Assembly: GCA_902606585.1 (NCBI GenBank) | Contig: CACLGX010000015.1 | Location: forward strand, 1 to 36,631 | Source: Paracoccaceae bacterium | GTDB lineage: Bacteria; Pseudomonadota; Alphaproteobacteria; Rhodobacterales; Rhodobacteraceae | Length of the DNA stretch: 36,631 nt | Reading direction: 5' to 3' | Part shown: positions 1 through 36,631 of the stretch, piece by piece | How positions within the stretch are numbered: position 1 is the first letter of the stretch | Layout: each line of letters begins with the position of its first letter | Notes under the pieces: model-generated | What the model was told of the DNA's origin: nothing | The model's input: only the letters and a program-made list of their open reading frames with translations | Database searches by the model: none | Translations under genes and position numbers: made by a program

Positions 1-1328
1 GTTGGCATTATGAGCGATTTGCAAATTTTAAGACAATGCCTTTTCGAGGGTGGGAAAGTGTTACCGTCCCTGGAGCTGTTTCTAGTTGGCTTACATTATC
101 AAAAAGATTTGGCGATCTCCCGTTTGAAACTCTATTTGGACCTGCAATTAAATACGCAAACGAGGGATTTGCAGTCTCGCCTATCATCTCAAAATTATGG
201 AAAATTGGTAGTCAAGAATTAAAAAATGAAATCGGTTTTGCAGAAAACTTTATGCGAAATAACAAAGCTCCCAAAGCAGGTGAAATTTTCATTAATCGAA
301 ATCTTGGCAAATCACTCAAACTAATTGCTGAGACTAAATGCAAAGCTTTTTATGAAGGTGAGCTAGCCGAGGCAATTGAGCGTTGCGCAATCCAAAATAA
401 TGCTGCTCTTAACATATCAGACTTGGGCCAACATAAAAACGAATGGTGCGGAACTATTTCCAAACAATTGTATGATTTTGAACTTCACGAAATTCCACCC
501 AACAGTCAAGGCATAGCCGCCTTAATAGCGCTTGGAATATTACGTTATACCGATATCCATAAGCTATCTTCCGACGACCCATTAGCTATCCATTTGCAAA
601 TTGAAGCCATAAAGCTAAGCTTAGCCGATGTGAATAATTATGTTTCAGATCCTTCAAGTATGAATGATGTTGCCGCTGACAGGCTTTTGCGAGACAGTTA
701 TCTAGAGCAAAGATCTCAACTAATAGATCCCCAAAAGGCAAAGGATTTTAAATCTGGTACACCAACTAATGGTGGAACAGTTTATGTTACAGCAGCTGAT
801 AAGTCGGGGCGCATGATTTCATTTATACAGTCTAATTATGCAGGTTTTGGTTCAGGAATTTGCATTCCTGAAACAGGAATACATTTACAAAATCGTGGAG
901 CAGGTTTTTCATTAAACCCTAAGTCAGCGAATGTTGTGGGGCCTAAAAAAAGACCATTCCATACCATAATTCCAGGATTTTTGATGCGAGATGATCAACC
1001 GAGTATGAGCTTTGGCGTGATGGGCGGGCCTATGCAAGCTCAGGGTCATACACAGTTAATCCTCAGAACTGAGCTTTGGGGACAAGACCCACAGACAGCT
1101 ATTGACGCGCCACGTTGGCGTTTTGATAAAGGAAAACAGGTAGCTGTTGAGGGATCTATGCCAACAAAGATCATAAACACCTTAAGCGATATGGGTCACA
1201 TTATTAAAATAGAGAACTATGAAAATAACTTTGGTTTTGGTGGTGCTCAGATTATAAGAAATTTGGGGAATAAATTTTTTGTTGCCGGTTCAGATCCTCG
1301 TAAGGATGGTCAGGCAGTGGGATATTAA
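1..1328 (+). CDS. ggt: gamma-glutamyltranspeptidase family protein, 5'-truncated by window edge
   Basis: The reading frame is open from the left edge (first full codon at 3-5), so the gene starts outside the window; the ATG at 36 is internal. The family is made as one chain that cuts itself into a large and a small subunit and transfers or hydrolyses gamma-glutamyl groups such as that of glutathione. The visible part holds the end of the large subunit and the whole small subunit. The probable catalytic Thr is codon 777-779, in the motif TNGGTVYVTAAD, followed by SFIQSNYAGFGSGI, the LQNRG motif and GVMGGPMQAQGH, all typical of the family. Thirty-three bases after the stop lies an M24 peptidase gene, and a peptide ABC transporter follows, so the context is peptide or glutathione scavenging. 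A signal peptide cannot be judged because the N-terminus is missing. Confidence 0.9.
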   Translation, partial: WHYERFANFKTMPFRGWESVTVPGAVSSWLTLSKRFGDLPFETLFGPAIKYANEGFAVSPIISKLWKIGSQELKNEIGFAENFMRNNKAPKAGEIFINRNLGKSLKLIAETKCKAFYEGELAEAIERCAIQNNAALNISDLGQHKNEWCGTISKQLYDFELHEIPPNSQGIAALIALGILRYTDIHKLSSDDPLAIHLQIEAIKLSLADVNNYVSDPSSMNDVAADRLLRDSYLEQRSQLIDPQKAKDFKSGTPTNGGTVYVTAADKSGRMISFIQSNYAGFGSGICIPETGIHLQNRGAGFSLNPKSANVVGPKKRPFHTIIPGFLMRDDQPSMSFGVMGGPMQAQGHTQLILRTELWGQDPQTAIDAPRWRFDKGKQVAVEGSMPTKIINTLSDMGHIIKIENYENNFGFGGAQIIRNLGNKFFVAGSDPRKDGQAVGY

Positions 1329-1361
1329 TTCACTAATAAACTTTTTATTTAGAAAGTTATA

Positions 1362-2447
1362 ATGAACAAAATAGATAAATTACGCATAAAAATGAAGGAA
1401 CAAAATGTCGATTTAATTGTTTTGTCACCAGGCGCAAATCTGAATTGGCTTCTTGGAGTAAATCCTCATTCTGATGAGCGTCCACTTTTATTTTTTTTAA
1501 CACATTCCGGTGCAGCATTTTTAATGCCTGAACTTGAAGCCGAGAGCGCGAGGCAACATACTGACATTGAATTTTATAATTGGTCAGATGCATCTGGGCC
1601 TTTAAAAGCCATTGATGAAATACTTTATGATCTCAAAGGTTTCTCTTATAGAAACTTAGTTATTGATGATACTATGCGTGCAGATCATGCAGCTCTCATT
1701 CAAGATAAACTATTAAATTCAAATAGATTATTTACGGCATCAACTATTGGCACGCTAAGAATGCAAAAAGATGCTTCTGAACAAAAGATTTTGCGGGTAA
1801 ATGCACATCAAGCTGATCTGGCATTGGAAAAAGCCTGGGACATAATAAAACCTGGAATAGCAGAAGAAGATATAGCCTCAGTCATACAAAATAGTTTTTC
1901 TAATCAAGGAGCATTACCTCAGTTTTCTATTGTTGCTTCAGGTTCAAACAGTTCCTTCCCCCACCATCAGACAGGATCAAAGAAATTAAAGGAGGGCGAT
2001 GTAATCGTAATTGATCTAGGTGGAAAATTTGAAGGCTATGCATCAGATATAACTCGAATGTCCAGTATTGGATCTCCGCCTAAAGGGTATACTTTAATAC
2101 ATCAAATCGTTGAGGATGCAGTTTGTGCAGCTCTGGCAGTAACCATGCCTGGTCAAATTGCTAAAAATGTAGATAAAGCAGCTCGAGACGTTATTGAAAA
2201 AGCAGGCTTTGGAAAATATTTTGTTCATAGAACTGGCCATGGGTTAGGCAGTGAAATTCATGAGCCACCCTTTATAACATCTACTTCGGAAACTATTTTA
2301 GAGCCAGGAATGGTTTTCTCTATTGAGCCAGGAATTTATATGCCAGACAAATTTGGTGTTAGGTTAGAGGAGATTGTTATATTAGGAGATAATGGACCAG
2401 AGATACTGTCAAAAACTCCACGTGAATTAAAAGTCATACCTTATTGA
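1362..2447 (+). CDS. M24 family Xaa-Pro peptidase (aminopeptidase P/prolidase-like)
   Basis: This is a two-metal peptidase of 361 residues that would release residues next to proline from peptides in the cytoplasm. The N-terminal half (about 1-130) is the creatinase-like non-catalytic domain; the pita-bread catalytic domain follows. All five metal ligands of the family are visible: D218 (VIDLGG), D229 (ASDITR), H293 (TGHGLG), E322 (SIEPGIY) and E336 (VRLEE). No signal peptide is seen. It starts 33 bases after the ggt stop on the same strand and is probably co-transcribed with it; the Shine-Dalgarno is weak. Its stop is 13 bases from the convergent M20 gene. Whether it cuts dipeptides or longer peptides cannot be told from sequence. 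Confidence 0.9.
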   Translation: MNKIDKLRIKMKEQNVDLIVLSPGANLNWLLGVNPHSDERPLLFFLTHSGAAFLMPELEAESARQHTDIEFYNWSDASGPLKAIDEILYDLKGFSYRNLVIDDTMRADHAALIQDKLLNSNRLFTASTIGTLRMQKDASEQKILRVNAHQADLALEKAWDIIKPGIAEEDIASVIQNSFSNQGALPQFSIVASGSNSSFPHHQTGSKKLKEGDVIVIDLGGKFEGYASDITRMSSIGSPPKGYTLIHQIVEDAVCAALAVTMPGQIAKNVDKAARDVIEKAGFGKYFVHRTGHGLGSEIHEPPFITSTSETILEPGMVFSIEPGIYMPDKFGVRLEEIVILGDNGPEILSKTPRELKVIPY

Positions 2448-2460
2448 TAATAAATATTTT

Positions 2461-3840
2461 TTAGACACCTTTTCCCAAATGCCAGTACAAATCAGTCATT
2501 AATAAAAGAGAATTTTTAAGCAATTTAATTGGCACATGTTCGTTTGGAGCATGCTGCGAGCACTCCTTGTATGAATGTGGTATCCAAATTGTTGGAATAT
2601 CCAAAATATCAGTAAAGCAATTATTAGGAAGGGAACCCGCTAAGTTTGGGATAACATGAATTTTATCTCCATGAAATTTTTCCAAAATATGCTCAACTTT
2701 TTCTAACCAAATATTATTCAAATTAGTTCGTGAGGCTTCAAAATTAATAGCGTTTTCCGCAATAATTTCTATATCTTGGAAGCCATGGTGATCAAGATGA
2801 CCTCTTAAATATGAAATCACTTCATTTGCATCCGTTCCAACAACAAATCTCAGCTGACATAACGCTTTTGCTGATGGTTGAATTGCATTTACCGGCACAT
2901 CAATATTACCCGACTTCAGAGCAAGAATAGAAAAAGAGTTCCAACCAAACAGTTTTTCATTTGAAGACAAACCAGGCTCTCCCCAATTTTCATCAATTTC
3001 TAGAGTCTCAGAAATAGTAGTAGGCAATGATTTCAATCTGCGACGAACCTCTTCTGAAAGAGAATTTGGCTTCCAATTTTCAATTAAAATTTTTCCATAT
3101 TTATCTGCAATAGCACTCAATGCATGGGACAGCCTAAGTCCAGGATCTCTTAAAACCCCTCCCCAATTTCCTGAGTGATGAGCGCCTTCACGGTATTTAG
3201 CTTCAAGCTCAAAATTTATTGCTCCTCTCGAACCTAGAAAAACTGTTGGCACATTAACAGCCACCCTTGGCCCATCCGAAGCAATTAACACATCAGAGGC
3301 AAAATAGTCTTTATACTGTTCACACAGTTCAAACAGCCCAGGAGAACCAATTTCTTCACCCATTTCAAAAATAATTTTCAGGTTAAATCCAAGTTTTTTA
3401 CGGGTTTTTAAAACTGAAAGCAGGGCAAGTAAATTTATAAGATGCTGACCCTTGTTATCAGCTACACCTCTACCGTAAATTTTTTCATCAATAATTTTCA
3501 ATTCATTTGGGCTGATACCTTCATTCCACTGCCCCTCTTGCAAGGGGACCGTATCACCATGCCCATATAGCAGGATGGTTTTTAATTCAGATGACTCTAG
3601 TCTAGTCCCAATCAAAAAAGGCGGCCCAGTTTTGACCGGGTTATCAACTATTTCTGTTTGGAGACCCAGTTCCGTTAAAATATCTAAAATGCCATCAGTG
3701 TAGTAGCTGGCTAAGTCATCGGCAGACAAAGCATTTTTACTATCAGTAACAATATTTACCAAACTTCTTAATTTTGAGATAAACTCTCCAGTAGAGAACA
3801 AGTTCTTTGAGTTTTCTATTGCCTGATCAAGTGAAACCAT
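2461..3840 (-). CDS. M20 family metallopeptidase/amidohydrolase
   Basis: A protein of 459 residues of the ArgE/DapE/carboxypeptidase class, which hydrolyses peptide or acyl-amide bonds with two zinc ions. Visible metal and catalytic motifs are HGDTVP (H94, D96), GRGVADNKG with the bridging Asp128, EMGEEIGSPG with the catalytic Glu162 and Glu163, ASDGPR with Asp189, and a C-terminal His in SQHAPNEH. The middle part is the usual dimerisation lid domain. No signal peptide is present, so it is cytoplasmic. It is divergent from the peptide-binding protein gene (108 bases between starts) and convergent with the M24 gene, which suggests that it works on peptides brought in by the adjacent transporter. 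The exact substrate is unknown; the family also includes acetylornithine and succinyl-diaminopimelate deacylases. Confidence 0.88.
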   Translation of the reverse strand: MVSLDQAIENSKNLFSTGEFISKLRSLVNIVTDSKNALSADDLASYYTDGILDILTELGLQTEIVDNPVKTGPPFLIGTRLESSELKTILLYGHGDTVPLQEGQWNEGISPNELKIIDEKIYGRGVADNKGQHLINLLALLSVLKTRKKLGFNLKIIFEMGEEIGSPGLFELCEQYKDYFASDVLIASDGPRVAVNVPTVFLGSRGAINFELEAKYREGAHHSGNWGGVLRDPGLRLSHALSAIADKYGKILIENWKPNSLSEEVRRRLKSLPTTISETLEIDENWGEPGLSSNEKLFGWNSFSILALKSGNIDVPVNAIQPSAKALCQLRFVVGTDANEVISYLRGHLDHHGFQDIEIIAENAINFEASRTNLNNIWLEKVEHILEKFHGDKIHVIPNLAGSLPNNCFTDILDIPTIWIPHSYKECSQHAPNEHVPIKLLKNSLLLMTDLYWHLGKGV

Positions 3841-3948
3841 GAGAAAGCTCTTATTATTAAAATAAAAAGTAAAAATTCATAAAAAAACTATAGACACTAA
3901 AAGTTAACAAGCCTAGCCTCATATGGTGATACTATTTAGGAGGTAGAT

Positions 3949-5511
3949 ATGAATTTTTGCAAAATAGCAAAGCTGTCTTCAGTTGCCTTAATCATGGCAA
4001 CGGCAGCTAATGCTGAAAATGTCTTTCGTTGGACAAGCCAAGGTGATGCATTGACTATGGACCCTCATTCCCAAAATGAGAGCCCAACAATTGCATTCAA
4101 TGGACAAATTTACGAAGCACTCGTTGCTCGTGATATTGAAATGAACCTTGTTCCAGAATTAGCGGAAAGCTGGACGGCTTCACCAGATGGATGGACCTTC
4201 AAGCTGCGTCAAGGAGTGACATTCCATGATGGCGCTGATTTCACAGCAGAAGACGTAGTTTTTTCGTTTAACAGAGCTCTTGAAGAATCCTCAGATTATA
4301 AAGAGCAAGTAAAAACTGTTTCTAGTATAGAAGTCATTGACGACTATACCGTGAAACTGGTTACTGATGGAGCAAATCCAATCCTGCCGAACACGCTTAC
4401 AAATGTGTACATTATGGATAGTGGTTGGGCAAAAGCTAATGGAGTGGAAAAACCACAGGATTTCGCCGCGGAAGAAGAAACATTTTCAGTGCGAAATTCT
4501 AATGGAACTGGGCCGTTCATGCTAATGAGTAGAGCGCCAGAAGAGCTTTCAGTGCTTAATCGTAATCCAAATTGGTGGGGCGACTCTATGTTTCCCGGTA
4601 ACGTTGACCGCATAGAATACAGACCGATTAAAAATGCTGCAACTCGTGTCGCTGCATTACTATCTGGTGAAGTCGATTTTGTATTAGATGCTCCTTTACA
4701 GGATTTAAAACGAATTGAAGCGACAGATGGCCTAACGACAAAAACTGTGGCACAAGTTCGTTCTATATTCTTTGGTATGGATCAAAGTCTTGATGAGTTG
4801 AGAAGTTCAAACATCAAGGGCGCAAACCCATTCAGAGATATAAGAGTTCGAGAAGCTTTCAATCTTGCTATAGATAAAGATGCCATTCAAAGAGTTGTTA
4901 TGGACGGATTATCATTTCCTACTGGTATAATCACACCACCAGGTGTTTTAGGTAATACACCTGAACTCGATAAGCAGTACGGTTTTGATTTAGACAAGGC
5001 CAAAAGTTTAATGGCGGAAGCTGGTTATGGTGATGGGTTTGAAATTCAACTTGATTGCCCTAACAATCGCTACAATAATGACGAAAAAATCTGCCAAGCT
5101 GCGGTTGCAATGTTAGCGAAGATTGGGGTAAAAGTGAACCTAGATGCTATCCCAAAAGCACAGCACTTTCCAAAGATCCAAAAAAGAATTTCTGACTTTT
5201 ATATGTTAGGTTGGGGTGTATCTACATTGGATAGTCACTATGTATTCACTTATCTTTTCGATGGAGAAGGATCATGGAATGGTATTGGCTATAATAACGC
5301 TCGGGTAAATGAAATAACCAAGCTTATTGAAACTGAAACTGATATTCCTAAGCGTACGGCGCTTATAGATGAGGCTTGGCAAATAATTAAAAAGGAAATG
5401 CCATATTTGCCAATTCACCACCAAGTACTCGGCTGGAGCATGAAAGACAATGTCGACGTCCCAATTGCTGCAGACGATCATTTGAGACCGAAATACGTGG
5501 TCTTCAAATAA
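3949..5511 (+). CDS. ABC transporter substrate-binding protein, peptide type (SBP_bac_5)
   Basis: A 520-residue periplasmic binding protein of the DppA/OppA class. The first 22 residues form a signal peptide (basic start, hydrophobic core, ending at TAANA before ENVFRW). The family pattern follows: TMDPHSQ near the mature N-terminus, YEALVARD, LAESWTASPDGWTFKLR and the FHDGADFTAEDVVFS block. The start is fixed by AGGAGG at 3938-3943, five bases from the ATG. It is the first gene of a transporter operon and is followed by a stem-loop (5530-5553) that should make it the most highly expressed member. The neighbouring peptidase genes point to peptides as substrate, but related proteins also bind nickel, haem or glutathione. 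Confidence 0.92.
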   Translation: MNFCKIAKLSSVALIMATAANAENVFRWTSQGDALTMDPHSQNESPTIAFNGQIYEALVARDIEMNLVPELAESWTASPDGWTFKLRQGVTFHDGADFTAEDVVFSFNRALEESSDYKEQVKTVSSIEVIDDYTVKLVTDGANPILPNTLTNVYIMDSGWAKANGVEKPQDFAAEEETFSVRNSNGTGPFMLMSRAPEELSVLNRNPNWWGDSMFPGNVDRIEYRPIKNAATRVAALLSGEVDFVLDAPLQDLKRIEATDGLTTKTVAQVRSIFFGMDQSLDELRSSNIKGANPFRDIRVREAFNLAIDKDAIQRVVMDGLSFPTGIITPPGVLGNTPELDKQYGFDLDKAKSLMAEAGYGDGFEIQLDCPNNRYNNDEKICQAAVAMLAKIGVKVNLDAIPKAQHFPKIQKRISDFYMLGWGVSTLDSHYVFTYLFDGEGSWNGIGYNNARVNEITKLIETETDIPKRTALIDEAWQIIKKEMPYLPIHHQVLGWSMKDNVDVPIAADDHLRPKYVVFK

Positions 5512-5529
5512 AATTATAATAGATAGTAT

Positions 5530-5561
5530 GGGGAGCCATTTCGATGGCCCCCCTGTTTTTT
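5530..5561 (+). terminator. intrinsic terminator or attenuator between binding protein and permease genes
   Basis: GGGGAGCCAT (5530-5539), a TTCG loop (5540-5543) and ATGGCCCCCC (5544-5553) form a 10-bp stem with one mismatch, followed by TGTTTTTT. It lies 18 bases after the binding-protein stop and 10 bases before the permease start. Partial termination or 3' end protection here would give more binding protein than membrane components, a common arrangement. Confidence 0.8.
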
Positions 5562-5571
5562 AGCAGGTTTC

Positions 5572-6543
5572 ATGTTTTACTTTATTCTTAATCGGTTAGC
5601 CCAAGCGATTTTGGTGATGGCAGTTGTGTCAGCCATAAGTTTCTCTTTGTTTAATTTTGTCGGGGATCCAGTAAATAATATGGTTGGTCAAGATGCAACC
5701 AGAGAGCAAAGAATTGAGATTAGGCAACAGCTCGGATTAGATGACCCAATTTTGGTTCAATACCAGAGGTTTATGGTTAATGTCGCACAAGGTGACTTTG
5801 GCCTATCTTACCGAATTAAACAGCCCGTCAGTCAATTGATATTAGAGAAACTGCCAGCGACACTTGAGTTAGTTTTTGCTTCTGCTGTAATTGCTGTATT
5901 CATCGGTATTGTTCTTGGTGTCTTTACGGGTATCCGACGTCATTCATGGGTGAGTAAATTAATAATGAGTGTTAGTCTCATAGGTGTAAGTCTCCCGACC
6001 TTTATTATTGGTATAGGCCTAATTTATCTTTTTGCGGTATATTTGAGGTGGCTTCCCTCTTCTGGTAGAGCTGGCGTAATTGAGCTTGGTGGGTGGAAGA
6101 CATCGCTATTAACTGTCGATGGATGGCGGTCAATTATCTTACCCGCGGTCACATTATCTCTTTTTCAACTTACAATGATATTAAGATTAGTCAGAGCAGA
6201 AATGTTAGAAGTAATGAGATCAGATTATATAAAATTTGCGAGAGCTCGGGGTTTAGCAAACAGGGCTATTCATTTTGGTCATGCTCTGCGCAATACTCTT
6301 GTCCCTGTTATAACAATAATTGGTTTAAATATTGGGGGGCTTATTGCTTATTCAGTAATCACCGAAACAGTTTTCCAGTGGCCAGGAACAGGCTTGATGT
6401 TCATTCAGGCAGTCGATTTCGTCGATGTCCCTATAATGGCAGCCTATTTGATCTTTGTTGCTTTGCTTTTCGTCGTAATAAACCTCATTGTCGATATTCT
6501 TTACTTTGTCGTCGACCCTCGAATACGACGTGGAGGGTCATAG
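5572..6543 (+). CDS. ABC transporter permease, DppB type
   Basis: A 323-residue inner-membrane permease of the dipeptide/oligopeptide family. It has an N-terminal membrane helix (about residues 7-28), the family region after it (QLGLDDPILVQYQRF), then five further hydrophobic helices. The cytoplasmic loop that contacts the ATPase (ARARGLANRAIHFGHALRN, about residues 222-240) carries the conserved Gly. The C-terminus ends with the family's DILYFVVDPRIR. The next gene starts two bases after the stop, so translation is coupled. It pairs with the DppC-type permease to form the channel. Confidence 0.92.
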   Translation: MFYFILNRLAQAILVMAVVSAISFSLFNFVGDPVNNMVGQDATREQRIEIRQQLGLDDPILVQYQRFMVNVAQGDFGLSYRIKQPVSQLILEKLPATLELVFASAVIAVFIGIVLGVFTGIRRHSWVSKLIMSVSLIGVSLPTFIIGIGLIYLFAVYLRWLPSSGRAGVIELGGWKTSLLTVDGWRSIILPAVTLSLFQLTMILRLVRAEMLEVMRSDYIKFARARGLANRAIHFGHALRNTLVPVITIIGLNIGGLIAYSVITETVFQWPGTGLMFIQAVDFVDVPIMAAYLIFVALLFVVINLIVDILYFVVDPRIRRGGS

Positions 6544-6544
6544 C

Positions 6545-7477
6545 TTGGCTAAAACCGATCAATCAAAATCTCGTTGGCAGCGATTTTTAGATAATGATAT
6601 TGTTTATTCTTTTTTTACGACACCTGGAGCTATTATTGCCGCAACAATCACTTTCGTAGCCATTACTGCAGCCTTTGCGGCACCTTTAATTGCTCCATAT
6701 AATCCGTTTGATCCGGCCCAGATTTCTTTATGGGATGGGAAACTTCCTCCGGCCTGGTCAGATGGAGGGTCGTCAGCATACCTTCTTGGAACAGACAACC
6801 AAGGACGTGACATGCTTTCGACCATTCTTTACGGTGGGCGCATTTCAATTCTTGTTGGCATAGCAGCCGTTTTTTTGGGCATGTTACTAGGAGTAACCTT
6901 AGGTGTAATTTCGGGATATTTCGGTGGCTTAACAGATACAATAATCATGCGAATAGCAGATGTACAGCTTACTATCCCTGGGATTTTAGTTGCGATACTC
7001 ATTAATGGAATTGGTAGAGCCGCCCTGCCCCTAGAGCTGCGTGAAGAGTTTGCAATTTATGTTGTGATTGTTGCTATTGGACTTACCGATTGGCCTCAGT
7101 TTGCACGAGTTGCAAGAGGCGCCACACTCGTAGAGGCTGAAAAGGAATATGTCCAAGCCGCCAAACTCATTGGATTACCAAAATTTACAATCATTCTGCG
7201 ACATATTTTACCAAATACACTTCGCCCTGTCCTTGTTATAGCAACTATTGGTCTAGCCCTTGCGATAATTGCCGAGGCAACCTTAAGCTTTCTTGGTCAG
7301 GGTATACCGCCGACCACACCTTCTTTGGGCACTCTTATTAGAGTTGGAAATGAATTTCTCTTCTCTGGCCTTTGGTGGATTACTTTTTTTCCAGCCATTG
7401 CTCTGATAATACTAGTATTTTCTGTAAATTTACTGGGAGATTGGATGCGTGATGCACTTAATCCAAAGTTACGATGA
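6545..7477 (+). CDS. ABC transporter permease, DppC type
   Basis: A 310-residue permease. The start is placed at TTG 6545: GGAGGG at 6532-6537 lies seven bases upstream, and the N-terminus then matches the family's length and its short cytoplasmic lead before the first membrane helix; longer in-frame starts lie inside the upstream gene. The DppC features are visible: LIAPYNPFDP after the first helix, LGTDNQGRDMLSTILYGGR, and the ATPase-contact loop QAAKLIGLPKFTIILRHILP. The last helix ends at NLLGDWMRDALNPKLR. The stop overlaps the next gene's start by four bases (ATGA), so this is one operon. It forms the translocation pore with the DppB-type protein. Confidence 0.92.
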   Translation: MAKTDQSKSRWQRFLDNDIVYSFFTTPGAIIAATITFVAITAAFAAPLIAPYNPFDPAQISLWDGKLPPAWSDGGSSAYLLGTDNQGRDMLSTILYGGRISILVGIAAVFLGMLLGVTLGVISGYFGGLTDTIIMRIADVQLTIPGILVAILINGIGRAALPLELREEFAIYVVIVAIGLTDWPQFARVARGATLVEAEKEYVQAAKLIGLPKFTIILRHILPNTLRPVLVIATIGLALAIIAEATLSFLGQGIPPTTPSLGTLIRVGNEFLFSGLWWITFFPAIALIILVFSVNLLGDWMRDALNPKLR

Positions 7478-9177
7478 CCAATCTTCTTGAAATTAATAAC
7501 CTAAGTGTAGATTTTCCTTCTCGTAGAGGGCAAGTCGCAGCTGTTAATAAGGTTTCAATTGAAGTCGCTAAGGGTGAAGTCCTAGGTTTGGTTGGTGAAA
7601 GCGGTGCTGGAAAGTCAACTGTAGGCAACTCAATTATCAACCTTTTAGAACCCCCTGGTTATATTTCAGGTGGAGAAATTATTTTTAACGGAAATCGAAT
7701 AGATCAATTGTCTAACGAGGAAATGAGAAAGATAAGAGGGGCAAAAATAGGTACTATTTTTCAAGATCCTCAAACCTCGTTAAACCCGCTGATGACCATT
7801 GGTAAACAGTTATCTGAGACACTTATAGAAACTTTGAAAATTTCTGGGTCTTCCGCTCGAGAAAAATCGATTGAGCTACTTGATTCAGTCGGTATTCCCA
7901 ATCCAGAACCACGGTTAGACGCCTACCCACATCAGTTTTCAGGTGGCATGCGCCAACGTGTTGTTATTGCTTTGGCATTGGCTGGTGACCCTGATTTAAT
8001 CATTGCTGACGAACCCACTACTGCTCTCGATGTATCGATCCAGAAGCAGATTTTGGATTTAATAAAATCACTATGCAAGCAGCGCAATTTAGGTGTTATT
8101 ATCGTAACTCACGATATAGGTGTTATAGCCGAAATCGCTGACCGTGTTGCAGTAATGTACAATGGTCAATTGGTGGAACAGGGAAAAGTTGAACAAGTTC
8201 TCCAAAAACCGAAACATGACTATACGAAAAGTTTAATATCCGCAGTACCCAGTGGTGACCAAAAGCTTCATCGCTTTACTGTTGTTGACTATATCGATGG
8301 ATCAGAAGAAAAAGTCACGCTAGAAAATGTAAGCGAACACTGGCTTTCGAAAAATAAATCATCTGAAACCCATGGCACAGCTGTTTCAGTAAAAAACTTA
8401 TCAATTGAATTTGCTATTCGGCAGGCTTTATTTCGTAAAAATCGTATTTCGTTGAAAGCTGTGGATGATGTGTCAATCGAGATACAAACCGGCGAAAGTT
8501 TTGGACTGGTTGGGGAAAGTGGGTCTGGTAAAAGTACTCTCGCCCGTCTAATTGCGGGATTATATACGCCAAAATCAGGTGATATAACTATATTTGGCCA
8601 TAATGTTTTGCAGAAAACTCAAAAAACAAAAACTTCTTTAATTAGAAGAAAAATGCAAATGATTTTCCAGGATCCTTACTCTTCTTTAAATTCAAGAATG
8701 ACCGTTGAGGATATAATTTCCGAACCAATCCGTTTTCATGGATCGACCGAGAATTCAAGTGAAACATTAAAAGTCGTTCGAGATTTAATCTCTTTTGTTG
8801 GCATGCCTAGCACTTCACTGAAAAAATACCCACATGAATTTTCTGGTGGTCAACGACAAAGAATTTCTATTGCTAGAGCACTTGCATCAAGACCCGAAAT
8901 TCTTATTTGTGATGAACCAACTTCAGCATTAGACGTTTCAGTTCAAGCTAACATATTAAATTTATTAAAAGATTTGCAGGAAGAACTAAGTCTTACCATG
9001 CTATTCATTTCTCACGATTTACCAGTAATCAGGCAAATGTGTGATCGGGTTGCTGTGATGCAAAATGGTAAAATTTGTGAAATTGCGGAGACAGATAAGT
9101 TATTTGACCACCCAGAGCACGATTATAGCAAACACCTTTTGGGCTTAATGCCTAGAATGGATTTATTTAGGCTTTAA
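7474..9177 (+). CDS. peptide ABC transporter ATPase with two nucleotide-binding domains (DppD-DppF fusion type)
   Basis: A 567-residue protein joining the two ATPases of a peptide transporter in one chain. Domain 1 (about 1-260) has Walker A GESGAGKST at 42-50, the signature FSGGMRQR at 155-162, Walker B LIIADEPT around 175-182 and the switch His in VTHD at 211-214. A linker of about 45 residues follows. Domain 2 (about 305-567) has Walker A GESGSGKST near 347-355, FSGGQRQR, LICDEPTS and ISHD. Both sites look intact. The ATG overlaps the permease stop. Each half keeps the short family C-terminal extension (HDYTKSLISAVP and HDYSKHLLGLMP). Fused forms are common in Alphaproteobacteria; the protein powers the transporter from the cytoplasmic face. 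Confidence 0.93.
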   Translation: MTNLLEINNLSVDFPSRRGQVAAVNKVSIEVAKGEVLGLVGESGAGKSTVGNSIINLLEPPGYISGGEIIFNGNRIDQLSNEEMRKIRGAKIGTIFQDPQTSLNPLMTIGKQLSETLIETLKISGSSAREKSIELLDSVGIPNPEPRLDAYPHQFSGGMRQRVVIALALAGDPDLIIADEPTTALDVSIQKQILDLIKSLCKQRNLGVIIVTHDIGVIAEIADRVAVMYNGQLVEQGKVEQVLQKPKHDYTKSLISAVPSGDQKLHRFTVVDYIDGSEEKVTLENVSEHWLSKNKSSETHGTAVSVKNLSIEFAIRQALFRKNRISLKAVDDVSIEIQTGESFGLVGESGSGKSTLARLIAGLYTPKSGDITIFGHNVLQKTQKTKTSLIRRKMQMIFQDPYSSLNSRMTVEDIISEPIRFHGSTENSSETLKVVRDLISFVGMPSTSLKKYPHEFSGGQRQRISIARALASRPEILICDEPTSALDVSVQANILNLLKDLQEELSLTMLFISHDLPVIRQMCDRVAVMQNGKICEIAETDKLFDHPEHDYSKHLLGLMPRMDLFRL

Positions 9178-9210
9178 GCATAATCGTTTCATTTTTTTGA
9201 GCTTATCAAA

Positions 9211-9960
9211 TTAAACGTGATCAAACTCTGAAATATACTCGCTCGCCGTCATTTTATGATATTTTATGCCACTAATATTAAGATCGATGGGATCAGGATC
9301 AATTATCTCAATTCTGGTATTATTGCTGAGAGCATAACGAAGAGCAATCGATGTAATATTCACACTGAATGATGTCCCCATAAATACAACACTGTCTGCA
9401 AACTGCATTGCACGCTCAGCCTCGCTCATTCGATATAATTCTGTATAATATTCATCAAATAAAAGTACAAATGGCTTAAGTGAACGGCCATATTCTGGGT
9501 GATCTTTAATTTTAAACAATTCCAGTAAAAGCTTCTTTAATTTAACGTTATCGTTTAAATCGATCTTTTCGCTAGCAATAATATCCCAAGGTGCGTCTTC
9601 TATCGGGGTAATAATATCTTGATTTTGAAACACTGTTACTTTGTCTAAACGTCCATGAATCGAAATATATTCAGAATTACCGGCCTTACCATCCAAGCCA
9701 TCAATATTTTGTGTTATAAGATTTTTATCAGCTAGCCAAAAATGAACTTCGTTGGGTAAGATATGACGATAAGAGGCAAACCTTTTATAATACCAAAGTA
9801 GAAACTCAGAAGGGTTTTCACAGTACATTTTCCTCGTTGCCATTTCTTGGGGCGTAAAATTAGAACTTCCTATTGTCCAAAACCCATCAGTGCCTCGAAA
9901 TGTCGGAATACCACTACTTTTACTTACTCCTGCTCCTGTAATAAAAAGTTTTTGTTTCAA
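9211..9960 (-). CDS. Sir2 family NAD-dependent protein deacylase-like, without zinc cysteines
   Basis: A 249-residue sirtuin-like protein. The NAD-binding motif GAGVSKSSGIPTFRG (residues 9-23), TQNIDGL (83-89) and the catalytic His102 in IHGRLDK are intact, so NAD binding and deacylation are plausible. Most sirtuins carry two CxxC pairs holding a zinc ion after the catalytic His; here that region (about 105-160) has no Cys at all, and the only Cys in the protein is C47. The start codon is TTG (it reads MKQKLFITGAG). The gene is convergent with the ABC ATPase (33 bases apart). Substrate and partners are unknown. A zinc-free sirtuin or a distant regulatory paralog are both possible. Confidence 0.8.
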   Translation of the reverse strand: MKQKLFITGAGVSKSSGIPTFRGTDGFWTIGSSNFTPQEMATRKMYCENPSEFLLWYYKRFASYRHILPNEVHFWLADKNLITQNIDGLDGKAGNSEYISIHGRLDKVTVFQNQDIITPIEDAPWDIIASEKIDLNDNVKLKKLLLELFKIKDHPEYGRSLKPFVLLFDEYYTELYRMSEAERAMQFADSVVFMGTSFSVNITSIALRYALSNNTRIEIIDPDPIDLNISGIKYHKMTASEYISEFDHV

Positions 9961-9986
9961 TATATTGAGCGCCCTTCTTAACTTTA

Positions 9987-10091
9987 TTATTGGAATTCAA
10001 ATCCCATAAATCCATAAGTTGAAAACATTTGAAAAGCAAAGACCGCCAACATAATCATTAATGCCATAATTAGTATTGTATATTGATGCAT
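9987..10091 (-). CDS. possible 34-residue single-span membrane protein
   Basis: A short open frame that is nearly all hydrophobic (Met, Leu, Ile, Val, Phe) over about residues 5-25, as expected of one membrane helix, and ends in GFEFQ. It would be translated just upstream of the sirtuin gene on the same strand (27 bases between stop and start). A 12-base direct repeat, ATTGGAATTCAA, lies at its two ends (9989-10000 and 10090-10101). There is no clear Shine-Dalgarno. It was not recognised as a member of any family; it could be chance in AT-rich DNA. Confidence 0.35.
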   Translation of the reverse strand: MHQYTILIMALMIMLAVFAFQMFSTYGFMGFEFQ

Positions 10092-10139
10092 TGGAATTCA
10101 ACTCAATTAAAACATAACTGCTGTTTAATGCCACATCTT

Positions 10140-10560
10140 GTACAGTCAATCAATTTTAATACATCATATTGCATAAAGATAAATATATGATATCTAGACC
10201 GTGGACGATCTCGAGCCATGGTCCGTCTAAAATTCCCCCCAAAACTAGAAGGATCATGGCTCGCCAAAAGCGGAAGGGGCAAATGCGTGATTTCTCATAC
10301 ATTTACCCCTTCACGGATAACTACTGTCTCTTTCACATCCCTGCGCGATTTCAAACTAGGTTTAATATCACGCTTGGCGTTCAAGTTGCTTACTCTGCTT
10401 GCGCATTATAAGCTCGTTTCACCTTCATCTGCGATCCAACTCGAAAGTTGTGGACGACCTCAGTTTATTGATCCAGAGTTGGTTTTGTCCGTTTTTCACT
10501 TAAATTGTCAATCTTGCGACGACCTTCTAAGAGATTAACTTCTAATACCCCCCAGTTTTT
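10140..10560 (-). pseudogene. GC-richer, hairpin-rich island; degenerate coding sequence or structured RNA
   Basis: Counts over 10201-10470 give about 46% G+C, well above the surrounding noncoding DNA. Minus-strand translation gives protein-like stretches split by stops and one frame change: about 10450-10550 (EGRRKIDNLSEKRTK), about 10400-10450 (VVHNFRVGSQMKVKRAY), then in another frame KRDIKPSLKSRRDVKETVV and, past a stop, THLPLPLLASHDPSSFGGNF (about 10210-10290). I do not recognise the protein. The same DNA contains two strong inverted repeats, 10212-10224 with 10251-10263 (13 pairs) and 10273-10290 with 10295-10312 (18 positions, three differences; a GAAA loop on the minus strand). Either a decayed gene or a structured element linked to the adjacent DnaA-box array would fit. 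Confidence 0.4.
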
Positions 10561-10599
10561 ATCCTAAACTGAGCTTGGCATGAAAATTTCGTCTAACAA

Positions 10600-10735
10600 A
10601 ACGAAATATGAGATATCCACAGAAAAAAGTTTATTTGTCCACAAAAATGAAAAACTTATCCCCAAAAATCAAAAAATTATAATTTTTAAAAGTTAAAATT
10701 TTACTATTTGAAACGAATCAATAGCATCAAATTTT
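10600..10735. other. candidate replication origin: phased DnaA-box-like array plus A+T-rich stretch
   Basis: Three 9-mers in the same orientation, each one mismatch from the DnaA box TTATCCACA: ATATCCACA (10613-10621), TTGTCCACA (10635-10643) and TTATCCCCA (10656-10664). Their starts are 22 and 21 bases apart, that is two helical turns, which places them on one face of the DNA. Immediately after comes about 70 bases of almost pure A+T (10665-10735), as expected of an unwinding element. A GANTC site (GAATC) lies near 10715. Weaker two-mismatch boxes occur in the neighbouring island (for example TGTGGACGA near 10449). No dnaA, hemE or parAB gene is next to it, so the assignment rests on the motif array alone. 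Confidence 0.45.
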
Positions 10736-11907
10736 TAGTTTTGCTTTAAAAATTGCATAGCTGCCTGAGTTCCACCAACTTGATGGGGAACAGAACTTTT
10801 AGAAAGCCCCATTTCAATTCCGCCAAGAGTTGCTATGAGCATCAGGTCGTTAAAATCACCTAAATGACCTATTCTGAAAACCTTGCCAGCCAAACGAGAT
10901 AAACCATTTCCTAAAGACATATTAAAATTATCCAATACAATTGATCGAAATTCATCTGCATTATGTCCATCTGGTAAAAGTACGGCAGTAAGAGTGTTGG
11001 AGAAATCATTTTCATTTTCACATAAAACTTCTAATCCCCACGTTTGGACCGCTAATCGCGTTGCTTCAGCGTATCGTTTATGACGCGCAAAAACATTTTC
11101 TAAACCCTCTTCCTTCAACATTAGGATTGCTTCATTGAGACCAAACAGCATATTCGTCGCGGGAGTGTATGGAAAAGAACCGGTAGAATTTGCCTCAATA
11201 TGTTCACGCCAATCCCAATAAGATCTTGGCATGGTTGCCCTCTTATAAGCAGCCAATGCTTTTTTCGATATCGCATTAAACGAGAGGCCAGGTGGGAGCA
11301 TTAACCCTTTTTGAGAGCCTGAAACGGTAACATCAACTCCCCAGTCATCATGACAGTATTCTGAGGATGCTAGAGAAGAAATCGTATCTACCATTAGTAA
11401 AGCGTTATGGCCAACATGATCGATGCATTTACGAACTTTAAAAACATCTGACATCGCTCCCGTAGACGTTTCATTGTGAACAATACAAACAGCTTTAATT
11501 TCGCCAGTCTTGTCTAATAAAAGACGTTCCGCTATTTTCTCAGCATCTGCACCTCTTCTCCAATTGGTTTCAATTAGCTCTGAGTTAATTCCTAAACGCT
11601 TGGCTAACTTAACCCACAAACTTGCAAAATGACCCGTCTCAATCATCAAGACGGTATCTCCCGGCGATAATGTATTAACCAGAGCGGCCTCCCAAGCACC
11701 CGTACCTGAGGCTGGATAAATTATGACATTGCTTTCAGTCTTAAAAATATCTTTAATGCCAGTTAAGCATTTTTTTGCTAAACTAAAAAATTCTTCACCA
11801 CGATGGTCAATAGTAGGATAATCCATAGCTCTTAAAATTCTATCTGGAACATTCGTTGGACCAGGTATCTGAAGTAAGTGCCGTCCTGTTTTATATTTTT
11901 GTGACAT
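10735..11907 (-). CDS. class V aminotransferase, serine-glyoxylate aminotransferase type
   Basis: A 390-residue pyridoxal-phosphate enzyme. The N-terminus has the family's IPGPTNVPDRILRAMDYPT and DHRGEEF; the phosphate-binding loop is SGTGAWEAA (68-76); the Asp that contacts the cofactor is in MVDTISS (D174); the Schiff-base Lys is K200 in SGSQKGLMLPPG. Typical members transfer the amino group of serine or alanine to glyoxylate, giving glycine. The divergent neighbour is a FAD/Fe-S 2-hydroxyacid dehydrogenase, so a glycolate to glyoxylate to glycine route is a reasonable inference. A close relative that must be considered is the aspartate-glyoxylate aminotransferase BhcA of the beta-hydroxyaspartate cycle; the other Bhc genes are not in the window. 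It is cytoplasmic. Confidence 0.85.
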   Translation of the reverse strand: MSQKYKTGRHLLQIPGPTNVPDRILRAMDYPTIDHRGEEFFSLAKKCLTGIKDIFKTESNVIIYPASGTGAWEAALVNTLSPGDTVLMIETGHFASLWVKLAKRLGINSELIETNWRRGADAEKIAERLLLDKTGEIKAVCIVHNETSTGAMSDVFKVRKCIDHVGHNALLMVDTISSLASSEYCHDDWGVDVTVSGSQKGLMLPPGLSFNAISKKALAAYKRATMPRSYWDWREHIEANSTGSFPYTPATNMLFGLNEAILMLKEEGLENVFARHKRYAEATRLAVQTWGLEVLCENENDFSNTLTAVLLPDGHNADEFRSIVLDNFNMSLGNGLSRLAGKVFRIGHLGDFNDLMLIATLGGIEMGLSKSSVPHQVGGTQAAMQFLKQN

Positions 11908-12047
11908 TTCGAATTACCATTCTATTAAATTGAATGCGCCTCGGCCTCTTGGCCCCTTTCGCCGCATTATTAGGATAAAAGTTGTACTTTCAATACCGCC
12001 AGTTATGCTAAATTATATTAATTAAATAAATAAGTTTGAAGGTAAAA

Positions 12048-14957
12048 ATGAAATCGGAGATTTCAGTTTTAAAAAGTTCTCTATCTGGCGATCTAATAGA
12101 CGGGCAATTTGACCGCGGACGATACTCAACAGATGCATCTATTTACCAGATGATGCCTGAAGCTGTTGTTTTACCAAAAACAGTAGAGGATATTCAAAAA
12201 ACCATTCAATTTTCTCAAGAATACAGTATCCCAATATTGCCAAGAGGTGGTGGAACCTCACAGAATGGACAGACCGTAAATCAAGCTATTGTTTTAGATA
12301 ATAGTAAGTATTTAAACAAAATAATTGAGATTGATGAAAAAAACCTGAAGTGTGTGGTCGAACCTGGCGTCGTTCTCGATGAACTGAACAGACAATTGAA
12401 ACCATTTGGCCTTTGGTTTCCAGTTGACGTTTCAACATCCAGCAGGGCTACAATTGGTGGAATGGCTGGTAATAATTCAGCTGGTGGTCGGTCCATTCGA
12501 TACGGCATAATGAGAGACAATGTATTGTCGATAAATACAATTTTATCGGATAGTTCAAAGGCACACTTCGGACTGACAAAAAAGGGTCTGAGCGGATTAG
12601 AAAAAGTATTTCCAAAATTAATTAGAATTGCTGAGAAAAATCAAAAGGAAATCGAAACTAGGTACCCAAAAGTTCTTAGAAGAGTTGGAGGATATAATTT
12701 AGATGCCTTATTACCTGATACGCTTGCTTCTAGGCCAGGTAGTATCGGTAATGAAAACGATATAAATTTATCGCATTTGATTGTAGGTTCTGAAGGGACC
12801 CTAGCTTACTCAACAAGTATTGAACTGAAATTATCTCCACTACCTCCACCGAAGATTATGGCTCTTTGTCATTTCTCCACATTTTATAAGGCGATGGATT
12901 CAGCCCAGCACATTGTAAAATTAGACCCAATAGCTGTTGAATTAATTGATAGCACAATGATCTCGCTTGGGCGATCAATACCCATTTTTTCTAAAACTAT
13001 TGATGATTTTGTTGTTAATGATCCTGAGGCGCTTTTAGTCGTTGAGTTTGCAGAGGATATTTGGAGCGGAAATCTTAAAAAAGTAAGGGACTTAGAGATC
13101 TTACTTAAAGACACATCAGATAATAAAATTAATAGTATTGTAGTCATTGAGGATGAAAAATCACAAAATCGGATTTCTGAAATGCGAAAATCCGGCTTAA
13201 ATATTATGATGTCAATGAAATCAGAGGCTAAACCTGTTTCTTTCGTTGAGGACTGTGCAGTACCACTCCATAGCCTCGCAGAATATACGCAAGGTTTGAC
13301 TAATATTTTTGATAAGTATCAAACTTCAGGTACCTGGTACGCGCATGCATCTGTAGGCTGCTTACATGTAAGACCAGTATTAAACATGAAAGACTCCAGA
13401 GATGTAATAAAAATGCGTGCGATAGCCACAGAGGCATTCGAGCTTGTAAAAAAATTTAATGGTTCTCACTCGGGCGAACACGGAGATGGAATTTCTCGCT
13501 CAGAATTTAATCCCGCTATGTTTGGAAAAAAGCTTACTAACGCATTTAGAGAAATTAAATCTTTAATGGACCCATATGGAATTTTTAATCCTGGAAAAAT
13601 CGTAGATGCCCCAAAAATGGATGACCGCCATCTGTTCAGATTTTCACCAGGTTACTCCGTTAGTGACTTCCATACAGAGTTGGACTGGTCAACATGGCCA
13701 GGTAGCGCCAACGGTTTTCAAGGAGCCGTTGAGATGTGCAATAATAACGGAGCCTGTAGAAAACTACAGGGAGGTGTGATGTGTCCCTCTTTCAGAATTA
13801 CCGGTGAAGAAAAAGATAGTACGCGCGGAAGAGCTAATAGCCTAAGGCTAGCAATGTCTGGTCAATTAGGTCCAAACGCGATAGCATCAACAGAGATGTT
13901 GGAAACCATGAAATTGTGCGTTTCTTGCAAAGCGTGCAAACGTGAATGCCCAACAAGTGTAGATATGTCAGCGATGAAATTAGAAGTAATGGCACTAAAC
14001 GCTAAATATAATTCTTTATCAATTCAAGAAAGACTTATCGCTTATCTTCCCGACTACGCCCCTTTAGCTTCTTCGTTCAATAAAATTTTGAACTTGCGCA
14101 ATTCCTCAAAAATTCTTGCCAAAATCAGTGAACGGCTCACCGGATTTTCTTCGCAAAGAAATCTTCCAGTATGGAGAACAGACTGGTATCGCGACCATGA
14201 AGTTTCTGCAGATCCCGTTGAGCAATACCCAGTTATATTATTTGTTGATACATTTAATAGATATTTTGAACCAGAAAATTTACGGAGCGCGGTGAGAGTT
14301 TTAAGCAATGCAGGCTATCAACCTTTCTATCCAAAACCAGAAGAGAAAAGTCAAAAAGCTTTATGCTGTGGCAAAACCCATCTATCCGTTGGAAATATTT
14401 CTAAAGCAAAAGAAGCTGCTGAAAGATTAGTCAAAACATACCTTCCTTACGCTAAAAGGGGTTTACCGATAGTGGGTTTGGAGCCCTCATGCCTATTCGC
14501 ACTAAAAGATGAAATTCCATCTCTATTAAAAACGAATGATGCGAAGCTTGTTGCAGAGAACGTGATTACTTTTGAAGAACTGTTATCAAAAGACAAAAAA
14601 CTTCTTAAGCTTAAACCCTTAAAAGCAAAAGCCTTATTGCATGGTCACTGCCATCAAAAAGCTTTTAATGTGTTGCAATCTGTCGAGAATGTACTTCATC
14701 TAATTGAAGAGCTTGAAGTCGAGAAAATCGAAACAAGTTGTTGTGGTATGGCAGGTGCTTTTGGGTACTCAAAAGATACCATAGATTTTTCAATAAAAAT
14801 GGCTGAAAAAGATCTTTTCCCTATGATAAGAAAAGCAGAAAAAGAAACCATTCTAATCGCCGATGGTACATCATGCAGAAGTCAGATTATAGATGGCACC
14901 AAGAGGGAACCTATCCACGTCGCCAGACTATTAGATAGACAGTTAATGAATAATTAA
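12048..14957 (+). CDS. FAD-linked 2-hydroxyacid dehydrogenase fused to Fe-S (GlpC-like) domain
   Basis: A 969-residue protein of the GlcD-GlpC fusion class (YdiJ/D-lactate dehydrogenase-like). The start is set at ATG 12048, with GAAGG at 12038-12042; a TTG at 12036 is in frame but sits on the ribosome site. The FAD domain (about 30-260) has PRGGGTS (65-71) and GGMAGNNSAGGRSIRYG (137-153). A FAD-oxidase C-terminal domain follows, with HSGEHGDG and PYGIFNPGKI. Cys564, Cys570 and Cys579 and the ferredoxin-type set C624-C627-C630-C634 bind iron-sulfur clusters; two CCG motifs (773-775, 898-900) end the protein. It should oxidise D-lactate, glycolate, D-2-hydroxyglutarate or a similar acid and pass electrons to the respiratory chain. 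The divergent aminotransferase favours glycolate; a sulfolactate-type substrate is an alternative given the sulfonate-like operon next door. Its stop overlaps the TauE gene's stop by four bases. Confidence 0.88.
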   Translation: MKSEISVLKSSLSGDLIDGQFDRGRYSTDASIYQMMPEAVVLPKTVEDIQKTIQFSQEYSIPILPRGGGTSQNGQTVNQAIVLDNSKYLNKIIEIDEKNLKCVVEPGVVLDELNRQLKPFGLWFPVDVSTSSRATIGGMAGNNSAGGRSIRYGIMRDNVLSINTILSDSSKAHFGLTKKGLSGLEKVFPKLIRIAEKNQKEIETRYPKVLRRVGGYNLDALLPDTLASRPGSIGNENDINLSHLIVGSEGTLAYSTSIELKLSPLPPPKIMALCHFSTFYKAMDSAQHIVKLDPIAVELIDSTMISLGRSIPIFSKTIDDFVVNDPEALLVVEFAEDIWSGNLKKVRDLEILLKDTSDNKINSIVVIEDEKSQNRISEMRKSGLNIMMSMKSEAKPVSFVEDCAVPLHSLAEYTQGLTNIFDKYQTSGTWYAHASVGCLHVRPVLNMKDSRDVIKMRAIATEAFELVKKFNGSHSGEHGDGISRSEFNPAMFGKKLTNAFREIKSLMDPYGIFNPGKIVDAPKMDDRHLFRFSPGYSVSDFHTELDWSTWPGSANGFQGAVEMCNNNGACRKLQGGVMCPSFRITGEEKDSTRGRANSLRLAMSGQLGPNAIASTEMLETMKLCVSCKACKRECPTSVDMSAMKLEVMALNAKYNSLSIQERLIAYLPDYAPLASSFNKILNLRNSSKILAKISERLTGFSSQRNLPVWRTDWYRDHEVSADPVEQYPVILFVDTFNRYFEPENLRSAVRVLSNAGYQPFYPKPEEKSQKALCCGKTHLSVGNISKAKEAAERLVKTYLPYAKRGLPIVGLEPSCLFALKDEIPSLLKTNDAKLVAENVITFEELLSKDKKLLKLKPLKAKALLHGHCHQKAFNVLQSVENVLHLIEELEVEKIETSCCGMAGAFGYSKDTIDFSIKMAEKDLFPMIRKAEKETILIADGTSCRSQIIDGTKREPIHVARLLDRQLMNN

Positions 14958-15724
14958 AATAGCCCCACACCAATAAGACGTAATCCCATGAAAAAAAAGG
15001 CAACCAAAACAGCTTTCTCGAACCAGCTTTGGGACGTTTTATTTCGAAGTATCTCGCCAACTCTAAAACCAGCGAGAACAAACACTAACCCAAATATAGA
15101 CTGAATCGCCACCTCTTTAGTTAACACTCCACCAAAAATAAGTCCAAAAATTAATGGCACTGCTCCTGCTAAAAAAAGAAATCCTGTTGCTGAAATAAAC
15201 CGGTCTTTATCTACCCTCCTCGCAATTAGATAAATTGCGACCGTTGGTGACCAAATTGAACTTAAGCCACCAAGAACCCCAGACAAAACCCCAAAACCAA
15301 CGTGCCAAGATCTCCTTTCGCTTATTTTTAATTTTATACCGATCAGACCATTTACGGATACAATTACCATTGCTAAGCCAATCGAGATTGTGAGCAGTCC
15401 AGTTGGGTATTTCGATAGAAAAAGTGACGTTAAAAAAATACTAAAAATTATGGCAATGGCAAATAACCAATAAGTCTTAATTGACTCAATCCGGTATTTA
15501 GCACGCGAAAATTGCGTCAAGTTTGTAAATAAAATTGGGATAACAAGTAATGAAATCGCTTGTGCCGGGGGGATGACTAAAGTGAGCAGTGCCATTGCAG
15601 CGGCAGGCAGCCCAATTCCCAGAAAACCCTTAACAATTCCAGATACAAAGAAGACAAAAAGCATAAAAACTAGTATATTTATATCACTTGATGGAAACAA
15701 AATATTCCAAATATCTTCGTTCAT
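14954..15724 (-). CDS. TauE/SafE family membrane exporter
   Basis: A 256-residue integral membrane protein with about eight hydrophobic segments in two similar halves, each near a Gly-rich motif: FVSGIVKGFLGIGLPAA (about 24-40) and GVLSGVLGGLSSIWSP (about 145-160). The family exports sulfite, sulfoacetate or related small anions and is usually encoded with sulfonate-degrading enzymes. It is the last gene of the six-gene minus-strand operon, 35 bases after the CoA-ligase stop. In that context, export of sulfite made from sulfoacetaldehyde is the likely role, but some family members have unrelated functions. It is convergent with the FAD/Fe-S gene, sharing TTAA at the stops. Confidence 0.87.
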   Translation of the reverse strand: MNEDIWNILFPSSDINILVFMLFVFFVSGIVKGFLGIGLPAAAMALLTLVIPPAQAISLLVIPILFTNLTQFSRAKYRIESIKTYWLFAIAIIFSIFLTSLFLSKYPTGLLTISIGLAMVIVSVNGLIGIKLKISERRSWHVGFGVLSGVLGGLSSIWSPTVAIYLIARRVDKDRFISATGFLFLAGAVPLIFGLIFGGVLTKEVAIQSIFGLVFVLAGFRVGEILRNKTSQSWFEKAVLVAFFFMGLRLIGVGLF

Positions 15725-15759
15725 ATCACTTAATATACTCTAGAATTAAGAACAATAAT

Positions 15760-17310
15760 TTACTGTTGATTTTGATTGTCATAAATCAATTCAAATAATT
15801 TTAGTCGCTGCACCTTTCCCGACGGTCCCTTAGGCAGGTCAGCAACGATATGAATTGTATCAGGAGACTTAAATTTTCCAATTTGATTTTCACAATGGTT
15901 TTTCAATTCAGCTAACTCAACAGACGCTTTTTGTTTAAGACAAACGCAGGCTTCAACTCTTTCTCCGTAATCTTTGCAAGGAACCGCAAAGGCAGCCGCT
16001 TCTAATATACTGGGATGGGTCAGTAGCGCCTCATCAATTTCTCTCGGAGCAATATTTTCACCACCCTTTATGATTAATTCCTTTATTCTACCCGACACAA
16101 ATACATAGCCATCATTATCCAAATACCCTAAATCACCTGTGCGCAGCCATCCATTCCTTAAAATTGTTTTGTGCGTTTCCTCTGGTTGTTTAAAATATCC
16201 CTGCATAACATTAGCGCCCTTGACCAATATTTCTCCCGTTTCACCTGCGGGTAATGCTTTATATTGATCATCACTAATCATAATCTGGTTACCATAAGCC
16301 TTTCCTGGAGATCCAATTTTACGTTCTCCCGGCGGCATAGGATTTGTAGTTATCTGAGATCCCGTTTCTGTTAATCCCATAGTTTCAATGATTGGGATAT
16401 TAAACCGCTTTTCAAATTTTTTATGAATATCAGGTGATAATGGAGCAGAAGCAGAGCGAGCAAAACGAAGGAATGTTATGTCCTCTGGAGTTTGCTCATA
16501 ATTTAAAATATAGGAAAATTGAGTAGGCACCGCCGAAAACCAAGAGCACTTAAACTTAGCTATAATCTTCCAAAATGAATTTACGGAAAATTTGTGGGGA
16601 ATAACTAAGGTGCTCGCCGATACAATTGTGCCCATGACAGTAACACACATTCCATTTATATGATAAAATGGCAGTACACACAGACCACTATCATTTCCAT
16701 CTATTTCATGACCAGCAGATATAAATCGACCTGCAGCAAGTAAATTTGCATGACTCAACATAACACCCTTAGGTTTTCCTGTTGTTCCTGAAGTATACAT
16801 GAGTAAAGCAATATCATTGGGTTTTGACTTGATATCTTCTAATTTTAAATTGTTTATTTCCACAGGGAGTGCGGCTAAGTCTGGGCCCCTAACTGGATCA
16901 AGCTTTATTAATTTCACACTATTGTTTTGTTGAGCCACCGCTGAAGCGATCAAATCTCTGCAATCGTCTGCAACAAAAATAAATTTGGTCTCAGAATGTT
17001 CAATTGTATAAGCCAAAATTGCGCTTCCAGCGACTAAATTTAATGGAACAGCAACAAATCCGGAACAAACAATAGCCATGAACATTAAACAAGACGCCGG
17101 GCTATTTGGCGCAGCTATAGCTATACTTGAGCCGCGCTCAATACCTGTCTCAATTAATCTACTTCTAATTTCAGAAATAGTTTCATTAACTTCTCTAAAA
17201 TTTATCGATTGGCAAGTTTCTGGTGAGACAAGCCAAACCGCCTCAGAAAATTTGGAACTATTAAAAAGAATTTGATCGCCAATTGTTTCTGGAAGCTTAG
17301 TTTCACTCAC
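15760..17310 (-). CDS. AMP-forming acyl-CoA ligase, possibly sulfoacetate-CoA ligase (SauT-like)
   Basis: A 516-residue adenylate-forming enzyme with no membrane or targeting segment. The ATP-binding loop YTSGTTGKPKG is at 172-182, the aromatic/Thr motif is METMGLTETGSQ, the hinge region is RTGDLGYLDNDGYV followed by GRIKELIIKGGENIAPREID, and the catalytic Lys499 lies in GPSGKVQR, so all core motifs are intact. The ATG overlaps the aldehyde dehydrogenase stop (ATGA), so the two are made together. In sulfoacetate degraders (Cupriavidus necator SauT and SauS) an AMP-forming ligase makes sulfoacetyl-CoA and the acylating dehydrogenase reduces it to sulfoacetaldehyde. The tight pairing here supports the same job. 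Sequence alone cannot exclude another short acid as substrate. Confidence 0.8.
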   Translation of the reverse strand: MSETKLPETIGDQILFNSSKFSEAVWLVSPETCQSINFREVNETISEIRSRLIETGIERGSSIAIAAPNSPASCLMFMAIVCSGFVAVPLNLVAGSAILAYTIEHSETKFIFVADDCRDLIASAVAQQNNSVKLIKLDPVRGPDLAALPVEINNLKLEDIKSKPNDIALLMYTSGTTGKPKGVMLSHANLLAAGRFISAGHEIDGNDSGLCVLPFYHINGMCVTVMGTIVSASTLVIPHKFSVNSFWKIIAKFKCSWFSAVPTQFSYILNYEQTPEDITFLRFARSASAPLSPDIHKKFEKRFNIPIIETMGLTETGSQITTNPMPPGERKIGSPGKAYGNQIMISDDQYKALPAGETGEILVKGANVMQGYFKQPEETHKTILRNGWLRTGDLGYLDNDGYVFVSGRIKELIIKGGENIAPREIDEALLTHPSILEAAAFAVPCKDYGERVEACVCLKQKASVELAELKNHCENQIGKFKSPDTIHIVADLPKGPSGKVQRLKLFELIYDNQNQQ

Positions 17311-18716
17311 TGAGAAGTTTCCCCCCAGTAATCTCCAAAAATCTCCTCTAAATCTGGCTTATTTTCCTCAATTGTTTGCACAACTCTTACTTTGTTGACA
17401 AAATGTTCCCAATTAAGATTTCCATCGATTGAATTGCCGCCCCAGCTTCCACACCCCATAGATAGGGAAAAAGGAAGTCCATTATTGAAAAAACCTCCAG
17501 TGGCAAAACAGTGGGCCTGATTTACAATGACCCTGCAAGTTTTAGCCGACATGGCAATTCGATGTGCTCTTTCTTCATTTTGCGTATGTATCCCTAAAGA
17601 GTGACCAGCTCCTTGATATTCCTGTATTTTAATTGCTAAATCAATGGCTTCAGAAAAGGTCTTTACCCTATACAAAGTTAAAAAACGCGACATTTTTTCT
17701 CCGCAAACTACTTCGCTTGGACCAGCTTTATTCGTAGGCAAAATAAGAAACTTTGTATTTTCGTTTGCTCTTTTTCCTAAACCCAACCTATCAATTATTA
17801 CGTCTATATCTTGAGCTAAAAGATCGGTGGTCATTTTTCCATTTTTCCAATGTATATTAATGAGACGGTCGGCCTCCTCATCTCTTAAAAGCAATCCCCC
17901 GTTATCGCTAAGGTATTGAATCGTTTCCTCATAAACCTCTTCAATTACAATAACAGAATTTTCTGAGGAACATGAAGTAGCATTATCGAACGTTTTGGAA
18001 ATTGCTATTTTAGCAGCGGCTGCCTGCGTATCAGCTGTTTCATCAATTATTGTAACCACATTACCTTGCCCAACACCCAAGGCCGGAGTGCCTGATGAGT
18101 ATCCTGCTTTAACATTATTTTGTGAACCCGTAACAACCAGCATATCGGCCAATTGCATAAGCCTATTTGTTTTTCCTTTAGTTGCAGGCACAGGCACCAT
18201 TTGGACCAAATCCTGATCTAGACCAATCATCAAAAGATTTTTATGGATTAATAATAACAGCTCTTTAAGTGGCCGCGCACCCTTAGGCGATGGGGCAACT
18301 ATAATCGAGTTTCCACATTTTAAAGCATTTATAATATTATTTACGGGAGTAGCTAATGGATTAGTAGATGGAACAATAGCAGCAACCACTCCTTTTGGTC
18401 TTAAGTATGTACTTAATCCCATTTCTTTATCTTCAGATACATGACCAAAGGATTTTACATCTTTTATATCTCTTAATAGTCCCAAAGTTTTATTATGATT
18501 TTTTTTAATTTTATCTGGAACATTTCCAAGACCTGTTTCCCTTACAGCAATCTCCGCCAGTCTTTGATTTTGTTCAGGTTTCATAAGGGCCCAACCAACC
18601 GCTTGGCAAGCTAAATCAAAAAGCTGCTGTGAACCATTTTTTTCAAATTTGTCCTGAGCAATTCGTGCCCTATTAACCAGAAGATCTATTTCATCAATCT
18701 CTGCAGAGTTAGTCAT
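17307..18716 (-). CDS. sauS: CoA-acylating aldehyde dehydrogenase, sulfoacetaldehyde dehydrogenase (SauS) type
   Basis: A 469-residue member of the acylating (CoA-dependent) aldehyde dehydrogenases, shorter at the N-terminus than the classical family. The catalytic Cys is C249 in FDNATSCSSENSVI; the conserved proline-rich cofactor region is VPSTNPLATPVNNII (115-129); the C-terminal part has VNQAHCFATGG and FSLSMGCGSWGGNSI, a pattern I recall from SauS-type enzymes. It would convert sulfoacetyl-CoA and NAD(P)H to sulfoacetaldehyde, or the reverse. It lies 15 bases after tctA and overlaps the ligase gene, so uptake, activation and reduction are encoded in that order. Xsc, which would cleave sulfoacetaldehyde to sulfite and acetyl phosphate, is absent from the window. 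The substrate is inferred from family and context. Confidence 0.75.
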   Translation of the reverse strand: MTNSAEIDEIDLLVNRARIAQDKFEKNGSQQLFDLACQAVGWALMKPEQNQRLAEIAVRETGLGNVPDKIKKNHNKTLGLLRDIKDVKSFGHVSEDKEMGLSTYLRPKGVVAAIVPSTNPLATPVNNIINALKCGNSIIVAPSPKGARPLKELLLLIHKNLLMIGLDQDLVQMVPVPATKGKTNRLMQLADMLVVTGSQNNVKAGYSSGTPALGVGQGNVVTIIDETADTQAAAAKIAISKTFDNATSCSSENSVIVIEEVYEETIQYLSDNGGLLLRDEEADRLINIHWKNGKMTTDLLAQDIDVIIDRLGLGKRANENTKFLILPTNKAGPSEVVCGEKMSRFLTLYRVKTFSEAIDLAIKIQEYQGAGHSLGIHTQNEERAHRIAMSAKTCRVIVNQAHCFATGGFFNNGLPFSLSMGCGSWGGNSIDGNLNWEHFVNKVRVVQTIEENKPDLEEIFGDYWGETSQ

Positions 18717-18731
18717 AAAAACTATCCTAAC

Positions 18732-20222
18732 TTATGTAACTTTAGGCTTTTGGAAGAACGCAGAATGCAAACTTTTTAAAAGAGTTAAAACTCCTGCAAC
18801 AATTAATATTGTACAAATTGGACGAGAAAAATATGTCCCCAAATCGTAGTGAACCATTTGCATACCCTGAGCAAAATTCTGTTCACCTATTTTTCCTAGA
18901 ATTAACCCTAAAACAATACCCGGGATTGAGTAACCAGAGCGACGAAGTAAAAATCCTATTATTCCAGCGATAAACATTACGATAACATCTAGTACTAATC
19001 CACGGCTTATATAAGCTCCTATACTCGCCAGCATAAGGATCATCGGAGCAAGAAACTGGAAAGGAATTTTCAGTAAGTATAAAATTGTTTTAGTTTCAAT
19101 TAGGCCTACAAATAAAATCGATAAATTTGCATAAAACATTGCTGCAAATACAATCCAAATTAGCTCAGGAGAATTATAAAACACCAAAGGTCCTGGCTCT
19201 AAATCATGCATTTGAAAAACTGCAACCATCATTGCTGTCAATGCACCACCGGGAAGGCCTAAAGCCAGCAAAGGTATCATTGCTGCACCAGTTGCTGCAT
19301 TATTGGCTGTTTCGGAGGAAATGACCCCCTCAAGTTTTCCTGTACCAAACTCAGCTTTATTTTTTGACCATCTAACTGCTTCTCCATACCCCATGAAAGC
19401 AGCCAACGTCGCTCCAATACCAGGTAAAATACCACAGAAAAAGCCTACCAAAATAGATCGAACAACAGCTATTTTATGAGCCCATAATTCAAAAAATGAT
19501 GGAAAATCAACATTGAACTTTGGAGCCAAATATTTACCACTTACATTTTTTTCAGCCTGAATAAATATTTCAGAGACAGCAAAAAAACCTAGAATGGCAG
19601 GTACAAAGGCTATTCCAGCCGCTAAATCAGAGTATCCAAAATTAAAACGATTAATTCCACCTACTGGATCTTGACCTATAGTAGCGATCAATAGCCCAAG
19701 TAGAACTGAAAGCCATCCTTTCCATATTGTTCTTCCGCCAACAGACGACGCAACCGCTAATCCAAAAAAAACTAGTGCAAAAATTTCTGGTGGCCCTATA
19801 TTCATGATAGCCCACTGTGCAAGCGGCTCCGTTGCGCTCATCATTACTAATGCAGAAGCAACACCTCCAATTGCAGAACATAGAACTGCTGCACCCACAG
19901 CCTTTCCAGCCATACCCTTTTGCGTCATCGGATAACCGTCAAACGCAGTCGGCGCATTTTCCGGTGCACCAGGAATATTAAACAAAATTGCCGTAATGGC
20001 CCCTCCATAAGTACCTGTACAGTAAATCACAGCAAACAACATAACACCCTGAGCAGGTGAAAGATCCGCTGTAAAAGGAAGAAGAATTGCAGCTAGGGTA
20101 AGCATACTTACACCTGGTATTGCTCCAAAAAGCATACCCCCCAAAACACCAAAAACAAAAATACCTATGGTAAAAGGATCGCCAAAAAGTGTAGCGGTGC
20201 CCGCTAAAAAATTTTCAATCAT
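18732..20222 (-). CDS. tctA: tripartite tricarboxylate transporter, large membrane subunit TctA
   Basis: A 496-residue membrane protein with about twelve hydrophobic segments. It has the TctA signatures: GAIPGVSMLTLAAILLPFT near the N-terminus, YGGAITAILFNIPGAPENAP, and the repeat of that motif in the second half (GILPGIGATLAAFMGY; ANNAATGAAMIPLLALGLPG). Length is normal for the family. It carries the substrate across the inner membrane after delivery by the periplasmic TctC. It lies nine bases after tctB and is followed closely by the SauS-like gene. TTT transporters bring in carboxylates such as citrate, and in Chromohalobacter a TTT system (SlcHFG) is linked to sulfolactate, so a sulfonated acid is a sensible substrate here. 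Confidence 0.93.
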   Translation of the reverse strand: MIENFLAGTATLFGDPFTIGIFVFGVLGGMLFGAIPGVSMLTLAAILLPFTADLSPAQGVMLFAVIYCTGTYGGAITAILFNIPGAPENAPTAFDGYPMTQKGMAGKAVGAAVLCSAIGGVASALVMMSATEPLAQWAIMNIGPPEIFALVFFGLAVASSVGGRTIWKGWLSVLLGLLIATIGQDPVGGINRFNFGYSDLAAGIAFVPAILGFFAVSEIFIQAEKNVSGKYLAPKFNVDFPSFFELWAHKIAVVRSILVGFFCGILPGIGATLAAFMGYGEAVRWSKNKAEFGTGKLEGVISSETANNAATGAAMIPLLALGLPGGALTAMMVAVFQMHDLEPGPLVFYNSPELIWIVFAAMFYANLSILFVGLIETKTILYLLKIPFQFLAPMILMLASIGAYISRGLVLDVIVMFIAGIIGFLLRRSGYSIPGIVLGLILGKIGEQNFAQGMQMVHYDLGTYFSRPICTILIVAGVLTLLKSLHSAFFQKPKVT

Positions 20223-20231
20223 GGCAAACCA

Positions 20232-20795
20232 TTAAAACATCTGATCCAATTGCGTTTTAGTTTTCAACATAAAAGCACTAATATCATAAAAAGGAGACAT
20301 ATTTCCTTGTGGTAATGGGGCATTCAGTACGAGCATAAACAAACCAATTAGAATTGCATAAATCAAAACTGTATTTGTTAGTATGAAACGAACCCTTCTT
20401 TCACCCCACGCGATCATAATTAAAGCTATAAAAATTGGAGTTCCCGAGTAAAAACCTACTGGCTTTAACGACAGGGCATACAGAAGAGGTAATATTAAAA
20501 CCATTCCGGTTTTAAAATATTGACCGATGGACGTGTATTCAATTGGCTCATCATTTTCTTTTGCACCGACTCGACCTTCTTGAGCCTTAGAGCCTTTAGA
20601 ATAAGCGTGGTAAAAATTCCCCAATGCGACCAAAGCCATCAAAAACAATATTACCCTAGGCCAACCTGTTGCTCCAAATTTATAAATTTCTATTGGTTGA
20701 TTGAAACTAAAGCTCACTACAAAAAAAATAACAGCAATTAAAAGCCAAAAAATTGCCTCAAAAATGTCTGATCTACTCAATTTGCCCATTTTCAC
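20232..20795 (-). CDS. tctB: tripartite tricarboxylate transporter, small membrane subunit TctB
   Basis: A 187-residue membrane protein with four predicted helices: about 12-29, 44-60, 92-125 (two close segments) and 133-152. This fits TctB, which is poorly conserved in sequence but constant in layout and position. The N-terminus MKMGKLSRSDIFEAIFWLL is typical; a second ATG at codon 3 is an alternative start. It sits between tctC (60 bases upstream, with a strong hairpin between) and tctA (nine bases downstream). The hydrophilic loop around residues 65-85 is rich in Glu, Lys and Gly. Confidence 0.87.
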   Translation of the reverse strand: MKMGKLSRSDIFEAIFWLLIAVIFFVVSFSFNQPIEIYKFGATGWPRVILFLMALVALGNFYHAYSKGSKAQEGRVGAKENDEPIEYTSIGQYFKTGMVLILPLLYALSLKPVGFYSGTPIFIALIMIAWGERRVRFILTNTVLIYAILIGLFMLVLNAPLPQGNMSPFYDISAFMLKTKTQLDQMF

Positions 20796-20810
20796 TTCAC
20801 ATTACTTATA

Positions 20811-20836
20811 CCGCCCGCGACGATTGTCGCGAGCGG
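20811..20836 (-). promoter_or_regulatory. GC-rich intercistronic hairpin after tctC
   Basis: CCGCCCGCGAC (20811-20821), loop GATT, GTCGCGAGCGG (20826-20836): an 11-bp stem with one non-Watson-Crick pair, very GC-rich in AT-rich surroundings. It lies in the 60-base gap between the tctC stop and the tctB start on the transcribed minus strand. No T run follows, so it is more likely a 3' end stabiliser for the tctC message, or a partial attenuator, than a full terminator. Confidence 0.65.
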
Positions 20837-20855
20837 CTGAATTCCCACGAAAATA

Positions 20856-21884
20856 TTACTTAACGTCTAATCCCATTTCTTTATAAACATCACGATATTG
20901 TACAATCGCTGCATTGATCATATCAATCGCACCAGCCGTATCCCGATAACTATCAATTACATTCATAAATTTACTATCATTAAATGCTTGATAACTATCC
21001 TCACAATATGCCCTTTGAAAAGCCCACTTCAACCAATCCACACGTTCAGAAGGCGCACCCTTGTGGACGTAAAAACCTCTAAAACGAAGTAACGGCTCAA
21101 AATCCATACCCATTTCTCTATGAGTAGGCACGTCACTAAAGACGCCAGGCCTTTCATTGAAAACTGTCAGGATAGGTTTGAAGTTACCAGCGTCTAGAAA
21201 TTTTCTAACATCACCAGGCTGCTCAAATAACGCATCAACTTGACCACCTAATAAAGCACCATACCGTGGAGCACCTTTATCAAAAGAAATCTGCTGAATT
21301 TGCATGTCAGAAGCTTCAGTGATGAACTTCATAATAACTCGCTCCATTGATCCTTCTTTAGATACGTTAGCAATTGTCGCTTTACCATTTTGTGCTTGCA
21401 CCCACTCTACAAAACTCGGCCAATCAGTATATCGCGTTTCATTTGATCTGATATAAATTTGCGAAAAGGTAACCTGCGAAACTACTAATGGTATTAAATC
21501 CTCGGCAGGATTGGGTCGACTAGAGTCGAGCGCATGGGCTGAAGACGCATCATCAATATGTTCTAAAACATTATAACCATCAGCAGGTGCAGCCATATAG
21601 GCGGTCATTCCGACTGTTCCAGAACCACCAGGTTTGTGATCTCTATTTATACTAACGCCGGTAAGTCCCGTTACCGCTTCAGCCATTGCTGCCGCAACCT
21701 GTCCTGATCCTCCACCTGGACCATAAGGTACGATCATTGTTAACGCTCTATCTGGAAAACCACCCGGCTTATCCATACTAGCTTCTGCAACTCTACACTC
21801 GCCTGCCATTGACATGCTTGCACTAACTGCAAAGCCAGTCACAAGAGCTAATGTTGAAAATTGTTTTTTAAAATTTAACTTCAT
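20856..21884 (-). CDS. tctC: tripartite tricarboxylate transporter substrate-binding protein TctC (Bug family)
   Basis: A 342-residue periplasmic receptor. The start is ATG 21884: GGAGG lies six bases upstream, and the protein then begins with a classic signal peptide (KLNFKKQF, hydrophobic core, SMSMAG). An upstream in-frame start at 21956 would add 24 residues before the signal peptide and is rejected. Bug-family features follow: FPDRALTMIVPYGPGGGSGQ, KPGGSGTVGMTAY, and AAPADGYNVL where most members bind the carboxylate through main-chain and water contacts. It is the first gene of the operon tctCBA-sauS-ligase-tauE. The promoter region upstream (21885-22146) is shared with the divergent malonyl-CoA synthetase gene and holds a 9-bp inverted repeat. 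Confidence 0.92.
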   Translation of the reverse strand: MKLNFKKQFSTLALVTGFAVSASMSMAGECRVAEASMDKPGGFPDRALTMIVPYGPGGGSGQVAAAMAEAVTGLTGVSINRDHKPGGSGTVGMTAYMAAPADGYNVLEHIDDASSAHALDSSRPNPAEDLIPLVVSQVTFSQIYIRSNETRYTDWPSFVEWVQAQNGKATIANVSKEGSMERVIMKFITEASDMQIQQISFDKGAPRYGALLGGQVDALFEQPGDVRKFLDAGNFKPILTVFNERPGVFSDVPTHREMGMDFEPLLRFRGFYVHKGAPSERVDWLKWAFQRAYCEDSYQAFNDSKFMNVIDSYRDTAGAIDMINAAIVQYRDVYKEMGLDVK

Positions 21885-21932
21885 TGCGTCCTCCCAAGGT
21901 AAAGTTAATAACTCGATATTACTAATACATTT

Positions 21933-21962
21933 TGTGCGATGACACAAAACTGACATCGCACA
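21933..21962. promoter_or_regulatory. inverted repeat, likely regulator binding site in tctC-matB divergent region
   Basis: TGTGCGATG (21933-21941) and CATCGCACA (21954-21962) are a perfect 9-bp inverted repeat separated by 12 bases, so the half-sites are 21 bp apart, two helical turns. Two more bases of symmetry (CA/TG) extend the arms after one mismatch. It lies 49 bases upstream of the tctC start and about 185 bases upstream of matB. No T run follows on either strand, so it is more likely an operator for a dimeric regulator than a terminator. No regulator gene is in the window. Confidence 0.55.
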
Positions 21963-22146
21963 TGTACAATTACATTCGGGCGTTTGATTTACTAAAAGTC
22001 AACAAAAATTATTATAATTCTGGACTTATTTAAATAATTTTTTGGTACTTGGTTTAGGTAAGTTAAATAAAAAATTTTTAAAAAAATTTTATAGACCTCA
22101 CAAGCAAATCCTGTATTGCAAAGATGTGAAACCAACCGAGAGCAAA

Positions 22147-23661
22147 ATGAAAAATCCGTTATATGACAATCTATTTGGGGTACATGCAGAAAACGATGAT
22201 CCATTTTTGTATCTAATTGATGGTAAAACTATTACTTACCGACAGTTTTTGGCAGCGAGCGGAAGAATTGCGAATACACTGGTTGGAAAGGGTCTAGAAC
22301 CTGGAGATTGCGTTGCAATACAAGTTGAAAAATCTCCTGAAATGCTCAACATCTATGCAGCATGTGCGCAAGCTGGATTAGTATTTTTACCTCTTAACCC
22401 GTCCTACACAGTCGATGAACTTAAGTATTTTATTAAAAATAGCGAAGCTCGTTTGATTATTTGCGATGAAAAAAATAAAGATGATTTAACAACTATAGCT
22501 CAAAAATTTGACATTCTTATTGAAACTTTAAATCAGGATTCAACAGGTTCAATCATTGAAAAAGCTAAATCTTCTCCTGAAGGTTTTGAAACGGTAGCGC
22601 GATCAAAAGATGATTTGGCGGCACTGCTTTATACCTCTGGTACAACCGGAAAATCAAAGGGTGCAATGCTTACACAAACTAATCTCTTGTCAAATGGCAA
22701 TGTATTAATGACAGAGTGGCAATTTACTAATAATGATGTACTGCTGCATGCGCTTCCTCTTTTCCATACTCATGGGTTATTTGTTGCAACAAATGTTATG
22801 CTTGCGGCCGGTGGAAGTTTGATATTTTTACCAAAATTCAATTTGGATGATATTATAAAAAATTTACCTAAATCTTCTGCGATGATGGGCGTGCCTACTT
22901 TTTATACACGTTTACTTGCAGACAATCGATTTAATAGGAAACTAGTCAAGCATATGCGTTTGTTTGTATCCGGCTCTGCACCTTTACTTTCTGAAACACA
23001 CATCCAATTCGAAAAACTAACAGGACATAGAATACTTGAACGGTATGGTATGACTGAAACTAATATGAATACCTCAAATCCATATAAGGGCGAAAGGCGT
23101 GCGGGAACTGTAGGCTTTCCCTTACCAGGTGTTGATCTAAAAATCACCTCCCCAGAAACAGGAAAGGAGATTTCTGTTGATGAAATAGGTCAAATCGAAG
23201 TTCGTGGGCCAAACGTTTTTAAGGGTTATTGGAAAATGCCCGAAAAAACAAAAGCTGAATTACGTGAAAATGGGTTTTTTATTACTGGGGATTTAGGCAA
23301 AATTGATAATGATGGATACATTCATATTGTCGGTCGGGATAAAGACCTTATAATATCTGGAGGTTTCAACATTTATCCAAAAGAGTTAGAGGTTTTTCTA
23401 GATAAGCAACTTGGCGTATTAGAAAGTGCAGTTATTGGGGTGCCACATGGTGATTTTGGAGAAACACCAATAGCTATTATTGTTCCCTCTAGCGGACTTC
23501 AACCAGACCTTTACAAAATAGAAAAAAATATAAAAAAATCTATTGCTCGCTATAAACATCCAAGCAAAATAATTACAGTTAGTGAACTTCCTCGTAATGC
23601 CATGGGTAAGGTCCAAAAAAACCTTCTTAGGAACAAGTATAATTTCTTATTCAAGAAATAA
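22147..23661 (+). CDS. matB: malonyl-CoA/methylmalonyl-CoA synthetase MatB-like
   Basis: A 504-residue AMP-forming acid-CoA ligase. The start is set at ATG 22147 because the protein then begins MKNPLYDNLFGVHA, as MatB proteins do, with the usual length; an upstream in-frame start at 22042 would add 35 poorly conserved residues across the promoter region. Motifs: YTSGTTGKSKG (162-172), ERYGMTETNMNTSNPYKG followed by RRAGTVGFPLPGV, a pattern characteristic of MatB/ACSF3, then TGDLGKIDNDGYIHI, GRDKDLIISGGFN, and the catalytic Lys488 in AMGKVQK. It converts malonate (or methylmalonate), ATP and CoA to the CoA ester. Malonate resembles sulfoacetate in charge and shape, which may explain its place opposite the TTT/sulfoacetate-type operon. 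Confidence 0.87.
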   Translation: MKNPLYDNLFGVHAENDDPFLYLIDGKTITYRQFLAASGRIANTLVGKGLEPGDCVAIQVEKSPEMLNIYAACAQAGLVFLPLNPSYTVDELKYFIKNSEARLIICDEKNKDDLTTIAQKFDILIETLNQDSTGSIIEKAKSSPEGFETVARSKDDLAALLYTSGTTGKSKGAMLTQTNLLSNGNVLMTEWQFTNNDVLLHALPLFHTHGLFVATNVMLAAGGSLIFLPKFNLDDIIKNLPKSSAMMGVPTFYTRLLADNRFNRKLVKHMRLFVSGSAPLLSETHIQFEKLTGHRILERYGMTETNMNTSNPYKGERRAGTVGFPLPGVDLKITSPETGKEISVDEIGQIEVRGPNVFKGYWKMPEKTKAELRENGFFITGDLGKIDNDGYIHIVGRDKDLIISGGFNIYPKELEVFLDKQLGVLESAVIGVPHGDFGETPIAIIVPSSGLQPDLYKIEKNIKKSIARYKHPSKIITVSELPRNAMGKVQKNLLRNKYNFLFKK

Positions 23662-23723
23662 TCCATCCTGCTTTTACACAACATAATTTATTTAAATATA
23701 TTTTGGCTAAATATTATAATGAA

Positions 23724-23761
23724 AAATTAAGGGACAGAACCGATGGTTCTGCCCCTAATTT
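23724..23761. terminator. bidirectional intrinsic terminator between matB and the hydrolase gene
   Basis: Arms 23724-23741 (AAATTAAGGGACAGAACC) and 23745-23761 (GGTTCTGCCCCTAATTT), with loop GAT, form a stem of about 16 pairs with small imperfections. On the minus strand the stem is followed by TTTTTC, and on the plus strand by a short T stretch, so it can serve both convergent genes. Confidence 0.75.
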
Positions 23762-23858
23762 GCGAAGTTAAGACTATTTTGGAAATGTCTTACTTTTGAT
23801 AACGGCAGAATAAGAGATTTATTTAGAAGAATTTTTTAAAATGACAGACTATTTATAA

Positions 23859-24674
23859 TCAATTTTTTAAATTAAGGCGATAAGCCATAAGGGTATTCAT
23901 TAATTTTGAGGAATTTTTTCCAAGACCGTCTGCGATATCCAGATGATGTCGATTTATAGATTTTACCCAGCTACACTTCCATGCAGCAGCTAATTGTTCT
24001 GCTTGCTCTAAATAAATGGGTCTTTCGTCAGCTCCAACCCATATCGTAACTTTAATATTTTCCGATAACTTTAAATCTGATAATGTTTCAGAATTAGCAA
24101 TTTCTTCTGTCAGTAATAATTCTTCCCTCTTATCAGTGTACAAAAGCGGTTTTAAATCTGATATAGGCGAGATCAGCATAGCATGTTTAATCCGTTCTTT
24201 AACTTTATCAGAAAGCTCATACCGAATTAAGCTACGACCTATAACATGGGCACCACTTTGTTGACCGACAAGTAAAATATCACCAGTAAATCTACGGCAA
24301 ATAAGTCTGAGACATTTTGCAAATGCTTTATTTATTTCTGGAATAGTTGCATCCGGACATTTGGGAAGAGTTGGTATAATTACCCGCATATTATTTAAAA
24401 CCGGTCCCATAGCCAGATAAGAAAATATGGATTTTTCATAATCGGTCCAAAATCCACCATATAGAAAAATAACCGTTGCTTCGACATAGGGGCCAGGACT
24501 AAAGACATCCATCAATAAATTAGTTTCTTCATCATATACTACATCTATCTGTGCCTTACTTTGGTCGCTCATCATTTCCCGAAACGCTTTGGATTTCTTC
24601 TTCCAACCAGGCAAATAGCGATGGGCACCAGGAATTAACTTTGCACTGTTAAAGGCATCATTATAGTTAATCAT
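23859..24674 (-). CDS. kynurenine-formamidase-like alpha/beta hydrolase with altered nucleophile elbow
   Basis: A 271-residue cytoplasmic protein with the layout of the Bna7/kynurenine formamidase-like esterases: YGGFW at 72-76 where the family has HGGxW, the elbow at 137-143, an Asp in VGADERP (D216) and a His in HHLDIADGL (H244). The family elbow GHSAGAH reads GQQSGAH here, so the nucleophile position is Gln139, with a Ser one place later (Ser140). The oxyanion His before GG is also Tyr. It may be a non-catalytic relative, use Ser140 in a shifted geometry, or be a gene starting to decay. The reading frame is intact. It is convergent with matB across a terminator. No kyn genes are nearby. 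Confidence 0.75.
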   Translation of the reverse strand: MINYNDAFNSAKLIPGAHRYLPGWKKKSKAFREMMSDQSKAQIDVVYDEETNLLMDVFSPGPYVEATVIFLYGGFWTDYEKSIFSYLAMGPVLNNMRVIIPTLPKCPDATIPEINKAFAKCLRLICRRFTGDILLVGQQSGAHVIGRSLIRYELSDKVKERIKHAMLISPISDLKPLLYTDKREELLLTEEIANSETLSDLKLSENIKVTIWVGADERPIYLEQAEQLAAAWKCSWVKSINRHHLDIADGLGKNSSKLMNTLMAYRLNLKN

Positions 24675-24843
24675 GTTAAAACTTTTTGCTCAATAAACTC
24701 ATGTATTATTATTATTATTTTTAATTATTCTAATGAATATTGACCTATTATGTCAAATTTACAGATAATATATGTAATTATTTTAACAATCAGAGCTTAT
24801 CTTCGACATTCTTAAAAAGGATTAGAAAAAAATTTATATAGTT

Positions 24844-25169
24844 CTATTTTTTCAATTGCGCATAGCTATTAATTATCACCGCTACAAAACTTGAATCGGG
24901 CGCAGCTCTAAAATTTGATATGATATCTGAGTATAAATCCTCAAATACTTCTAGACCTGTATCATCCTTATAAACGACATCAACTCCAATAAAAAAGCCT
25001 ATATTTTAGGATGTATGAGCGGTTTAAATCCAGCACTAAAATCGTCATTTTTATCGATATTATTGAGTACTTAAGAGCATCTATCTAAACCTAAACCTAA
25101 AACTGCAGAGTTAGCAAAAACACCAGAAGAAAAAACCGAGTATAAAAAGAGAAATTACAATTTTTTCAT
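24844..25169 (-). pseudogene. decayed gene for a small exported protein
   Basis: An ATG at 25167-25169 (AGAGG nearby) opens a frame with a clear signal peptide, MKKL-stop-FLFLYSVFSSGVFANS, interrupted by TAA at codon 5 (25155-25157). The same frame meets another TAA (25071-25073) after GLGLDRCS, continues as NNIDKNDDFSAGFKPLIHPK to a TAG at 24999-25001, and near 25005 the reading passes to another frame, FFIGVDVVYKDDTGLEVFED, ending SYAQLKK at the stop 24844-24846. The pieces together would give about 105 residues. The repeated lesions in otherwise protein-like sequence indicate a pseudogene. I do not recognise the family. The rest of the gap 24675-25590 holds an ATT microsatellite near 24705 and a possible small RNA. 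Confidence 0.5.
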
Positions 25170-25338
25170 TTTCACTTGCCTCTAAAAAAAGATACTAAGT
25201 GGCCAACGAAAAATCCATCGAGTATTTTGTTGAAATCATTAACAAACGCAACCCTACTTTTACCAAAATTTCAATAAAAAACTTACTTTAATATTTTACT
25301 AGGAATATATTTGTACTAAAAGCCCAAATATGGTACAC

Positions 25339-25472
25339 TATAATTAAGTAGAGCAGTAACATAATAAAAAAACGAGATTCTACCACACCAACAGTTTAAG
25401 ACTACAGGGCTTCGATTTACGGATCGTCATTCCTCCCCCTTCGACTGAACGTGGATTGAAGCCTTTATTATT
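25339..25472 (+). ncRNA. possible small RNA with promoter and terminator-like hairpin
   Basis: A consensus -10 box TATAAT (25339-25344) has no good -35 partner. About 65 bases downstream an inverted repeat starts, GGCTTCGAT (25408-25416) with ATTGAAGCC (25455-25463, one G-T pair), followed by TTTATTATT. The loop (38 bases) includes a C-rich run and is richer in G+C than its surroundings. A transcript of about 110-120 bases ending there is possible. It is unsupported beyond these signals. Confidence 0.25.
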
Positions 25473-25590
25473 AATTAGGATAAAAATTCGTAAGTATTCA
25501 AACTTAATTTTAGAACGTGACAAATATATTTTAATAATTTTCCTATTTGATAATTTTAAATTTTCAATTGCAGATAAAAAGAACAAATAA

Positions 25591-25872
25591 GTGAAATACT
25601 TTCTTACAAGCATATTACTTTTAATTGGAACGTCAGTGGTTGGATCAAATTTTAGTGATCCCAAACATTGGAGACAACAAGGTCATGCCGCACTTAAAAT
25701 TATCGAAGATGGTAAGATAGTTGAGACAAGACGAGAAGGTCCATCAATAACTTACTGGATAATCTATAAGGCTAATATGTTTTATTGTAGAAGTTACAGT
25801 AAAATTGAAAATGAAAAACCAATTGTATTAGCTGCTTGTACATCTCCTCTAGTAAGAGGCTTTAGATCGTAA
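25591..25872 (+). CDS. small exported protein, unknown
   Basis: A 93-residue protein starting at GTG. The first 18-20 residues form a signal peptide (KYFLTSILLLIGTSVVGS), leaving a mature domain of about 74 residues with two Cys (in MFYCRSYS and LAACTSP) that could form a disulfide in the periplasm. The middle has RREGPSITYWIIYKANMFYC. No family was recognised; similar short proteins with one Cys pair are frequent among uncharacterised exported proteins of marine Alphaproteobacteria. It is followed after 29 bases by another unknown gene on the same strand. No clear Shine-Dalgarno is visible. Confidence 0.6.
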   Translation: MKYFLTSILLLIGTSVVGSNFSDPKHWRQQGHAALKIIEDGKIVETRREGPSITYWIIYKANMFYCRSYSKIENEKPIVLAACTSPLVRGFRS

Positions 25873-25901
25873 GCCCAAATAGCAAAAATTTATGACCTAA
25901 A

Positions 25902-26399
25902 ATGGCAAATAAAAAGTACGCTAAAAAAATAAAAAGCTTTTTCGAATTATCCCGAGTAGAACAAGCTGAATGGATTGAAAATAATATCCCAGATTTCGAG
26001 ATGTATTGTCACGGCGAAGGTTATTTAGGTGCATTTTATCCAGTTGAGATAGACCTAAACAATTATTTAAATGACAGGAATGAATACAGAGTATCTGATT
26101 TAATACTTAAACAAGACCCTGAGATGGATAGCAAACGAATTCAACAAATCGATGCCGGAGCAGAACTCACAAGAGCTGAAACATACTTTCTTTGTCAATC
26201 TATAGCACAAAATGATTTCAATGGCTGGATAACACATAACAGTTTTGAAATAGATTTTTTAGATGGAAATGCTTTTTTATATTTTCAAGGTGAAAGTATC
26301 AACAAAAATAGTTTTGATTTCAAATTTCACCGAGCCTTTACATCATATCAATCTATGTTGGAATTCATAACTGAAATGCCGTTTAGCTATGTAGAATAG
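25902..26399 (+). CDS. hypothetical cytoplasmic protein
   Basis: A 165-residue acidic protein without signal peptide or membrane segment. It begins with a basic stretch (MANKKYAKKIKSFFELS) and has patches rich in aromatic and acidic residues (YLGAFYPVEIDLNNYL). I could not place it in a family. The start has no good Shine-Dalgarno site, but the open frame is long for AT-rich DNA and codon use looks like that of its neighbours. It follows the small exported protein gene by 29 bases and may be in the same transcript. Function unknown. Confidence 0.6.
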   Translation: MANKKYAKKIKSFFELSRVEQAEWIENNIPDFEMYCHGEGYLGAFYPVEIDLNNYLNDRNEYRVSDLILKQDPEMDSKRIQQIDAGAELTRAETYFLCQSIAQNDFNGWITHNSFEIDFLDGNAFLYFQGESINKNSFDFKFHRAFTSYQSMLEFITEMPFSYVE

Positions 26400-26806
26400 C
26401 AATATTTTTGAAGATAATTAATTATCAAAAAATAAGCAGCTATAAGAAAAACTCCAATTAAGCAACGTCGAAATTGGCTATTCGGTAAATGCATGTCGGC
26501 AATGCAAAGATGCATCTACCAAAAAGTTCTTTTCCACTAAACAAATACCATAAGGTTTTAAGGAGCAAATAAACGAACCACTTATGGACTACTTTTACAA
26601 ATTGGATGGTGAAATTAGGAGATGCTTCGTCAAAATGTTATTATAAAAATAAGAGAGCTTATTACATATAATTCCTTTAAGTTTTATAAAATTTAATTTT
26701 CTGAGCCGATCGTATTTTAGTTAGACGCTACTTAGTTTGTTAAGGAGTTTAAATACGTCAATGAAAGTCAACATACTAATGATTTAAAATGGCATGTTTT
26801 TTGCGC
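26400..26806. other. 407-base gap with no supported gene
   Basis: No open frame with a plausible start and ribosome site was found. Short protein-like stretches occur on both strands (for example a hydrophobic frame on the minus strand near 26400-26470) but none has a start. The right end leads into the promoter of the coiled-coil gene. Confidence 0.5.
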
Positions 26807-26812
26807 TATAAT
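26807..26812 (+). promoter_or_regulatory. -10 box upstream of the coiled-coil gene
   Basis: A perfect TATAAT lies 20 bases before the ATG at 26832, giving a leader of about 13 bases if transcription starts at the usual distance. The -35 region (around 26784-26790) is A+T-rich without a clear TTGACA. Confidence 0.45.
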
Positions 26813-26831
26813 GTAAAATAGAGAGCGTAAT

Positions 26832-29309
26832 ATGCCTACTCCAGAGGAAACAAGAGACCGAATTAGAGCGATGCGGGAACGCATTTTTAATGAGACGAAT
26901 AACGAGTCTTTTGAAAATGATGTTAACGAAACTCCTAAAGATAATGAGTTGGCTGAAAAAGAAGTCAACGTCGCGCAGAGGACTAAAGATCCATCTAAAG
27001 AAAATGATATTAAAAATATATCTCAGCAGGATGAGTTTGTTGAAAAAGAAGCTAACGTTGTGCGGGAGAATGATGCGCCACCTAGCGACATAAATACAAT
27101 CAAATCTCTTGAGGAGAGTTTTTCAGAAAAGTTGCTGCAAAACGATGATAAAATATCATTATTAAGTGCCGATATGCAAAAACAGCTGTCTGAAATAGCT
27201 TTAGACTTTGAAGGTAAAAGTAACAACTTAGAAACGACAATTCTCAACAAACTCGAGGACAATTTCACAGAAGGCAACTCTAAAATTTATGGGATAGAGA
27301 TCCTCGTAAATGAAAGTATTGTAAATTTATCTAATGCAAATCAAGCTTTGAAAAATGAACTGGACGAACTCAATCGTTCTATTCAAACAGACATTAGCTC
27401 CTTTGTAGAAAGATTTTCTTTAGAAAATCAAAAGATTGAGACAAATCTTAAAACCAGTGCTGAAAAGTTAACAATGTTCGAAAACCTTGTCGCGGAAAGA
27501 CAGAACTCTTTAGAGCAAAGTTTTTCAGAAAAGTTACGCCAAAACGATGATGGAATAGCAATATTAGGCGCTGATACGCAAAAACAGCTTTCCGAAATAG
27601 CTGCCGACTTTGCAAGTAAAAGTAAAAATTTAGAGACAAAAATTTTAAATAAACTGGAAGATACTTCCTTAGAAAATAATTCTAAAATTAATGGTGTGGA
27701 GCACCTTATCAACGATAGTATCCAAAGTTCATCTCAAGCAAATAAAAGTCTAAAAGAGCGCCTGGAAGAGCTCAATCGTTCCTTTCAATTAGAAATCAGC
27801 TCAATTACAGAAAGGTTTTCTTCCGAAAATCAGAAAGTTGAGACAGAGCTTAAAAATAATGCTGACAAGTTAATTTTCTTCGAAAAGGCAGTTGACGAGA
27901 GACAGAATTCTCTAGAAGAGAACTTTTATGAAAAGTTGCAAAAAAATGGCGATAGAATATCATTACTAAGTGCCGAAACACAGAGACAGATCTCCGATAT
28001 AACTCGTGAATTTGCTAATAAAAGCAGTTCTTTAGAGGCAACGATGCTGGATAAAATCGAGGATACTTTCACGGAAAGCAATTCTAAGATTAGTGGTGTG
28101 GAGCAGCTGATAAATGACACTATTATAAGTTCATCTCAAGAGAATAAAGCTTTAAAAGAGCGCTTGGACGAGCTCAATCGCTCTCTTCAATTAGACATCG
28201 GCTCCGTGGTAAAGAAGTTCGCTTCTGAAACTCAAGAAATTGGATCAGAACTAAAAAAAATTGCTGATAATTTAACTGTCTTCGAGAATTCTGTATACGA
28301 TCGACAGAATTCTCTAGAGGAGAGTTTTTTAGAAAAGTTGCAAAAAGTTGCAAAAAGATTTTCTTCTGCAAATCAAAAGATTGAAACAGAACTAAAAAAC
28401 AGTGCTGATAAGTTAACTGTCTTCGAAAATTCTGTTTACAGCCGACAGAATTCTCTAGAAGAGAGTTTTTTAGAAAAGTTGCAACAAAACGATGATAGAC
28501 TATCATTATTAAGCGCAGATACGCAAAAAAAGCTATCTGAAATGGTACTCGGCTTTGAAAGCAAAAATAGCAATTTAGAGACGTCCATGCTTGATAAATA
28601 TGAGTATATTTCCTTCCATTTAAAAAAAGTAGAGGAACAAATTGAAAATCAGATGGGTGACCTAAGCAAATCACTCCAAAAGTTTGTACTTTCTATAACT
28701 GACAGTCAGGATCAGAAGATTGACAATATTAATCAAGAGGTGAAAGGATACTACAAAAATTTACAATCTGATTTTGGGGGAATAAAAGCTCTAGTTTCGA
28801 AACAAAAGACAACGCTCGAAAATACCATGTCCGCTTACAAACTAGAGTCTAGCAAAGAGATTGATGTTCAAGAGAAAAAAATCCAAAAAAGTATTAAATC
28901 ACTAAAACAAGAAATATTTGAACACCAAAGAGACATGAAAACTAACTTTGAAAAAAATATTAAAGACAGAGAACTTAAAACGAATGATTATTTCTCCAAG
29001 AGAGTTATAGAAGTCCGTGATTCACTATCGGAGGAAGTTAAGTCGTTATCGGGAGAACTAGCTAGTTTAAAAGATGTAATAAAAAATAAGCATTCTGAAT
29101 TGACCAAACATATTGATAATAATTTATCTATTATTTCGAAAACGGTGGAAAAAGATCGTGAATATTTCAATAATAGATTTGAAAAAGTATCTGATAGTAT
29201 CCAATCGGTAGAATCCATGATTGTTAAAGAAGAAGATTTAACCGAGTTATTTCAAAACTATACGTTAAATGTAAATATTTCGGATGATGTAAAACCTTCA
29301 AAAAGGTAA
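26832..29309 (+). CDS. large repetitive coiled-coil protein
   Basis: An 825-residue protein, highly charged, almost without Gly, Pro and aromatic residues over long stretches, and without signal peptide or membrane helix, so a long cytoplasmic coiled coil is expected. Residues 1-90 are an acidic, low-complexity head with a degenerate internal repeat (EKEVNVAQR; EKEANVVRE). From residue 92, copies beginning SLE(E/Q)(S/N)F start at 92, 226, 360 and 494, spaced by exactly 134 residues (402 bp). The fourth copy is only 47 residues long: its SLEESFLEKLQK runs directly into VAKRFSSANQKIETELK, an in-frame loss of 87 residues. A last partial copy starts at 541. Residues about 590-825 are unrepeated coiled coil. 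It could be a filament or spacer (structural, chromosome or surface-scaffold role); family unknown. Confidence 0.85.
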   Translation: MPTPEETRDRIRAMRERIFNETNNESFENDVNETPKDNELAEKEVNVAQRTKDPSKENDIKNISQQDEFVEKEANVVRENDAPPSDINTIKSLEESFSEKLLQNDDKISLLSADMQKQLSEIALDFEGKSNNLETTILNKLEDNFTEGNSKIYGIEILVNESIVNLSNANQALKNELDELNRSIQTDISSFVERFSLENQKIETNLKTSAEKLTMFENLVAERQNSLEQSFSEKLRQNDDGIAILGADTQKQLSEIAADFASKSKNLETKILNKLEDTSLENNSKINGVEHLINDSIQSSSQANKSLKERLEELNRSFQLEISSITERFSSENQKVETELKNNADKLIFFEKAVDERQNSLEENFYEKLQKNGDRISLLSAETQRQISDITREFANKSSSLEATMLDKIEDTFTESNSKISGVEQLINDTIISSSQENKALKERLDELNRSLQLDIGSVVKKFASETQEIGSELKKIADNLTVFENSVYDRQNSLEESFLEKLQKVAKRFSSANQKIETELKNSADKLTVFENSVYSRQNSLEESFLEKLQQNDDRLSLLSADTQKKLSEMVLGFESKNSNLETSMLDKYEYISFHLKKVEEQIENQMGDLSKSLQKFVLSITDSQDQKIDNINQEVKGYYKNLQSDFGGIKALVSKQKTTLENTMSAYKLESSKEIDVQEKKIQKSIKSLKQEIFEHQRDMKTNFEKNIKDRELKTNDYFSKRVIEVRDSLSEEVKSLSGELASLKDVIKNKHSELTKHIDNNLSIISKTVEKDREYFNNRFEKVSDSIQSVESMIVKEEDLTELFQNYTLNVNISDDVKPSKR
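27105..28600 (+). repeat. tandem 402-bp coding repeats within the coiled-coil gene
   Basis: Repeat starts at about 27105, 27507, 27909, 28311 (shortened to 141 bp) and 28452 (partial). Each unit contains the ordered blocks SLEESF-EKL-QND, ISLLSADTQKQLSEI, SNLETTxLxKLED, a stretch with NSKIxGVE, LKERLDELNRSxQLDI, and RFSSENQKIETELK...ADKLTVFEN, ending in RQN. Confidence 0.85.
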
Positions 29310-29433
29310 AACACTTTTTAAATATTTAATTTCTACGAACCTTAATAAGCTTAAGTACTCAACTAAATCACTCAAAATCATCTATGTGGGTAAAATAAAT
29401 TTACGTTGCTCATTAAGCTTTTTGCCGCAAACT

Positions 29434-29985
29434 TTAAAATTGCTTTACTGTTGTCGCAGCCCAAATTTTATAGGGATCAATATCATCTCCACAGAACTCC
29501 ATTGACAGATTTCTTATCTCATTTACTGGAGAGCCGCCACCTCCATCTCTCGCTTTACCCTGAGCAGTAGTGATACAAAATTCTTTATCTCCACCCAGAT
29601 ATATTCTGCCATAATTATCCCATTTGAAATCTTTAAGCCTTTTATTATTGCATTCACCAGATTTTTAAGTTCCTGATGATTTTGCTTCCGCTGCCTCCAT
29701 AAAACACCAAAAGCGGGAAAGAAAAAGCCATTTTTAGTCAACTTATCAGGATCAAAGTCCTGATCTACCGCGACTTCTCCTTGATAAGAATAAAAGGTCT
29801 TTGCCTGAAGTCCTCTTTCAATTTTTGCTTTCGATTTATGTCCTTTTATTTCCAAACAGTAGCGTCTTTGGTCTTTGATTTTTCATAGCATAGATTTCTA
29901 CTAGAGCAACCAATCCTATAGTATCGAGCGCTCTTACGGTCGAAGCACCGATTATCATTAATGATGTGAGCAAAATCTTTTTTAT
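29434..29985 (-). pseudogene. decayed gene for an exported, Gly/Cys-containing protein (beta-trefoil-like?)
   Basis: Minus-strand pieces join into one secreted protein broken by lesions. From about 29985: a signal peptide (KKILLTSLMIIGASTVRALD) and VALVEIYAMKNQR; a frame change near 29870 into RRYCLEIKGHKSKAKIERGL, AKTFYSYQGEVAVDQDFDPD and NGFFFPAFG; another frame change near 29710 into MEAAEAKSSGT, an in-frame TAA, then SGECNNKRLKDFKWDNYGRI, CITTAQGKARDGGGGSP and IRNLSMEFCGDDIDPYKIW, ending at the stop 29434-29436. The Cys pairs and the repeated polar/aromatic pattern are reminiscent of ricin-type beta-trefoil lectin domains, but this is a weak family guess. The stretch 29523-29855 stays open (110 codons) yet is only part of the gene. 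It lies directly downstream of the small barrel-protein gene. Confidence 0.5.
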
Positions 29986-29986
29986 T

Positions 29987-30274
29987 CTATTGGTTATATG
30001 AAGCTAAAACCAACCCCGAACATGAGTCAGTTCTGCTTTCTCCGTAAAACTGGAGCATATGTTCTACTGTATCCAGCCAATTAACTCCGTCTACCTCGTC
30101 ATCACCTGTTTTATCTATTTCATCATACTCCATAATGCTGATATATTCGTTTTCGCTAATGGACACTAAACGCATAGACAAAGAGTTTGAGTAATCATAA
30201 TCATTTATGGCTTTAATAAAGTCGTCTTCAAACCCGTCTTTAAGCTTATATCTTACAACTGTTATTATATTCAT
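29987..30274 (-). CDS. small alpha+beta barrel (ABM-like) protein
   Basis: A 95-residue cytoplasmic protein beginning MNIITVVRYKLKDGFEDDFI, the beta-strand followed by amphipathic helix typical of dimeric alpha+beta barrel proteins (antibiotic biosynthesis monooxygenase-like, YdhR-like). A second strand reads ISIMEYDEID and a helix NWLDTVEHMLQFY. An AGGA site lies seven bases before the ATG. It is the same broad fold class as several genes in 33.8-36.6 kb, though on the opposite strand. Function unknown; the fold is used for oxidation, binding or dismutation of small molecules. Confidence 0.65.
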   Translation of the reverse strand: MNIITVVRYKLKDGFEDDFIKAINDYDYSNSLSMRLVSISENEYISIMEYDEIDKTGDDEVDGVNWLDTVEHMLQFYGESRTDSCSGLVLASYNQ

Positions 30275-30397
30275 TTTCTAATCCTAAATGCCTGGAGTTA
30301 ACTCACCTTTTTAAAAATTATATAATCTTTTTAAGTAGCTTGCCAAAGTAAACAGCATATATATTATTATAGTATTGTAACGAAGGATTATTTATCC

Positions 30398-30754
30398 ATG
30401 CCTGTAATAAAGTTGTCAAAATTTAAACTAATAGTATTTCTTGTTTATGCATTGCCATCTGTCACATTAGCCAATCCAGTCACAGTGAAAGCAGTTGAAT
30501 GGACAAAAACGGATAACATGAAACAATGCAGTGAAGGAAATTGCAATACATTTAAAAATATTGAACTTAATACAAACACTATTGAATTAGGGAAGAATAT
30601 TTCTGTTATAAATTTGGAAACAGGTTTGGAGATTGCTGCATTTCAAGTAAAGATAATAAGATATGGCCGAATGGTCAAAATGTGTTGGATAGGTGACACC
30701 GAAGCCGTAAATGAAGGTACATATATTACGGTTGGCGGATGTACACAAAAATAA
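30398..30754 (+). CDS. small exported Cys-containing protein, unknown
   Basis: A 118-residue protein with a signal peptide of about 26 residues (KLSKFKLIVFLVYALPSVTLA, cleavage before NPVTVKAV). The mature part has four Cys (KQCSEGNCN, MCWIG, GGCTQK), consistent with two disulfides in the periplasm. AAGGA is present upstream but about 11 bases from the ATG. It is divergent from the ABM-like gene (123 bases between starts). Family not recognised. Confidence 0.65.
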   Translation: MPVIKLSKFKLIVFLVYALPSVTLANPVTVKAVEWTKTDNMKQCSEGNCNTFKNIELNTNTIELGKNISVINLETGLEIAAFQVKIIRYGRMVKMCWIGDTEAVNEGTYITVGGCTQK

Positions 30755-30823
30755 CTAAAAAGGTTGGAATAATAGATTAGCGATCTCAAAGGCATGATCC
30801 TCCAACTGATACACGTGAAAAAA

Positions 30824-31369
30824 ATGAAATATATTTTATTCAAAGTGATGCTAATTTTCGGATCTTCGGTTTTTGCCTTTGAACATACCAAAGCCCTAAG
30901 AGAATTAAAAACTTTGGCCGAAAAGGGAGATTTAAATGCTCAAATCGAGTTAGCAAACGCGTATCGCCAAGGAATAGGCGTTTCACAAGATTACAAAAAA
31001 GCCGTAAAATGGTTTACTCTTGCTGCACAGCAAGGTGATGCAAAGGCACAATACAATCTAGGTGTTATGCATAGTTTTGGATTAGGCGTTGTTCCAGATT
31101 ATGAGCCGGCAGTAAAATGGTATACCCTAGCAGCTCAACAGGGTAATGCCTTAGCTCAATATAACCTTGCGAGATTGTACTATTTAGGTCATGGGGTTTC
31201 AGAGAACATGATTTATTCTCATTTGTGGGCTAAACAAGCTTCATCAAATGGTTTTGTGATGGGGCAAAAATTAACAGAACTACTTAACGAATTAATGAAC
31301 GCCGCCCAAATTGAAGAAGCCAACTTACTAGGAAGAGAATGCTTAAAAAAGAAATTTAAGGATTGTTAA
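30824..31369 (+). CDS. Sel1-repeat (TPR-like) exported protein
   Basis: With a start at ATG 30824 the protein has 181 residues and begins with a signal peptide (MKYILFKVMLIFGSSVFAFE); a GTG at 30815 is an alternative, and a start at 30794 would put a polar lead before the signal peptide. Three Sel1-like repeats of 36 residues follow: GDLNAQIELANAYRQGIGV, GDAKAQYNLGVMHSFGLGV and GNALAQYNLARLYYLGHGV, each followed by a KWFTLAAQQ-type helix. Sel1 repeats form curved helical surfaces that bind other proteins, often in the periplasm. The C-terminus ends with two Cys. It precedes by 12 bases another exported protein, likely in the same transcript. Confidence 0.82.
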   Translation: MKYILFKVMLIFGSSVFAFEHTKALRELKTLAEKGDLNAQIELANAYRQGIGVSQDYKKAVKWFTLAAQQGDAKAQYNLGVMHSFGLGVVPDYEPAVKWYTLAAQQGNALAQYNLARLYYLGHGVSENMIYSHLWAKQASSNGFVMGQKLTELLNELMNAAQIEEANLLGRECLKKKFKDC

Positions 31370-31381
31370 ACCGATTTTAGA

Positions 31382-31738
31382 ATGAAAAACACCGTGCTCA
31401 CAATATCAGCTATCTTTGGAAGCACTTTATTACCTGTTTCGCCAGCTAGTATACTGAAAGCAGAGGCCCATAAATTAGAGATTGCTTTACAAAATTGTCA
31501 TTATACAAAAAAATTTGCAAAAACGGTGATGGAAAAAAGAAAAGATTCTAGACCTTTCAGTTATTATCAAAAAATCGACTTCGAGAGCCCAGTAGCAATG
31601 GAAATAGTTTTACAAGCATATAATACAGATTATACAGTCTCCGAATTTTCCAATTATTGGTTTGAAAAATGTCTGGAAATTGATTGCAATGAATTTTGGG
31701 CAGACTTGGAAGTTGCTACAAAATTGGTATCACAATAA
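31382..31738 (+). CDS. small exported protein, unknown
   Basis: A 118-residue protein with an N-terminal signal peptide (about 22 residues, KNTVLTISAIFGSTLLPVSPA). The mature part is mostly helical, with Cys at NCHYTK, KCLEID and DCNEFW. It begins 12 bases after the Sel1-repeat gene stop, so both products are probably made and exported together. Family not recognised. Confidence 0.6.
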   Translation: MKNTVLTISAIFGSTLLPVSPASILKAEAHKLEIALQNCHYTKKFAKTVMEKRKDSRPFSYYQKIDFESPVAMEIVLQAYNTDYTVSEFSNYWFEKCLEIDCNEFWADLEVATKLVSQ

Positions 31739-31795
31739 TACGATACTTTTTATTTAGAGCGTAACCCCTACCCTCAAAAAAGAAGGAAAATAATT

Positions 31796-31927
31796 ATGGA
31801 CATAGAAGAAATATATCTGAGACAGATTGCTGAACACTTAAAAAAACAAAATGAACTACAAGAAATAAACAACGACTTGTTAAAAGAGTTAGTTCACAAA
31901 CTGAGTAATTTAAAAGGATTGCTATAA
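31796..31927 (+). CDS. 43-residue coiled-coil mini-protein
   Basis: A short gene with a good ribosome site: AAGGA about seven bases before the ATG. The product is one amphipathic, highly charged helix (EEIYLRQIAEHLKKQNELQE then NNDLLKELVHKLSNL), with leucines and isoleucines in a heptad-like spacing. The stop TAATG shares its A with the start of the next gene, so the two are translationally coupled. The partner is a one-span membrane protein with a similar helical C-terminus, which suggests that the two form a complex. Function unknown. Confidence 0.65.
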   Translation: MDIEEIYLRQIAEHLKKQNELQEINNDLLKELVHKLSNLKGLL

Positions 31928-32112
31928 TGGATCAATATACAAAAATAATGATAACAATAATAACTGTCTGTGTAGTTGTTGTTACACTTATTATAGTTGG
32001 TTCTGTCATTGTCCATGAACACGATCACCAGGAAGACAACGACCATGAATACCACGAGTATATGGAGCACGTCATTGAAACACTTGAGAGAATAGAAGAC
32101 CGGCTAGAGTAA
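31927..32112 (+). CDS. 61-residue single-span membrane protein with His/Asp/Glu-rich tail
   Basis: Residues about 7-27 (IMITIITVCVVVVTLIIVG) form a membrane helix. The tail that follows is packed with metal-binding side chains (HEHDHQEDNDHEYHEYMEH) and ends in a charged helix (IETLERIEDRLE). The start overlaps the previous stop by one base. A role in metal binding or sensing at the membrane is possible but is only an inference from composition. It was not recognised as a known family. Confidence 0.65.
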   Translation: MDQYTKIMITIITVCVVVVTLIIVGSVIVHEHDHQEDNDHEYHEYMEHVIETLERIEDRLE

Positions 32113-32161
32113 TTCATTACTCTTTTTGTAAAGTTATAGTGAATAGACTTGGCACAAATTC

Positions 32162-32398
32162 ATGAAACACATCCTACTCTACCTATCGTTTATTTTACGT
32201 GCTACTGCTGCTAGTGCTGAGATTAAAGCATGCGAGATTCTAGGAATAGGAAAAGTAATTGATCAGTTTGACCAACTATCAGAACGAAACGGCATTTTAA
32301 TACTTATCCATAAAATTTATCTCGATTATCAAGGCCAACTTTTTGAGTGCATAATAAATAAAACTGAAGGCAATATAACATGTGTTGAGAATGATTGA
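32162..32398 (+). CDS. small exported protein, unknown
   Basis: A 78-residue protein with a signal peptide (KHILLYLSFILRATAASA, cleavage before EIKACEI). The mature part is about 59 residues with three Cys. Its last eight bases overlap the start of the next small gene (ATG 32391). No Shine-Dalgarno is clear. Unknown function. Confidence 0.5.
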   Translation: MKHILLYLSFILRATAASAEIKACEILGIGKVIDQFDQLSERNGILILIHKIYLDYQGQLFECIINKTEGNITCVEND

Positions 32399-32528
32399 TT
32401 GGCATAAAAGACATTTAGAGTTTTGGAAGTCCAAACTAGGTGTCAGTGATTATGGTATGCTTTGGATTGCTTTCATAGAGGGCATAATTTTTGGTCTAAT
32501 ATTGTATCACTTTGGAATAGCTACTTAA
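32391..32528 (+). CDS. 45-residue single-span membrane protein
   Basis: The product begins MIDWHKRHLEFWKSKLGVSD, a basic and aromatic amphipathic helix, then has a membrane helix (MLWIAFIEGIIFGLILYHF). It overlaps the 3' end of the preceding exported-protein gene in another frame and ends one base before the ATG of the first NTF2-like gene, so it is probably coupled to both. The chain of overlaps and the coherent protein design support a real gene despite its size. Confidence 0.55.
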   Translation: MIDWHKRHLEFWKSKLGVSDYGMLWIAFIEGIIFGLILYHFGIAT

Positions 32529-32529
32529 G

Positions 32530-32859
32530 ATGATTTATGAAAAATTTATGAATACATGGAATACTCAAGATATTGCAGGATATTTTTCGTGTCTGCATGA
32601 TGATTATCAGATGGTTTTCCACTCTACTGGCAAAACACTCAGTTTAGAAGATTTTGACATGGATCAGCTGGCTAGGTGGATGATCTCAACTAAACGTGAA
32701 AGTGCAAGATGTATTTACGAAAATGACGATATTTTAGTTGAACACAGAATTAGCACTTACACGGATGGTGAAAGAAGTGCGACTATGTTGGTACATCTTA
32801 AAAAAGATGGGCTTCTTTGGCGAACAGAAACTGGTGTCACACCTCTCACTGAAAATTAA
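32530..32859 (+). CDS. NTF2/SnoaL-like small protein, paralog 1
   Basis: A 109-residue cytoplasmic protein of the cone-shaped NTF2-like fold: helix at the start (IYEKFMNTWNTQDIAGYF), strand with DDYQMVFHSTGK, a second helix LARWMISTKRES, then strands RCIYENDDILVEH (RCIYEN at 60-65) and MLVHLKKDGLLWRTETG (Trp97). The motif RCIYEN and the ending DGLLWRTETG(V/S)TP are shared with the next gene at the same residue numbers, so the two are tandem duplicates. NTF2-like proteins bind or isomerise small molecules (SnoaL, ketosteroid isomerase) or serve as binding modules; no catalytic set can be assigned here. It begins one base after the small membrane protein gene. Confidence 0.72.
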   Translation: MIYEKFMNTWNTQDIAGYFSCLHDDYQMVFHSTGKTLSLEDFDMDQLARWMISTKRESARCIYENDDILVEHRISTYTDGERSATMLVHLKKDGLLWRTETGVTPLTEN

Positions 32860-32868
32860 AAACAACCA

Positions 32869-32931
32869 ATGAAACGCTTAATTCTCACCATAATACTCAT
32901 TTTTGGAGCTACTGATAATGAGCTTATATAA
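32869..32931 (+). CDS. possible 20-residue hydrophobic leader peptide or signal-peptide remnant
   Basis: ATG 32869 opens MKRLILTIILIFGATDNELI, a signal-peptide-like sequence that ends at TAA 32929-32931, overlapping the next NTF2-like gene's start (32918) in another frame. It may be a coupled leader or the 5' remnant of an exported-protein gene cut short when the NTF2-like gene was duplicated into it. Confidence 0.3.
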   Translation: MKRLILTIILIFGATDNELI

Positions 32932-33259
32932 AAAATACCAAGAGGCTTGGGATGATCAAGATATAGGTACAATGCTTGATTTATATCATCCCGACTATAA
33001 GAGGGTTTTCCATGCAAACGGTACTGAACAAGGCCTGGATGATCTTGAGCCAATAATGTCACGCTGGTTGATAGGAACAAAACGTTACAAAAGAAGGTGC
33101 ATCTATGAAAATAAGGATATCTTTGTTGAACATTTTGTAGCCGACTTTCAAGATGGAACAACAGAAGCTGTACTAACCGTACATCTCCTTAAAGATGGCC
33201 TACTATGGCGAACAGAAACAGGATCAACACCTATCAAAAAAAGTAAGGCAAAGGCATGA
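32918..33259 (+). CDS. NTF2/SnoaL-like small protein, paralog 2
   Basis: A 113-residue protein. The start is set at ATG 32918 (GGAG nine bases upstream), which aligns the N-terminus (MSLYKKYQEAWDDQDIGTM) with paralog 1; a TTG at 32903 would add five residues. RCIYEN is again at 60-65 and the conserved Trp at 97 (LLKDGLLWRTETGSTP). The C-terminus has a short basic tail (KKSKAKA). Identity with paralog 1 is high in the second half and lower in helix 1. It is convergent with a small gene on the other strand. Ligand and role unknown. Confidence 0.75.
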   Translation: MSLYKKYQEAWDDQDIGTMLDLYHPDYKRVFHANGTEQGLDDLEPIMSRWLIGTKRYKRRCIYENKDIFVEHFVADFQDGTTEAVLTVHLLKDGLLWRTETGSTPIKKSKAKA

Positions 33260-33289
33260 AATAAATTCTACTCACCTTATTTCGTATCT

Positions 33290-33481
33290 TCAGATAGACT
33301 TAGCTCGATGAAAAGCTTTTAATATATCGTTATAACTTATCTCATCTATGTCACCTTGCTTTTCCGCTGACAGTATTGATAATTCTTCTTCCAACCTACC
33401 AGTTTGGCTTCTAGAAAGCTTCGATAAGTTTGCTTGACTTATCGTATTAGCAACTTTTTCATATAATCTGTGACCAAGCAT
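33290..33481 (-). CDS. small helical hypothetical protein
   Basis: A 63-residue, mostly helical protein (LYEKVANTISQANLSKLS, LEEELSILSAEKQGDID, ILKAFHRAKSI) without membrane segment. AAGGAG lies six bases before the ATG on the minus strand, a strong site. Just upstream is the 13-base palindrome TAACACTGTGTTA (33522-33534), a possible regulator site. It is convergent with NTF2-like paralog 2. Family not recognised. Confidence 0.6.
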   Translation of the reverse strand: MLGHRLYEKVANTISQANLSKLSRSQTGRLEEELSILSAEKQGDIDEISYNDILKAFHRAKSI

Positions 33482-33554
33482 TTCGTTCTCCTTTTGAAAA
33501 GTTGAACGGGACAGAGCTTTTTAACACTGTGTTACTGTCTCGCTTAGAAACTAC

Positions 33555-33689
33555 TCAATCTTTTGTTTTAAAATTGTTTTTATTTTCTTGAAAATGAAGG
33601 TAGCATTTTCTTGGATCAGTCAACGATATTTTAATAACGTCTCCGATTTGCCAATTAATTTTTGGCACATAGACTTCACCATTTTTTTA
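33555..33689 (-). pseudogene. gene remnant between the small helical gene and the barrel-protein gene
   Basis: A minus-strand frame reads NGEVYVPKINWQIGDVIKIS then LTDPRKCYLHFQENKNN and ends at TGA 33555-33557; upstream it is cut by a stop at a run of seven A bases, beyond which another frame reads SIIRFFLKK. A homopolymer frameshift in a small gene is the simplest reading. A start at the internal GTG would leave 38 residues. The remaining bases of the gap 33482-33839 hold a palindrome near 33522 and the upstream element at 33758. Confidence 0.35.
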
Positions 33690-33757
33690 AGAAGAATCGA
33701 ATTATTGAACTACTCACTAATTAGGCAAAATTTTTGAGAACTGTGAACTGACTTAAC

Positions 33758-33793
33758 GTCAAACCAACATTTAATATCTTTGTTGCAAATTTT
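33758..33793 (+). promoter_or_regulatory. duplicated upstream element, copy A
   Basis: This stretch closely matches 34882-34914: about 28 of 35 positions are the same, with shared cores AATATCTT and GTT.CAA. It lies about 46 bases before the ATG at 33840; a shorter shared block (AATRCTCAA then GGAGT) continues to the start codon. It was probably copied together with the gene leader and may contain a promoter or a regulator site. Confidence 0.5.
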
Positions 33794-33839
33794 CATTAAC
33801 TTAAATGCTCAATTTAAAGTTTATTAAAAGGAGTTTAGA

Positions 33840-34460
33840 ATGTTTGTCTCAAGAAGAATAAGTACCCCTATTGTTGGAAAACGTGAAATGGCCCTGAGTA
33901 GAATGAGAACTGCTGCAGAAATAATCTCAAGCTGTGGCGCTACTGACGTTGAAATTACACAGGTGGGTGGTGGTTTTGGCGCTGGCACCTTCCATCTCTA
34001 TGCGTATTTTCAATCTATGGAGCATAGCATGGAAGTTGCAGATAATCTCAGAAATGATACTGCATGGGCGAAACTTGCGGAAGAACGTGAGTTAACCCCA
34101 TCTGCTCATGTTAAAGGTCCAGAACTTGCACGTATACTTGCAGGAGAGCCCGACCCGAATGATACTGCAGCAATGGTGCGTGAGTACGTGATACCAAGAG
34201 GAAATTTGAGTAAAGCTGCTGATATGGTTCCAAGTATTCAAGAAATGTTAGAGGGTCATAAAATAAATATTACAATGTGGGTTCCAGTAATTGCAGAGGA
34301 CATGAAAAGACTTTTAGTTGTTTATTCTGCACCAGATTTAAAAACACTCGGAAAAGGCACAGATGAAGTGGGGATGACTGAAAAGTTTCAGAAAATGCTT
34401 GTTGAGGCATCCAAACTTGGCACTTTGGACCGCTCATTTGGCATGGTGCAAGTAGATTAA
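33840..34460 (+). CDS. two-domain alpha+beta barrel (NIPSNAP/ABM-like) protein
   Basis: A 206-residue cytoplasmic protein that reads as two related domains of about 100 residues. Domain 1 has a strand, a long helix (GKREMALSRMRTAAEIISS), VEITQVGGGFGAGTFHLYA and FQSMEHSMEVADNL; domain 2 repeats this order with EYVIPRGNLSKAADM, INITMWVPVIAEDMKRLLVV and a C-terminal helix. Such tandem ferredoxin-like domains form an alpha+beta barrel. AAGGAG stands eight bases before the ATG. Members of this fold include monooxygenases and NIPSNAP-like proteins; no catalytic residues can be assigned. It is preceded by upstream element copy A. Confidence 0.68.
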   Translation: MFVSRRISTPIVGKREMALSRMRTAAEIISSCGATDVEITQVGGGFGAGTFHLYAYFQSMEHSMEVADNLRNDTAWAKLAEERELTPSAHVKGPELARILAGEPDPNDTAAMVREYVIPRGNLSKAADMVPSIQEMLEGHKINITMWVPVIAEDMKRLLVVYSAPDLKTLGKGTDEVGMTEKFQKMLVEASKLGTLDRSFGMVQVD

Positions 34461-34474
34461 CAAAACTGTGCTGG

Positions 34475-34494
34475 GCCAACAATTTAACGTTGGC
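34475..34494. terminator. weak stem-loop after the two-domain barrel gene
   Basis: GCCAAC (34475-34480) pairs with GTTGGC (34489-34494) over an eight-base loop, 15 bases after the stop. There is no T run, so termination is uncertain. Confidence 0.3.
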
Positions 34495-34609
34495 ACTGTA
34501 TTAGAAGTTAGTCAATATTAAAGCACCACATCATTGGAATACCACTTCATAGTATTAACGACACCGAGGTGACAGGTGAATAGATACTACTAACCTAGGC
34601 ATACTAGGA

Positions 34610-34843
34610 TTGACGAACTTCCCTGCCCCCAAGGATAAATCAGTATCCTTTCCAGGACCTGAGATGGAAGATGCTATGGATGCCTCTAAAGCCGCTAGCA
34701 GCGTTCTCATAGCCGTCAGTGAGGGCGAACTTCTTTCGATTAAGGAACACACATGTGCCATGGGGCTTATAGATAGCTTTAGACGCATTCTGGAGCTAAC
34801 TGAGATAGAAGGAAGGCTTCAAGTCTTGGAAACTGCCTATTAA
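34610..34843 (+). CDS. short ORF of foreign base composition, possible phage/plasmid gene remnant
   Basis: A 77-residue frame starting at TTG with no good ribosome site. By count, 34621-34840 is 48% G+C against roughly one-third in the flanks, so it looks like recently arrived DNA. The product has a Pro/Lys start, then a helical part (ASKAASSVLIAVSEGELLSI) and an ending SFRRILELTEIEGRLQVLE that resembles the C-terminal helices of some short phage or plasmid proteins; this is from memory and not firm. An intact N-terminus is not evident, so a truncated gene is likely. It interrupts the array of small barrel and NTF2-like genes. Confidence 0.4.
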   Translation: MTNFPAPKDKSVSFPGPEMEDAMDASKAASSVLIAVSEGELLSIKEHTCAMGLIDSFRRILELTEIEGRLQVLETAY

Positions 34844-34881
34844 ATAAGCAAAAATTAATATTTTCAGTGAAGTTACCAAAA

Positions 34882-34914
34882 GTCAGACCGATATTAATAT
34901 CTTCGTTACAATTT
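34882..34914 (+). promoter_or_regulatory. duplicated upstream element, copy B
   Basis: Counterpart of 33758-33793, ending about 40 bases before the ATG at 34955. The match continues in the leader (AATACTCAAGGGAGT here, AATGCTCAA...GGAGT in copy A), although the downstream genes encode different folds. Confidence 0.5.
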
Positions 34915-34954
34915 CTTGATAGTTTCAAACTGTAATACTCAAGGGAGTCATAAA

Positions 34955-35251
34955 ATGGCTATGCTATTTGAAAAGATGGTAAAAGCGCAAGATGAAGCTG
35001 ACGTAAATTTATGGCGTGAATGTTTACATGATGATTGGGAATTTTTGATGCATTCATCAGGTAAAGTTCACCGCAAAGGCAGCGCCAAACCAGAAGAATG
35101 GGCAAAACTAATTAAGTCCGTAACACGCGAACACCAGCGTTGTATTTATGAAAATGACGAAGTCTTGGTAATACATTCTTTTAACACTTACGCATCAGGC
35201 GACAAGGAAGCTTTGTTAATGGTTCATAAAAAGAAAGATGGACTGTTTTAG
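34955..35251 (+). CDS. NTF2/SnoaL-like small protein, paralog 3, with premature TAG
   Basis: The start is ATG 34955 (AGGGAG seven bases upstream); an ATA-rich upstream in-frame start at 34916 is rejected. The 98-residue product has the family pattern: helix MLFEKMVKAQDEADVNLW, LHDDWEFLMHSSGK, RCIYENDEVLVIH (RCIYEN at 62-67) and MVHKKKDGLF. It then meets TAG (35249-35251) exactly where paralogs 1 and 2 have Trp97 (TGG), a single-base difference. The frame continues after the stop as RSKSGATPIK to TAA 35282-35284, matching RTETGVTP of the paralogs. So the gene lost 11 residues by one mutation, or the TAG is sometimes read through. The product may still fold, missing the last strand. Confidence 0.7.
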   Translation: MAMLFEKMVKAQDEADVNLWRECLHDDWEFLMHSSGKVHRKGSAKPEEWAKLIKSVTREHQRCIYENDEVLVIHSFNTYASGDKEALLMVHKKKDGLF

Positions 35252-35310
35252 AGAAGTAAGTCTGGAGCAACACCAATAAAATAAATAATTCTTACTGAAA
35301 GGAGAATATT

Positions 35311-35604
35311 ATGCATATTCAAGTCATTAATTTTGGCATCAATGTTTCGCACGAAGATTTTTTATCTGGAGCTACGGAATTAGCTCCTAATTTTGCCTCT
35401 CTTCCTGGGCTGGTCAGTAAGCATTGGCTGGGCGATGAAGATAACAAAGTCTATGGAGGTGTATACATTTGGGAAAGCAAAGAACATTGCGACGCTTATA
35501 AAGCTGGCGAAATTTTCGAAATGGTGATGACAAGTGAAAATCATGTCAATCCAACCTCAAAGGATTTTGGCGTTCTAGAAGGACCAACAAAGGTGACAAC
35601 ATAG
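35311..35604 (+). CDS. YdhR-like putative monooxygenase (dimeric alpha+beta barrel)
   Basis: A 97-residue protein with the YdhR pattern: first strand and helix (MHIQVINFGINVSHEDFLSG), PGLVSKHWLGDED, YGGVYIWESKEHCDAY, and a C-terminal strand with FGVLEGPT. YdhR-family proteins are small dimers related to antibiotic biosynthesis monooxygenases; the reaction is not known for most. AAAGGAG lies seven bases before the ATG. It follows paralog 3 by 26 bases counted from the second stop, and is probably in the same transcript. Confidence 0.75.
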   Translation: MHIQVINFGINVSHEDFLSGATELAPNFASLPGLVSKHWLGDEDNKVYGGVYIWESKEHCDAYKAGEIFEMVMTSENHVNPTSKDFGVLEGPTKVTT

Positions 35605-35652
35605 CCTAAATGCAACAACAATTTCATTAATTAATATGAAAAAGGATTCAAA

Positions 35653-35967
35653 ATGACTATAATAGTAAAGAGTTCTATCAAAATAAATAAAGGTTTTGAT
35701 ACTTGGGCTGCCATGGTCAAATCACAAGATGAAAGATTGGGTAGTATGGGGGTAAAGTTTCTATTCGCTGGAACAGAAAAGGATGACCCTACTCAACTTC
35801 ACGCAATAATGATGTTTCCAAGTATGGAAGTGCTTCAGGCATTTGGCGCTGACGAAGAGTTGACAGAAATAAGGAGGCAAGGTGGTGCTGAAATAGAGAC
35901 TGGCGTCATGACGCCAATATCTGAAGATTACTTTACCAATTATCCAGACGCTTTCATCAAACACTAA
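35653..35967 (+). CDS. DUF3764-like small alpha+beta barrel protein
   Basis: A 104-residue protein. It opens with a strand and helix (TIIVKSSIKINKGFDTWAAM), followed by GVKFLFAGTEKDDPTQLHAI, where the KDDP motif and its position match what I recall of the DUF3764 family, then MMFPSMEVLQAFGADEELTE and a C-terminal strand. The fold should be a ferredoxin-like half barrel that dimerises. AAGGA stands seven bases before the ATG. It is 48 bases from the YdhR-like gene; the leader contains CAACAATTTCATTAA, similar to part of the duplicated upstream element. Function unknown. Confidence 0.65.
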   Translation: MTIIVKSSIKINKGFDTWAAMVKSQDERLGSMGVKFLFAGTEKDDPTQLHAIMMFPSMEVLQAFGADEELTEIRRQGGAEIETGVMTPISEDYFTNYPDAFIKH

Positions 35968-36005
35968 AAGATTTTAAGGAAAATAAAATTATACAAGCAA
36001 AAACT

Positions 36006-36314
36006 GTGTTAGAAGCATGGGGTAAAACTCTTGAGACTAAGGATTTTAGCCATCTTGCTCAATATCTTTCAGAAGATTTTCAGGTTGAAGATACCTTAGG
36101 TGAACTGGATAATTTAGAAAATACCAAAAGTTGGTGTGTTGCAGGTGGATTAAGAATTAATAACTTTAAAACAATTAGAGAAAACGCAAATTACATCGTT
36201 GCAACGCATGATGTTGTCCAAGAAGGAAAGCCAAAATCTAATGTTCTAGTTTACGCTGAACAAAGCAGTGGAAAGTTTACTTACTGGAAAATTCAACGTA
36301 CTTTTGAAGTTTAA
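36006..36314 (+). CDS. NTF2/SnoaL-like small protein, paralog 4 (diverged)
   Basis: From GTG 36006 the product has 102 residues: MLEAWGKTLETKDFSHLAQY (helix 1), LSEDFQVEDTLGE, then FKTIRENANYIVATHDV, which aligns with RCIYENDDILVEH of the paralogs, and a final strand FTYWKIQRTFEV with a Trp near the expected position. The GTG has no proper ribosome site. AAGGA at 35976-35980 is spaced seven bases from an in-frame ATT at 35988, which would add six residues (IIQAKT) and restore a full first helix, so a rare ATT start is possible. Same strand and order as the other array genes. Confidence 0.65.
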   Translation: MLEAWGKTLETKDFSHLAQYLSEDFQVEDTLGELDNLENTKSWCVAGGLRINNFKTIRENANYIVATHDVVQEGKPKSNVLVYAEQSSGKFTYWKIQRTFEV

Positions 36315-36372
36315 CAAGGTTTAAGCATTTTATAGCGCGAATTTTATATCTATCTTAAAAAGGAGCTTATAG

Positions 36373-36631
36373 ATGAATATGTGCATTCATGGAACAATAG
36401 CCACTGGTGTAGAAACGTTACGAGCCAGAGTTGAGCATAACATGGCACGAGGAGCTAGTGAGTTTTGCTCTGAGTGGATGCTAACAGATGCTGGCAACAA
36501 TAAATTTATCTGGCTTGGCAATATCACAGATATGGATGGTATGGGCGCTTTTTTAAGTGCTGAGGAAGAAGTGCAATGGGATAAAGATAACGGTTGTGTT
36601 TATAAACTCTACGCGATGGAAGAAATATCCG
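36373..36631 (+). CDS. small alpha+beta barrel-like protein, truncated by window edge
   Basis: ATG 36373 with AGGAG seven bases upstream; the frame is open to the right edge (86 codons visible). The sequence starts MNMCIHGTIATGVETLRARV, then SEFCSEWMLTDAGNNKFIWL, ITDMDGMGAFLSAEEEVQWD and CVYKLYAMEEIS: strand, helix, two strands and helix, as in dimeric alpha+beta barrel proteins. It continues the array of small one-domain genes. The family cannot be named. Confidence 0.6.
   Translation, partial: MNMCIHGTIATGVETLRARVEHNMARGASEFCSEWMLTDAGNNKFIWLGNITDMDGMGAFLSAEEEVQWDKDNGCVYKLYAMEEIS

Follow-up and report, generated by a model that had tools for sequence, protein, structure and literature searches.

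An array of small NTF2-like and barrel-type genes, variable between genomes, and its leader repeat in a surface-ocean Rhodobacteraceae genus

The array and its predicted folds

The window, by which we mean the whole stretch of DNA analysed (36,631 nucleotides), is the complete contig C15 of an assembly from a member of a surface-ocean Rhodobacteraceae genus. At its right end lies an array of eight small ORFs, four NTF2-like (N1 to N4) and four barrel-type (B1 to B4), accompanied by copies of a leader repeat and the remnant of a DUF5681 gene:

32530..32859, + strand: N1, NTF2/SnoaL-like, RCIYEN family, 109 aa, intact here
32918..33259, + strand: N2, NTF2/SnoaL-like, RCIYEN family, 113 aa
33710..33806, + strand: weak leader copy ahead of B1 (leader model match, E 6.5e-7; not among the copies from which the model was built)
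33840..34460, + strand: B1, 206 aa, weak DUF6854 similarity, presumed barrel fold
34622..34837, + strand: 3' half of a DUF5681 gene, a remnant; the copies in G000:C6 and G131:C13 are longer and open
34832..34956, + strand: leader repeat immediately upstream of N3; ATATCTTCGTTACAA lies 44 bp ahead of the ATG
34955..35251, + strand: N3, NTF2/SnoaL-like, RCIYEN family, shortened by an in-frame TAG
35311..35604, + strand: B2, YdhR-family protein, 97 aa
35653..35967, + strand: B3, DUF3764-family protein, 104 aa
36006..36314, + strand: N4, distant NTF2-like protein
36373..36631, + strand: B4, ferredoxin-like, no Pfam family, ORF cut by the contig end

The initial annotation placed nearly all of these genes on one strand, and all eight array ORFs are indeed on the + strand. 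The AGGAG-type ribosome sites that it described stand ahead of about six of the eight starts, those of 32530 and 36006 excepted. Its statement that the array runs past the right edge holds for the ORF at 36373, which runs off the contig end (86 residues here, 87 in the G129 ortholog) at the point where the sequence stops. An assembly artefact was rejected, as separate assemblies of two relatives carry the array too.

At least four NTF2/SnoaL-like paralogs had been proposed; the three RCIYEN proteins are such, and 36006 is a distant NTF2 relative, assigned solely by hhalign (probability 95%). The RCIYEN proteins match SnoaL_2 with E values of 5e-5 to 6e-4, under the Pfam cut-off, the best score being 24.2 bits against a gathering threshold of 27. 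The model of 32918 (mean pLDDT 91) has the NTF2 cone fold with a curved sheet and matches SnoaL/ketosteroid-isomerase-type structures in Foldseek (E 4e-7 and TM 0.69 against a SnoaL-like protein); the same fold is assigned to 32530 and to intact relatives of 34955 by alignment. The DGL(L/F) sequence is not the common ending it had been taken for: 32530 and 32918 continue with WRTETG(V/S)TP, and 34955, the only one to stop there, does so at an in-frame stop codon that truncates it; DGLF is thus not the natural end of N3. The TAG occupies the Trp position of four intact copies in three genomes, the N3 frame continues to 35281, and a residue is changed at a Glu that is invariant in alignment A4. 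N4 lacks the start codon of its G129 and G127 orthologs: their ATG reads ATT here (position 35988). Only a fragment of N1 is left in G128; copies of N2, 85-94% identical, occur in six other genomes of the genus in several gene contexts.

Among the four proteins described as barrel-type, 35311 belongs to the ydhR family (PF08803, E 9e-15, 54.9 bits against a cut-off of 27.1) and 35653 to DUF3764 (PF12594, E 5e-9, 36.7 bits against a cut-off of 24), while 36373 is assigned by its model (pLDDT 96), a beta-alpha-beta-beta-alpha-beta arrangement with the ferredoxin-like fold. All four Foldseek matches of 36373 under E 0.001 (1e-4 to 7e-4) are ABM-type proteins such as DR_2100 and SnoaB, with TM 0.51-0.65, and other ferredoxin-like folds rank next. 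The weak similarity of 33840 to DUF6854 (E 0.001, under the cut-off) leaves that assignment uncertain; with this exception the fold reading largely stands on Pfam, models and hhalign. By models and Foldseek the folds resemble those of SnoaL-like/ketosteroid-isomerase NTF2 proteins and ABM-type barrels, whereas our sequence search found no close PDB relative of B1, B2, B4 or the RCIYEN family.

Clustering and conservation across genomes

Throughout the genus, 53 of the 146 matches of six small-gene families lie within 2 kb of a match of another family, whereas 500 random placements gave 2.7 on average; clustering of these families exceeds chance. The full block N3-B2-B3-N4-B4 is kept in G129, where a GYD gene heads it; this gene is absent from the window and from G131. 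Partial blocks are found in G131 (N3-B2-B3), G128 (N3-B2-other gene-N4) and G127 (B3-N4), and the gene content of the array differs between genomes of the genus. Homologs scattered singly, with no order kept, had been named as the outcome that would speak against an organised array. Inside the genus this is not the case, the block order being retained in the four genomes just named; outside it, scattering largely prevails. The six genes compared are under purifying selection, with dN/dS ratios of 0.10-0.40.

The comparison outside the genus covered 69 loci unmatched to genus genomes, in 63 of which an NTF2 gene could be placed. A gene of the DUF3764 or GYD cluster lies within 1.5 kb of the NTF2 gene in 6 of these 63; since the DUF3764 cluster has five members within 1.5 kb and five at 3 kb or more, we make no strong claim on barrel neighbours outside the genus. 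Cupin-like and peroxiredoxin-like clusters, recognized by eye, occur near NTF2 genes equally often there.

The leader repeat and sites of possible exchange

The ~125-bp leader ahead of N3 is found by the leader model at no fewer than 20 places in 7 of the 16 genus genomes. The search was limited to 150 of the 477-925 candidates in each genome and may have missed copies; within this scope no match appeared in the other nine genomes, including all three that are at least 90% complete. Nine of the 20 places had served to build the model and 11 are new, five of which precede barrel-type genes (B1 counted). Fourteen of the 20 leaders found lie directly upstream of barrel or NTF2 genes, within ~60 bp of them; these genes belong to six families, namely N3 (2), GYD (3, one truncated), DUF3303 (3), DUF3764 or B3-like genes (3), DUF1330 (1) and B1 (2). 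The remaining six comprise three ahead of GNAT genes, one ahead of a DSBA gene, one at a contig end and one match at E 0.0096; one of the GNAT genes is a remnant, and in two of the GNAT places an N4-like gene comes next. Beyond the genus, R1 was run over 76 of 80 loci, seven of them same-genus, and gave one match, L071, itself same-genus. Sigma-70-like sites are no commoner than in shuffles. A structured RNA leader was rejected, the RNAalifold consensus being weak (-2.2 kcal/mol) and Rfam giving no match in window positions 32000-36631.

At one fixed site, three contigs (G127:C6, G131:C83 and G000:C3) share 971-1090 bp of flank at ~91% identity and carry different cargoes behind the leader: B3-N4, a B3-like gene and a truncated GYD gene, respectively. 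A 3134-bp block is 97.2% identical between G128:C3 and G000:C6, where it occupies different places; for comparison, the six longest stretches in which G128 and the window are colinear show 81-94% identity. The left end of this block falls inside DUF5681 in both contigs and its right end at the start of a DUF5681 remnant in G128, although in G000:C6 no DUF5681 follows the right end. The window lacks the block, and one repeat there matches both G128 copies. A 420-bp unit of leader plus ORF is common to G000:C27 and G131:C83 with unlike immediate flanks; because a 608-bp neighbour (98%) lies near it in both, we regard it as a local rearrangement and not as two independent places.

A proposed recombining reservoir and its alternatives

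The array is real, yet it is not a fixed machine. We favour, with a probability of roughly 0.55, a reservoir that recombines and whose small-molecule proteins each stand alone, under a shared leader that has been duplicated and is a putative promoter. On this reading the array shows a flexible region of this genus in one of its states, and its products would be independent single-domain units (ferredoxin-like barrels and NTF2/SnoaL-like proteins), probably homodimeric, each with a predicted small-molecule pocket of its own. Each would act alone on small molecules of a reactive or xenobiotic-like kind. The block N3-B2-B3-N4-B4 may form one transcription unit read from the ~125-bp leader, perhaps once headed by the GYD gene. 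Copies of the leader, some of them with the tail of a DUF5681 gene upstream, would have spread through the genome by duplication. Ordinary homologous recombination could then use these and the DUF5681 copies as homology, placing different small genes behind one putative promoter and adding or removing the blocks that lie between copies. Several observations count against this reading: within the scope of the search, nine genomes, the three most complete among them, gave no leader match; a DUF5681 3' end (gene or remnant) adjoins the leader at only 8 of the 20 places; GNAT or DSBA genes stand behind four leaders; the 3.1-kb block has no DUF5681 after its right end in G000:C6; the 420-bp unit is a local rearrangement; and sigma-70-like sites are not enriched over shuffles. 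The barrel families may, moreover, be distantly related by fold.

The strongest alternative, which we consider possible but clearly less probable, is ordinary lineage-specific expansion: random duplication and movement in a variable region, with the leader taken along on a few occasions through segmental duplication and no special linkage to its cargo. This would suit the patchy distribution of the leader and the GNAT and DSBA genes behind it, as well as the presence of the families where no leader was found and the copies of B4 in two contexts, which have little in common beyond the ORF. It accommodates less readily six small-gene families behind one leader, break points at the leader or the start codon, and three different cargoes at one site.

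That the NTF2 and barrel proteins act together, as the dedicated ligand-handling or hetero-oligomeric system suggested initially, appears improbable, and a hetero-oligomer in particular is unlikely. The order kept in G129 would agree with it, as would relatives of N4 and B4 less than 2 kb apart also in G128:C4, G130, G132, G133 and G134. Individual members, however, disappear, are replaced or decay separately from the others, while the six genes compared have the low dN/dS values given above: another gene stands for B3 in G128, GYD is missing from the window and G131, N3 and N4 are damaged in the window, and N4 is cut in G128.

Prophage or other mobile-element cargo we judge very improbable. 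DUF5681 matches phrog_9747, a phage family, at E 7e-5 and a single phage record at 46%, the array region is low in GC, and in a scan with A1 three IMG/VR contigs proved to carry a gene related to the RCIYEN family. Against this, N2 is encoded in no phage or plasmid record searched, the array DNA has no match in phages, and a scan of six array proteins against PHROG gave no match at E 0.01; an origin from phage or plasmid was rejected. The 31 window ORFs scanned include no integrase, transposase or tyrosine recombinase, and there is no tRNA in the window, whose contig ends inside the array. Tycheposons and flexible genomic islands, as described in PMC10872708, are comparable in their variable cargo in streamlined aquatic bacteria, and differ in that the window lacks the tRNA and, among the scanned ORFs, the tyrosine recombinase, and in that the units here are one to a few genes.

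An integron-type cassette array, which would share the small ORFs in a row and a single direction and whose proteins, in those studied in PMC3548836, are small, multimeric and often pocketed (small-molecule pockets being likely here too), is scarcely credible, because no attC was found between cassettes in the array, the gaps of its compact part (29-58 bp) leave little room for one, R''/R' site pairs number 2 (shuffles: mean 0.5, maximum 5) and both use one site inside B4, and the shared repeat is leader/DUF5681 DNA.

Another parallel is horizontal regulatory transfer of intergenic regions, a term from PMC9944727, whose case is two alternative regions at one place. There a regulatory region recombines independently of the adjoining genes, as a putative one would here; unlike that case, one region stands here before different genes, in several copies per genome, and its regulation is putative. 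Our literature search found no paper on this array, on such sharing of a leader or on DUF3764 function.

More speculatively, and in our estimate unlikely, the DUF5681-leader element could be a reusable promoter socket in a cassette system free of recombinases, behind which recombination would exchange single small-molecule genes (barrels, NTF2-like and occasionally GNAT or DSBA). This plankton genus would thereby gain tiny enzymes for detoxification or salvage, as a set both adaptable and co-regulated. The DUF5681 protein might itself promote the exchange, its GRPKG motif being possibly DNA-binding-like.

If the recombining reservoir is correct, streamlined ocean bacteria could swap single small genes while keeping one control signal, and would need neither integrons nor visible mobile elements to do so. 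The uncharacterised GYD, DUF3303, DUF3764-type, DUF1330, B1 and N3 proteins would then be grouped behind one leader, and what switches that leader on would inform on all six families.

Composition and condition of the array

The window is the entire contig C15 (36,631 bp) of a 1.81-Mb assembly that is 73% complete, and its 3' part carries eight small + strand genes.

Genes of the array (window position, strand, identity)
N1: 32530, +, NTF2/SnoaL-like, RCIYEN family
N2: 32918, +, NTF2/SnoaL-like, RCIYEN family
B1: 33840, +, 206 aa, only a weak DUF6854 match
N3: 34955, +, NTF2/SnoaL-like, RCIYEN family
B2: 35311, +, YdhR
B3: 35653, +, DUF3764
N4: 36006, +, distant NTF2-like
B4: 36373, +, ferredoxin-like fold; the contig ends inside the gene

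In G129, a relative from the same genus, B4 is followed 3' by an opposite-strand gene (cupin-like by eye), a distant B3 relative and N2. Upstream of the array lie a 95-aa gene (29987-30274, -), which by eye may be barrel-type, has no Pfam match over cut-off and shares 80% identity with a relative in G131:C9, and an 825-aa protein (26832-29309) with weak Pfam matches and a 402-bp tandem repeat in 3.1 copies, which can be aligned with its G128 copy in several registers.

The YdhR and DUF3764 assignments of B2 and B3 each exceed the Pfam cut-off; the SnoaL_2 matches of N1, N2 and N3 are weak and fall below it. The structure model of N2, built with 52 aligned sequences as input (mean pLDDT 91), resembles SnoaL-like and ketosteroid-isomerase-type structures. 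Six residues (H32, Y63, E64, H72, E100 and G102) are invariant across the 52 aligned RCIYEN sequences, which points to a conserved polar pocket in the family. N4 is distantly related to the NTF2-like proteins (hhalign probability 95%), and B4, for which there is no Pfam family, is modeled (pLDDT 96) with a fold nearest to ABM-type proteins such as SnoaB. Searching PDB sequences with B1, B2, B4 and the RCIYEN family revealed no close relative; the top match of the family was a designed NTF2 protein (E 0.0017).

The initial annotation gave three of the NTF2 copies a common DGL(L/F) ending, which does not hold: N1 and N2 continue with WRTETG(V/S)TP, and the end of N3 is an in-frame TAG replacing the Trp of four intact copies in three genomes. 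Downstream of this TAG, a Glu invariant in the RCIYEN protein alignment is altered. The ATG start codon of the G129 and G127 orthologs of N4 is ATT in the window, and the G128 N4 lacks its N-terminus. Judging by the N3 and N4 changes, G000, the source genome, probably carries impaired forms of two of the eight genes. NG86 estimates of dN/dS against G129 (B2, 0.10; B3, 0.17; N4, 0.40; B4, 0.11; N2, 0.13) and, for B1, against G128 (0.16) indicate purifying selection on all these genes. A decayed N2 copy (42 residues at 76% identity, with other sequence in frame) sits at G000:C53:2181-2309, near a gene that is glnB-like by eye.

Gene order and the leader repeat

Array order varies within the genus: GYD-N3-B2-B3-N4-B4 in G129:C20; N3-B2-B3 and then other small genes in G131:C13; GYD-N3-B2, a different small gene replacing B3, and a cut N4 in G128:C3; and leader-B3-N4 in G127:C6. 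Across 16 genomes, 53 of 146 matches of six families have a match of another family no more than 2 kb away; 500 random placements on same-sized unbroken genomes gave 2.7 on average and 10 at most. Without G000, G127, G128, G129 and G131 the count is 24 of 85, with 1.4 expected. All these counts are of non-independent events, because the genomes are related. Three 20-kb stretches rich in tiny genes (G121:C4, G133:C7, G130:C12) include ABM, SCO4226-like and MAPEG genes by Pfam, and GYD-, DUF3764- and cupin-like genes by eye; several such regions appear to exist in the genus.

The DNA ahead of N3 (34466-34955), which includes the promoter-like leader, has 72-86% identical copies at other fetched genus loci, ones chosen for array-family genes. 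With ≤2 mismatches allowed, its motif ATATCTTYGTTRCAA is present at 20 positions across the window and 39 loci. Eleven of these precede small genes of array kinds, eight at a distance of 43-53 bp to the start and the eleventh ahead of a GYD remnant, and nine lie inside other ORFs. A sequence-only model built from nine leader copies (E ≤ 0.01) found the leader at no fewer than 20 places in 7 of the 16 genus genomes, eight of them in G000, a lower bound because 150 of 477-925 candidates per genome were scored. Within the same scored candidates, nine genomes gave no match, including all three that are ≥90% complete. Nine of the 20 places had been used in building the model; five of the 11 new ones lie ahead of barrel-type genes (B1 counted).

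What follows the leader (places of 20)
N3: 2
GYD: 3, one truncated
DUF3303: 3
DUF3764 or B3-like: 3, two of them merely B3-like
DUF1330: 1
B1: 2
GNAT: 3, one a remnant, two followed by an N4-like gene
DSBA: 1
Contig end: 1
Match at E 0.0096, which may be chance: 1

The DUF3764-type gene behind the leader at G000:C27:10324 has no Pfam DUF3764 match. At eight of the 20 places the leader adjoins a DUF5681 3' end; longer open DUF5681 genes occur in G131:C13 and G000:C6. The leader showed no convincing RNA structure and no Rfam match, and among 76 loci from the named-genome scan it matched one alone, L071, itself from the genus.

Signs of gene exchange

One site, adjacent to a transporter gene that by eye is AEC-type, has a common flank of 971-1090 bp (~91%) in G127:C6, G131:C83 and G000:C3, and the cargo behind the leader is B3-N4, a B3-like gene or a GYD gene in truncated form; in G000 the flank and the leader are separated by a DUF5681 remnant. 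The leader and a B3-like ORF also form a 420-bp unit, 90% identical in G000:C27 and G131:C83, which stops at the stop codon, with differing DNA directly adjoining on both sides. On the other side of the G131:C83 unit, 608 bp are 98% identical to DNA 3.4 kb off in G000:C27; the two places therefore share a neighbor and are mutually rearranged.

A larger block of 3134 bp comprises two YHYH genes, the leader, DUF3303 and the sequence that follows DUF3303. Its copies in G128:C3, inside the array, and in G000:C6, at another location, share 97.2% identity; the corresponding range is 81-94% over the six longest stretches in which G128 and the window are colinear. The left end of the block falls inside DUF5681 in both genomes, and its right end at a DUF5681 remnant in G128 and an N4-like gene in G000:C6. 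The window array has a single repeat in place of this block, the left part continuing the B1 side of G128 and the right part matching the G128 GYD leader, the configuration expected after recombination between direct repeats. Copies of N2 at 85-94% identity in six other genus genomes stand in several gene contexts, and their homology is limited to a span that begins ~40 bp upstream of the start and ends at the stop, a pattern to which rapid intergenic divergence may add.

Plain gene duplication, with the leader hitch-hiking, is the serious rival to gene exchange through these repeats. Carriage by phage or plasmid has in its favor the phage-like kinship of DUF5681 and found little support in the collections searched, and examination of the array for attC-like sites lends no support to an integron cassette array.

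Distribution and proposed working

The RCIYEN family matches at 38 places in 15 of 16 genus genomes and, in an order sample, in 4 of 121 genomes (G000 counted); B1 and the DUF3764 family occur in one of the 121, G000 itself, and B3 relatives (E 1e-4) in all 16 genus genomes. Scanning named genomes for the RCIYEN family confirmed 215 of 382 stretches; the best 80, which were kept, come chiefly from marine Alphaproteobacteria, and 17 of them bear archaeal titles. Gene calling located the NTF2 gene at 14 of these 17 archaeal loci, and a DUF3764- or GYD-cluster neighbor within 1.5 kb is absent from all 14. Among the 69 loci without a matching genus genome, 63 were assessable and six have such a neighbor; DUF3764-cluster members at these loci number five within 1.5 kb and five at ≥3 kb. 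Outside the genus, neighbors within 1.5 kb from clusters that by eye are peroxiredoxin-like (seven loci: L087, L089, L098, L117, L123, L133, L134) or cupin-like (six: L079, L086, L097, L113, L132, L138) are as frequent as DUF3764-/GYD-cluster genes. Within it, a 5.5-kb contig (G130:C37) holds RCIYEN genes at 713-1036 and 1512-1841 on opposite strands, with an adjoining B3 relative. RCIYEN proteins at L074, L075, L115, L127 and other archaeal loci are 38-49% identical to N2, which suggests that the family, common to marine Alphaproteobacteria and Marine Group II-type archaea, has crossed between domains.

We propose that N3-B2-B3-N4-B4, with gaps of 29-58 bp, form a short transcription unit for which the leader probably provides the promoter region. 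Copies of the leader and of the DUF5681 tail would supply homology for gain, loss or replacement of single genes or blocks. The fixed hetero-oligomer entertained in the initial annotation is unlikely, because members drop out or are swapped one by one. The same folds include cofactor-free oxygenases, isomerases and hydrolases; by analogy, each protein most likely works alone, as a homodimer, and acts on hydrophobic or reactive small molecules. Of this picture, the repeat copies, the variation among genomes and the purifying selection are direct observations; promoter function, the path of recombination and the substrates are inferences. The array would behave as a variant of known flexible islands and regulatory transfer.
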